35,994 nucleotides of DNA from an uncultured Lachnospiraceae bacterium. Its GTDB lineage: Bacteria; Bacillota; Clostridia; Lachnospirales; Lachnospiraceae. A model generated the notes under the pieces. The model did no database searches and had not been told where the DNA came from. It worked only from the letters and a program-made list of their open reading frames with translations. The stretch is taken from NCBI GenBank assembly GCA_947629865.1, contig CANRFJ010000024.1:1-35994 (forward strand), read 5' to 3'. Shown here in pieces: positions 1 to 35,994 of this stretch. Position numbers and translations under genes: made by a program. The first letter of the stretch is position 1; the number at the start of each line of letters is the position of its first letter.

Positions 1-10
1 AACGATGTTT

Positions 11-39
11 TTGACAAAAACAGGCAGGTTTGATATACT
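11..39 (+). promoter_or_regulatory. Sigma-A promoter upstream of the AraC-HD gene
   Basis: A consensus -35 box TTGACA (11-16) and -10 box TATACT (34-39) are separated by exactly 17 bases. Transcription should begin near 46, leaving a leader of about 140 bases before the start codon at 187. The leader is AT-rich and contains a short inverted repeat (TGATAT/ATATCA, about 145-163) just before the ribosome-binding site. I see no recognisable riboswitch. Confidence 0.7.
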
Positions 40-186
40 GTATTTGGTTTTGGTGACTATCTAAATGACATTGAATAGTTACTAGTGAATAAAAACTTTA
101 ATTATATTTTGAGCAATATCGGAAAAGCATAATACCAGAAAAAGTGATATTTTATTTATATCATCAGATTGCAAGAGGGAAAGTGG

Positions 187-1101
187 ATGGATAAAAAGGA
201 AATAATAACGGAGAGTCTTGTTTATATTGAGAAGAATTTGAAACAAAAAACAAGTATTGAGGAAATTGCTGAACATGTAGGTTATTCTAAGTTTTACTTT
301 TCAAGAATGTTTAAGCAGGCAATGAGTATCTCTGTTATGGAATATGTCAGGGAACGAAAAATTATGCGTGCCTCAGAATCCATTTTGCAAGGAAACAAAA
401 TTCTTGATGTGGCGATTGAATATGGATGGGAATCTCACAGTGGATTTATTAAAGCCTTTAAAAGTTATTATGGATTTTCTCCCTCTCTCTTGTATGCAAT
501 GAATTTGGAAATCATTCATTTAGGAGGTAATGCTATGAGTAGTTATGTTTTTTATGAAAAGACAGAAGAACATATGTCGAAAGAAGCTTTGCTCGAATTG
601 TTGGAACGAAAAATGACAGAATATAAATTGGATACGACGGCGTTGAAGGCAGTCTATGATTTCTGTCAGAAATTGTATGCAAATCAAATAAGATATTCCG
701 GAGATGAGTATATTACACATTTACTAAATGTATCGTTGTTACTCGTACAAATGGGATGTGAATCCAGTGTGGTCTATGCGGGAATGTTTTGTGATGTACT
801 TCGAAAGACGGATGTATCTATAGACGATATAAAGAAAGTTTTGCCAAAAGATGTTGCAGATATCATTATGCGATTAAGAGATTATGACATTGAGAAGGAC
901 GGGCTGGCAGATGAAGAATGTGCTGTGATAAAAATGGCGGAGCGCCTCCACAACATGCGAACTATAGAATACATGGAGGAAAGTCAGAAAAAGAGAAGAT
1001 CAAAGGAAACAATTTCTATCTTTATGCCGATTGCAAGAAAATTGAAAAATGAAAAGGTAATCAGCGAGTTAAATGATTTGTCAATGAAATATGTTATGTG
1101 A
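187..1101 (+). CDS. AraC-type DNA-binding domain fused to a degenerate RelA/SpoT-like HD domain
   Basis: The protein has 304 residues, starting at ATG 187 behind GAGGGAAAG; the upstream in-frame TTG at 169 lacks a site. Residues 1-105 form a typical AraC/XylS double helix-turn-helix (IEEIAEHVGYSKFYFSRMFK, then WESHSGFIKAFKSYYGFSPS). Residues about 150-300 resemble the N-terminal hydrolase domain of RelA/SpoT: a His at 178 (THLLNV), a region matching the HD motif (residues 198-206) and IKMAERLHNMRT (248-259), close to the signature KLADRLHNMRT. The metal-binding HD pair is Cys202-Asp203, and the last Asp is Glu252, so hydrolysis is doubtful. An internal AGGAGGT (522-528) sits six bases before ATG 535 (Met117), exactly between the domains, so a separate HD-only product is possible. 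The role is inferred: a transcription regulator that may sense a nucleotide. No target gene is obvious. Confidence 0.8.
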   Translation: MDKKEIITESLVYIEKNLKQKTSIEEIAEHVGYSKFYFSRMFKQAMSISVMEYVRERKIMRASESILQGNKILDVAIEYGWESHSGFIKAFKSYYGFSPSLLYAMNLEIIHLGGNAMSSYVFYEKTEEHMSKEALLELLERKMTEYKLDTTALKAVYDFCQKLYANQIRYSGDEYITHLLNVSLLLVQMGCESSVVYAGMFCDVLRKTDVSIDDIKKVLPKDVADIIMRLRDYDIEKDGLADEECAVIKMAERLHNMRTIEYMEESQKKRRSKETISIFMPIARKLKNEKVISELNDLSMKYVM

Positions 1102-1144
1102 TAATATATAGATGTAAAGATAAAACACAAACAAGATAATTTGC

Positions 1145-1597
1145 AGAAATGAAGCTATAGCGGAAGCATTCCATTATATGCATATTGTAGAAGCATGGGG
1201 AACCGGACTGCCAAGAATTATTAATAGATGTAAAGAGTATGGATTGCCGGAACCGCTATTTGAAGAATTTGGTGACGGTTTTAAAGTCACAATTTTCAGA
1301 AAAGTAAGCAATGCCTCAAAAAAAGTAAGCAATGGTTCCAAAAAAGTAAGCAATGACTTTAAAAGGTATATTTCACTATTAGAAGAGGCAGGAGTGACCG
1401 AGACATTTATTAATAATATTGAACGGGTATTTGAACAGTGTGGTATTGGTAATCCATTTGGACAATCGAATATTATGGAATGGTTAAATTGTTCTAAATC
1501 TAAGGCAACCAATATTATGAATGCGATGAAAGCTGCAAAGGTTATTAAAAAAGTTACTGGATTGGGACCAGGAAAATATGAGTTTTTGGAAGTGTAG
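1145..1597 (+). pseudogene. C-terminal remnant of an AlbA_2/RecG-like ATP-binding DNA-binding protein
   Basis: The frame open from 1124 to the stop at 1597 reads RNEAIAEAFHYMHIVEAWGTGLPRII, the characteristic end of the HATPase_c_4 domain in Schlafen/AlbA_2-type putative transcriptional regulators (often annotated RecG-like). The AlbA_2 domain and most of the ATPase domain, some 300 residues in intact relatives, are missing, and no start codon with a ribosome-binding site exists. After the ATPase tail comes a linker with three near-identical 18-bp repeats (about 1300-1353) encoding KKVSN-x-S units, then a winged-helix-like end (SNIMEWLNCSKSKATNIMNAM). Such KVSN-rich linkers are common in this family. 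The upstream end was probably lost by deletion against the AraC-HD gene. Confidence 0.7.
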
Positions 1598-1647
1598 GAA
1601 ATATACAGGTTAGATAACAAGAAATATAAAGTTTGAGGACTAGTATA

Positions 1648-2106
1648 GTGAAATATAAATATAAGTGGGTGGATGGAGCAAACAGTGATTTCATCAATTT
1701 CAGTAAGGATATGGAAGCATATTATAACCGACTTGTCGGTGGGGAAAATAACCGCAAAAGTTTTATCCCTTATAATGCCTTGTCAGATATTCATGATGTT
1801 ATGATAGTGTATGATGGCGATAGGCCGATAGCTTGTGCAAGTTTCAAAGGTTATGATATCAGGTCGGCGGAGATAAAAAGAGTATGGGTTGCTGAGGATT
1901 ATAGAGGTAGACATATTTCTAAGGAAATGATGATGTTAATTGAGGAAAGAGCAAGAGAGCAAGGATTCGAACAAGCAATCCTACAGACGCGGGAAGTCTG
2001 TATAGAGGCAGTATCTCTGTATAAATCCTTAGGGTATACGAAGATTGAGAATTATCCGCCGTATGATGAAATGGAACTTGCAGTCTGCTACGGGAAGCAA
2101 TTATAA
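1648..2106 (+). CDS. GNAT family N-acetyltransferase
   Basis: A 152-residue single-domain GNAT protein. I choose GTG 1648 because TGAGGA ends eight bases upstream; TTG 1633 has no site. The core is seen as DVMIVYDGDRPIACASF (strands 2-3), then IKRVWVAEDYRGRHISKEMM, the acetyl-CoA pyrophosphate loop; this reads RGRHIS rather than the usual R/QxxGxG/A, so cofactor binding may be altered. It ends with VSLYKSLGYTKIENYPPY, the typical strand 6-7 region. The substrate is unknown; such proteins acetylate antibiotics, amino acids or peptide N-termini. It is a single gene, convergent with the sirtuin. Confidence 0.85.
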   Translation: MKYKYKWVDGANSDFINFSKDMEAYYNRLVGGENNRKSFIPYNALSDIHDVMIVYDGDRPIACASFKGYDIRSAEIKRVWVAEDYRGRHISKEMMMLIEERAREQGFEQAILQTREVCIEAVSLYKSLGYTKIENYPPYDEMELAVCYGKQL

Positions 2107-2170
2107 AGATTATCTCTATGTATTCAAAGGGAATGGCTACGCGTCAGATATCATAGACCTTGGAAGACAT

Positions 2171-3067
2171 TTACGGGAGACTTCCGAGAGACCGTTTCAA
2201 GTCATTTAGTACATCATATATATCTGCATTTATTTCTAAAGACCGAGACTTTATTTCGCTTGGAACAGATGCCTCGTCTTGATTGATACAGACATACTCG
2301 GCATTTTTATTTTGTGCGGTCATTTGCCAAAACGGATATTTGATAATTCCGGGCGTATTATACCCAACGCCCAATTCCAGAAATAATATTTTACTTTCCG
2401 CATGTGAGGCAAGAAATTTTTCATAATATCCAGCGTGAATATCCCAACCCGCATCCTGCACAAAAGTGGCATCCGCCCGCAAGTTCATGGTCATTGGCTT
2501 TCCGCAGATCGGACATTTTGGTATCAGTTCAGTTGGAATACGCATGTCTCTTTGTTCTTTTACCATACGCTTAATGGATAATTCATTTTCATAAGTGTAT
2601 GGTTTGCAGGGGACTTGGCATTGAAAAAGTCCATAATCTCCCTGAGTATAGAATAATCTATCCTTCGCAAAACCCGCCTTTTGAAAACAGTGGTCTACAT
2701 TTGTTGTTAATACGAAATAGTCTTTGTCCTTTATCAATTCAAACAGGGTTTTATAAACAGGCTTCGGCGCATCCATATAACGATTAATATAGATATATCT
2801 GCTCCAATATGCCCAATGTTCTTCCAGACTGTCAAAGGGATAAAATCCTCCCTCATACATATTGCGGAAGTGATATTTTTCAATGAAATCGCTGAAATAC
2901 TGCTTAAAACGCTCACCGCTATAAGTAAATCCCGCAGAAGTGGAGAGACCAGCGCCAGCACCAATCACAATCGCCTCCGCATTTTCTATTTTTTCTCTTA
3001 GCTGCTCGATTTTATCTGATACAGTTGGTATGTTCGGTGAATTTGCCATAGCTTTCTTTTGAGACAT
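2171..3067 (-). CDS. Sirtuin-like (SIR2) NAD-dependent enzyme, possibly class M type
   Basis: A 298-residue protein starting at ATG 3067 behind AGGAGGAG. The NAD-binding Rossmann motif is GAGAGLSTSAGF (36-47), followed by YSGERF. TTNVDH (121-126) gives the conserved Asn and Asp of the sirtuin site. Four cysteines (C150, C154, C185, C188) can form the zinc ribbon, and LFLELGVGYNTPGII (about 228-242) matches the late NAD/substrate segment. The catalytic His of ordinary sirtuins, normally in an HG pair, is replaced by Gln142 in TQGDYG. That replacement is known for SirTM, the macrodomain-linked class that performs protein ADP-ribosylation rather than deacetylation. No macrodomain, GcvH-like or lipoate ligase gene lies next to it, so the substrate is open. 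Confidence 0.8.
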   Translation of the reverse strand: MSQKKAMANSPNIPTVSDKIEQLREKIENAEAIVIGAGAGLSTSAGFTYSGERFKQYFSDFIEKYHFRNMYEGGFYPFDSLEEHWAYWSRYIYINRYMDAPKPVYKTLFELIKDKDYFVLTTNVDHCFQKAGFAKDRLFYTQGDYGLFQCQVPCKPYTYENELSIKRMVKEQRDMRIPTELIPKCPICGKPMTMNLRADATFVQDAGWDIHAGYYEKFLASHAESKILFLELGVGYNTPGIIKYPFWQMTAQNKNAEYVCINQDEASVPSEIKSRSLEINADIYDVLNDLKRSLGSLP

Positions 3068-3153
3068 TTCATACTCCTCCTAATTCAATCTATAATCATA
3101 AAACGGCCGGCTCTCCTTGCTTTTCCGACCTTTTTGGTCTATACTTATTATAC

Positions 3154-3182
3154 ATTATAGCAATCGAAAATAAAAGTACGAA
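3154..3182 (-). promoter_or_regulatory. Extended -10 promoter for the sirtuin gene
   Basis: On the minus strand TGCTATAAT (TATAAT at 3159-3154) gives an extended -10 element; the position of the -35 box (3182-3177, TTCGTA) matches poorly. Transcription would start near 3147, about 80 bases before the sirtuin start codon. The site overlaps the beginning of the HxlR remnant. Confidence 0.5.
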
Positions 3183-3197
3183 CCATTTTATTATGTA

Positions 3198-3338
3198 TGG
3201 TTGTTAGACCGTCCTTGGCGCTTCAATGAATTGCAAAAGGATATTCCCGGCATCAGCCAGCGGGTTTTGACAGACAATCTTCGTTCTATGGTTGAGTGGG
3301 GTACTATGTATCAGGCATTGACAAAGGAACAGGGGTAA
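3198..3338 (+). pseudogene. HxlR-family regulator remnant with internal deletion
   Basis: The plus-strand frame reads WLLDRPWRFNELQKDIPGIS and then QRVLTDNLRSM, the hallmark winged-helix segment of HxlR regulators. It continues straight into VEWGTMYQALTKEQG and a stop at 3336-3338. In intact HxlR proteins the beta-wing and linker (about 35-40 residues) separate the DNLRSM helix from the terminal helix containing a Trp-Gly, so this piece appears to have lost both its N-terminus and its wing. No start codon is left. It lies in the 332-base gap between the sirtuin start and the Imm68-like gene. Confidence 0.6.
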
Positions 3339-3399
3339 TACCCTTGTGTGATATCCTGAAAGCGCAGTTTGGAAAATGGAAGATAAAAGGAGACGACAT

Positions 3400-3873
3400 A
3401 TGTATATCGAAAAATACTGGGGTAATTATATCGGTGCAACAGACGACAGCCTGACGTTGGTAGAATATCTGGAGGACAAGCAGAAAACGGAAATTTCCCT
3501 GAGTGAAATTTTTGCAGATACGGGTTTGGATAAGCTGAATGGGGATTTCCGTAAGACAGAGCCGGAGATTGGGTACGTCAATCCGGAAGGCTGGGAATAC
3601 CCTTTTTGCTATGCCATTGATCTGATCACGGATCTTGCGGCGCTGATGCTGGAGTGCAAGGTGAATGGCGGCGTGTCATTGGCGCAGCTGCTGGGGAATG
3701 AAGGAGACTCTGTAGTATGTATCTTATCTACGCCGGAGGAAAAAGCCGTCATCCATAAGGCGCTGGCTGACTTCGCGGAAAATCCGTTGGCCTATGACCT
3801 GAGTGAAATGGTTCCGGAGGAAGATATGAGGGAAATGGCGCGGGAGTGCGAAAAACTTTGCGGGGAATTGTAG
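3400..3873 (+). CDS. Imm68-like putative immunity protein
   Basis: A 157-residue soluble acidic protein starting at ATG 3400, seven bases after AAGGAG; an in-frame ATG at 3376 has a poorer site. The opening MYIEKYWGNYIGATDDSLTL and the later YAIDLITDLAALMLECKVNG recall the Imm68 family, predicted to neutralise contact-dependent or polymorphic toxins. The family call is from memory of its consensus and not from a search. No cognate toxin lies nearby, so it would be an orphan immunity gene. The last 140 bases of the gene recur in deleted form at 4704-4768, on the other side of the nucleoside phosphorylase gene. Confidence 0.6.
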   Translation: MYIEKYWGNYIGATDDSLTLVEYLEDKQKTEISLSEIFADTGLDKLNGDFRKTEPEIGYVNPEGWEYPFCYAIDLITDLAALMLECKVNGGVSLAQLLGNEGDSVVCILSTPEEKAVIHKALADFAENPLAYDLSEMVPEEDMREMARECEKLCGEL

Positions 3874-3937
3874 GCTGATCGAACAAAAAAGGCGGTTGCA
3901 AACTTTTTATGTTTGTTTTTTCTTTGGAGGAAGCAAA

Positions 3938-4693
3938 ATGATTATTGATTCATTTGACTATGAGAGCGAAGCAATTGTTTCACCGAAAGTTTTTTTCGGT
4001 GAGCGAAGAAAAATATGTGACGTTGCGGTAGGTACGTTTTCAAGAGAAATATATCCTGCCGTGCTGGAACGGTTTCCAAATGAAAAGATAGGAGAAATGC
4101 GGGCGGCAAATCGAATCAAGCCGGTGCATTTATTGACGGTCAATGATAAGAAAATCGTCTTTTATCTCTCTGAAATCGGAGCCTCTCTTGCAGGAACGGA
4201 CGCGATTGAGATTAACTGGTGCACAGGAGCGGACAAATTTATACTGTTTGGTTCAGCGGGTTCTTTGGATAAGAAAAAGACAGAAGGAAAATATGTAGTC
4301 CCGTCAGAGGCATATCGCGATGAGGGTATGTCCTACCATTACGCCTGTCCGGCTGATTATATTACAATAAAAAATGCAGATGTTGTGGAGAAAATATTTA
4401 TAAAACACGGTATGCCCTTTGTGAAAGGCAGAGTGTGGACAACCGATGCGATTTACAGGGAAACACGCGGTCTTGCAGAAAAAAGAAAAAGCGAGGGCTG
4501 TCTTGCGGTAGAAATGGAGCTGGCAGGGGTTCAGGCGGTCTGCGATTTCCACAACATAGAACTTTATTATTTCTTGGTGACAGGAGATGTTATTGATACA
4601 GAGGAATATACTGCGGATGGTCTCCATGAGGCCAACCATGATATGAAGAAATTTTATACGGCGCTGCGTATTGCTGAGGAACTCGGCATTTAA
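3938..4693 (+). CDS. Purine/uridine phosphorylase family protein (PNP_UDP_1)
   Basis: A 251-residue protein starting at ATG 3938 after GGAGG. It shows the nucleoside phosphorylase fold markers: FILFGSAGSL (101-110, phosphate-binding region), AVEMELAGVQAVC (190-202, the Met-Glu pair that holds the ribose) and VTGDVIDTEEY (214-224, catalytic Asp with base recognition). The first 30 residues (PKVFFGERRKICDVAVGTFS) form an extra N-terminal piece typical of a clostridial subgroup. It should cleave a purine or uridine nucleoside with phosphate; the base preference cannot be read from the sequence. It sits between the complete and the decayed copy of the Imm68-like gene. Confidence 0.85.
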   Translation: MIIDSFDYESEAIVSPKVFFGERRKICDVAVGTFSREIYPAVLERFPNEKIGEMRAANRIKPVHLLTVNDKKIVFYLSEIGASLAGTDAIEINWCTGADKFILFGSAGSLDKKKTEGKYVVPSEAYRDEGMSYHYACPADYITIKNADVVEKIFIKHGMPFVKGRVWTTDAIYRETRGLAEKRKSEGCLAVEMELAGVQAVCDFHNIELYYFLVTGDVIDTEEYTADGLHEANHDMKKFYTALRIAEELGI

Positions 4694-4703
4694 GGGAAAA
4701 ATT

Positions 4704-4768
4704 TGCCGGAGGAAAAGCCGTCATCCATAAGGCGTTAGCTGATTTTGCGAAAAACTTTGCGGGGAATT
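4704..4768 (+). pseudogene. Decayed second copy of the Imm68-like gene 3' end
   Basis: This stretch repeats the end of the gene at 3400-3873. It matches 3732-3777 and then jumps to 3848-3870, so 73 bases are missing. The jump falls where the intact copy has GCG followed by an A-rich run at both points, a short direct repeat suited to slippage or microhomology deletion. No reading frame of useful length remains. Together with the intact copy it brackets the nucleoside phosphorylase gene. Confidence 0.8.
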
Positions 4769-4780
4769 TTCGATGGAGTA

Positions 4781-4809
4781 TTGACATAATTGTGGTGGCT
4801 GCGTATAAT
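4781..4809 (+). promoter_or_regulatory. Perfect sigma-A promoter of the CptI-like RNA
   Basis: TTGACA (4781-4786) and TATAAT (4804-4809) are both exact consensus boxes with a 17-base spacer. Transcription should begin near 4816, directly before the hairpin GGGTA-GGAA-TACCC and the two RNA repeats. Such a strong constitutive promoter is what type III toxin-antitoxin loci need to overproduce antitoxin RNA relative to toxin mRNA. Confidence 0.85.
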
Positions 4810-4815
4810 ACTAGT

Positions 4816-4971
4816 ACAGGGTAGGAATACCCATAAAATAGTGTTCGCTTCCTGATATGCGGCTTATAAGTGGTCAGGACTACAAATAGTGTCGCTTCCC
4901 GATATGCGGCTTATAAATGTTCGGGATTAAAATGTTTGTAGAGCCCTGTCGAAAGGCAGGGCTCTGCTTTT
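4816..4971 (+). ncRNA. Type III antitoxin RNA, CptI-like, two repeats
   Basis: The transcript holds a small 5' hairpin (GGGTA-GGAA-TACCC), two direct repeats (4836-4883, 48 bases, and 4884 to about 4930, 47 bases) and a terminator. Each repeat has the core GATATGCGGCTTATAA flanked by complementary arms: TCCTGA/TCAGGA (4850-4855 with 4874-4879) in the first and TCCCGA/TCGGGA (4897-4902 with 4921-4926) in the second. One base pair differs as T-A in one and C-G in the other, a compensating change that supports a folded RNA. Known type III antitoxins (ToxI, CptI, TenpI) have this layout: strong promoter, tandem repeats of roughly 30-50 bases, terminator, toxin gene. The toxin remnant downstream points to CptIN. 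The RNA would normally be cut into units by the toxin and inhibit it. Confidence 0.75.
4938..4971 (+). terminator. Intrinsic terminator between CptI-like RNA and cptN remnant
   Basis: An 11-base-pair stem (GTAGAGCCCTG with CAGGGCTCTGC, one G-T wobble) closes an eight-base loop and is followed by TTTT. In type III toxin-antitoxin loci a terminator at this spot limits read-through into the toxin gene and so sets the RNA-to-toxin ratio. Confidence 0.85.
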
Positions 4972-4988
4972 GTCCGGGAGGTATCTCT

Positions 4989-5102
4989 ATGCTCGAAGCT
5001 CAATTTTATTTTTTGTCGGAACAGTATTATTTGGATTTCCCCGATGATAAGTTGATGAAGAACAAGGATATGATAAACGGTACTCCGCACGGTTGCGAAT
5101 GA
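4989..5102 (+). pseudogene. Truncated CptN-like type III toxin
   Basis: ATG 4989 follows GGGAGGT and opens a 37-residue frame beginning MLEAQFYFLSEQYYLDFPDD, then KLMKNKDMINGTPHG before the stop. This matches my memory of the start of CptN/ToxN-type endoribonucleases (FYFL...YF..FPD..LM.NK), which are about 150-170 residues long. Everything beyond residue 35 is missing, including most of the nuclease core, so the toxin must be inactive. The break is directly followed by the ribosome-binding site of the next, also truncated, gene. Identification rests on this short match plus the upstream RNA layout. Confidence 0.65.
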
Positions 5103-5129
5103 AAAATCCGCCATATGGAGGGATAACGA

Positions 5130-5411
5130 ATGAAAGACGTAAAATGGCTTTTCTTTGATATTGGCTCGACGCTCATCGACGAAAGCGAATGTTATCGGTT
5201 GAGGTACCGTGAGGCAGTTGAGGGGACAACAATCAGCCTCGCGGATTTTGAGAAAAAAGTCATTGAATTTTCTAAACAAAATCGGGAAGGCGATCACGAG
5301 GCAGCGAAATACTACGGTATAGAGTTGCGGCCATGGCATAAAGAGGCGGAAAAGCCCTATGCCGATGCGGAATATGTTTTAAATCAGTTATCTGGCAAGC
5401 GTTGTTCATGA
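5130..5411 (+). pseudogene. N-terminal fragment of a HAD-like hydrolase
   Basis: ATG 5130 follows GGAGGGATAACG. The frame begins KWLFFDIGSTLIDE, HAD motif I in the DxGST form common among clostridial members, then a helical cap region ending in ADAEYVLNQLSGKRCS at residue 93. Intact relatives run to about 220 residues, with motif II (hh-T/S), the motif III Lys and the motif IV Asp pair; none is present here. The loss is a simple 3' truncation. A small inverted repeat follows (TCAGAAT/ATTCTGA, 5446-5469), ahead of the next gene. Confidence 0.7.
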
Positions 5412-5490
5412 GAATGAACAGGCCTCTTATGAAATAAGGAATTTATCAGAATTATTGGCATTATTCTGACGTTTGAAGGAGCAGGGATAC

Positions 5491-5904
5491 ATGGAATACA
5501 AAGAGAATGTGTTAAGTTATGAAAATTACTGTGCACTCAGGGAAAGTGTCGGCTGGCAGCTTTTTTCAGGAAATCAGATGCAACAGGCAATTGATAATAG
5601 TTTATACACGGTAGTAGTTGTTGAAAATAGCCAGCCGGTTGGCATGGGGCGGCTGACAGGCGATGGAATGTATTTTCTGATAGCAGATATCGTAGTACAT
5701 CCTACGTTCCAAAAATGTGGAATTGGTACAAATATTATAAATATGCTCCTAAAATATGTTGAAGAAAAAACACCTGCAGGCGGACGCTCCAGTGTTCAGT
5801 TGATTGCGGAAAAAGGGAAAGAGCCTTTTTATGAAAAATTAGGATTTAAGATTATCCCACACGATTTCTGCGGAGCTGGAATGAGAAAAGTTATTCGTAA
5901 ATAA
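5491..5904 (+). CDS. GNAT family N-acetyltransferase
   Basis: A 137-residue protein starting at ATG 5491, with GAAGGAG and GGGA just upstream; the in-frame TTG 5473 is less likely. Residues about 40-75 (YTVVVVENSQPVGMGRLTGD, then YFLIADIVVHP) form the central sheet, and FQKCGIGTNIINML carries the QxxGxG acetyl-CoA loop. PFYEKLGFKIIP is the usual C-terminal strand. The family is the small YjaB/ElaA-like group with unknown substrates. It is followed after 24 bases by a methyltransferase on the same strand. Confidence 0.88.
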   Translation: MEYKENVLSYENYCALRESVGWQLFSGNQMQQAIDNSLYTVVVVENSQPVGMGRLTGDGMYFLIADIVVHPTFQKCGIGTNIINMLLKYVEEKTPAGGRSSVQLIAEKGKEPFYEKLGFKIIPHDFCGAGMRKVIRK

Positions 5905-5928
5905 ATTCACTTTGGGGAGAAAGAGAAA

Positions 5929-6705
5929 ATGACGGCATTTGAAAAAACATTTGACAGCGCAGCTTTGGATTATGATAAAAGTCGTCCTACATACAGAAAA
6001 GAAATCTATGAGGATATAATGCATTATAAACCAATCAATTCGGACAGCAATGTACTTGAAATCGGGGTGGGGACAGGAAAGGCATCGCGCCCCATATTGG
6101 ATACGCGGTGCCATTTTATCGGGATTGAACCAGGAGAGCAGTTGGCCGGTTTGGCGCGGAATCGATATAAGGATTATGAAAATTTCTCTTTGTTTCCTCA
6201 GACCTTGCAGGATTTTGTCAGTCCTGATAGGTTATTTGACCTCGTTTATGCGGCGACAGCATTTCACTGGATTCCGGAGGATTATGGATATAATCGGGTT
6301 TTTAGTCTGCTAAAACCAGGCGGTGCATTTGCCCGTTTTGCCTATCATGCCGGGCCGGATCGGGGACGCGGGGCACTGGCGGAGGAAATACAGGAGCTCT
6401 ATCACAAATATATGCGCACGGAGAGCAAATCCGCCGGATTTAGCAATGCAGATGCGCAAAAGCTCGCCGAAAGAGCGCTTGCATATGGTTTTGTTGATGT
6501 AAGACATACGCTGTATCACACGGCGAAGGATTTTACGGCAGATGAATATATGGCATTATTGCGGACATACCCCGATCATATGAAAATTGAAACCGCAGAC
6601 CGGAAAAAACTTTTTGAGGGGATTCATACTGCGATCAATCATCACGGCGGAATTATGACTGTATACTATGCGATGGATCTGGAATTAGCGAGGAAGCCCT
6701 ATTGA
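5929..6705 (+). CDS. Class I SAM-dependent methyltransferase
   Basis: A 258-residue protein starting at ATG 5929 behind GGGGAGA. Motif I for S-adenosylmethionine is VLEIGVGTGKASRPIL (about residues 43-58), motif II lies near FIGIEPGEQLAGLAR, and FDLVYAATAFHWI matches the motif IV/post-I region of the Methyltransf_11/25 group, where a His-Trp is typical. The C-terminal half (FTADEYMALLRTYPDHMKI) resembles methyltransferases of the UbiE-like/trans-aconitate family. A small-molecule substrate is likely; which one is unknown. It is probably co-transcribed with the GNAT gene 24 bases upstream. Confidence 0.85.
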   Translation: MTAFEKTFDSAALDYDKSRPTYRKEIYEDIMHYKPINSDSNVLEIGVGTGKASRPILDTRCHFIGIEPGEQLAGLARNRYKDYENFSLFPQTLQDFVSPDRLFDLVYAATAFHWIPEDYGYNRVFSLLKPGGAFARFAYHAGPDRGRGALAEEIQELYHKYMRTESKSAGFSNADAQKLAERALAYGFVDVRHTLYHTAKDFTADEYMALLRTYPDHMKIETADRKKLFEGIHTAINHHGGIMTVYYAMDLELARKPY

Positions 6706-6723
6706 GAAGCCGTGAATATCATC

Positions 6724-6765
6724 ACAATTTCCCCTGCAAAAATCACAATTTACTCTGCAAAAATT
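6724..6765 (+). repeat. Two 21-base tandem repeats
   Basis: ACAATTTCCCCTGCAAAAATC is followed at once by a second copy with three differences. The pair lies 18 bases after the methyltransferase stop and before the convergent toxin gene. Some frames stay open through it, which suggests a leftover of a deleted coding region, but I cannot name it. Confidence 0.6.
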
Positions 6766-6858
6766 TATCCAGAATCAGGCGGAGAGTTTATAAAAAGTTA
6801 TAAGAAGGGAAACTATAGATTTGTATGTAAGTGCCTTATGACTGGCATAGCCCAAAGT

Positions 6859-7125
6859 TTAGTATTGGTCTAATATGTCGTGATGGCCCACATCGACCAG
6901 GATAATCAATTTGTCGCCCTCATAGTACCAGATGATGCGAATGTCCATGTTGACGCTACATTCAAACAGGTCTTTTGTTCCCTGGATGCGTTTGGTACGG
7001 AGGGAGGGGTGCATTGGATTTTCGGCAAGGAGGCAGAGTTTGCTTTGGAGTTGTTTCTTCTCCTGTGTATTCAGACTCTTAAAATGCTTTTCAAATCGTT
7101 TGGTATAGGTGATTTGATATGCCAT
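6859..7125 (-). CDS. Type II toxin, RelE/YafQ-like mRNA interferase
   Basis: An 88-residue basic protein. The start is ATG 7125, seven bases after GGAGG; its first base overlaps the antitoxin stop in TGATG, so translation is coupled. MAYQITYTKRFEKHFKSL begins the ParE/RelE fold, ENPMHPSLRTKRIQGTKDLFE is the central part, and DIRIIWYYEGDKLIILVDVGHHDIL carries the C-terminal strands with the His pair typical of YafQ-type ribosome-dependent nucleases. It should cut mRNA on the ribosome unless bound by the AbrB-type antitoxin encoded just upstream. Both genes look complete. Confidence 0.88.
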   Translation of the reverse strand: MAYQITYTKRFEKHFKSLNTQEKKQLQSKLCLLAENPMHPSLRTKRIQGTKDLFECSVNMDIRIIWYYEGDKLIILVDVGHHDILDQY

Positions 7126-7385
7126 CAATCCACCTCCAGTTTCGCGAATAGAGCATCTACGCTGTCAAAAACAGGCTGTTCGCCGGAGGCAATTTTTTCC
7201 TTTACCTCCCCCAACTCGCTGCGGAGTTCGTCGAGATATTTTTTCGGGTAAACGACGACTGGCAGCATATAGATTGTTCCGTCCTTTTCGAAAATATCCA
7301 GCTTGTCACCCTCGGAAAGTCCCAATTTGACAATGATTTCTTTTGGAATGGTGATTTGAGACTTCTGACGCAATTCGGCTAACAT
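7125..7385 (-). CDS. AbrB/MazE-type antitoxin
   Basis: An 86-residue protein starting at ATG 7385 behind AAAGGAG. The N-terminal swapped-hairpin DNA-binding domain is clear: LAELRQKSQITIPKEIIVKL followed by GLSEGDKLDIFEKDGTIYMLP (residues 2-42). The C-terminal helix (YLDELRSELGEVKEKIASGE) should bind and block the RelE/YafQ-like toxin encoded next. It probably represses its own promoter together with the toxin. AbrB-fold antitoxins are best known with MazF, so this pairing with a RelE-fold toxin is a mixed but recurring arrangement in Firmicutes. Confidence 0.88.
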   Translation of the reverse strand: MLAELRQKSQITIPKEIIVKLGLSEGDKLDIFEKDGTIYMLPVVVYPKKYLDELRSELGEVKEKIASGEQPVFDSVDALFAKLEVD

Positions 7386-7408
7386 ATAATCATCTCCTTT
7401 ACTCCAAG

Positions 7409-7471
7409 GTTGAAAGTGCGAAATTCCAACTTTCTTACTAATAGTATATCCTGTTTTTTCAGATTATGCAA
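7409..7471 (-). promoter_or_regulatory. Promoter and possible operator of the toxin-antitoxin pair
   Basis: On the minus strand TTGCAT (7471-7466) and TATACT (7448-7443) are 17 bases apart. Between the -10 box and the start codon lies an imperfect inverted repeat, GTTGGAA with TTTCAAC around eight bases (7430-7409), well placed as the autorepression site of the AbrB-type antitoxin. The operator role is inferred from position only. Confidence 0.6.
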
Positions 7472-7589
7472 GGGGAGGGAAAAATTTAGTATACCATAAG
7501 CGAAGGATTTTAGGGGGAAACTATTTGCTGACATTATTTTCTAAAATCTTGTCTAAAAAGTGGTATATGCATACAAATAAAGATTATAA

Positions 7590-7618
7590 TTGACATATTC
7601 TGCAGTTCATTGTACTAT
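7590..7618 (+). promoter_or_regulatory. Sigma-A promoter of an unassigned transcript
   Basis: TTGACA (7590-7595) and TACTAT (7613-7618) are separated by 17 bases. The next strong signal downstream is the terminator at 7767-7794, with no convincing gene between them, which suggests a short RNA beginning near 7625. Confidence 0.6.
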
Positions 7619-7624
7619 CAATAA

Positions 7625-7798
7625 TGAGGGATAGGTAACAGCGAGTGCCTATCAAAGCGTTGATGCGAGATGTTGCGCCAGAGGGCAGTGTCTTGTGAGC
7701 TTTATAAGGGTTTGACATTTACCACAATCTGGCTAGATGACTGGCGGTTGTCAAAAGAAAATGTCAGAAAAGTTCTGCTTCGGCGGAACTTTTCTTAA
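7625..7798 (+). ncRNA. Candidate small structured RNA, unassigned
   Basis: A promoter at 7590-7618 and a strong terminator at 7767-7794 bracket about 170 bases without a good reading frame. The stretch can form a GATAGG/CCTATC hairpin (about 7630-7650). A TTTGACATTT segment can pair either with TGTCAAA or with AAATGTCA further on, so two mutually exclusive folds are possible before the terminator. I do not recognise an Rfam class (it is not 6S, tmRNA, RNase P or a T-box). It could be a regulatory leader for the weak small frame that follows. Confidence 0.4.
7767..7797 (+). terminator. Strong UUCG-loop hairpin terminator
   Basis: GAAAAGTTCTGC pairs with GCGGAACTTTTC across a TTCG tetraloop; there is one T-G wobble in 12 base pairs. 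The 3' arm itself ends in TTTTC and is followed by TTAACTT, a modest T-rich tail. Reading the other strand it is also a good hairpin. Confidence 0.7.
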
Positions 7799-7814
7799 CT
7801 TGAAAACAGGTGGG

Positions 7815-7961
7815 ATGAGGATATGCATACGATATATGATTTTTAAGTATAACAGTCGAGCAAATGCATTTTCTATGATACAGGCAGAGTATCTGTTGAA
7901 AAATCAGATTCAGGATAAAAATGTTTTTCTCTTTTTGGCAAAAAATTCAGAGGCAGATTAG
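7815..7961 (+). other. Small open frame of unknown meaning (48 codons)
   Basis: ATG 7815 opens 48 codons (MRICIRYMIFKYNSRANAFS ... NVFLFLAKNSEAD) ending at a TAG, after which the same frame stays open for about 60 more codons. AGGTGGG lies too close to the ATG to be a normal site. The composition looks protein-like, but I recognise no family; it may be a worn gene fragment. The rest of 7962-8187 holds no gene I can support. Confidence 0.25.
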
Positions 7962-8187
7962 CAAGAAGTTTACGGTTATAACAGTAAAAGACTTAGTTCT
8001 AATCCAAATTCATATTGCATAGGGGCAAAAGTAATTGTAAAAAAGTATATGAGAGTACGGTTTTCGGGACACCATTCTATGTTACACTTATATTGCGAGG
8101 GTAGGGAATCGGATTGTGTTTTTGTCTTGGGGTGTGGGCGATAGGCTCGCTGTTTGACAGGGGTTAGGTTAGATTGGAGGGATTACG

Positions 8188-8589
8188 ATGAAAGAGAAGT
8201 ATATAACGATTACGGGAATGAACCATTATTATGGGCTTCAGCCTTTCAAAGTGGGCAAGAAACTCAAATGTATTAAAGAACCATCAAATCCATACGACAG
8301 CGAGGCAATCAAGGTCGTGCTAAAGGGCATAGGCAAGGTTGGTTATGTGGCTAATTCACCATTCACCAAGGCAACAGGCACTTTGGGAGCTGGTGGAATA
8401 GGCGGATATGTTAAGAAAAAGTTTAAAGTTGAGGTTATGTTTATCACAAGCAGTAAGGCGATTTGTCGGGTGGTAGATGGGTTTAAGAAGGGGAAATTAC
8501 ATGAAAAGTCTCCAACGGTTACTGAGGAGAAAATTGTGACTCTGGAGAGGGAAGATGATGAGGTGGTTGGAAAGTTATCGTTTGATTAA
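8188..8589 (+). CDS. HIRAN domain protein
   Basis: A 133-residue protein starting at ATG 8188 behind GGAGGG. Residues 5-105 match the HIRAN fold: ITGMNHYYGLQPFKVGKKLK, then CIKEPSNPYDSEAIKVVL (the family's EPdNpyD.nAi.V pattern) and GKVGYVANSP. HIRAN modules bind DNA ends or stalled forks when attached to SNF2 helicases such as HLTF/Rad5; in bacteria they often stand alone. About 30 charged C-terminal residues follow. A DNA-binding or repair role is therefore likely but unproven. It lies upstream of an endonuclease/exonuclease/phosphatase-fold gene on the same strand, about 340 bases away. Confidence 0.82.
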   Translation: MKEKYITITGMNHYYGLQPFKVGKKLKCIKEPSNPYDSEAIKVVLKGIGKVGYVANSPFTKATGTLGAGGIGGYVKKKFKVEVMFITSSKAICRVVDGFKKGKLHEKSPTVTEEKIVTLEREDDEVVGKLSFD

Positions 8590-8631
8590 CAATGTTCATG
8601 TGAATTACCCAAAATAGATACAGAAGGTAGA

Positions 8632-8790
8632 ATGGATGGAAAAATAAAATTAACTAAGTATCCATTTTATGAAATATCAGGCAACGAATATTTAGCCATC
8701 AAAATTGTAGACAATGCGCAAAACAAAGCACAAGAACGGTGGAAAGTTCAACGATTTAGTGATATAATGAAACATATTTGGACAATATGA
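8632..8790 (+). other. Possible small or truncated gene (52 codons), unrecognised
   Basis: ATG 8632 lies a few bases after GAAGGT and opens MDGKIKLTKYPFYEISGNEY, then LAIKIVDNAQNKAQERWKVQ and a stop at 8790. The composition is protein-like, but there is no family I can name. It could be a genuine small protein or the start of a lost gene. The rest of the 8590-8888 gap shows nothing else I can support. Confidence 0.25.
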
Positions 8791-8888
8791 AGTGACCTCA
8801 CATTTGTAGCAACGTGGATTAACCTGTATACTAGGTTTAGTAAAAACAATGGTAACAGGGATTACCGCATACAAAAGGAGGCCACCTA

Positions 8889-8948
8889 ATGAAAAGAATA
8901 TTACGAATTGGAAAGGAGTATAATTCGTTATGGAAATTGTTTATTTAA
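8889..8948 (+). other. Short upstream frame overlapping the EEP gene start
   Basis: A very good ribosome-binding site (AAAGGAGG, 8874-8881) precedes ATG 8889, which encodes only MKRILRIGKEYNSLWKLFI before its stop at 8946-8948, inside the next gene. The next gene's own GGAAAGGAG lies within this frame. It could be a leader peptide for coupled translation, or the residue of a deleted upstream gene. Confidence 0.35.
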
Positions 8949-9688
8949 ACGCGAATGGCTTTTGCGGCAATAAAGACAAGAAAAAATCTTCTGATGTAAA
9001 CAATCAAAAAAACGCCGAGAAGATTTTACAAGAGATATTTGAATCGTATTCTTATTCTCCGGATATTTTATTCTTTTCAGAGTTTAATCCTAATTCTGAG
9101 GTTGGTGAATTTGTAAGTGACTCTCTAGAACAGAAAAGCTATTATCGCGTAGATCCAAATGCCGGGAAAGGGATTTCAGAAAAAATTTCTTCAATGGTGC
9201 TTGCCTTTTCAAAAACTAAAACGCATTCTGAGCCCAGTCCAAATGATTGGTTGAAGTGGAATGAAATATTGATCGATGGATATAGGATTGTTGGTGTTCA
9301 TATACCAGATACTGAACACGGGACGGATATGGAAAAGGAAAATGCAAAAGATTTTTGGAACTGTTTAGAGGAGCACTATCAAAAAAATATTTCAAATAAA
9401 GTTATTTATATTGGTGATATGAATGTTTTTAAGGAGGGAACTGTTGGAAAAAATAAATTTAATAAAATATTTGAGAATGCTAATGATGCTTGGTTGAGCA
9501 TGGGACATTCAAATGATGGAAAACTAGACTATACATGTAAATATAGAACGAGAATAGATTATGCAATGACATCTCCTAGTATACAAAAGGTATTAGAAAT
9601 GCATAATCATCAAGAGTTTTTCGAAAAAAAAGAGTTGTCAGATCATTCTTTGTTGCAGATAAAATTTAATGATATAAATTCCAATTGA
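8930..9688 (+). CDS. Endonuclease/exonuclease/phosphatase (EEP) fold protein
   Basis: A 252-residue protein starting at ATG 8930 behind GGAAAGGAG. The EEP active-site set can be placed in order: Asn8 in LNANGF, Glu51 in FFSEFN, His124 in GVHIPD, Asp163 and Asn165 in IGDMNVF, Asp210 in RTRIDYAM, and Asp238-His239 in ELSDHSLL. This is the fold of DNase I, exonuclease III and Mg-dependent phosphodiesterases. All catalytic positions are kept, so the enzyme should be active. The substrate (DNA, RNA, lipid or nucleotide) is not visible. There is no signal peptide, so it acts in the cytoplasm. The gene is AT-rich like its surroundings. Confidence 0.85.
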   Translation: MEIVYLNANGFCGNKDKKKSSDVNNQKNAEKILQEIFESYSYSPDILFFSEFNPNSEVGEFVSDSLEQKSYYRVDPNAGKGISEKISSMVLAFSKTKTHSEPSPNDWLKWNEILIDGYRIVGVHIPDTEHGTDMEKENAKDFWNCLEEHYQKNISNKVIYIGDMNVFKEGTVGKNKFNKIFENANDAWLSMGHSNDGKLDYTCKYRTRIDYAMTSPSIQKVLEMHNHQEFFEKKELSDHSLLQIKFNDINSN

Positions 9689-9720
9689 TAAGGATGGCGT
9701 GCGAATTATAAGGTGCGTGA

Positions 9721-9950
9721 ATGGAAATACATTATAAGAAGTTGACAGAGAAAGAATTGGATACATTTATCAAGATGCGTATTCAACAACTCTGGGCGGA
9801 TGGTGCAAAAGAACTTCTTGTAAGAGTTGTTGAGGAAGCAAAAACCTATGGCTGTGGGACGGTACAGATTATGCATCTGACATGGGAGATTTGCCATATA
9901 CGGATTTTAGCTTTGTGAAGAACGAAAACTTTATGCAGTATAAGCTATAG
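9721..9950 (+). pseudogene. GNAT acetyltransferase with internal deletion and frameshift
   Basis: The first 32 codons (MEIHYKKLTEKELDTFIKMR ... ADGAKE) are the N-terminus of a common clostridial GNAT, and they run directly into LLVRVVEEAKTYGCGTVQI, the helix after the acetyl-CoA loop. About 75 residues containing the central sheet and the cofactor loop are missing. After TVQI the frame shifts; the correct frame then gives MGDLPYTDFSFVKNENFMQY and KL with a stop at 9948-9950, the true C-terminus. It is therefore a non-functional relic with both ends kept. Confidence 0.75.
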
Positions 9951-9962
9951 GAGGACTATAAG

Positions 9963-10007
9963 GTGTTTGAAACAGAACGCTTAATCCGATATGACCGAAA
10001 GGGATGA
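9963..10007 (+). pseudogene. Possible N-terminal scrap of another GNAT gene
   Basis: AGGAGGA (9949-9955) followed by GTG 9963 opens VFETERLIRYDRKG and then a stop. The FETERLI opening is that of RimJ/RimL-type acetyltransferases. Only 14 codons remain, and the next complete GNAT begins 45 bases later. This is suggestive only because of the short match. Confidence 0.35.
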
Positions 10008-10051
10008 CGAAGGAAGATTGGAGAATACAGTATCAGCAGAAAGGAATACAA

Positions 10052-10639
10052 ATGGAGCATTGTGAAATCAAAATTGAGGCGTTGCCAAAGGAAAAATGGA
10101 AAGGCATACCGATACCGATGGTGACGAGAAGCGATAGCTACTATGACTTGGAAATGAGTCTGTTAGACAAAAACGGATGTACATTCGCTTTTGTCAGAAA
10201 ACTGGCAGAAAAGGAAATCGTTCATACACTAGAGGAGTATGATTTTCCCGATTCCTTGTATCAGGATCATTGGGAAAAAGCGGAGGTTTACGGCGTCCTC
10301 GGATCGGACGGCGCACTGTTGGCCTGTATTGAAGTGTGCCCTGAGGAATGGTCAAACAGGCTTATGGTAACGGAGTTATGGGTTTCCGATGAGCTCCGCT
10401 GTCAAGGAATCGGTAAGAGGCTGATGGATAAAGCAAAAGAAATAGCTATGCGTCAGAAAAGGCGTGCTGTTATTCTGGAAACACAGTCCTGCAATACGAA
10501 TGCGATAGAGTTTTATCTTCACGAGGGCTTTGAACTTATAGGATTTGATACATGTTGTTATACAAACAATGATATCGGCAGGCGGGAGATAAGGCTTAAC
10601 CTTGGATATTTCTTTCACAGAGATGGGCGAAGATTTTGA
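10052..10639 (+). CDS. GNAT acetyltransferase resembling streptothricin acetyltransferase
   Basis: A 195-residue protein. ATG 10052 is preceded at six bases by AAAGGA and is preferred to ATG 10004, whose purine run abuts the start. The C-terminal GNAT domain is clear: LMVTELWVSDELRCQGIGKR (acetyl-CoA loop QGIG), AVILETQSCNTNAIEFYLHE, then GFELIGFDTCCYTNND. The LETQ-N-A-FY-GF-L-G-D-Y pattern resembles the SatA/Sat4 streptothricin acetyltransferases, but the roughly 90-residue N-terminal part is specific to a clostridial subgroup. Antibiotic acetylation is possible; the substrate is not established. Confidence 0.8.
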   Translation: MEHCEIKIEALPKEKWKGIPIPMVTRSDSYYDLEMSLLDKNGCTFAFVRKLAEKEIVHTLEEYDFPDSLYQDHWEKAEVYGVLGSDGALLACIEVCPEEWSNRLMVTELWVSDELRCQGIGKRLMDKAKEIAMRQKRRAVILETQSCNTNAIEFYLHEGFELIGFDTCCYTNNDIGRREIRLNLGYFFHRDGRRF

Positions 10640-10694
10640 GTTTTCGCTTGCGATGTAAAATGTGTGCTGGGTTAATGGGCGGAAAAGCGAATAA

Positions 10695-10752
10695 AATTAG
10701 TAATGTCTATTGAAAAAAAGATAATTTAGTAGTAAAATAACATTACTAAAAT
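10695..10752. promoter_or_regulatory. Inverted repeat around a promoter-like sequence
   Basis: TTAGTAATGT and ACATTACTAA form a 10-base perfect inverted repeat (near 10697-10748) enclosing TTGAAA-17-TAAAAT, a usable sigma-A promoter for the ATPase relic downstream. The repeat could be an operator or a weak hairpin; I cannot decide which. Confidence 0.35.
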
Positions 10753-10784
10753 TCGTGCAATGCACAAAAACAAGGAGCGATTCT

Positions 10785-11902
10785 GTGGAAATTAAAAGAG
10801 ATTTATACCTTGAACAGCTCAAAATACGAAAAGACAATGGAATGATTAAAATTATCACGGGAATCAGAAGATGTGGCAAATCATTTCTGTTATTTGTATT
10901 GTTTAAGAAATATTTATTGGATAATGGTGTGGATAAAGACCACATTATTGAAATTGCCTGAACAGTCTGCTCCGAATCAGTAATATTGATGTGTATGTGA
11001 CTGGCGGTAATTCTAAATTTTTATCCAGTGATATTGTGACGGAATTTAGGGGCAGAGGAGATGAAATCAGAATTTATCCGTTGTCCTTTGCAGAATTTTA
11101 TGCGGCTTTTGACGGAGAGTATGATGATGCCTGGGAGGAATATATGATATACGGCGGCTTGCCACAGGTAGCACAATTTTCCGTGGAACGCCAGAAGGCT
11201 GAATATCTTAAAAATATTTTTGCAAATGTTTATATCAAAGATGTAGTAGAGCGAAACAGGATACAAAATGCGGATGAACTCGGAACTTTAGTGGATATTC
11301 TTGCTTCTGCCATAGGAGCGCCTACCAATCCTACCAAAATATCCAACACCTTTAAAAGTGAACGGGGCATCAATTATAGCAATAAAACCATATCCAACCA
11401 TATTGATTATCTGGCAGAGGCATTTTTGATTTCTAAAGCAGACAGATATGATATTAAAGGAAGAAGGTATGTGGGGGCAAATCTGAAATATTATTTTTCT
11501 GATATTGGACTTAGAAATGCCAGGCTGAACTTCAGGCAGCAGGAGCCCACGCATATTATGGAGAACATTGTGTATAATGAGCTGCTTGTGCGCGGTTACA
11601 ATGTGGATGTTGGCATAGTGGATGTATTTGCGAAGAATGGCGAAGAAAAGAGAGTTCATAAGCAGCTAGAGGTTGATTTTGTGGCGAATCAGGGAAGCCA
11701 GAGATATTACATTCAAGTGGCTTATGATATGTCTTCCGAGGAAAAGCAGGCACAGGAACTTAATTCACTCCGAAATATTTCAGATTCATTTAAGAAGATT
11801 GTTATAGTGAATGGAACGAAAAAGCCCTGGAGAAATGAAGAAGGATTTGTAATCATGGGCATGAAATATTTTCTACTCAATGCGGACAGTTTGGAATTTT
11901 AG
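10785..11902 (+). pseudogene. AAA-type ATP-binding protein (DUF4143 family) with internal deletion
   Basis: GTG 10785, after AAGGAG, starts a frame with IIKTGIRR-like Walker A (ITGIRRCGKSFLLF) that stops at 10961. The rest resumes in another frame: LNSLLRISNIDVYVTGGNSK followed by FRGRGDEIRIYPLSFAEFY, the DUF4143 winged-helix and nuclease-like C-terminal part, and a stop at 11902. Intact relatives are about 400-450 residues and have a Walker B segment (LLDEVQ) between these pieces; roughly 70 residues including it are missing and the junction is out of frame. The downstream frame from 10991 alone encodes 303 residues and could still be translated, but without ATPase function. Confidence 0.8.
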
Positions 11903-11959
11903 CAGGGAAATGGAATATATCACAGGCAGCGGTGCGGGTAACAGGATGAATATCATCAT

Positions 11960-12847
11960 TTATAGCGGGAATGCCACAGCCTTATCATACAGTTCTTTCA
12001 AGATTTCTATAAAGATTTTCAAAGACTCACGGGCATCATTTCTGTGCGTTAATAGAACGCAGTGAAAACTGTCACTGCAGTCGTAGGGAATCCACGAGAA
12101 TTGTCCGCTGTGGTCGTTCAGAAATCCGGGTGCGAGACAGATGCCATGTCCGGCTGCTATATTGGTTAGCGTACTGTCGTGGTCGGGGCTGTTAAAATAT
12201 GATATTTTACCGGAGGATATGAGTTTTTGCTGTATGGAGCGTAGAAGCTCGGGCGAGCCTCCTCCGACCATCAGTGTTCTCCCGTAGATATCCTCATCGG
12301 TAATTAGGTTTTTGTCAGACAGAGGATCTTCTCTGTCGGTAATCAGATAAACATGGCTGTTAAAGAGCTCGTGGACAGTACTGCCCGCGAGTTGTTTTGT
12401 GTGTTCTTTCAGGGTGAAAAGAATATCCGATTCGTTTTTCAAAAAACTGTCTAAGCCTCCTTCGTACTGGAACTTCGGCGTGATCTGAACCCCAGGATGT
12501 TCGTGCTCGAAGATGCGGATGGCTTCCGGCAGAAAATAAACAGCCTGACGAACCATAAGGCTTATGGTAATATTGTCATGGTATCGTGCACTAAAATTTT
12601 GTCCCTGCTCGATGGCCCGTTTCATATCATCACGCATACCGGACAGGTGGCTTACAAATTGCCCGCCTGCGGGGGTTAGGGTGGCGCCCTTACCGTTTCT
12701 CTCAAAGATCTTGAAACCTACCTCCTCCTCAAGGAGTTTTATCTGATAGGAAAATGTGGGCTGGCTGACAAACAAATTTTCAGCGCCCTTGGAAAAACTC
12801 TCGGTTCTTGCGAGTTCTATACAATAATCTATCTGTTTTGATGTCAT
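11960..12847 (-). CDS. LysR-family transcriptional regulator
   Basis: A 295-residue protein starting at ATG 12847 behind a GGAGG-like site. The N-terminal winged helix is typical (IDYCIELARTESFSKGAENL, VSQPTFSYQIKLLEEEVGFK, FERNGKGATLTPAG), and residues about 95-290 form the periplasmic-binding-protein-like effector domain. It is divergent from a flavodoxin-like gene and a sugar acetyltransferase gene, the classic LysR layout, so it most likely controls those. The shared gap carries a perfect 15-base palindrome of the T-N11-A type. The effector is unknown. Confidence 0.9.
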   Translation of the reverse strand: MTSKQIDYCIELARTESFSKGAENLFVSQPTFSYQIKLLEEEVGFKIFERNGKGATLTPAGGQFVSHLSGMRDDMKRAIEQGQNFSARYHDNITISLMVRQAVYFLPEAIRIFEHEHPGVQITPKFQYEGGLDSFLKNESDILFTLKEHTKQLAGSTVHELFNSHVYLITDREDPLSDKNLITDEDIYGRTLMVGGGSPELLRSIQQKLISSGKISYFNSPDHDSTLTNIAAGHGICLAPGFLNDHSGQFSWIPYDCSDSFHCVLLTHRNDARESLKIFIEILKELYDKAVAFPL

Positions 12848-12860
12848 GAGGCCTCCTGAT

Positions 12861-12908
12861 ATTTAATAATTAAATAAAGTATTTAATGTTTCTATTGGAC
12901 ATTATAAT
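12861..12908 (+). promoter_or_regulatory. LysR binding palindrome and promoter for the flavodoxin-like gene
   Basis: ATTTAATAATTAAAT (12861-12875) is a perfect palindrome around a central A and satisfies T-N11-A. A second half-site ATTTAAT follows at 12881-12887. TATAAT lies at 12903-12908, and the matching -35 position (about 12880-12885) is not consensus and overlaps the half-site. This is the arrangement of an activator-dependent LysR promoter with an autoregulatory site on the other side. Confidence 0.6.
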
Positions 12909-12972
12909 ATTTTCGTGAGAGAATGTAAACAGTAAATCGCAGATAAGCAAATAAACGAACGGAGGTCATACG

Positions 12973-13494
12973 ATGGCAAAGACGTTAATCGCATTTTTCT
13001 CAAGGGCGGATGAGAATTATTTTGGTGGAGCAATGAGGTATGTGAAGGTGGGAAATACGGAAATCGTAGTGGGGCACATGAGGGAGCTTATAGAAGCGGA
13101 CACATTTAAAATTGAGATGAAGAAGCCATATTCACCGGCCTATATGACTTGCATCGAGGAGGCGAAGAAGGATCTAAAAGAAAATGCGCGCCCTGAACTT
13201 GTAAGCGTTCCCGACAGTATAGCGGATTATGATACGGTGATACTTGCTTATCCGAATTATTGGGGGACGATGCCCATGGCGGTGGTAACTTTTCTGGAGA
13301 AATTTGATTTTTCCGGAAAAATAATTCTTCCGCTTTGCACGAACGAGGGAAGCGGCATGGGTTCGAGCGTCAGCGACTTGAAAAAGTACGCTGCCGGAGC
13401 TGCCGTCAAGGAGGGGCTTTCAATAACGGGAAGTCAGGCGGCAGAGTCGAAAGCAAAGGTTGAAAAGTGGTTTCAGGTAAACGGACTTATATAG
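12973..13494 (+). CDS. Flavodoxin-like FMN-binding oxidoreductase
   Basis: A 173-residue protein starting at ATG 12973 after GGAGG. LIAFFSRADENYFGGAMRYV is the phosphate loop region in the form used by the flavodoxin_4 group, DTVILAYPNYWGTMPMAVVT is the second FMN loop, and LPLCTNEGSGMGSSVSDLKK is the third. Such proteins reduce quinones or unknown substrates using FMN. The gene is 15 bases upstream of an O-acetyltransferase gene and forms an operon with it under the divergent LysR regulator. Confidence 0.85.
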   Translation: MAKTLIAFFSRADENYFGGAMRYVKVGNTEIVVGHMRELIEADTFKIEMKKPYSPAYMTCIEEAKKDLKENARPELVSVPDSIADYDTVILAYPNYWGTMPMAVVTFLEKFDFSGKIILPLCTNEGSGMGSSVSDLKKYAAGAAVKEGLSITGSQAAESKAKVEKWFQVNGLI

Positions 13495-13509
13495 CATTGG
13501 AGGGTAAAA

Positions 13510-14094
13510 ATGGATTACGAATCAGGATATGTATATGAACTTATGGAGCAGGGCGGCCCTACGGATGTGAGGGAGCCGTATTTCAAAGAAGCAGTAGACG
13601 AGATGATGAGAGCGAGGACGCTGTGTGCCAGGGCCAATGCCTGTATGCCGGATGATCCCTCGTATGTCCTCTATCTCGAAGAACTATTTGGGCAGAAGTT
13701 AGATGATGTCAGGATATTAACGCCATTTATCTGTGATTTTGGAAACAGAGTCAAATTTGGCAAAGGAGTATTTATCAATCATTCGGCTATACTCTCGGCA
13801 TCCGGCGGGATTGAGTTTGAGGATGGTTGTATGGCGGCGCCCGGACTTCGTATTGCGACGATAAACCACGATATGAATGAGCGCCATACGACGTATACGT
13901 ATGGAAAGGTGACGATAAAGAAAAATGCATGGATTGGTATGAATGTGACGATATGCCCCGGAGTGACAATCGGGGAATATGCTGTTGTGGGAGCAGGAGC
14001 TGTAGTGACGAAGGATGTGCCGGATTATGCCGTAGTCGGCGGAGTGCCGGCGAAGGTGATTAAGTATCTTGATCCGAAGGAGCAGAAGGAGTAA
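13510..14094 (+). CDS. Sugar O-acetyltransferase with left-handed beta-helix (Maa/LacA-like)
   Basis: A 194-residue protein starting at ATG 13510 after GGAGG. The N-terminal helical cap (residues about 20-60) is followed by hexapeptide repeats. The catalytic His region of the family is seen in LRIATINHDMNERHTTY, and the active coil reads IGMNVTICPGVTIGEYAVVG and AGAVVTKDVPDYAVVGGVPA. The family acetylates maltose, galactosides or related hydroxyl groups with acetyl-CoA. It is translated in one unit with the flavodoxin-like gene. Confidence 0.9.
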   Translation: MDYESGYVYELMEQGGPTDVREPYFKEAVDEMMRARTLCARANACMPDDPSYVLYLEELFGQKLDDVRILTPFICDFGNRVKFGKGVFINHSAILSASGGIEFEDGCMAAPGLRIATINHDMNERHTTYTYGKVTIKKNAWIGMNVTICPGVTIGEYAVVGAGAVVTKDVPDYAVVGGVPAKVIKYLDPKEQKE

Positions 14095-14105
14095 GTTAAA
14101 TGTTT

Positions 14106-14576
14106 TTAAATATACAACTCATAATCATTACCCCTTGCCTTTTTATATTCTGAATCCGGATACAGTAATCTGTCGGGACTGGTGATGTCCTTTTTATCCA
14201 GCAAAGCCCTCAATGCAACCTTAGTCATGTGAGTAACGTCCTCCTGTCGGATAGCTTCTTCTGCGTTCATAAAAATGGCCTCGCTGTTTTCGTTGTGGTC
14301 ACTGTGCGGTTCTCCTCCTGTGTAATCCATGACTAAAAGCATATACCAGTTGTTTCTGTGACATCTTATTCCTAAAGCGCCTTTCACCTTTGCTGTAATA
14401 CCGGTTTCCTCCATAACTTCCCGGTATGCCGTTTCTTCGGGAAGCTCACCGGCATTGCAGTATCCCCCGGGAATCAATAATTTTCCGCTTGCCCCTCCAT
14501 AGGTATGTCTCACCAGCAGCACCTTATCCTCCTTTCGGACAATACACCCGACAGATAAGTAGTAATTATCGCTCAT
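14106..14576 (-). CDS. Nudix hydrolase
   Basis: A 156-residue protein starting at ATG 14576 behind GGAGGGAG. The Nudix box is complete: GGYCNAGELPEETAYREVME followed by ETGI, giving the G-x5-E-x7-REVxEExGI pattern that binds metal and a pyrophosphate. The rest of the protein (VGCIVRKEDKVLLVRH at the start, HSDHNENSEAIFM in the middle) fits a nucleoside-diphosphate-linked substrate without defining it. It starts 19 bases after the HAD gene stop, so it is the third gene of the HTH-methyltransferase, HAD, Nudix operon. Confidence 0.9.
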   Translation of the reverse strand: MSDNYYLSVGCIVRKEDKVLLVRHTYGGASGKLLIPGGYCNAGELPEETAYREVMEETGITAKVKGALGIRCHRNNWYMLLVMDYTGGEPHSDHNENSEAIFMNAEEAIRQEDVTHMTKVALRALLDKKDITSPDRLLYPDSEYKKARGNDYELYI

Positions 14577-14595
14577 GGTAATTTCTCCCTCCTCT

Positions 14596-15219
14596 TTAAA
14601 TATTTTCTATCGTTTTTCCAAGTTCCAGAAAATCGTTTACAACGATACCATCATAGCTTTCCCCGTCACGGTTAAAAAGAATTGTATGTATGCCAAGTTC
14701 CTCTGCTGCCATCAGATTATTAACACTATTATCCACAAAAATACAATCCGCCGGCTCGCATTTCAATCGGTCAAGAGCATATAAAAACAATTGGCTGTCC
14801 GGCTTTCGCATGTGAACATCTCCACTGACTATTTTCGCCTTAAAAAAGGAATTCAGGTGATGATGCTCCATCAGAAATTCACTCCATTCCTGCACATCAT
14901 TCGATAGCAGACAAAAATCCAGTTTTCTGCTATATTCTTCTGCAAAAGAAGTAAACTGTTCATCGAGGGTTAAGTAATTCTTTAAATAATCCTCCATGGT
15001 GGCCTGTGGATCATGATATCCCAGATATTTAAGAAACTCATCACTTGAAATGTTTCCCATCTGCGCCCGCGTAAAATATTTATCGCATTTTAATGCTTTT
15101 GTAATTCGGTCAAATTCTACGCTGTCAAAGTGCTGATAGGTATAAGGTATAAAGAATCCCTTACTTTCTTTTATAATTACACCATACATATCAATTAGAA
15201 GAATCTTACTTTTTGCCAT
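14596..15219 (-). CDS. HAD-superfamily hydrolase
   Basis: A 207-residue protein. Motif I is ILLIDMYGVIIKE (Asp in DMYGV), motif II LDFCLLSNDVQEW, the motif III Lys lies in HMRKPDSQLF, and motif IV reads CIFVDNSVNNLMAAEELG. The family includes phosphatases for sugar phosphates, nucleotides and epoxide-like substrates; the exact one is unknown. Its first 14 bases overlap the end of the HTH-methyltransferase gene, which indicates coupled translation. Its own ribosome-binding site (GAAAGGA) is rather far from the start. Confidence 0.88.
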   Translation of the reverse strand: MAKSKILLIDMYGVIIKESKGFFIPYTYQHFDSVEFDRITKALKCDKYFTRAQMGNISSDEFLKYLGYHDPQATMEDYLKNYLTLDEQFTSFAEEYSRKLDFCLLSNDVQEWSEFLMEHHHLNSFFKAKIVSGDVHMRKPDSQLFLYALDRLKCEPADCIFVDNSVNNLMAAEELGIHTILFNRDGESYDGIVVNDFLELGKTIENI

Positions 15220-16321
15220 ATGATATCATCGTTCCTTTCGCAAACGTATATGCCGCATCGGGGTGGCTCTGGAAGAAATCAGCAATTGCAATATTCCGGT
15301 CGCAATATTCTGTCGCCTCTTTTCGTGACATGCCATGTGTCATAAAAAACTGAATACGTTCTTCACGATCTTCCCCGCTTAATCCGGTATTCCAATCATT
15401 GTACTGAACAAAATCCTGTTTTGTCTGCTCATAGTCTTCACTCTCAGGAGTCACAAAATTAACTCGGTCGTTCATTCTGACTGCCACATCCTTCAGTCCC
15501 GCTTTCCTCATCCGGTGTGCATTTCTGATGGCCGCTGCATAATCGCGCCCCTGCTGGTTCAGTTCTGTCCTCCAGTGCTTTTCCAGCCCACAGTGGCTGC
15601 ACAGGCTAAAATAATCCATCCCGTCAATGTACAGACCGTCACATTCAAATTCACGATTCGAGTCGATACAGATAATCCATGCGCCCTTTTTGGCAAATTC
15701 AATCATCTTCCCTAAAAAGGCATCCGGCGTATCCAAATGGCGCAGAACAGCCTGGCAGATAACTAAATCATACCTTTCCCCTGCGTGATAGTCATAAACA
15801 TCCTTATGAATCAGGCAGGCCTCGTAATCTGTTTCTAAAAATAGCTTCGCACCCAGCTTTAGAAGTTTTTCTGCCAAATCAATTCCCGTGTAAGTGCTTC
15901 CCTTTGGAAGGTACGGCATCATCAGCAAGCCTAAAAAACCAAAACCACAGCCACAGTCTAATACATTTACTGGTTTATCAATTTTCCATACTTGCTCAAT
16001 TAGAAATCTGACATAATCATGGTTCCATGAATTTTTTCTGGTTCTAAGCAGATATTCCATCTTATTATTCCAAAAGCCGCCGGTTCCTGTTTTTTCTTTA
16101 ATGTATTCCTCTCCATTCAAAGGAACAATGCCCATCAGTTGATCAATTGAAACCTTGAAATAATCAGCCAAGACAGGCAAATATGTGATATCCGGCATAG
16201 AACTGCCATTTTCCCATTTGCTGATTGTCTGGAAGGATACACCCACTATTTCCGCTAATTGCTGCTGTGTGATATTTTTCTTGTGACGCAGTTCTGCAAT
16301 CCGAAGTTTCACTTTCTCCAT
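15206..16321 (-). CDS. Xre-type HTH fused to a SAM-dependent methyltransferase
   Basis: A 371-residue protein starting at ATG 16321 after AAAGGAG. Residues 5-62 are a Cro/CI-type helix-turn-helix (KNITQQQLAEIVGVSFQTIS then KWENGSSMPDITYLPVLADY). Residues about 95-260 are a class I methyltransferase: VLDCGCGFGFLGLLMMPYLP for SAM motif I, YTGIDLAEKLL for motif II, YDLVICQAVLRHLDTP for motif IV. The remaining 110 residues are helical and unique. A DNA-binding domain joined to a small-molecule methyltransferase suggests regulation by substrate or SAM, or an enzyme that controls its own operon. It heads an operon with HAD and Nudix genes. Confidence 0.87.
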   Translation of the reverse strand: MEKVKLRIAELRHKKNITQQQLAEIVGVSFQTISKWENGSSMPDITYLPVLADYFKVSIDQLMGIVPLNGEEYIKEKTGTGGFWNNKMEYLLRTRKNSWNHDYVRFLIEQVWKIDKPVNVLDCGCGFGFLGLLMMPYLPKGSTYTGIDLAEKLLKLGAKLFLETDYEACLIHKDVYDYHAGERYDLVICQAVLRHLDTPDAFLGKMIEFAKKGAWIICIDSNREFECDGLYIDGMDYFSLCSHCGLEKHWRTELNQQGRDYAAAIRNAHRMRKAGLKDVAVRMNDRVNFVTPESEDYEQTKQDFVQYNDWNTGLSGEDREERIQFFMTHGMSRKEATEYCDRNIAIADFFQSHPDAAYTFAKGTMISYGKK

Positions 16322-16344
16322 GTCTGTATTCTCCTTTTTTTGTT

Positions 16345-16350
16345 ATTATA
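16345..16350 (-). promoter_or_regulatory. Extended -10 box for the HTH-methyltransferase operon
   Basis: On the minus strand the sequence is TGCTATAAT, an extended -10 element about 25 bases before the start codon; no good -35 box is seen. The messenger leader would be very short, about 18 bases. Confidence 0.5.
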
Positions 16351-16462
16351 GCAGAAAGCAGTATGCTTGTGTCGGTAAACTTTTGAGAATTTATTCAACC
16401 AACAGGCGAATCAAAAACATCTTTTAATATCTTAAAATTCATTTCGTTCTTCCTGCCCTGTC

Positions 16463-16478
16463 TATAATGTGATATAAT
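16463..16478 (+). promoter_or_regulatory. Two overlapping -10 boxes upstream of the NimA-like gene
   Basis: TATAAT occurs at 16463-16468 and again at 16473-16478, the second as TGATATAAT (extended -10). Neither has a consensus -35 box. They would drive the flavin-binding protein gene at 16574 and the kinase-like gene after it. Confidence 0.4.
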
Positions 16479-16573
16479 ATCCGCGAAAGCAATAAGCCGT
16501 GCGGAGAGGGCGGATGACAAAGCGGCTGCTTGCAGCCCTGTATTTATGGCAACATTCCGAAAAGGAGGTAAAA

Positions 16574-17044
16574 ATGCGTCGTTCAGATAGAGAAGTCAGA
16601 AAATTTGAAGATATTGTAGCTATCATGGAAGAATGTGATGTGTGCCGTATTGCCTTGAACAACAATGGCTATCCCTATATACTGCCACTCAATTTTGGAC
16701 TGAGTATAAAAGAAGATAAAATTGAGTTGTATTTTCATGGAGCCATGGAAGGCACAAAGTACGATTTGATCGAAAAGGATAACAGAGTTAGTTTTGAGAT
16801 GGATTGCGGGCATAAGCTGGTGACGGAAATTGGGCGCGGGAATTGTACGATGGAGTACAAAAGCGTTATCGGACAGGGATATATTGAAATGCTTTCTGAT
16901 GATGAAAAATATGATGCCCTATGTATTTTGATGAGGCATTATCACCAGGAGGATTTTCCGTTTGACAAATCAGTAATGCCTCATACAAAGGTATTCAAAC
17001 TGGTGGTAGAGAAAGTGACCGGCAAGGTGAGAACGAAAAAATGA
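16574..17044 (+). CDS. NimA-like / pyridoxamine 5'-phosphate oxidase-family flavin protein
   Basis: A 156-residue protein starting at ATG 16574 after AAAGGAGG; the longer frame from 16499 has no site. MRRSDREVRKFEDIVAIMEE is the usual start of this split-barrel group, followed by CRIALNNNGYPYILPLNFGL, IELYFHGAMEGTKYDLIEKD and VIGQGYIEMLSDDEKYDALC. It closely follows the NimA type, which binds FMN and in some members reduces nitroimidazoles. The real substrate here is unknown. The kinase-like gene begins 31 bases later on the same strand. Confidence 0.88.
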   Translation: MRRSDREVRKFEDIVAIMEECDVCRIALNNNGYPYILPLNFGLSIKEDKIELYFHGAMEGTKYDLIEKDNRVSFEMDCGHKLVTEIGRGNCTMEYKSVIGQGYIEMLSDDEKYDALCILMRHYHQEDFPFDKSVMPHTKVFKLVVEKVTGKVRTKK

Positions 17045-17075
17045 CATGTAATCGCAGGAAGGAGAACGAACGGAC

Positions 17076-17555
17076 ATGGCAAAGGTATTTCTTATCTGTG
17101 GGAAAATATGCTGCGGCAAGAGCGTGTATGCAGAGCGACTGCGCAATCAGAACAAAGCCGTTGTGCTGTCGGTCGATGACATTATGCTCTCCCTGTTTGG
17201 ACAGTATGCCGGAGAGAGGCATGATGGATACGTCGAGCGGATACAGAGTTACCTGTTTGCAAAATCCCTTGAAATTGTCGCGGCCGGCACAAGCGTAATT
17301 CTGGACTGGGGATTTTGGACAAAAGAAAAGCGGAGATGGGCAGGAGAGTTTTATAAAAGCAAAAATGTTGAGTGTGAATTGCATTACATAAATATCAGTG
17401 ATGAAGTATGGGCGAGAAGAATAGAGAAACGCAACCGCATGGTATCCTCCGGTGAGACAACCGCTTATTATTTGGACAGTAACCTGATGGCTAAATTTTC
17501 CTCTCGGTTTGAACCTCCGGAAGAAGATGAAATTGACGTATGTGTCAGCGGATAG
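17076..17555 (+). CDS. P-loop ATP-binding protein (AAA_33 / zeta-like kinase)
   Basis: A 159-residue protein starting at ATG 17076. The Walker A loop is ICGKICCGKSVYAERL (GKICCGKS), a likely catalytic Asp lies in VVLSVDDIMLSLF, and VILDWGFWTKEKRRWA is the Walker B-like and lid-preceding region used by AAA_33 kinases. RRIEKRNRM supplies the lid arginines. The group includes aminoglycoside- and chloramphenicol-phosphotransferase-like enzymes, tRNA/polynucleotide kinases and zeta toxins. There is no epsilon antitoxin, so a small-molecule kinase is more plausible than a toxin. It is likely in an operon with the NimA-like gene. Confidence 0.85.
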   Translation: MAKVFLICGKICCGKSVYAERLRNQNKAVVLSVDDIMLSLFGQYAGERHDGYVERIQSYLFAKSLEIVAAGTSVILDWGFWTKEKRRWAGEFYKSKNVECELHYINISDEVWARRIEKRNRMVSSGETTAYYLDSNLMAKFSSRFEPPEEDEIDVCVSG

Positions 17556-17574
17556 TTCCACGCATGATGTTGAG

Positions 17575-17606
17575 TTGAGAAATACGCTATCAAGCATATT
17601 TCTCAA
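17575..17606. terminator. Bidirectional hairpin between convergent genes
   Basis: TTGAGAAATA and TATTTCTCAA form a perfect 10-base-pair stem around a 12-base loop, between the stop codons of the kinase-like gene (plus) and ibrB (minus). A and T runs at the base allow it to work in both directions. The sequence composition changes here, from AT-rich on the left to GC-rich on the right. Confidence 0.6.
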
Positions 17607-17607
17607 C

Positions 17608-18177
17608 CTATTTTCCTCCCTCCGCACTGGCGGCTGCCTCGCCTTCCGCTTCCGCCTCCGTTTCCTCTACCGGCCGCCAGGCCTGTCCGAATTTGACGTC
17701 CTTAAACAGCGACGACATTCCAGTAATCTGTTTCAGACGCAGGATTTCATCTTTATCCATGCCCAGATGTTTGGAGATCCAGGCATCGGAGCGTCCGATT
17801 TCGTGAAGCTCCTTGACAATATTGCTCATAAGATCCACGTTGTGACTTCCCCTGGCGCGGTTGTGCCGTATGGTGCTCGCCATTCGGTGGTCGATTGGTT
17901 TGTCAATGACCGATACCGGAAGAAGGCCTTTTTCCCTCTCGCGTATATCGGGATAATCCAGCATGATTCGGTAGCGGTGAAAGCCGTCCACGATAATATA
18001 CTCGTCTGCAGAACTGGCATAGTAGCACACAATTGGCATGGTATAGCCGTCCTCCCGTATACTCTCGTAGAGAAGGCGCATTTCCGGCGGCGCCACGGAA
18101 TTGGGGTTGTATGTATTTGGTTTTATCTTCTCAATAGGTACAGCGATTACATTGTATACCGGACTCTTATATTCCAT
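17608..18177 (-). CDS. ibrB: IbrB-like ParB N-terminal domain protein
   Basis: A 189-residue protein starting at ATG 18177 after GAGGAG. The ParB/Srx-type domain covers residues about 10-110: VPIEKIKPNTYNPNSVAPPE, YIIVDGFHRYRIMLD (the ParB box, usually GERR), and STIRHNRARGSHN (the second box). A helix-turn-helix-like stretch follows (NIVKELHEIGRSDAWISKHL), and the tail is rich in Glu, Ala and Gly. In E. coli ECOR-9, ibrA and ibrB are a prophage-borne pair that raises expression of immunoglobulin-binding eib genes; the molecular action is unknown. Here its start overlaps the ibrA end by 11 bases, so the two are translated together. Confidence 0.82.
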   Translation of the reverse strand: MEYKSPVYNVIAVPIEKIKPNTYNPNSVAPPEMRLLYESIREDGYTMPIVCYYASSADEYIIVDGFHRYRIMLDYPDIREREKGLLPVSVIDKPIDHRMASTIRHNRARGSHNVDLMSNIVKELHEIGRSDAWISKHLGMDKDEILRLKQITGMSSLFKDVKFGQAWRPVEETEAEAEGEAAASAEGGK

Positions 18178-19498
18178 TGTTTATCTCCTCGATGTTTTTG
18201 TATTTTTTCCGTATGGCATCCACCTGCTTCTGCTGCTGTCTGGTCAGCCCGAAGCCCATAAAACGGCACATGTGGTCGTTCTTCAGAATACAGAAGCACA
18301 TGCGCTTCCAACTCGGCAAATCCCTGGTGGAGTGAATATCGTCTGTGTGGTCGGGAATCTTTCCCTCAAATATGATTCGGGATTTTTTGTCCAGAGTATA
18401 GTTGGAAACTCCGTTCCGGCGTATTTTGTAGCCGTGATCCAGAAGCTCCTGTATGGTATCCTCGCTCAGCCCCCCTCCGGTCTTGTGCCAGAAACGGATC
18501 GATGTATTAAACTTTTTCACATAATTGTTCCGCAGACGGACTGGCAGTGTGTCCAGCAGAAAGTATGTGTAGGATTTCCAGGTATGTCCCTCCGGCAGAG
18601 TCAGGTTGCGGTAGGCCATGGCTCTGGTGCGTCCGTAGATGTTGGCGAAGTTGACGCCCTGTACCCGTCCCAGAAGCCGGGCCCACATTTCCGGATCGAT
18701 GACGCGGTAGAGGTTCAGGCTGTCAACAGAGTAGTCGTTGAAAGGAGAGGCCACCCGCATCTGAGAGGCGGACAGACCTGCCATATAGTATAAGTCATAC
18801 AGGTGATTGTACTCATAGCCAAACTGGAAATTGGCGTGCCAGACGTCGTTCAGCGTCCAGTCATACAGGGGGGAGGCGCACCATATATCCTTGAACTGCC
18901 TGCTAATCCAGCACTCGTCTTTGTAGCCGTATTTTTTATTGAGGAAGCCGCTGTAACGCGTCAGGGATTCCTCAGCTCTCATTCCAAGCAGGCAGACGGT
19001 CTTTTTGCCGCCGTGGACAGAACTGTAATAGCGGCTGAACTGTTTGGCGAGATCCTCCTGGTGCATACGGTATTTATAGGTGGTTATCGGATTGTTGCCG
19101 AGGTGAATGACGTAGTCGTGTTTTGGGAGAGGCCGCACCCAGGCCTCCTCCATGGTGTCGTCCCATGGATACCAGAACATTTCATAATTGCTCAGCGCCG
19201 TGCGGGTTGCCATGGGAAGGCACACCCAGTAGGGCTCCACGTCTTTTTCGATGCGGGTAAAGGTGCGCTCAATATAGTCGGTGGTGACGCTGTACTGCGC
19301 CTCAAAATCCTGATGAAAGACTCCGATTTTTCTGTCCGGATAATGTTTTTTCTGAAAATCCAGAACCAGATTCAAAAGAAGACCGCTGTCTTTTCCGCCT
19401 GAGAAAGATACAAAAATATTGTCAAATTCCTGAAAGATAAATTCTATTCTGTCCAGGAAAGCTTCATATACGTTTTTTTCTAAATATTTGCGTACCAT
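18167..19498 (-). CDS. ibrA: IbrA-like PAPS reductase-family protein (DUF3440)
   Basis: A 443-residue protein starting at ATG 19498. The PP-loop is FVSFSGGKDSGLLLNLVLDF (SGGKDS at residues 33-38), which in PAPS reductases and ATP sulfurylase-like enzymes binds the adenylyl phosphate. The C-terminal half, including NPITTYKYRMHQEDLAKQFS and LPSWKRMCFCILKNDHMCRF, matches the DUF3440 extension of IbrA. Partner and layout (ibrA then overlapping ibrB) are as in E. coli. The chemistry is unproven; an adenylation or sulfur-transfer step on nucleic acid or protein is possible by analogy with DndC. The pair sits at the composition boundary of the window. Confidence 0.85.
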   Translation of the reverse strand: MVRKYLEKNVYEAFLDRIEFIFQEFDNIFVSFSGGKDSGLLLNLVLDFQKKHYPDRKIGVFHQDFEAQYSVTTDYIERTFTRIEKDVEPYWVCLPMATRTALSNYEMFWYPWDDTMEEAWVRPLPKHDYVIHLGNNPITTYKYRMHQEDLAKQFSRYYSSVHGGKKTVCLLGMRAEESLTRYSGFLNKKYGYKDECWISRQFKDIWCASPLYDWTLNDVWHANFQFGYEYNHLYDLYYMAGLSASQMRVASPFNDYSVDSLNLYRVIDPEMWARLLGRVQGVNFANIYGRTRAMAYRNLTLPEGHTWKSYTYFLLDTLPVRLRNNYVKKFNTSIRFWHKTGGGLSEDTIQELLDHGYKIRRNGVSNYTLDKKSRIIFEGKIPDHTDDIHSTRDLPSWKRMCFCILKNDHMCRFMGFGLTRQQQKQVDAIRKKYKNIEEINNGI

Positions 19499-19569
19499 TG
19501 CGGGTATTCCTCTCCTGTATCAGACAACGGACGCCGCGCCCGGCGGGCCGTCTCTGTGTTATTAAAATG

Positions 19570-19599
19570 CCATTTTATGGTAAATATTCCATAAAATGG
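19570..19599. promoter_or_regulatory. Perfect 11-base inverted repeat upstream of ibrA
   Basis: CCATTTTATGG and CCATAAAATGG enclose eight bases (TAAATATT). The site lies about 70 bases upstream of the ibrA start and about 125 bases upstream of the divergent small membrane protein gene. A further TTTTATGGTAA occurs at about 19668. No T-run follows, so an operator for one or both divergent genes is more likely than a terminator. Confidence 0.5.
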
Positions 19600-19723
19600 T
19601 AACACAATTTGTAAAAATTTTCAACTGCACTTTTTCGAAAAATGTTTTGTGGTTGTATTCTGTAAGGTTTTATGGTAAGGTATAAAGAAATGTTTATTAA
19701 GCGCTTTTTGAATGGAGGAAGTA

Positions 19724-19963
19724 ATGGGTAAACCACGGGCAATACGAAACAGGAAAAACGAGATGATAAGCTGCTGGGTGTGTACCTTCGTGCTTGTGCT
19801 TGTCTACCTGGCAAAAGCTGTATTTATTGGAAATACGACGGTGGGGACGCTGGACGTTGTCCTGTGGCTCCTGACGGGGATCTGGTTTTGCATCTCCGTG
19901 TTTTATACGGTGCAGTTTGTGAGAAAAAGGGAGAGAAAGCAGGGAGGCAATGGCAGCAGATAA
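19724..19963 (+). CDS. Small two-helix membrane protein, unknown
   Basis: A 79-residue protein. GGAGG lies a few bases before ATG 19724; an ATG at 19712 overlaps that site and is rejected. A basic start (GKPRAIRNRKNEM) is followed by two hydrophobic segments (about 16-35 and 43-66) and a basic, polar end. No family is recognised. Its end overlaps the cation transporter start by 14 bases, which suggests translational coupling and perhaps a partner role. Confidence 0.7.
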   Translation: MGKPRAIRNRKNEMISCWVCTFVLVLVYLAKAVFIGNTTVGTLDVVLWLLTGIWFCISVFYTVQFVRKRERKQGGNGSR

Positions 19964-20873
19964 GGGGAAGGAAGAAAAAATCGCGATGCGGGTGTCGCGA
20001 AACAGCATAGCGGCAAATTTTCTGCTCTCTGCGGCAAAGCTGGCGGCAGGGCTGGCAGGACATTCCGGCGCTATGGTGTCCGACGCGATCCACTCGGCGT
20101 CCGACGTGCTCAGTACGATTGTGGTGATGGTTGGCGTAAAGGTATCCAGTCGGGAATCGGACAAAAATCATCAATACGGCCATGAGCGGCTGGAAAGCGT
20201 GGCCGCTCTGATTCTGGCGGTGGTGCTGGCGGCGACGGGCTTTGGAATCGGTTATAACGGCCTCAGGACGATTATAGCGGGGACAGAGGGGGGCAGATTT
20301 ACGGTGCCCACGCTTCTGCCTCTGGCGGCAGCGGTCGTCTCCATTCTCGTGAAAGAGGGAATGTACTGGTATACGATTCGGGCGGCGGCCGCTATACGCT
20401 CCGACGCTTTGCGGGCGGACGCGTGGCACCACCGTTCCGACGCCCTTTCCTCTGTGGGAAGTTTTATCGGTATTCTGGGCGCCAGAATGGGATATCCTAT
20501 CATGGACTCCATCGCCGGTGTGGTGATCTGCGTGTTTATCGTGCGTGCGGCCTTTGGAATTTTCAGGGACGCCATAGGCAAGATGACGGACGAGGCGTGC
20601 GACGACAGGACGGTAGAGGCCATTGCGGGGGTGGCAAAGAGGCAGCAGGGAGTACAGCGCCTGGACGATATAAAAACCAGAATGTTTGGCAATAAAATAT
20701 ATGTGGATATAGAGATCAGCGTGGCGGGGGAGATGTCGCTGTGGGAGGCCCACGGCATTGCGGAAAAGGTTCACGGGCAGGTGGAGGAGAATTTTCCGTC
20801 TGTGAAACACTGTATGGTGCATGTCAATCCGTGCGGGGAGAGAGAGGGCTTCACGGGAAATACACAAATATAA
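19950..20873 (+). CDS. Cation diffusion facilitator (CDF) family metal exporter
   Basis: A 307-residue protein starting at ATG 19950 behind GGGAGGC. The metal site A residues are seen as H48 and D52 in VSDAIHSASD and as D157 with the facing Asp in RADAWHHRSDALSS. HQYGHERLESVAALILAVVL is the family signature, and six membrane helices are evident. The C-terminal cytoplasmic ferredoxin-like domain (residues about 210-295) ends with VKHCMVHVNPCGE. CDF proteins export Zn, Mn, Co, Fe or Cd in exchange for protons; the His and Asp pattern fits zinc or manganese without deciding. It is co-directional with the zinc-ribbon gene 40 bases on. Confidence 0.92.
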   Translation: MAADKGKEEKIAMRVSRNSIAANFLLSAAKLAAGLAGHSGAMVSDAIHSASDVLSTIVVMVGVKVSSRESDKNHQYGHERLESVAALILAVVLAATGFGIGYNGLRTIIAGTEGGRFTVPTLLPLAAAVVSILVKEGMYWYTIRAAAAIRSDALRADAWHHRSDALSSVGSFIGILGARMGYPIMDSIAGVVICVFIVRAAFGIFRDAIGKMTDEACDDRTVEAIAGVAKRQQGVQRLDDIKTRMFGNKIYVDIEISVAGEMSLWEAHGIAEKVHGQVEENFPSVKHCMVHVNPCGEREGFTGNTQI

Positions 20874-20913
20874 AGTATGATAGGTTCTGAACAAAACAGA
20901 AGGAAGTGAGCGT

Positions 20914-21324
20914 ATGAACTGGCTGAGACGATTTATGTATGGAAGATACGGGGGCAATGACCAGTTGTCTGTGTGCCTGTTTGTGCTGTATCTGGTAGTC
21001 TTTGTGCTGAGCGCCATTTTCCGGCGCACGGTGGCGGCGCCGATTCTTATGGCAGTTGGCTATGTCCTCGTCCTGATCTATTTTTTCCGCTGTCTTTCCC
21101 GAAATATATACCGGAGACAGGCGGAAAACCAGAAATTCCTGCGGGTATGGAATCCGGTGAAAAATTATTTCCGGTTTCTGAAACTGCGTTTTCGGGAGAG
21201 AAACGGCGTGAAAAAACTGTACCGCTGCCCTAAGTGCCACCAGACGATTCGGGTGCCGAGGGGACGGGGGAAAATCGCCATCACCTGTCCGAAATGCCGG
21301 TTTGAATTTATCAAGAAGACCTGA
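20914..21324 (+). CDS. Membrane protein with C-terminal zinc ribbon
   Basis: A 136-residue protein starting at ATG 20914 after GAAGTGAG. Two membrane helices (about residues 19-36 and 40-60) are followed by a basic stretch and a zinc ribbon YRCPKCHQTIRVPRGRGKIA then TCPKCRFEF, with two CPxC knuckles near residues 104-107 and 124-127. The ribbon faces the cytoplasm if the helices pair. Function is unknown; in clostridial genomes such proteins sit next to DUF5685 and DnaJ genes, as here. Confidence 0.8.
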   Translation: MNWLRRFMYGRYGGNDQLSVCLFVLYLVVFVLSAIFRRTVAAPILMAVGYVLVLIYFFRCLSRNIYRRQAENQKFLRVWNPVKNYFRFLKLRFRERNGVKKLYRCPKCHQTIRVPRGRGKIAITCPKCRFEFIKKT

Positions 21325-21336
21325 TGGGAGGGCGGA

Positions 21337-22158
21337 ATGTTTGGCTATGTGACGGCGAATAAGCCGGAGTTGAAAATAAGGGAGTTTGCCCGCTATCGGG
21401 GGTTTTACTGTGGCCTGTGCCGACGTCTCCGCAGAAATTATGGTCTGTCGGGCCAGCTCACCCTGACCTATGACATGACGTTTCTGATTATCCTTTTGTC
21501 CTCTCTGTATGAGCCGGAGACGCAGGAGAGCAGGAAGCGGTGTCTGGTGCATCCGGGCAGACGGCAGTTTATGCTGCAGAATGAGATATCGGATTATGCG
21601 GCGGCCATGAATGTGCTTTTGTCCCACGACCATTTTGCCGATAACTGGCAGGACGAGAAAAAACTCCGCTCCCTCGTGGCGATGAAGATTTTTGCAGGGA
21701 AAAAGAAACGGATAGTCAGACAGTATCCGAGGCAGGCCCGCGCCGTGCGGGAAGCGCTGGCGGAGCTGGCAGAGAGGGAGAGGGAGGACTGTCGGGACAT
21801 AGACGCCGTATCCCGTCCCTTTGGCGCGCTGATGGCGGAGCTGTTCGTGTGGCGGGAGGACTCATTCGGGAATATCCTGCGTCCCTTTGGGTTCTATCTG
21901 GGCAAATTCATCTATATTATAGATGCCTGGATGGACGTGGAGGACGACAGAAAAAAGGGGTGCTATAATCCCTTTGCAGAACGCTGCGGCGAACCGGATT
22001 TTGACGAGCGCGTCCGGGACATGCTGGACGGGACGCTGCGCATGGCTGTCGCCGAGTTTGAAAAGCTTCCCTGTGAGCAGGATTTGGCGCTCCTTCGCAA
22101 TATTCTTTACGAGGGCGTCTGGACAAAAAGCGAAAGGAAACAAAAAGATGATGAATGA
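21337..22158 (+). CDS. DUF5685 family protein
   Basis: A 273-residue, mostly helical soluble protein starting at ATG 21337 after GGGAGG. MFGYVTANKPELKIREFARY, then FYCGLCRRLRRNYG (C25 and C28) and LTYDMTFLIILLSSLYEPE, are the family hallmarks. A later Asp-rich motif IDAWMDVEDDRKKGCYNPF (196-212) with the earlier Asp46 gives two possible metal-binding clusters, somewhat like class I isoprenoid synthases. That resemblance is my inference, not a known assignment. The DnaJ gene starts inside its last codons (22148 versus stop at 22158), so they are coupled. Confidence 0.8.
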   Translation: MFGYVTANKPELKIREFARYRGFYCGLCRRLRRNYGLSGQLTLTYDMTFLIILLSSLYEPETQESRKRCLVHPGRRQFMLQNEISDYAAAMNVLLSHDHFADNWQDEKKLRSLVAMKIFAGKKKRIVRQYPRQARAVREALAELAEREREDCRDIDAVSRPFGALMAELFVWREDSFGNILRPFGFYLGKFIYIIDAWMDVEDDRKKGCYNPFAERCGEPDFDERVRDMLDGTLRMAVAEFEKLPCEQDLALLRNILYEGVWTKSERKQKDDE

Positions 22159-22837
22159 CCCGTACAGTGTGCTGGGAGTGTCTCCGGGCGCAACGGATAA
22201 AGAAATAAAAAAAGCATACCGCAGCCTAAGCCGGAAATATCATCCGGATTCCTATTCAGATGAAGGGCAGAAGGCCTGGGCCGGTGAAAAATTCCGCCAG
22301 GTACAGGAGGCCTACAATCAGATCGTGGACGAGCGTTCCGGCAGGGGAGGGCAAAACTACGGCGGTTACGGCGGCTATGGCGCCCAGGGGCAGCAGAACT
22401 ATTCCGAGGAGGATCAGCATCTGATGGCGGCGATGAATTATCTCCGCGCCCGCCGCTACAATGAGGCTATAAATGTACTCAACTCCATTGAAAACCGCAG
22501 CGCCAGATGGTATTATCTCAGTTCCTATGCCAATCTGGGGCTTGGCAACAATGTGGTGGCGATGGATTATGCCCGGCAGGCGGTAAACATGGAGCCGGGC
22601 AATATGGAATATCAGCAGTATTATCGCCAGCTTCAGAATGGGGGCACGGCTTCCCCCTTTGGCGGCAGTCCGTTTGGGAGTCCTTTCGGCGGCGGCTATG
22701 GCGGATATGGGGGCTATGGCGGCTACGGCCGGTATGGGGCCGGGGACAGCTGTGGCACGGGAAATATCTGCTGTGATCTGTGGTGTGCGGATTCATTGTG
22801 TGAATGTATGGGAGGAGATTTGTGCGGATGCATGTAA
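22148..22837 (+). CDS. DnaJ-domain protein with TPR-like repeats and Cys-rich tail
   Basis: A 229-residue protein. ATG 22148 (or 22151) follows AAAGGA at nine bases. Residues 4-62 form a J domain with the Hsp70-stimulating HPD at 32-34. Residues about 85-160 hold TPR-like helices (AMNYLRARRYNEAINVLNSI, ALYYLS-type segments and AMDYARQAVNMEPGN). A Gly-Tyr/Phe-rich stretch (166-198) leads to a tail with eight cysteines in 27 residues (202-228, including NICC, CEC and CGC). Such a tail is unusual for J proteins and suggests metal binding or thiol attachment. There is no Hsp70 or GrpE nearby. Confidence 0.85.
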   Translation: MMNDPYSVLGVSPGATDKEIKKAYRSLSRKYHPDSYSDEGQKAWAGEKFRQVQEAYNQIVDERSGRGGQNYGGYGGYGAQGQQNYSEEDQHLMAAMNYLRARRYNEAINVLNSIENRSARWYYLSSYANLGLGNNVVAMDYARQAVNMEPGNMEYQQYYRQLQNGGTASPFGGSPFGSPFGGGYGGYGGYGGYGRYGAGDSCGTGNICCDLWCADSLCECMGGDLCGCM

Positions 22838-23367
22838 AGAAGGCGAGGACTATTGCCGTTCTTGGGATTATGGCGGCGTTTGGTACGGTGCTGCTGCTTC
22901 TCGGCACGGTGATTGCCGTCAATACTCTGTTTTTTACCGCGGCGGCGGCTTTTTTGGCAGGGCTTGCCGTTGTCTTTTACGGGGTTGGCTGCGGCGCAGT
23001 GTATGTCTGCGTCTGCGGGCTGCTGGATTTTTTGTTCAATCCGGACAAACTTCATGTGCTCCTGTACCTGGCCATGGCGGGATATCTTGTGCTGGCTGAG
23101 GGGAGCTACAGGGGAATGAAAAAAATGGCTGACGGGAGGAAAAAGGAGTGGGTGCACCGGGGGCTCCGGCTGCTTTTCTTTGGCGCGCTGTATGTGCCCG
23201 TCCTGCTTTTTATGTCCGGACTTTTTCTGCCGGAGCGGATACGGACGGCAGAGTGGTATCTGCCGGTTCTTCTTCCGGCGGGTTTTTTTGTATGGCTGAT
23301 TTATGACGCGGCATATTCTGCCGTAAAGAAACTGGTACATGATAAATTCGGGCGGCTGCCGGAATAG
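22828..23367 (+). CDS. Polytopic membrane protein, unknown
   Basis: A 179-residue protein starting at ATG 22828 (or GTG 22822), inside the end of the DnaJ gene; GGAGGAG lies at 22811-22817. Hydrophobic segments near residues 10-30, 33-55, 70-90, 115-133 and 143-165 suggest five helices, with basic loops between. No family is recognised. Its overlap with the DnaJ gene suggests the two products work together. Confidence 0.75.
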   Translation: MHVKKARTIAVLGIMAAFGTVLLLLGTVIAVNTLFFTAAAAFLAGLAVVFYGVGCGAVYVCVCGLLDFLFNPDKLHVLLYLAMAGYLVLAEGSYRGMKKMADGRKKEWVHRGLRLLFFGALYVPVLLFMSGLFLPERIRTAEWYLPVLLPAGFFVWLIYDAAYSAVKKLVHDKFGRLPE

Positions 23368-23407
23368 GGCGGCAGCGCGGAGTGAGCGTTGAAACGGAGG
23401 ACAAAGT

Positions 23408-25393
23408 ATGAAAAAATTTTTAGCTTGTGCAGCGGCTGTGCTGGCATCGTTACTGCTGGCAGCAGGAGGATACTGGCTGTTGAGGCAGCTGAGACCGGCG
23501 GAGGATTATGTGACGCCGCAGGAGACGATAAATACCGGAGTGATCAGCGCCGGAGCGGTATCCGCCTATACATCGGATACAATTCCGGAAAAAGAGTATC
23601 CCATGTACAAGAGCCAGAGAGAGGATCGCGCGGTAGACGAAGCGCTGCAGAAAGAGGGAGCGAAGGCGGCGACGTGGGAGAATCCGGCTGTGCTCGTAAA
23701 TCCCTATGGGAATTCTCCCCTGACAGCTTACATAGTATTTCATACCGACAAGGCCTGTGGCGTGGAGGTGCAGGTGCCGGGCAGGAAGGCGGCGAAGAAT
23801 ATCACAGGCAGACTGACGAAAAAGACAAAAAATCACCGCGTACCTGTCATAGGCCTGTATCCGGGCAGGAAAAACAAGGTGCGGATCTCCTGTCTGGACA
23901 GCGATGGGAAAAAGTTCATGACAAAGACGGTGACGGTGGAGACGGAACCTCTCCCCGCCGAGTTAAAGGACGCCGTGCATACGGAGAAAAAAGGCGGCTC
24001 CTCGGCCTACGGCCTCACGATTGTATCCGGACAGAGTACAAAATACCCGTTTGCCTATGATGAGAACGGGGACGTCCGCTGGTATGTGAAAATGACGACC
24101 GGCTCCTACGGCGTATTTCCCCTGTCCAACAGGCGTCTGATCCTGCAGACGGACGAATCGCTGACGCCCACGGAGGAAAAGCCGCACACGACACAGATGT
24201 ACGAGATTGACTATCTGGGGCGGGTATACCAGGTCTATTATGTGAAAAACGGAATCCACCACGAGGTGATTGAAAAGACGCCGGGCGGCAATCTGCTGGT
24301 GCTGACAAGTTCCATAGACGGCCACACGGAGGATATGGTAATCGAACTGGACAGGGATACGGGAGAGATTGTAAAATCTCTGGATATGAGGGAAGTGTTT
24401 GACGAGACCTATGAAAATAAGGTGGACTGGGTGCATCTGAACACCGCCTCCTACCGCAAGAGCGACAATACGGTGCTTTTGTCTCCCCGGAATCTCCATG
24501 CGGGCGTGCGCCTGGACTGGAAGACCAATAAAATCAAGTGGATCCTTGCCAATCCGAAGATGTTTGAGGGGACAGAGCAGGAGGACAAGGTGCTGAAACC
24601 GGTGGGAGAGATTCTCTGGCATTTTCAGCCTCACAGCATCTATGAGATTCCCTTTGATCTGGACGGGAATCCGGACACAGTCCATGTCATGCTGTTTGAC
24701 AATCACTGGCAGACGAAACGGAAGGTGGATTTTTTCGACGGCAGGGAGAACTCCTATGTGTCGGTCTATACCATCAACGAAAAGGAGATGACGGTGCGGC
24801 AGGAGAAGCATTTTGAGGGCGTGCGCTCCATCATCACGTCCAACTGCGCCTATGATGATGAGAGCAGACATATGTTTTCCTTTGGCGGATATCTGCACCC
24901 GCTGATTCGCGGGCGCAAGGGAATGATATATGAGTTTGACTATGCCACGGGGACAGTGTTGAACCAGTATTCCACGAAGGAATACTTCTACCGGGGGTAT
25001 GAGATGAAGATTGACTGGAAGGATCTGGCAGCGCCCATGCAGACGGAAGAAAACTGCGTGAAGGGGACGCTGCAGGCGCCGGCAGAGGCCAAACTGGACG
25101 ACTATCCGCAGGAGGCCCTGGCACAGGGGACGGCCTCCTTTGAAAAAAAAGAGGCGGTGCTGTATATGAAGACAGGGGATCACGCCATTGACCAGGTTGC
25201 CTTTTACGGCGAGAAGCATCGGTATCTCATGGATTATACCGGCGCGGGAAAAGGTCTGAAAAAAAACAGAAAAGTGACCTATTCCATTGCAATACCGCTA
25301 TCCGGCATGGAGAAGGAGACATACAGGATCGCGGTTCGCTACCATGGGAAATGGTACGACACAGGGAAGGAAGTAACCTGTCATGAAGTGTAG
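23408..25393 (+). CDS. Arylsulfotransferase (ASST) family exported protein
   Basis: A 661-residue protein starting at ATG 23408 after GGAGG, with an N-terminal signal anchor (residues 3-25). An immunoglobulin-like N domain (about 90-180) precedes a beta-propeller. The four active-site positions of E. coli ASST (H252, H356, R374, H436) can be matched: GIHHEVIEKTPGGN (284-285), DWVHLN (H343), SPRNLHAG (R361) and WHFQPHSIYEIP (H409). ASST moves sulfate from one phenol to another without PAPS, through a sulfo-histidine. In gut bacteria this can act on bile- or drug-derived aryl sulfates. The protein is anchored outside the cell. The residue matching is by eye. Confidence 0.85.
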   Translation: MKKFLACAAAVLASLLLAAGGYWLLRQLRPAEDYVTPQETINTGVISAGAVSAYTSDTIPEKEYPMYKSQREDRAVDEALQKEGAKAATWENPAVLVNPYGNSPLTAYIVFHTDKACGVEVQVPGRKAAKNITGRLTKKTKNHRVPVIGLYPGRKNKVRISCLDSDGKKFMTKTVTVETEPLPAELKDAVHTEKKGGSSAYGLTIVSGQSTKYPFAYDENGDVRWYVKMTTGSYGVFPLSNRRLILQTDESLTPTEEKPHTTQMYEIDYLGRVYQVYYVKNGIHHEVIEKTPGGNLLVLTSSIDGHTEDMVIELDRDTGEIVKSLDMREVFDETYENKVDWVHLNTASYRKSDNTVLLSPRNLHAGVRLDWKTNKIKWILANPKMFEGTEQEDKVLKPVGEILWHFQPHSIYEIPFDLDGNPDTVHVMLFDNHWQTKRKVDFFDGRENSYVSVYTINEKEMTVRQEKHFEGVRSIITSNCAYDDESRHMFSFGGYLHPLIRGRKGMIYEFDYATGTVLNQYSTKEYFYRGYEMKIDWKDLAAPMQTEENCVKGTLQAPAEAKLDDYPQEALAQGTASFEKKEAVLYMKTGDHAIDQVAFYGEKHRYLMDYTGAGKGLKKNRKVTYSIAIPLSGMEKETYRIAVRYHGKWYDTGKEVTCHEV

Positions 25394-25433
25394 TAGTTTG
25401 CAATGATTTATCATGTAGTAATGATTGCTACGA

Positions 25434-25463
25434 TTGACAATCCGCTGGAAAAAGCATTATACT
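25434..25463 (+). promoter_or_regulatory. Sigma-A promoter upstream of fabH
   Basis: TTGACA (25434-25439) and TATACT (25458-25463) are separated by 18 bases, giving fabH its own transcript start near 25470. I see no FapR-type operator. Confidence 0.6.
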
Positions 25464-25516
25464 TTTAACAGCAAAAGAAAGCGCAGGCTTCAGCTGGCGC
25501 TTGAATGGAGGCAGGA

Positions 25517-26488
25517 ATGGCAATCAGGATTATCGGTACCGGCAGTTATCTTCCGCAAAAGGTGGCGGACAATCAATTTCTATCCACGATTGTGGACACA
25601 GACGACGAGTGGATCCGCCAGCGGACGGGAATCAAGGAGAGGCATCTGTCCAGCGGGAAAGAGGGAACTACTTATATGGCAACCCATGCGGCAGAGGCGG
25701 CTTTGGAAAATGCAGGAATAACGGCAGAGGAGCTTGACATGATTATTGTGGCTACGGTGTCGGCCGATACCTATGTGCCCAGCACCTCCTGCTCGGTACA
25801 GGGGGCGATCGGAGCGATTCGGGCCACCTGCTTTGACTTAAATGCAGCCTGCTCCGGATTTATGTTTTCGCTGAATACGGCCTATGCCTATATCGAGATG
25901 GGCATGGCGAAGACGGTTCTGGTGATTGGCTCAGAGACGCTCTCCAGAGAGGTGGACTGGTCGGACAGGGGCTCCTGTATCCTGTTTGGCGACGGCGCCG
26001 GCGCGGCCGTTATCCAGCAGGACGACGGGGAGGGGGGCCTCATTGCCAGTGTCACCGGATCGGACGGCAGCCAGGGAGACGTGCTTACCTGTAAGGGAAG
26101 GGGAATCCAGAATCCCTTCCACAATTCCAGAAGGAGAAAGGACTATATCCGCATGGACGGGCAGGCGGTATTCCGTTTTGCCGTGACGATGGTGCCGCGG
26201 TGCATAAAGCAGATTTTGAAAAAGACGGAGACGGACGTGGAGGACATTAAGTTTTTCGTCCTGCACCAGGCCAATGTCCGCATTATCGAGCTGATCGCAA
26301 AGAGGCTTCGGGTAGATCTTGACCGTTTCCCGATGAACCTGAACCGCTACGGCAACACATCGTCCGCCAGTATTCCGATTCTTCTGGACGAGTTGAACCG
26401 CAACGGCCTTCTGGAGAGGGGCGACAAACTGATTTTGTCCGGTTTTGGTGGCGGACTGACGTGGGGAGCCATGCTGATTATCTGGTAG
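25517..26488 (+). CDS. fabH: Beta-ketoacyl-ACP synthase III
   Basis: A 323-residue protein starting at ATG 25517, five bases after GGAGG; ATG 25505 overlaps the site. The catalytic triad is complete: Cys112 in LNAACSGFMF, His250 in VLHQANVRII and Asn280 in NRYGNTSSAS. It condenses acetyl-CoA (or a branched acyl-CoA) with malonyl-ACP to start fatty acid synthesis. It is not near other fab genes here, so it may be a second copy or the genome may have a dispersed set. Its length and ends are those of normal FabH. Confidence 0.95.
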   Translation: MAIRIIGTGSYLPQKVADNQFLSTIVDTDDEWIRQRTGIKERHLSSGKEGTTYMATHAAEAALENAGITAEELDMIIVATVSADTYVPSTSCSVQGAIGAIRATCFDLNAACSGFMFSLNTAYAYIEMGMAKTVLVIGSETLSREVDWSDRGSCILFGDGAGAAVIQQDDGEGGLIASVTGSDGSQGDVLTCKGRGIQNPFHNSRRRKDYIRMDGQAVFRFAVTMVPRCIKQILKKTETDVEDIKFFVLHQANVRIIELIAKRLRVDLDRFPMNLNRYGNTSSASIPILLDELNRNGLLERGDKLILSGFGGGLTWGAMLIIW

Positions 26489-26533
26489 GGCGTCTGTGCG
26501 GCGCAGACAGTGCATAATGAATGGAGACAGAAT

Positions 26534-27235
26534 ATGAAAAAAATTTTGATACAGGGAGCCATGGAGATAGAGACCGGCTTTCTGATTGAGCAGATAAAGA
26601 AAATGGCGGATTACCAGTGTCTGGAGGAAAACGGAATGGTTTTCCATGTGGGCACGGACGGCTATAAGAAATATATCGTGAATACGACCGGAATGGGTAC
26701 GGTAAATGCGGCGATGGCGACTGCCTGCGCCCTGACGATGCTCCACCCGACTGTTGTTGTCAACCAGGGGACGGCGGGAGCCCAGAACCGGGAACTGAGC
26801 ACGGGCGATGTGGTGCTGGCGGAGGAGGCCGTAAATATAAATCGTCTCAAGATGCCCAAGAAAAAAATGGGAGAGGGCAGCGATCCGTTTTGCTGGGAGA
26901 CGGGCGAGCCGTCCTGCTTTCAGGCGGATCCGGTGCTGCTGGAGCTGTATGGCAGATGCGAATATACCGGCGGACACATAGTGCGAGGCCGGGTGGGGAC
27001 GGGCGATATTTACAGCCGTGAGGACGACCGGATCGTGTGGCTGGCCGAGAAGTTCGGCACGGTCTGCGAGGACATGGAGAGCGCCGCGGCATATCAGGTC
27101 TGTCAGAACTTTGAGACGCCCTGCGTGGGCATCAGGATCATCTCAAATAATGAATTGCTGGACGAGGAATTCAATGAGGAGACGGCGGTGATCCTCCAGC
27201 AGTATGTGTGGAAAGTAACCCATGAATATCTGTAG
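26534..27235 (+). CDS. MTA/SAH nucleosidase-like (PNP_UDP_1) protein
   Basis: A 233-residue protein starting at ATG 26534 after GGAGA. ILIQGAMEIETGFLIEQIKK is the MtnN-type start with the conserved Ala-Met-Glu, NTTGMGTVNAAMATACALTM and VVVNQGTAGAQN match the nucleosidase core, and CEDMESAAAYQVCQNFETPC (Met-Glu-Ser-Ala-Ala) carries the ribose-binding Glu. The last catalytic Asp usually found in a SD segment reads IRIISNNELL here (Asn), so activity may be altered or the substrate may differ from 5'-methylthioadenosine and S-adenosylhomocysteine. It follows fabH by 45 bases. Confidence 0.85.
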   Translation: MKKILIQGAMEIETGFLIEQIKKMADYQCLEENGMVFHVGTDGYKKYIVNTTGMGTVNAAMATACALTMLHPTVVVNQGTAGAQNRELSTGDVVLAEEAVNINRLKMPKKKMGEGSDPFCWETGEPSCFQADPVLLELYGRCEYTGGHIVRGRVGTGDIYSREDDRIVWLAEKFGTVCEDMESAAAYQVCQNFETPCVGIRIISNNELLDEEFNEETAVILQQYVWKVTHEYL

Positions 27236-27268
27236 GCTGCCGCAATAAGAAATCAAAAGCATAATTTG

Positions 27269-27309
27269 TCCTCCCTTTGCATAAGTATGTAGTGCAAAGG
27301 GGGATTTTT
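27269..27309 (+). terminator. Terminator-like hairpin whose 3' arm contains the SpoIID-like gene's ribosome-binding site
   Basis: The stem pairs CCTCCCTTTGCA (about 27271-27282) with TGCAAAGGGGG (about 27292-27302) and is followed by ATTTTTTT and then the ATG of the next gene. It would end transcription from the nucleosidase gene. The purine-rich 3' arm (AAAGGGGGA) is also the only plausible ribosome-binding site for ATG 27312. Confidence 0.75.
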
Positions 27310-27311
27310 TT

Positions 27312-29084
27312 ATGAGACGGACAGGCAGAGTGATTTTTATATTCCTCCTGATTACCGGCTGTATGTGCGGTCTTTGGTTTTTTCAGTCCTGGCGTGAGTC
27401 TGTGCGGCAGGGAAAAAAGGAGACGTATAGCAACGTCTATGTGACAGGCGTAAGCGGAGACAGCATCACGGCGGTGGCCGGAGGGGAGAGCCGTACCTGG
27501 GAGACAGTTTCGGCCGTGACCGGACAGGCCGTGGAGGGGATTGCGGATCTGCATGTTGAGGACGAAAAAATTACAAGGATTGTCAAAAAACCTGAAACGG
27601 TGACGGGAAAGGTTCTGAAGATGTCCGGAAGTTCCATCGAACTGGAAAATTACGGCGAGGTGCGCCTGGGGCGGGATTTCGTAGTATATAAGCGAACCGG
27701 TGACGGGGCGGTTGTCCAGGGAAAAGTATCGGATATACCGATTGGCGCGGCAGAGATCCGCTTTGTGGCCGCGGGGAAAAGGCTCTGCGCCGCCGTGCTG
27801 CGGGAGAGCGGCGTGAAGAAAATACGGGTTCTTTTGAAGGACAACCACTCTTTGTCCTACAATATGGATAAGGTGGTTCTGACCGCGACGACCGATTTTA
27901 CCATTCGGAGCAATGACCGGATACAGTCCCATAAGAAGGGTGAAAGGATAACGCTGCGGCCGGACGGTGTGAACGGGCGTGCGATTGTCTCCACAGGGGG
28001 CAGGGGCAGAATCCGCGTGGAGAGCCTGAAACGCCAGTACGGCGCGCCGGAGTACAGGGGTGACTTAGAGGTGGTAAAGGCGGATGCGGCGTTGCAGCTG
28101 ATCAACGAGGTGCCGCTGGAAGAATATCTCTACAGTGTGGTGCCGAGCGAGATGCCCACGGAGTACAGGGAGGAGGCGCTGAAAGCCCAGGCCGTGTGCG
28201 CCAGAAGTTATGCGGTGCGCCAGATGGCGGGACACCGGCTGGCAAAGTACGGCGCCCATGTGGACGACAGCGTATCCTTTCAGGTATATAACAATCTGAA
28301 AGAGGACGCCAGGGCAGTCGCGGCAGTAAACGATACGAGCGGACAGGTGGTTGCCTATCAGGGGAAAACGGCGGCGACTTATTTTTTCTCTGCCTCCTGC
28401 GGCAGCACATCCGGCACAAAGGACGTGTGGTTTACCAAAAAGGAGACTCCCTATCTGACCGCGGCAGTGCAGACCTGGCCCAGGACACAGAGAGATCTCA
28501 CGGCAGAGAAGGATTTCCGCAGTTACATCGACAATCCGGACAGGACGTTGGACAGCTCCTCTCCCTGGTACCGCTGGCAGGCATCTGTCACGGCCGACAG
28601 ACTGCGGGCCTCTGTGAATCGGGGAATAAAGAGCCGGTATGCGGTGAATCCCACTCAGATACAGGTGCGGGACAAAGACGGCGCTTTTCACAGTAAAATG
28701 GTGACGGACGTAGGGGATATTAAGGATATTGTCGTCCGCAGGAGAGGGGCCGGAGGCGTCGTGTCCATGGTGGAAATTCAGGGGAGCAAAGAGACCGTGC
28801 GTGTGTATACGGAGTATAATATCCGGACGCTTTTTATCGGAGAGAACACGATATTTAAGAGACAGGACAAGAAAGAGGTGAAGGGGCTCAGCATTTTGCC
28901 AAGCGGATTTTTTTATGTCAAAAAACAGGGAAAGCAGTTTGAATTTCATGGCGGCGGCTACGGCCACGGAGTCGGAATGAGCCAGAACGGTGCCAATGCG
29001 CTGGCAGGGCAGGGAAAAAGCTATGCGGAAATCCTCACATTCTATTTTCCAGGTACGAGCGTAATATCCCGCGAATCTCTTTGA
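27312..29084 (+). CDS. SpoIID/LytB-domain protein (stage II sporulation D-like)
   Basis: A 590-residue protein with a signal anchor (residues 7-24, ITGCMCGLWFFQSW). Residues about 30-240 are a lineage-specific extension with beta-rich motifs. The SpoIID/LytB domain covers about 245-590: EVPLEEYLYSVVPSEMPTEY (catalytic Glu in PSEMP), ALKAQAVCARSYAVRQMAGH, TYFFSASCGSTSGTKDVWFT and a C-terminal FEFHGGGYGHGVGMSQNGAN. SpoIID is a lytic transglycosylase that cuts denuded peptidoglycan during engulfment. This protein is much longer than the roughly 340 residues of B. subtilis SpoIID and resembles the general LytB-type relatives. It may serve sporulation or cell-wall turnover. Its last 50 bases overlap the convergent BrkB gene. 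Confidence 0.9.
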   Translation: MRRTGRVIFIFLLITGCMCGLWFFQSWRESVRQGKKETYSNVYVTGVSGDSITAVAGGESRTWETVSAVTGQAVEGIADLHVEDEKITRIVKKPETVTGKVLKMSGSSIELENYGEVRLGRDFVVYKRTGDGAVVQGKVSDIPIGAAEIRFVAAGKRLCAAVLRESGVKKIRVLLKDNHSLSYNMDKVVLTATTDFTIRSNDRIQSHKKGERITLRPDGVNGRAIVSTGGRGRIRVESLKRQYGAPEYRGDLEVVKADAALQLINEVPLEEYLYSVVPSEMPTEYREEALKAQAVCARSYAVRQMAGHRLAKYGAHVDDSVSFQVYNNLKEDARAVAAVNDTSGQVVAYQGKTAATYFFSASCGSTSGTKDVWFTKKETPYLTAAVQTWPRTQRDLTAEKDFRSYIDNPDRTLDSSSPWYRWQASVTADRLRASVNRGIKSRYAVNPTQIQVRDKDGAFHSKMVTDVGDIKDIVVRRRGAGGVVSMVEIQGSKETVRVYTEYNIRTLFIGENTIFKRQDKKEVKGLSILPSGFFYVKKQGKQFEFHGGGYGHGVGMSQNGANALAGQGKSYAEILTFYFPGTSVISRESL

Positions 29085-29907
29085 GGGACGAGAGGAGGCG
29101 GAGATGCTTTTGCTTTTTGAGGAACTGGTTCAGCATGGCGCCGAGAAAGATGATAATGATGCAGAAGTACATCCAGAGCATGAGGAGAACCATGTATGTC
29201 AGGCTTCCGTACACCGTGGAGAAGCTTCGGTGATAGTCGATATAGAGAGAGTACAGATAGGAAAAGGCAATCCACAGAAAGGCGGATAAACCGGCTCCGG
29301 GGAGCTCATCGCGGAAGCGGGATTTGCGGTTTGGAATGAAACGGTACAGGCACAAAAAGTATATGACAAATACCAGGAAGGCCACTGCGGAGCGCAGGAT
29401 AAAGATAATCAGGTGCAGGTTCGACAGAAGCGGGAAAAACCGATAGATGGTATGCACGATCTGGTTTCCGTATACGAGGACAATCAGACTGGTGATAATC
29501 ATGACAGTAAATACAATGGTATAGACAAGGGAGAGGAGCCGTCGGATAATCAGATTGCGGCGGCCCTCCACCTCATAAATGCTGTCCAGTTCAAAGGCGA
29601 TGCTGGAAAATCCCTTAGAGGCGGCCCACAGGGTTGTGATAACGGTGATGGACAAAATAGTACCGGAGGCAGCGGCATAACTCTCCCTCAGCCAGCCGGA
29701 CACAATGGAACTGAGATTTCCGGGAATGGCAGTCTCAATCAGAGACAGCATCACTTCCTCGCTCAGGGGCGTGTACTGTAAAAGGGTAATTAGAAACATC
29801 ATAAAGGGAAACATGGACACAATGATAAAGAACGCCACCTGCGCGGCGTGAATGGATACCCGATGTTCATTAAATTTGTTGATAAACCAAATAAAGACAT
29901 TATCCAT
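29035..29907 (-). CDS. YihY/BrkB family inner membrane protein
   Basis: A 290-residue protein starting at ATG 29907 after AAGGAGGC. About six membrane helices are visible (ISIHAAQVAFFIIVSMFPFM near the start, SLTYMVLLMLWMYFCIIIIF near the end), with the family's AAQVAFFxxxSxFP motif and the mid-protein LYRFIPNRKSRFRDELPGAG. The family was once mis-annotated as RNase BN; transport or envelope roles are proposed. The final 50 bases of the coding sequence lie inside the opposite SpoIID-like gene. Confidence 0.9.
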   Translation of the reverse strand: MDNVFIWFINKFNEHRVSIHAAQVAFFIIVSMFPFMMFLITLLQYTPLSEEVMLSLIETAIPGNLSSIVSGWLRESYAAASGTILSITVITTLWAASKGFSSIAFELDSIYEVEGRRNLIIRRLLSLVYTIVFTVMIITSLIVLVYGNQIVHTIYRFFPLLSNLHLIIFILRSAVAFLVFVIYFLCLYRFIPNRKSRFRDELPGAGLSAFLWIAFSYLYSLYIDYHRSFSTVYGSLTYMVLLMLWMYFCIIIIFLGAMLNQFLKKQKHLRLLSSLKEIRGILRSYLENRM

Positions 29908-29967
29908 AAGTGTGCCTCCTTGTCTCCTTACTATAACAGTATATGAAATAATTCAAAAAAAATCAAC

Positions 29968-29997
29968 TTGACATTCGTCTGTTATCTGTGCTACAGT
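29968..29997 (+). promoter_or_regulatory. Sigma-A promoter of the pheS T-box transcript
   Basis: TTGACA (29968-29973) and TACAGT (29992-29997), with an 18-base spacer, lie just upstream of the T-box leader. Transcription should begin near 30004. Confidence 0.65.
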
Positions 29998-30009
29998 AAT
30001 TACACGAAA

Positions 30010-30290
30010 TAAAGACGAAGATGGTGCGGGCGCACAGGTCCACAGACTGCTATTTTCCTTCAGAGAGGCAGAGTCACCGGCTGAGAGTTCTGCCAGGTTC
30101 CTGTAGCAGTTGAATTTCACACCGGAGTTTTGCCCTTGAAAAGAACCGCACGGTTTTAGTAGGGGGCGGCGGCCGATACCCGTTATCGTATCTCAGAGAG
30201 AGTCTGCCGGAAAAAGCCCGGCAGGAATATGGGTGGTACCGCGGAAACATTTCGTCCCTTGCAGCAATGCTGCAGGGGACTTTTTGCGCG
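30010..30290 (+). promoter_or_regulatory. T-box riboswitch for phenylalanine, upstream of pheST
   Basis: The 14-base T-box core GGGTGGTACCGCGG lies at 30231-30244, followed by the terminator at 30254-30285; together they form the mutually exclusive antiterminator and terminator. A stem III hairpin (CTGCCGG/CCGGCAG) lies before it, and the stem I region is 30040-30140. A candidate specifier triplet TTC followed by A (30116-30118) fits tRNA-Phe, in agreement with the pheS gene downstream. Uncharged tRNA-Phe binds stem I and the T-box to prevent termination, so the synthetase is made when phenylalanine is short. The specifier is placed by eye. Confidence 0.88.
30254..30285 (+). terminator. T-box terminator
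   Basis: GTCCCTTGCAGC pairs with GCTGCAGGGGAC (one T-G wobble) around a three-base loop and is followed by TTTTT. The alternative T-box pairing uses the 5' part of this hairpin. Confidence 0.9.
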
Positions 30291-30293
30291 TAA

Positions 30294-30670
30294 GCAATGA
30301 ACACTGCACCTTTCCCTCCGGCGTCCCGACGGACGCTTGCGTCCGAATCGGGACGCCGGAGGGAAAGGTATAGGGCGAAAGCCCGCGACCTGCCTGCCGC
30401 GAAGCGGGAGGCAGGTGTAGCGTTCATTGCGAAGTGTGTGGAGCGAAGCAGAGTGCGAAAGCCCGCGCTTCGCCTCCTGCGAAGCGGGAGGCAGGTGCAG
30501 CGTTCATTGCTAAGAGTGTGGAGCGAAGCAGAGGGCGAAAGCCCGCGACCTGCCTGCCGCGAAGCGGGAGGCAGGTGCAGTGTTCATTGCTAAGAGTGTG
30601 GGGCGAAGCAGAGTGCGAAAGCCCGCGCTTCGCCTGCCGCGAAGCGGGAGGCAGGTGCAGCGTTCATTGC
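30294..30670 (+). repeat. 377-bp palindromic element with 80-base tandem repeats in the pheS leader
   Basis: The element is bounded by 18-base inverted ends, GCAATGAACACTGCACCT (30294-30311) and AGGTGCAGCGTTCATTGC (30653-30670), with one mismatch. At 30309-30368 lies a 60-base hairpin with a perfect 21-base outer stem and a seven-base inner stem. From 30375 follow 3.7 tandem units of exactly 80 bases (starting at 30375, 30455, 30535 and 30615), each opening with GCGAAAGCCCGCG. Units 1 and 3 fold around ACCTGCCTGCCGC/GCGGGAGGCAGGT; units 2 and 4 fold around CGCTTCGC/GCGAAGCG, so the repeats alternate. It is GC-rich and non-coding: 80 is not a multiple of three, so any frame shifts at each unit. 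It lies wholly between the T-box terminator and the pheS start. Confidence 0.85.
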
Positions 30671-30720
30671 GGAGCGCGGGAGCGCGGGAGCGGAAATTGT
30701 GAAAGGAAGGATACAGACGA

Positions 30721-31740
30721 ATGAAAGAAAAATTATCTCAGATTCTGGACAATGCCTTGTCCCAGATTGAAAATTCCGGAGAGATTGAGAAGTTAAACGA
30801 TATCCGGGTGGCTTTTCTGGGCAAGAAGGGAGAACTCACGGGCGTCTTAAAGTCCATGAAAGACGTGGCGCCGGAGGAGCGTCCGAAAATCGGGCAGATG
30901 GTAAATGAGGCCAGAGCCAAAATAGAGGGCCGGTTAGAGGAGAAGAAGGCGGCCTTTGAAAAGGCGCTTCGGGCGGAAAAAATGAAAGCGGAGGTCATTG
31001 ACGTAACCCTTCCGGGACGCCGTCTTGTCACCGGACACCGCCACCCCAACACCGTTGCTTTGGAGGAAGTGGAAAAAATATTTATCGGTATGGGTTATGA
31101 GGTTGTAGAGGGGCCGGAAGTGGAATATGATTACTATAACTTCGAGGCGCTGAACATTCCGGAAAACCATCCGGCCAAGGACGAGCAGGACACCTTCTAC
31201 ATCAACGACAAAATACTGCTCCGCACCCAGACGTCATCGGTGCAGGTGCATGTGATGGAGAAAGGAAAACTCCCCATACGAATGATTTCGCCGGGACGGG
31301 TATTCAGGAGCGATGATGTGGACGCCACCCATTCCCCGTCCTTTCACCAGATCGAGGGACTGGTAATAGACAAAAATATCACCTTTGCGGACTTGAAGGG
31401 AACGCTGGAGCAGTTTGCCAAGCAGTTATTCGGAGAGGACACCAGAGTAAAATTCCGCCCGCATCATTTTCCGTTCACCGAGCCGAGCGCCGAGATGGAC
31501 GTGACCTGCTTTAAGTGCGGCGGGAAGGGCTGCCGTTTCTGCAAGGGCGAGGGCTGGATCGAGATACTGGGCTGTGGAATGGTACACCCCCATGTGCTGG
31601 AGATGAGCGGGATCGATCCCGACGAATACACGGGATTTGCCTTCGGCGTGGGACTGGAGAGAATCGCGCTTTTGAAATATGAAATCGACGATATGCGCCT
31701 GCTGTATGAAAACGACATACGGTTTCTGGAGCAGTTCTGA
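30721..31740 (+). CDS. pheS: Phenylalanine-tRNA ligase alpha subunit
   Basis: A 339-residue protein starting at ATG 30721 after GAAAGGAAGG. A helical N-terminal arm (1-90) is followed by the class II catalytic core: [40 protein letters not shown] (motif 1 region), [20 protein letters not shown] and [20 protein letters not shown] (motif 2), and a motif 3 [20 protein letters not shown]. It pairs with PheT to charge tRNA-Phe with phenylalanine in the cytoplasm. Length and motifs are normal. It is controlled by the T-box in the leader, and pheT follows after 17 bases. Confidence 0.97.
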
Positions 31741-31757
31741 TAAGGAGGAGAAAAGAG

Positions 31758-34196
31758 ATGAATACGCCATTATCATGGATTAAAGCCTATGTGCCGGAGT
31801 TGGAGTGCACCGAGCAGGAATATATGGACGCCATGACTTTGTCCGGTACCAAGGTAGAGGGATATGAAAAATTCGACGCCGATCTGGACAAAATCATCGT
31901 GGGAAAAATCGAGAAGATCGAGAAGCATCCGGACGCGGACAAACTGGTGGTATGTCAGGTGGCCGTTGACGAGGAGGGCACCACAATCCAGATCGTCACA
32001 GGAGCGCCCAATGTAAAAGAGGGCCAGAAGGTGCCGGTCGTTCTTGACGGAGGACGGGTGGCCGGCGGACACGACGGCAAGAAGACGCCCGGCGGGATCC
32101 GGATCAAAAAGGGAAAACTCCGCGGCGTGGAGAGCAATGGAATGATGTGTTCCATTGAGGAACTGGGTTCCTCCAGGGATTACTATCCGGACGCAGCGGA
32201 GGACGGCATCTATATACTGAGCGACAATCCGGAGTATAAGGAGGCGCCGGTGGGGAGCGACGCCATTGAACTGCTGGGCCTCAGAGACGCCAACTTTGAA
32301 TATGAGATAACCTCGAACCGCGTGGACTGCTTCGGCGTTCTCGGAATAGCCAGGGAAGCGGCGGCCACCTTCCGCAAGCCGTTTGTGCCGCCGGTAGTAA
32401 CAGAGTCCGGCAATGCGGAGAAGACGGAGGATTACATTTCCGTGGATATTGAGGCGACGGATCTGTGCAGGAGATATGTGGCAAGAGTGGTAAAGAATAT
32501 AAAACTGGCGCCGTCGCCGGAATGGATGCAGAGACGTCTGGCCGCCAGCGGCATACGCCCCATAAACAATATTGTGGATATTACAAACTATGTCATGGAG
32601 GAGTATGCGCAGCCGATGCACGCCTACGACCTGGACACGATTGCAGGACATAAAATCGTGGTAAAGAGGGCGCAGGACGGGGAGACCTTCCAGACGCTGG
32701 ATGGACAGGAGAGGGAACTGGACTCCTCCGTATTGATGATTTGCGACGGAGAGAAGGCGGTCGGATTGGCTGGTATCATGGGCGGCGAGAATTCCAAGAT
32801 TACGGACGACGTGACCACCATGCTCTTTGAGGCGGCCTGCTTTGACGGCACCAATATCCGGCTATCCGGAAAGAAACTGGGAATGCGCACGGACGCCCAG
32901 GCCAAATTTGAGAAGGGGCTGGATCCGAATACGGCGATGGAGGCGATGAACCGCGCCTGTCAGCTCATAGAGGAGCTGGGGGCAGGCGAGGTAATCGGCG
33001 GCTGCGTCGATGTGTATCCGGAGAAAAGGGAGGCGACGACCGTTTCCTATGACGTGGATAAAATCAATGCGCTGCTCGGCATCCAGGTCTCCGAGGAGGA
33101 AATGTGCGGATACTGGGATCTGGTGGAACTGACTCCGGACAGGGAGAACCACTGCGTCCATGTGCCGACCTGGAGGCAGGATATCCTCTGCATGGCAGAT
33201 CTGGCAGAGGAAGTAGCCCGCTTTTACGGATATGACAGGATACCCACCACTCTGCCGAGGGGGGAGGCCACGATGGGCGGGCTCTCCTGGCAGACGACCA
33301 TTCAGAATATAGCGCGAAACGTAGTGGAGCAGTTCGGATTTTCCGAGGGCATGACATATTCCTTTGAGAGTCCCCGCGTGTTTGAAAAACTGCTGCTGCC
33401 GGAGGACAGCCCGCTGAGGCGCTGCATCGAGATTGCAAACCCGCTGGGAGTGGACTACAGTATTATGCGGACGTCTCCGCTCAACGGGATACTGACCTCG
33501 CTGGCGACCAATTACAATCACAGGAATAAAGATGTGAGGTTATATGAGCTGGCCAATATATATCTACCCAAATCGCTGCCGCTGACGGAGCTGCCGGAGG
33601 AGAGAATGCAGCTGACGCTCGGCATGTATGGCAGGGGCGACTTCTTTGACATGAAGGGCTGTGTGGAGGCAGTCTTTGAAAAGCTGGGAATAAAGGGCGT
33701 GGTGTCATGGCAGCCGGACAGCGGCTGTCCATATCTGCATCCGGGCAGGAAGGCGGATATCCGGATCGGAGATACAGTTGTCGGCTATCTGGGAGAAATA
33801 CACCCGGAGGTCGCGGATAATTACGACATCGGCACGAAGGTTTATGTGGCCGTGCTCGATATGGAAGAACTTGCCAACCAGGCCTCTTTTGATGTAAAAT
33901 ATACGGGAGTGGCAAAATTTCCGGCAGTGACGAGGGATATCTCCCTTGTGATGAAGAAGTCCGTTCTCGCGGGCGAGGTGGAGGAAGTGATCCGCAAAAA
34001 CGGCGGCAAACTGCTGGAGGCATATAAACTCTTTGATATTTATGAGGGAGAAAACGTGGCGGCAGATGAGAAATCCCTGGCCTACTCCATTCGCTTCCGG
34101 GCATCTGACCGCACGCTGGAGGAAAAAGACGTGACGGCCGTTATGAATAAAATCCTCACCAAACTGGAATCTTTAGGAGTGACACTGAGATCGTGA
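31758..34196 (+). CDS. pheT: Phenylalanine-tRNA ligase beta subunit
   Basis: An 812-residue protein starting at ATG 31758 after AAGGAGGAG. The order is usual: EMAP/tRNA-binding domain (about 40-155, VGKIEKIEKHPDADKLVVCQ and GIRIKKGKLRGVESNGMMCS), B3/4 editing domain (about 200-390), B5 domain (about 405-475), core domain (DRIPTTLPRGEATMGGLSWQ, NPLGVDYSIMRTSPLNGILT) and the C-terminal FDX-ACB domain (KFPAVTRDISLVMKKSVLAG). It forms the alpha2-beta2 enzyme with PheS and edits mischarged Tyr-tRNA-Phe. Length is typical for the family. Confidence 0.97.
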   Translation: MNTPLSWIKAYVPELECTEQEYMDAMTLSGTKVEGYEKFDADLDKIIVGKIEKIEKHPDADKLVVCQVAVDEEGTTIQIVTGAPNVKEGQKVPVVLDGGRVAGGHDGKKTPGGIRIKKGKLRGVESNGMMCSIEELGSSRDYYPDAAEDGIYILSDNPEYKEAPVGSDAIELLGLRDANFEYEITSNRVDCFGVLGIAREAAATFRKPFVPPVVTESGNAEKTEDYISVDIEATDLCRRYVARVVKNIKLAPSPEWMQRRLAASGIRPINNIVDITNYVMEEYAQPMHAYDLDTIAGHKIVVKRAQDGETFQTLDGQERELDSSVLMICDGEKAVGLAGIMGGENSKITDDVTTMLFEAACFDGTNIRLSGKKLGMRTDAQAKFEKGLDPNTAMEAMNRACQLIEELGAGEVIGGCVDVYPEKREATTVSYDVDKINALLGIQVSEEEMCGYWDLVELTPDRENHCVHVPTWRQDILCMADLAEEVARFYGYDRIPTTLPRGEATMGGLSWQTTIQNIARNVVEQFGFSEGMTYSFESPRVFEKLLLPEDSPLRRCIEIANPLGVDYSIMRTSPLNGILTSLATNYNHRNKDVRLYELANIYLPKSLPLTELPEERMQLTLGMYGRGDFFDMKGCVEAVFEKLGIKGVVSWQPDSGCPYLHPGRKADIRIGDTVVGYLGEIHPEVADNYDIGTKVYVAVLDMEELANQASFDVKYTGVAKFPAVTRDISLVMKKSVLAGEVEEVIRKNGGKLLEAYKLFDIYEGENVAADEKSLAYSIRFRASDRTLEEKDVTAVMNKILTKLESLGVTLRS

Positions 34197-34242
34197 CGTC
34201 TGTATCGCAACGGGGACAGAATGGAAAGCAGGGGAGGGTGAA

Positions 34243-34731
34243 GTGAAGAAACTGATTAGCAATGTGCTTACATTGTGCTTCATATGCTATATGATACTGT
34301 TAGTGTACTTCCTCTTTTTCAGCGAGGAGTACGGGCGGACGGAGCCCTATACCACATATCAGTATAATCTGGAGCCCTTCCGTGAACTGAAGCGGTATCT
34401 GCTGCACCGGAGTCAGATTGGCAACGGGTTGTTCCTCATCAACGTAGTGGGAAATGTGGCCGCCTTTATGCCCTTTGGCTTTCTGGTGCCGGTGATGTAC
34501 CGGGAACAGCGCAGAGACCGGCATTACAGGGGACATTATTTCCGCAGTTTTCTCTTTGTGACTTTTCTGGGATTTTTATCCAGTCTCGGAGTGGAGACAG
34601 TGCAGCTGGTGACTAAGGTGGGAAGTTTCGATGTGGACGATTTGATACTGAATACAGCCGGAGTGGTGCTGGGCTATATCCTATATTATATTTGTAAGAA
34701 GATAATCGGAGTGTGGGGCGGCAGAAACTGA
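34243..34731 (+). CDS. VanZ-like family membrane protein
   Basis: A 162-residue protein starting at GTG 34243 after GGGGAGGG. Four hydrophobic segments (about 8-25, 66-84, 103-122 and 132-152) carry the VanZ signature NVVGNVAAFMPFGFLVPVMY and VETVQLVTKVGSFDVDDLIL followed by NTAG. In glycopeptide-resistant enterococci VanZ gives low-level teicoplanin resistance; most clostridial members are of unknown function. It follows pheT by 46 bases, probably on the same message. Confidence 0.88.
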   Translation: MKKLISNVLTLCFICYMILLVYFLFFSEEYGRTEPYTTYQYNLEPFRELKRYLLHRSQIGNGLFLINVVGNVAAFMPFGFLVPVMYREQRRDRHYRGHYFRSFLFVTFLGFLSSLGVETVQLVTKVGSFDVDDLILNTAGVVLGYILYYICKKIIGVWGGRN

Positions 34732-34780
34732 CAGCGCGCGCGTGCGCCCGTCCCGCCTGTGCTCCGGAACGGAGGGCATT

Positions 34781-35110
34781 ATGCAGGTACGGTTTGGAAA
34801 CCGCAGAAAAATTCAATTTACCGACAAGACTCACCCCGTTATGGGTATTGTCTCCGTAATCCTGGGCTGTGCCGCGCTGGTTCTCCTGGTTGTTCTGTGC
34901 GTTGTGTCCAGTATGGCAAAGGGAACCGCGGGACTGGGAATCGGTTATCTGGGAATTTTGGTACTGGGGATAGCCTGCGCCGGATTTTTGCTGGCGGCGC
35001 GCTGTTACCGGAAGGAGGACATCTACATGGCTACGCCGGCGGTTGGTTCGGTGCTCAACGGCCTGCTTGTGGTGGCCGGCCTGCTGCTGTATGTCATTGG
35101 CGCGGTGTGA
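34781..35110 (+). CDS. DUF6142 family membrane protein
   Basis: A 109-residue protein starting at ATG 34781 after GGAGGG. The soluble start (residues 1-20) is followed by three hydrophobic segments (about 21-45, 51-70 and 84-108) with the family's HPVMGIVSVILGCAAL opening and ARCYRKEDIYMATPAVGSVL. Function is unknown; it is widely found in Lachnospiraceae. The last 17 bases overlap the end of the convergent AP2-like gene. Confidence 0.8.
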   Translation: MQVRFGNRRKIQFTDKTHPVMGIVSVILGCAALVLLVVLCVVSSMAKGTAGLGIGYLGILVLGIACAGFLLAARCYRKEDIYMATPAVGSVLNGLLVVAGLLLYVIGAV

Positions 35111-35888
35111 GCTGCCTTAAGCGGCGTGAAATAGTTACTTTTTTGTAGATCTCACGGTATTCGTCCGTCGATAGTTCTTCGATATAGTTGACGGGATAAT
35201 CCTTTTCATATCCTTTTGTAATCAGACAGGAAGCGGCTTTGTTGTAGGCAACGGCCGCTTCTGTTTCTGTGGGATAGCGGCCCACGATAAAATCGCCCCG
35301 CCAGTGTATTTTTGCCTCGTAATAGACCTGTCCGTTTTTTTCTTTTTTTGCCACGCCGTGATAGCGGTTGATGACTTCGATATTTTCGTAGCGGAAATCT
35401 CGGTTATCGCCGTTGACAAAACGAAAATCGCGGCCCGGAACCGCATAGTTGCGAATACCATACCGGGAGAGGATATTTACCTGCATACCGTAGTCGGCCA
35501 CAAACAGATGGCCGCCCCTGCGGCTTATGCTGCGGGTGGAAAAATAAAACAGATCGTCGATGTCAAAGGTCAGAAAATCGTCTCGATCAAAATAGTAATG
35601 AAAAAAATTTTTGCGCAGATAGATGGGCGTGCGGATATACATGCCATTGTCCCGAAAATTGAGAAGGATCACCCATTTGGAAAAGGGCAGGACGCTGTCT
35701 GCCGCCGAAAAAGAATCTATGGTAAGCGACGGCTCAGTGAGCAGACGGCGGGCCAGCGCATAGGCCTCCGAAGCGGCGTCTTCCGTGGGAAAGCTGCCGA
35801 GGCTGATATGTTTTCCCTGGTGGGTAACGGAACTGCGGTAATACAGGGTTCCGTCTTTTTTTCTGGCTGTGTATACTCCGGGCAGCAT
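35094..35888 (-). CDS. Protein with two AP2-like modules flanking a degenerate HNH-like centre
   Basis: A 264-residue protein starting at ATG 35888 after AAAGGAGAG. Residues 4-48 (GVYTARKKDGTLYYRSSVTH, then KHISLGSFPTEDAASEAY) and 178-220 (GVAKKEKNGQVYYEAKIHWR, then FIVGRYPTETEAAVAYNKAA) are alike and have the AP2 pattern GV-x-G-x-W-A-x-I-x-LGxF-T-EEAAxAYD. Between them RDFRFVNGDNRDFRYENIEV (153-172) recalls the HNH homing endonuclease core NGD-DNR-xNL-V, but the metal-binding His residues are absent. It looks like a domesticated HNH-AP2 endonuclease that kept DNA binding and lost cutting. No target is known. Confidence 0.65.
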   Translation of the reverse strand: MLPGVYTARKKDGTLYYRSSVTHQGKHISLGSFPTEDAASEAYALARRLLTEPSLTIDSFSAADSVLPFSKWVILLNFRDNGMYIRTPIYLRKNFFHYYFDRDDFLTFDIDDLFYFSTRSISRRGGHLFVADYGMQVNILSRYGIRNYAVPGRDFRFVNGDNRDFRYENIEVINRYHGVAKKEKNGQVYYEAKIHWRGDFIVGRYPTETEAAVAYNKAASCLITKGYEKDYPVNYIEELSTDEYREIYKKVTISRRLRQLTPRQ

Positions 35889-35918
35889 AGCGCTCTCCTT
35901 TCCTTCTGTACTACTTCA

Positions 35919-35966
35919 ATAGGCGTTTGCGAAACGCCACAAGCCGCATGAATACGGCATTTTTTT
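35919..35966. terminator. Paired hairpins upstream of the AP2-like gene, T-run on the plus strand
   Basis: GGCGTTTGCGAAACGCC (7-base-pair stem) is followed by GCCG-CATGAATA-CGGC and ATTTTTTT. On the plus strand this is a terminator with no matching plus-strand gene just upstream; on the minus strand the hairpins would lie in the 5' leader of the AP2-like gene. No gene is visible from here to the window end. Confidence 0.5.
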
Positions 35967-35994
35967 GTTGCTAAAATCAAAAATCTCCTCACGG

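Follow-up and report, generated by a model that had tools for sequence, protein, structure and literature searches.

MITEs are short, non-autonomous elements with inverted ends, and sites without the element exist. The element described here, an insert in the pheST leader of an uncultured Lachnospiraceae bacterium, resembles them in being apparently non-autonomous and short, with inverted ends and element-free sites, but neither a target duplication nor a parent transposon was found for it and its interior evolves as palindromes. Like the present family, REP sequences and BIMEs with RAYT are described, in the part of the source available, as dispersed intergenic palindromes that occur as singletons and in tandem clusters (PMC3733652). 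However, these are 20-40 bp long, whereas the present element has about 140 nt and four helices, and unlike them it has no GTAG or CGTC tag, unconserved stems, few G:T pairs and no clear Y1_Tnp link. Template switching during replication can rewrite both arms of a stem together, and such correction of quasipalindromes, as outlined in the available excerpts (PMC8794818), accounts for arms that change jointly and for stems without mismatches; it is a mutational process, however, which here would act repeatedly inside one element family. Additionally, the RNA family Clostridiales-1 was rated as probably RNA and probably not cis-regulatory in the accessible portion of Weinberg et al. 2010 (PMC2864571). 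No description of the present family was found in the available parts of the open-licence literature on Lachnospiraceae repeats, RAYT in Firmicutes, template switching, Clostridiales-1 and DNA minihairpins, and the portion seen of a study on structured RNAs of human microbiomes makes no mention of it (PMC8040213).

The window, i.e. the whole stretch of DNA analysed, comprises 35,994 nt (contig CANRFJ010000024.1 of assembly GCA_947629865.1, positions 1 to 35,994). On its + strand, a T-box leader of pheST (30015-30262; Rfam RF00230, 88.7 bits, E 8.5e-20, against a gathering score of 93), which is a host regulatory RNA outside the element, ends in an intrinsic terminator (30254-30285), read in the sequence as a hairpin at approximately 30254-30280 with a T-run at 30281-30285 that forms the T-rich insertion flank. 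Analysis of the window sequence places an insert of 377 nt 3' of this terminator, followed on the same strand by pheS (30721-31740; PF01409, PF02912) and pheT (31758-34196; PF17759, PF03483, PF03147). A gene for a BrkB-family membrane protein (29035-29907; PF03631) is divergent from pheST, and a drum RNA, of a family already described, is present at 7655-7769 (RF02958, 83.6 bits).

After the T-run, the + strand carries in order the 5' box GCGCGTAA (30286-30293; consensus NCGCGWWR in the logo of 97 copies), the inverted end GCAATGAACACTGC that forms the 5' strand of helix P1 (30294-30307), the long variable hairpin P2 with a GCTTGC-type tip (30308-30369), the mini-hairpin P3 GGGCGAAAGCCC (30373-30384, folding in DNA as GGGC-GAAA-GCCC), the hairpin P4 ACCTGCCTGCCGCGAAGCGGGAGGCAGGT with a GAA triloop in GCGAAGC (30388-30416, also from the DNA fold) and the complementary end GTAGCGTTCATTGC, which is the 3' strand of P1 (30417-30430); more 80-nt units follow. 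The P1 5' strand is an inverted repeat both of 30417-30430 and of the tandem-unit ends. These units begin at 30372 and have lengths of 80, 80, 80 and about 59 nt: unit 1 (type A, 30372-30451), unit 2 (type B, 30452-30531), unit 3 (type A, 30532-30611) and the partial unit 4 (type B, 30612-30670), all on the + strand and delimited by repeat comparison. The identity is 0.938 between units 1 and 3, 0.875 between units 1 and 2, and 0.887 between units 2 and 3; unit 4, compared over 80 nt, has lower identities of 0.75, 0.787 and 0.75 to units 1 to 3, since its final 20 nt or so diverge. The element has a G+C content of 64% relative to 47% for the window, and holds seven of the eight GCGAAGC and four of the five GCGAAAGC occurrences on the + strand of the window.

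What the initial annotation had observed in this insert is borne out, and its interpretation is so in part. It had described an insertion with 18-base inverted ends after the T-box terminator, and the ends are complementary at 17 of 18 bases; the alternation of 80-base units (A-B-A-B) is real, as seen from the unit identities and from ACCTGCCTGCCGC vs GCTTCGCCTSCYGC. The 60-base perfect hairpin corresponds to P2, in which the 22-bp arms are indeed 100% complementary, but which is 62 nt long with an 18-nt tip that is not fully paired, folding as CGGACG-CTTG-CGTCCG with two unpaired A. The extent of 30294-30670 stands except at the 5' edge, which family alignment moves to approximately 30286, at a GCGCG box that follows the T-run immediately. 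There is no need to invoke mirror-like folding of the entire element: the basic unit of the family consists of P1-P2-P3-P4, and the 80-nt units add further copies of P3-P4-P1'. The RNA fold of 30280-30720 has a z of -13.5, far above chance; the single-stranded DNA fold of 30286-30430 has a z of -13.5 and that of the opposite strand -12.1, the DNA folding energies of the two strands being nearly equal (-65 vs -63.8).

The insert is one copy of a dispersed family of small folding elements in gut Lachnospiraceae. The family plan consists of a T-rich site, a CGCG box and a helix P1 that encloses P2, P3 and P4, and the P3-P4-P1' units may repeat. The initial annotation had called for a search for related units in the genome and its relatives, for which DNA comparison is nearly blind: in its own genome it returned nothing besides the element itself and its hairpin on the other strand, and among 98 relatives it returned a match in only one (G014), of 68 nt, at the pheS leader. 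A pattern for the mini-hairpin matched in 6 of the 39 genus genomes, counting the own one, and in at least 120 stretches of a public genome set; the 80 matches listed are mostly from Lachnospiraceae, with a few chance matches in unrelated genera. The exact pattern was present in 18 of 397 sampled genomes of the bacterial family and had no match in viral_contigs, where diverged copies could escape an exact pattern. The motif set comprises 133 matches in at least 120 loci, including a few chance ones in unrelated genera (L070, L103, L114 and L126). Within L041-L198, the 114 matches with a GAGCNNTGC start were kept, which gave 97 distinct copies. The 5' edge consensus of these is T-N-CGCG-WWRGC-AATGAGCMGTGC, and P2 is 57-66 nt long in 92 of them, followed by P3, P4 and the P1 partner.

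The structure model R1 finds the copies that DNA comparison misses. It matches the window unit at 30286-30428 (95 bits, E 5.9e-22) and, within the tandem units, at 30489-30588 (38.3 bits), and it has eight matches in the own genome, at six separate sites among those listed. At E up to 0.01, matches were obtained in 37 of the 39 genus genomes, own included, with at least 25 copies in G003, 19 in G034, 15 in G033 and 15 in G031; these numbers are lower bounds because only the best 81 of approximately 195-750 first-look candidates per genome were scored. Across the class, R1 (E up to 1e-4) matched 2 of 60 genomes, namely the own genome and one of the same family, and none of the 58 class genomes outside the bacterial family, which doubles as a specificity control; searches over more than 40 genomes, i.e. 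this one and that with the Clostridiales-1 model in the bacterial family, used stricter filters. The family name is not a strict limit, given that R1 matches L074 from Acetobacterium paludosum (E 6.7e-8) and L078 from Eubacteriaceae (E 6.2e-18). Overall, the family exemplifies a class of repeats that is missed by BLAST-based repeat finding.

Within the own genome, a sub-family comprises two full copies, one on contig C17 and one on C7, with a similarity of 89%, as well as truncated copies on C9 and at 16467-16535 of the window and a tandem P4-unit array on C4. In the window, the truncated copy has 91% BLAST identity to an own-genome copy, L230 (E 8.5e-22), and is located upstream of a pyridoxamine-phosphate-oxidase-like gene (PF12900). 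Its CGCG box, P1 5' strand and P2 5' arm are at 16481-16535 on the + strand (R1 E 0.025), starting 3 nt after a TATAAT box (16473-16478) and stopping just after the P2 tip CTGCTTGCAG.

In comparison to described RNA families, the window element has no Rfam match at cut-off. Matches below threshold are chiefly of miRNA type to the long hairpin, and the miRNA-type ones are regarded as chance matches such as any long palindrome would give. The Clostridiales-1 model (RF01699) has no match to the window copy at E up to 10 and none in the own genome. Among 22 sibling loci, it matches five over the full length (L018, L218, L236, L012 and L300) at 34.4-40.7 bits, below the gathering score of 48, and has no match in the other 17, which include L229 and L230 of the own genome. 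Conversely, R1 has no match at E up to 1 in 16 Clostridiales-1 loci. True Clostridiales-1 copies are present in 31 of 60 genomes sampled in the bacterial family, in other genera, with at least 38 matches in one genome, and the two families are alike in having many copies per genome. They also share the succession of P1, a variable P2 with a GCTTGC tip, P3 and a P4 with a GNA-type loop and a purine internal loop (14 of 16 copies read), as is apparent from the full-length RF01699 alignment of L018 and from the sequences set side by side. In contrast, P1 is TGATGCC/GGCATCA in Clostridiales-1 and GAGCCGTGC/GCACGGCTC in the element, and Clostridiales-1 has a long P3 domain and different flanks. The two therefore look like sister designs, with the element outside Clostridiales-1 as the model defines it.

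If the insert were an ordinary part of the leader, the initial annotation had reasoned, the same sequence would be found at this place in all relatives. The pheS loci of 30 genomes, own included, were fetched and 29 leaders were viewed (L037 was left out). This element class is present in five of them, own included, and the G014, G034, G036 and G033 leaders have the same frame with entirely different long hairpins, such that unrelated palindromes replace P2. The remaining 24 leaders are without this class; G031, G006, G005 and G038, for instance, have short leaders. With such element-free leaders in congeners, the insert behaves as an insertion. Other sites are likewise filled, element-free or reduced to remnants. 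Site B, at the end of purL before maf, is filled in G000, G014, G033 and G031, has a short remnant in G036, is ambiguous in G032 and has no element in G006, G028 and G025. Site A is filled in G000, G014 and G033, is cut down in G031 and has no element in G032, G035, G025, G006 and G028. Between dnaK and dnaJ, the element is present in G034, G033 and G036 and absent in G006 and G035, and G014 and G000 have hairpin remnants by reading. Orthologous positions without the element, as known for MITEs, therefore exist at purL-maf and other sites. Other hairpin-rich or tandem repeats precede pheS in L015, L032 and L034, so that this part of the leader may be an insertion hot spot.

These comparisons bear on two other explanations. 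The window genome is a draft of 51 contigs, and an assembly error or a chance palindrome could in principle produce such a structure; given related elements at the same site in G014, G034, G036 and G033 and a family found in many independent assemblies, this is refuted for the family and its probability for the insert is negligible. A regulatory part of the pheST leader, such as an additional attenuator downstream of the T-box or a stabiliser of the mRNA there, would fit the occurrence at the same place in five species, own included, as well as copies in other T-box leaders (L231 and L238 by reading, and L218). However, it is very unlikely in view of the 24 of 29 pheS leaders that do without this class and of members of the same family at gene ends (purL, dnaK, rpsI, pyrI) and after -10 boxes, and the P2 stem in the window has no T-run behind it. 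P2 as a terminator was dismissed by eye: some sibling P2s look terminator-like, but that of the window does not. The element lies downstream of the T-box terminator and would thus be transcribed as extra 5' UTR on read-through alone, and in the pheST leader it is probably tolerated rather than regulatory.

The 5' junction is fixed after T-rich sequence. At the position matching 30285, T is present in 92% of the 97 copies. Upstream context was counted for the 91 copies with enough upstream sequence: 36 have a T-run, 21 a terminator-like hairpin with a T-run, 18 a -10-like box, and 32 overlap a gene end. At least one of T-run, -10 box and gene end is present in 78 of the 91, and at random positions the corresponding value is 8.5% for the same strand and 20.9% for intergenic positions on both strands. 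Among the 18 TA[TAC]AAT boxes located no more than 40 nt upstream, the distance from box end to CGCG box is exactly 3 nt in 12. Congeners that lack the element at pyrI, dnaK and site A already have a coding end similar to the 5' box, and part of this box may thus be target. Among the 105 loci with a downstream ORF, 82 have this ORF in the same orientation as the element. An extended -10-like box both precedes and follows the element in L364 and L367 (own contigs C17 and C9), which share approximately 30 nt of 3' flank (AAAAAATKKGRTATAATRACGAGGAAAGTGCC) before their sequences differ. No target site duplication was demonstrated, with -10-like sequence flanking these two copies on both sides.

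With hairpin ends and a strand-specific insertion downstream of T-rich sequence, the element resembles those handled by Y1/HUH enzymes, and a RAYT or IS200/IS605 transposase that mobilises the element would make it a REP/BIME proper. Y1_Tnp (PF01797) was found in 10 of the 39 genus genomes, which are drafts; in the own genome the match is a fragment within a frame of 82 aa, and the copy-rich G034 (19 copies) has an open Y1 gene. However, none was found in the drafts of the other copy-rich genomes G003 (25), G033 (15) and G031 (15). The 5' edge also lacks the GTAG or CGTC tag reported in the available part of PMC3733652, the 5' logo of the 97 copies being TNCGCGWWRGCAATGAGC. Y1_Tnp does not track copy number, although G034 has an open Y1, and a RAYT/IS200 mobiliser is not favoured; the Y1/HUH explanation is considered quite unlikely. 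A recurrent neighbour protein was also sought by clustering 870 ORFs around 120 loci, viewing the 25 largest clusters by eye and checking two against Pfam. The largest (23 loci) consists of ABC transporters (three members checked) and the one member checked of the next (7 loci) is an AraC regulator, both common gene families, and this candidate was rejected. No mobilising enzyme was thus found among the Y1_Tnp matches of the 39 genus genomes or in the neighbour clusters viewed.

Covariation is standard evidence for functional RNA structure, and in this family it is very strong. Alignment A1 comprises 45 of 68 copies with an exact P1 partner within 36 nt; P2 was unselected, whereas the conservation of P1 and P3 is partly circular because of the search pattern and the A1 selection. 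In its 45 units, 88.2% of cells are paired vs 65.7% after shuffling, with a covariation of 0.552 vs 0.147. For 112 distinct model-aligned units, in which the alignment leans to structure, the values are 91.3% vs 60.9% and 0.641 vs 0.145. All 19 pairs of P2 covary. Relative to the commonest pair, both partners differ in 334 P2 cells of A1 and a single partner in 13, and G:T occurs in 23 of 716 paired cells. When P2 hairpins were folded (96 of the 97 copies, L172 being too short for the length filter), G:T accounted for 78 of 2352 pairs (3.3%), vs 188 of 2047 (9.2%) in 182 terminator hairpins from the same loci; for 22 pheS leaders folded at minimum energy the value was 17.8%, which is an inflated comparison. 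At one site, different species have different P2 palindromes whose arms change jointly: orthologous copies at four sites, compared over all species pairs, gave 162 both-arm, 23 one-arm and 94 unchanged comparisons. The G:T count in this ortholog set (16 of 224 paired cells) is less clear-cut, with 46 further mismatches in ungapped pairing.

Structured RNA would favour GNRA loops; GAAA and CTTG loops confer stability on RNA hairpins too, and GNAB loops are stable in DNA. According to the available part of PMC4686876, DNA mini-hairpins that carry a GNA or GNNA loop on a G-C stem are extraordinarily stable, and GCGAAGC melts near 78 °C. In the 97 pattern-picked copies, where a loop start of GAA was imposed, the P3 loops are GAA (44), GAAT (27), GAAA (19) and GAAC (7). 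Alignment A3, fitted to the R1 structure, adds to 57 pattern-picked units 57 others, which include partial and tandem ones and are not all independent; the P3 loops of these others are GNA in 13, GNNA outside GNRA in 14, GNAB in 13, GNRA in 12 and other in 5, and the GNA type accounts for 31 of their P4 loops. A CTTG tip is found on P2 in 43 of 96 pattern-picked copies.

A structured RNA family, sister of Clostridiales-1 and with a role either as an sRNA or, in leaders and 3' ends, as a cis RNA, would explain the covariation as RNA selection. It would also fit the plan shared with Clostridiales-1, whose model reaches five of 22 sibling loci over the full length at 34-41 bits, the co-orientation of 82 of 105 downstream ORFs, and a CTTG tip and GAAA loop that are stable in RNA. 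Several points weigh against mobile DNA: neither a mobilising enzyme nor a target duplication was found, G:T pairs are present, loops are RNA-stable, the two strands fold alike and the ORF co-orientation fits an RNA role too. Nevertheless, an RNA family is rather unlikely, as G:T is rarer in P2 than in terminators, only 12 of 57 units outside the pattern have GNRA loops in P3, even orthologous copies do not share a conserved stem sequence and there is no common neighbour, the largest protein cluster being ABC transporters. Strong covariation in which G:U intermediates are few, together with loops of DNA type and the replacement of entire stems at fixed sites, points instead to DNA hairpins and template switching.

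Copies are dispersed, orthologous sites are filled, empty or reduced to remnants, the 5' junction follows T-rich sequence, and P2 is unrelated between orthologs. With moderate probability, the insert is a non-autonomous, strand-specific mobile DNA hairpin element of approximately 140 nt plus extra tandem units that is tolerated in the leader. Its conserved feature would be a strand-specific DNA fold, as modelled, in which P1 closes the junction of P2, P3 and P4. A folded single-stranded element would be handled by a host or transposon enzyme and joined 3' of T-rich sequence. Complementarity of the P2 arms would be kept mainly by intrastrand template switching, with one arm copied from the other; as this would rewrite both arms at once, stems could be hypervariable and yet palindromic, and BLAST would miss relatives. 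Slippage between short repeats would account for the P3-P4-P1' units in tandem. The design is unfamiliar, as the initial annotation had remarked in likening the insert to a REP/MITE-type mobile palindrome: a dispersed palindromic element unlike GTAG/CGTC REPs is what is found, and its mobility is inferred. The insert is thus real and, although of ordinary size, unusual; it belongs to a hidden family of dispersed structured DNA that is most likely mobile and tolerated, and whose striking property is that stems are rewritten with the fold kept. The family also offers a natural system in which the turnover of palindromes in gut bacteria can be followed.

A wider proposal is possible, though rather less likely than not. 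A hidden superfamily of cruciform DNA, including Rfam Clostridiales-1, may fill Lachnospiraceae genomes and be conserved in nothing but its fold as single-stranded DNA, with mini-hairpins of GNA type, GCTTGC tips and paired ends. It would rewrite its stems by template switching and join the non-template strand exactly where transcription exposes that strand, at the T-runs of terminators and 3 nt beyond -10 boxes, and its covariation would have been mistaken for RNA evidence. If the covariation of the present family does stem from DNA hairpins and template switching, some of the curated 'sRNA' families, e.g. Clostridiales-1, may represent mobile DNA, and a G:U test is needed in screens based on covariation.

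Other hairpin-junction elements that resemble this plan but differ in P1 occur at pyrI of G031 (L324, 1-190), at rpsI of G033 and G014 (L312 and L313, 40-240) and in the pheS leader of G030 (L027). They have a GCTTGC-type or other tip and a purine-rich P4, and are possibly further classes of one superfamily. Additionally, L121 and L133 have similar P2 hairpins with the tip inverted (CTGCAAGCAG vs CTGCTTGCAG), which is the footprint expected of template switching.
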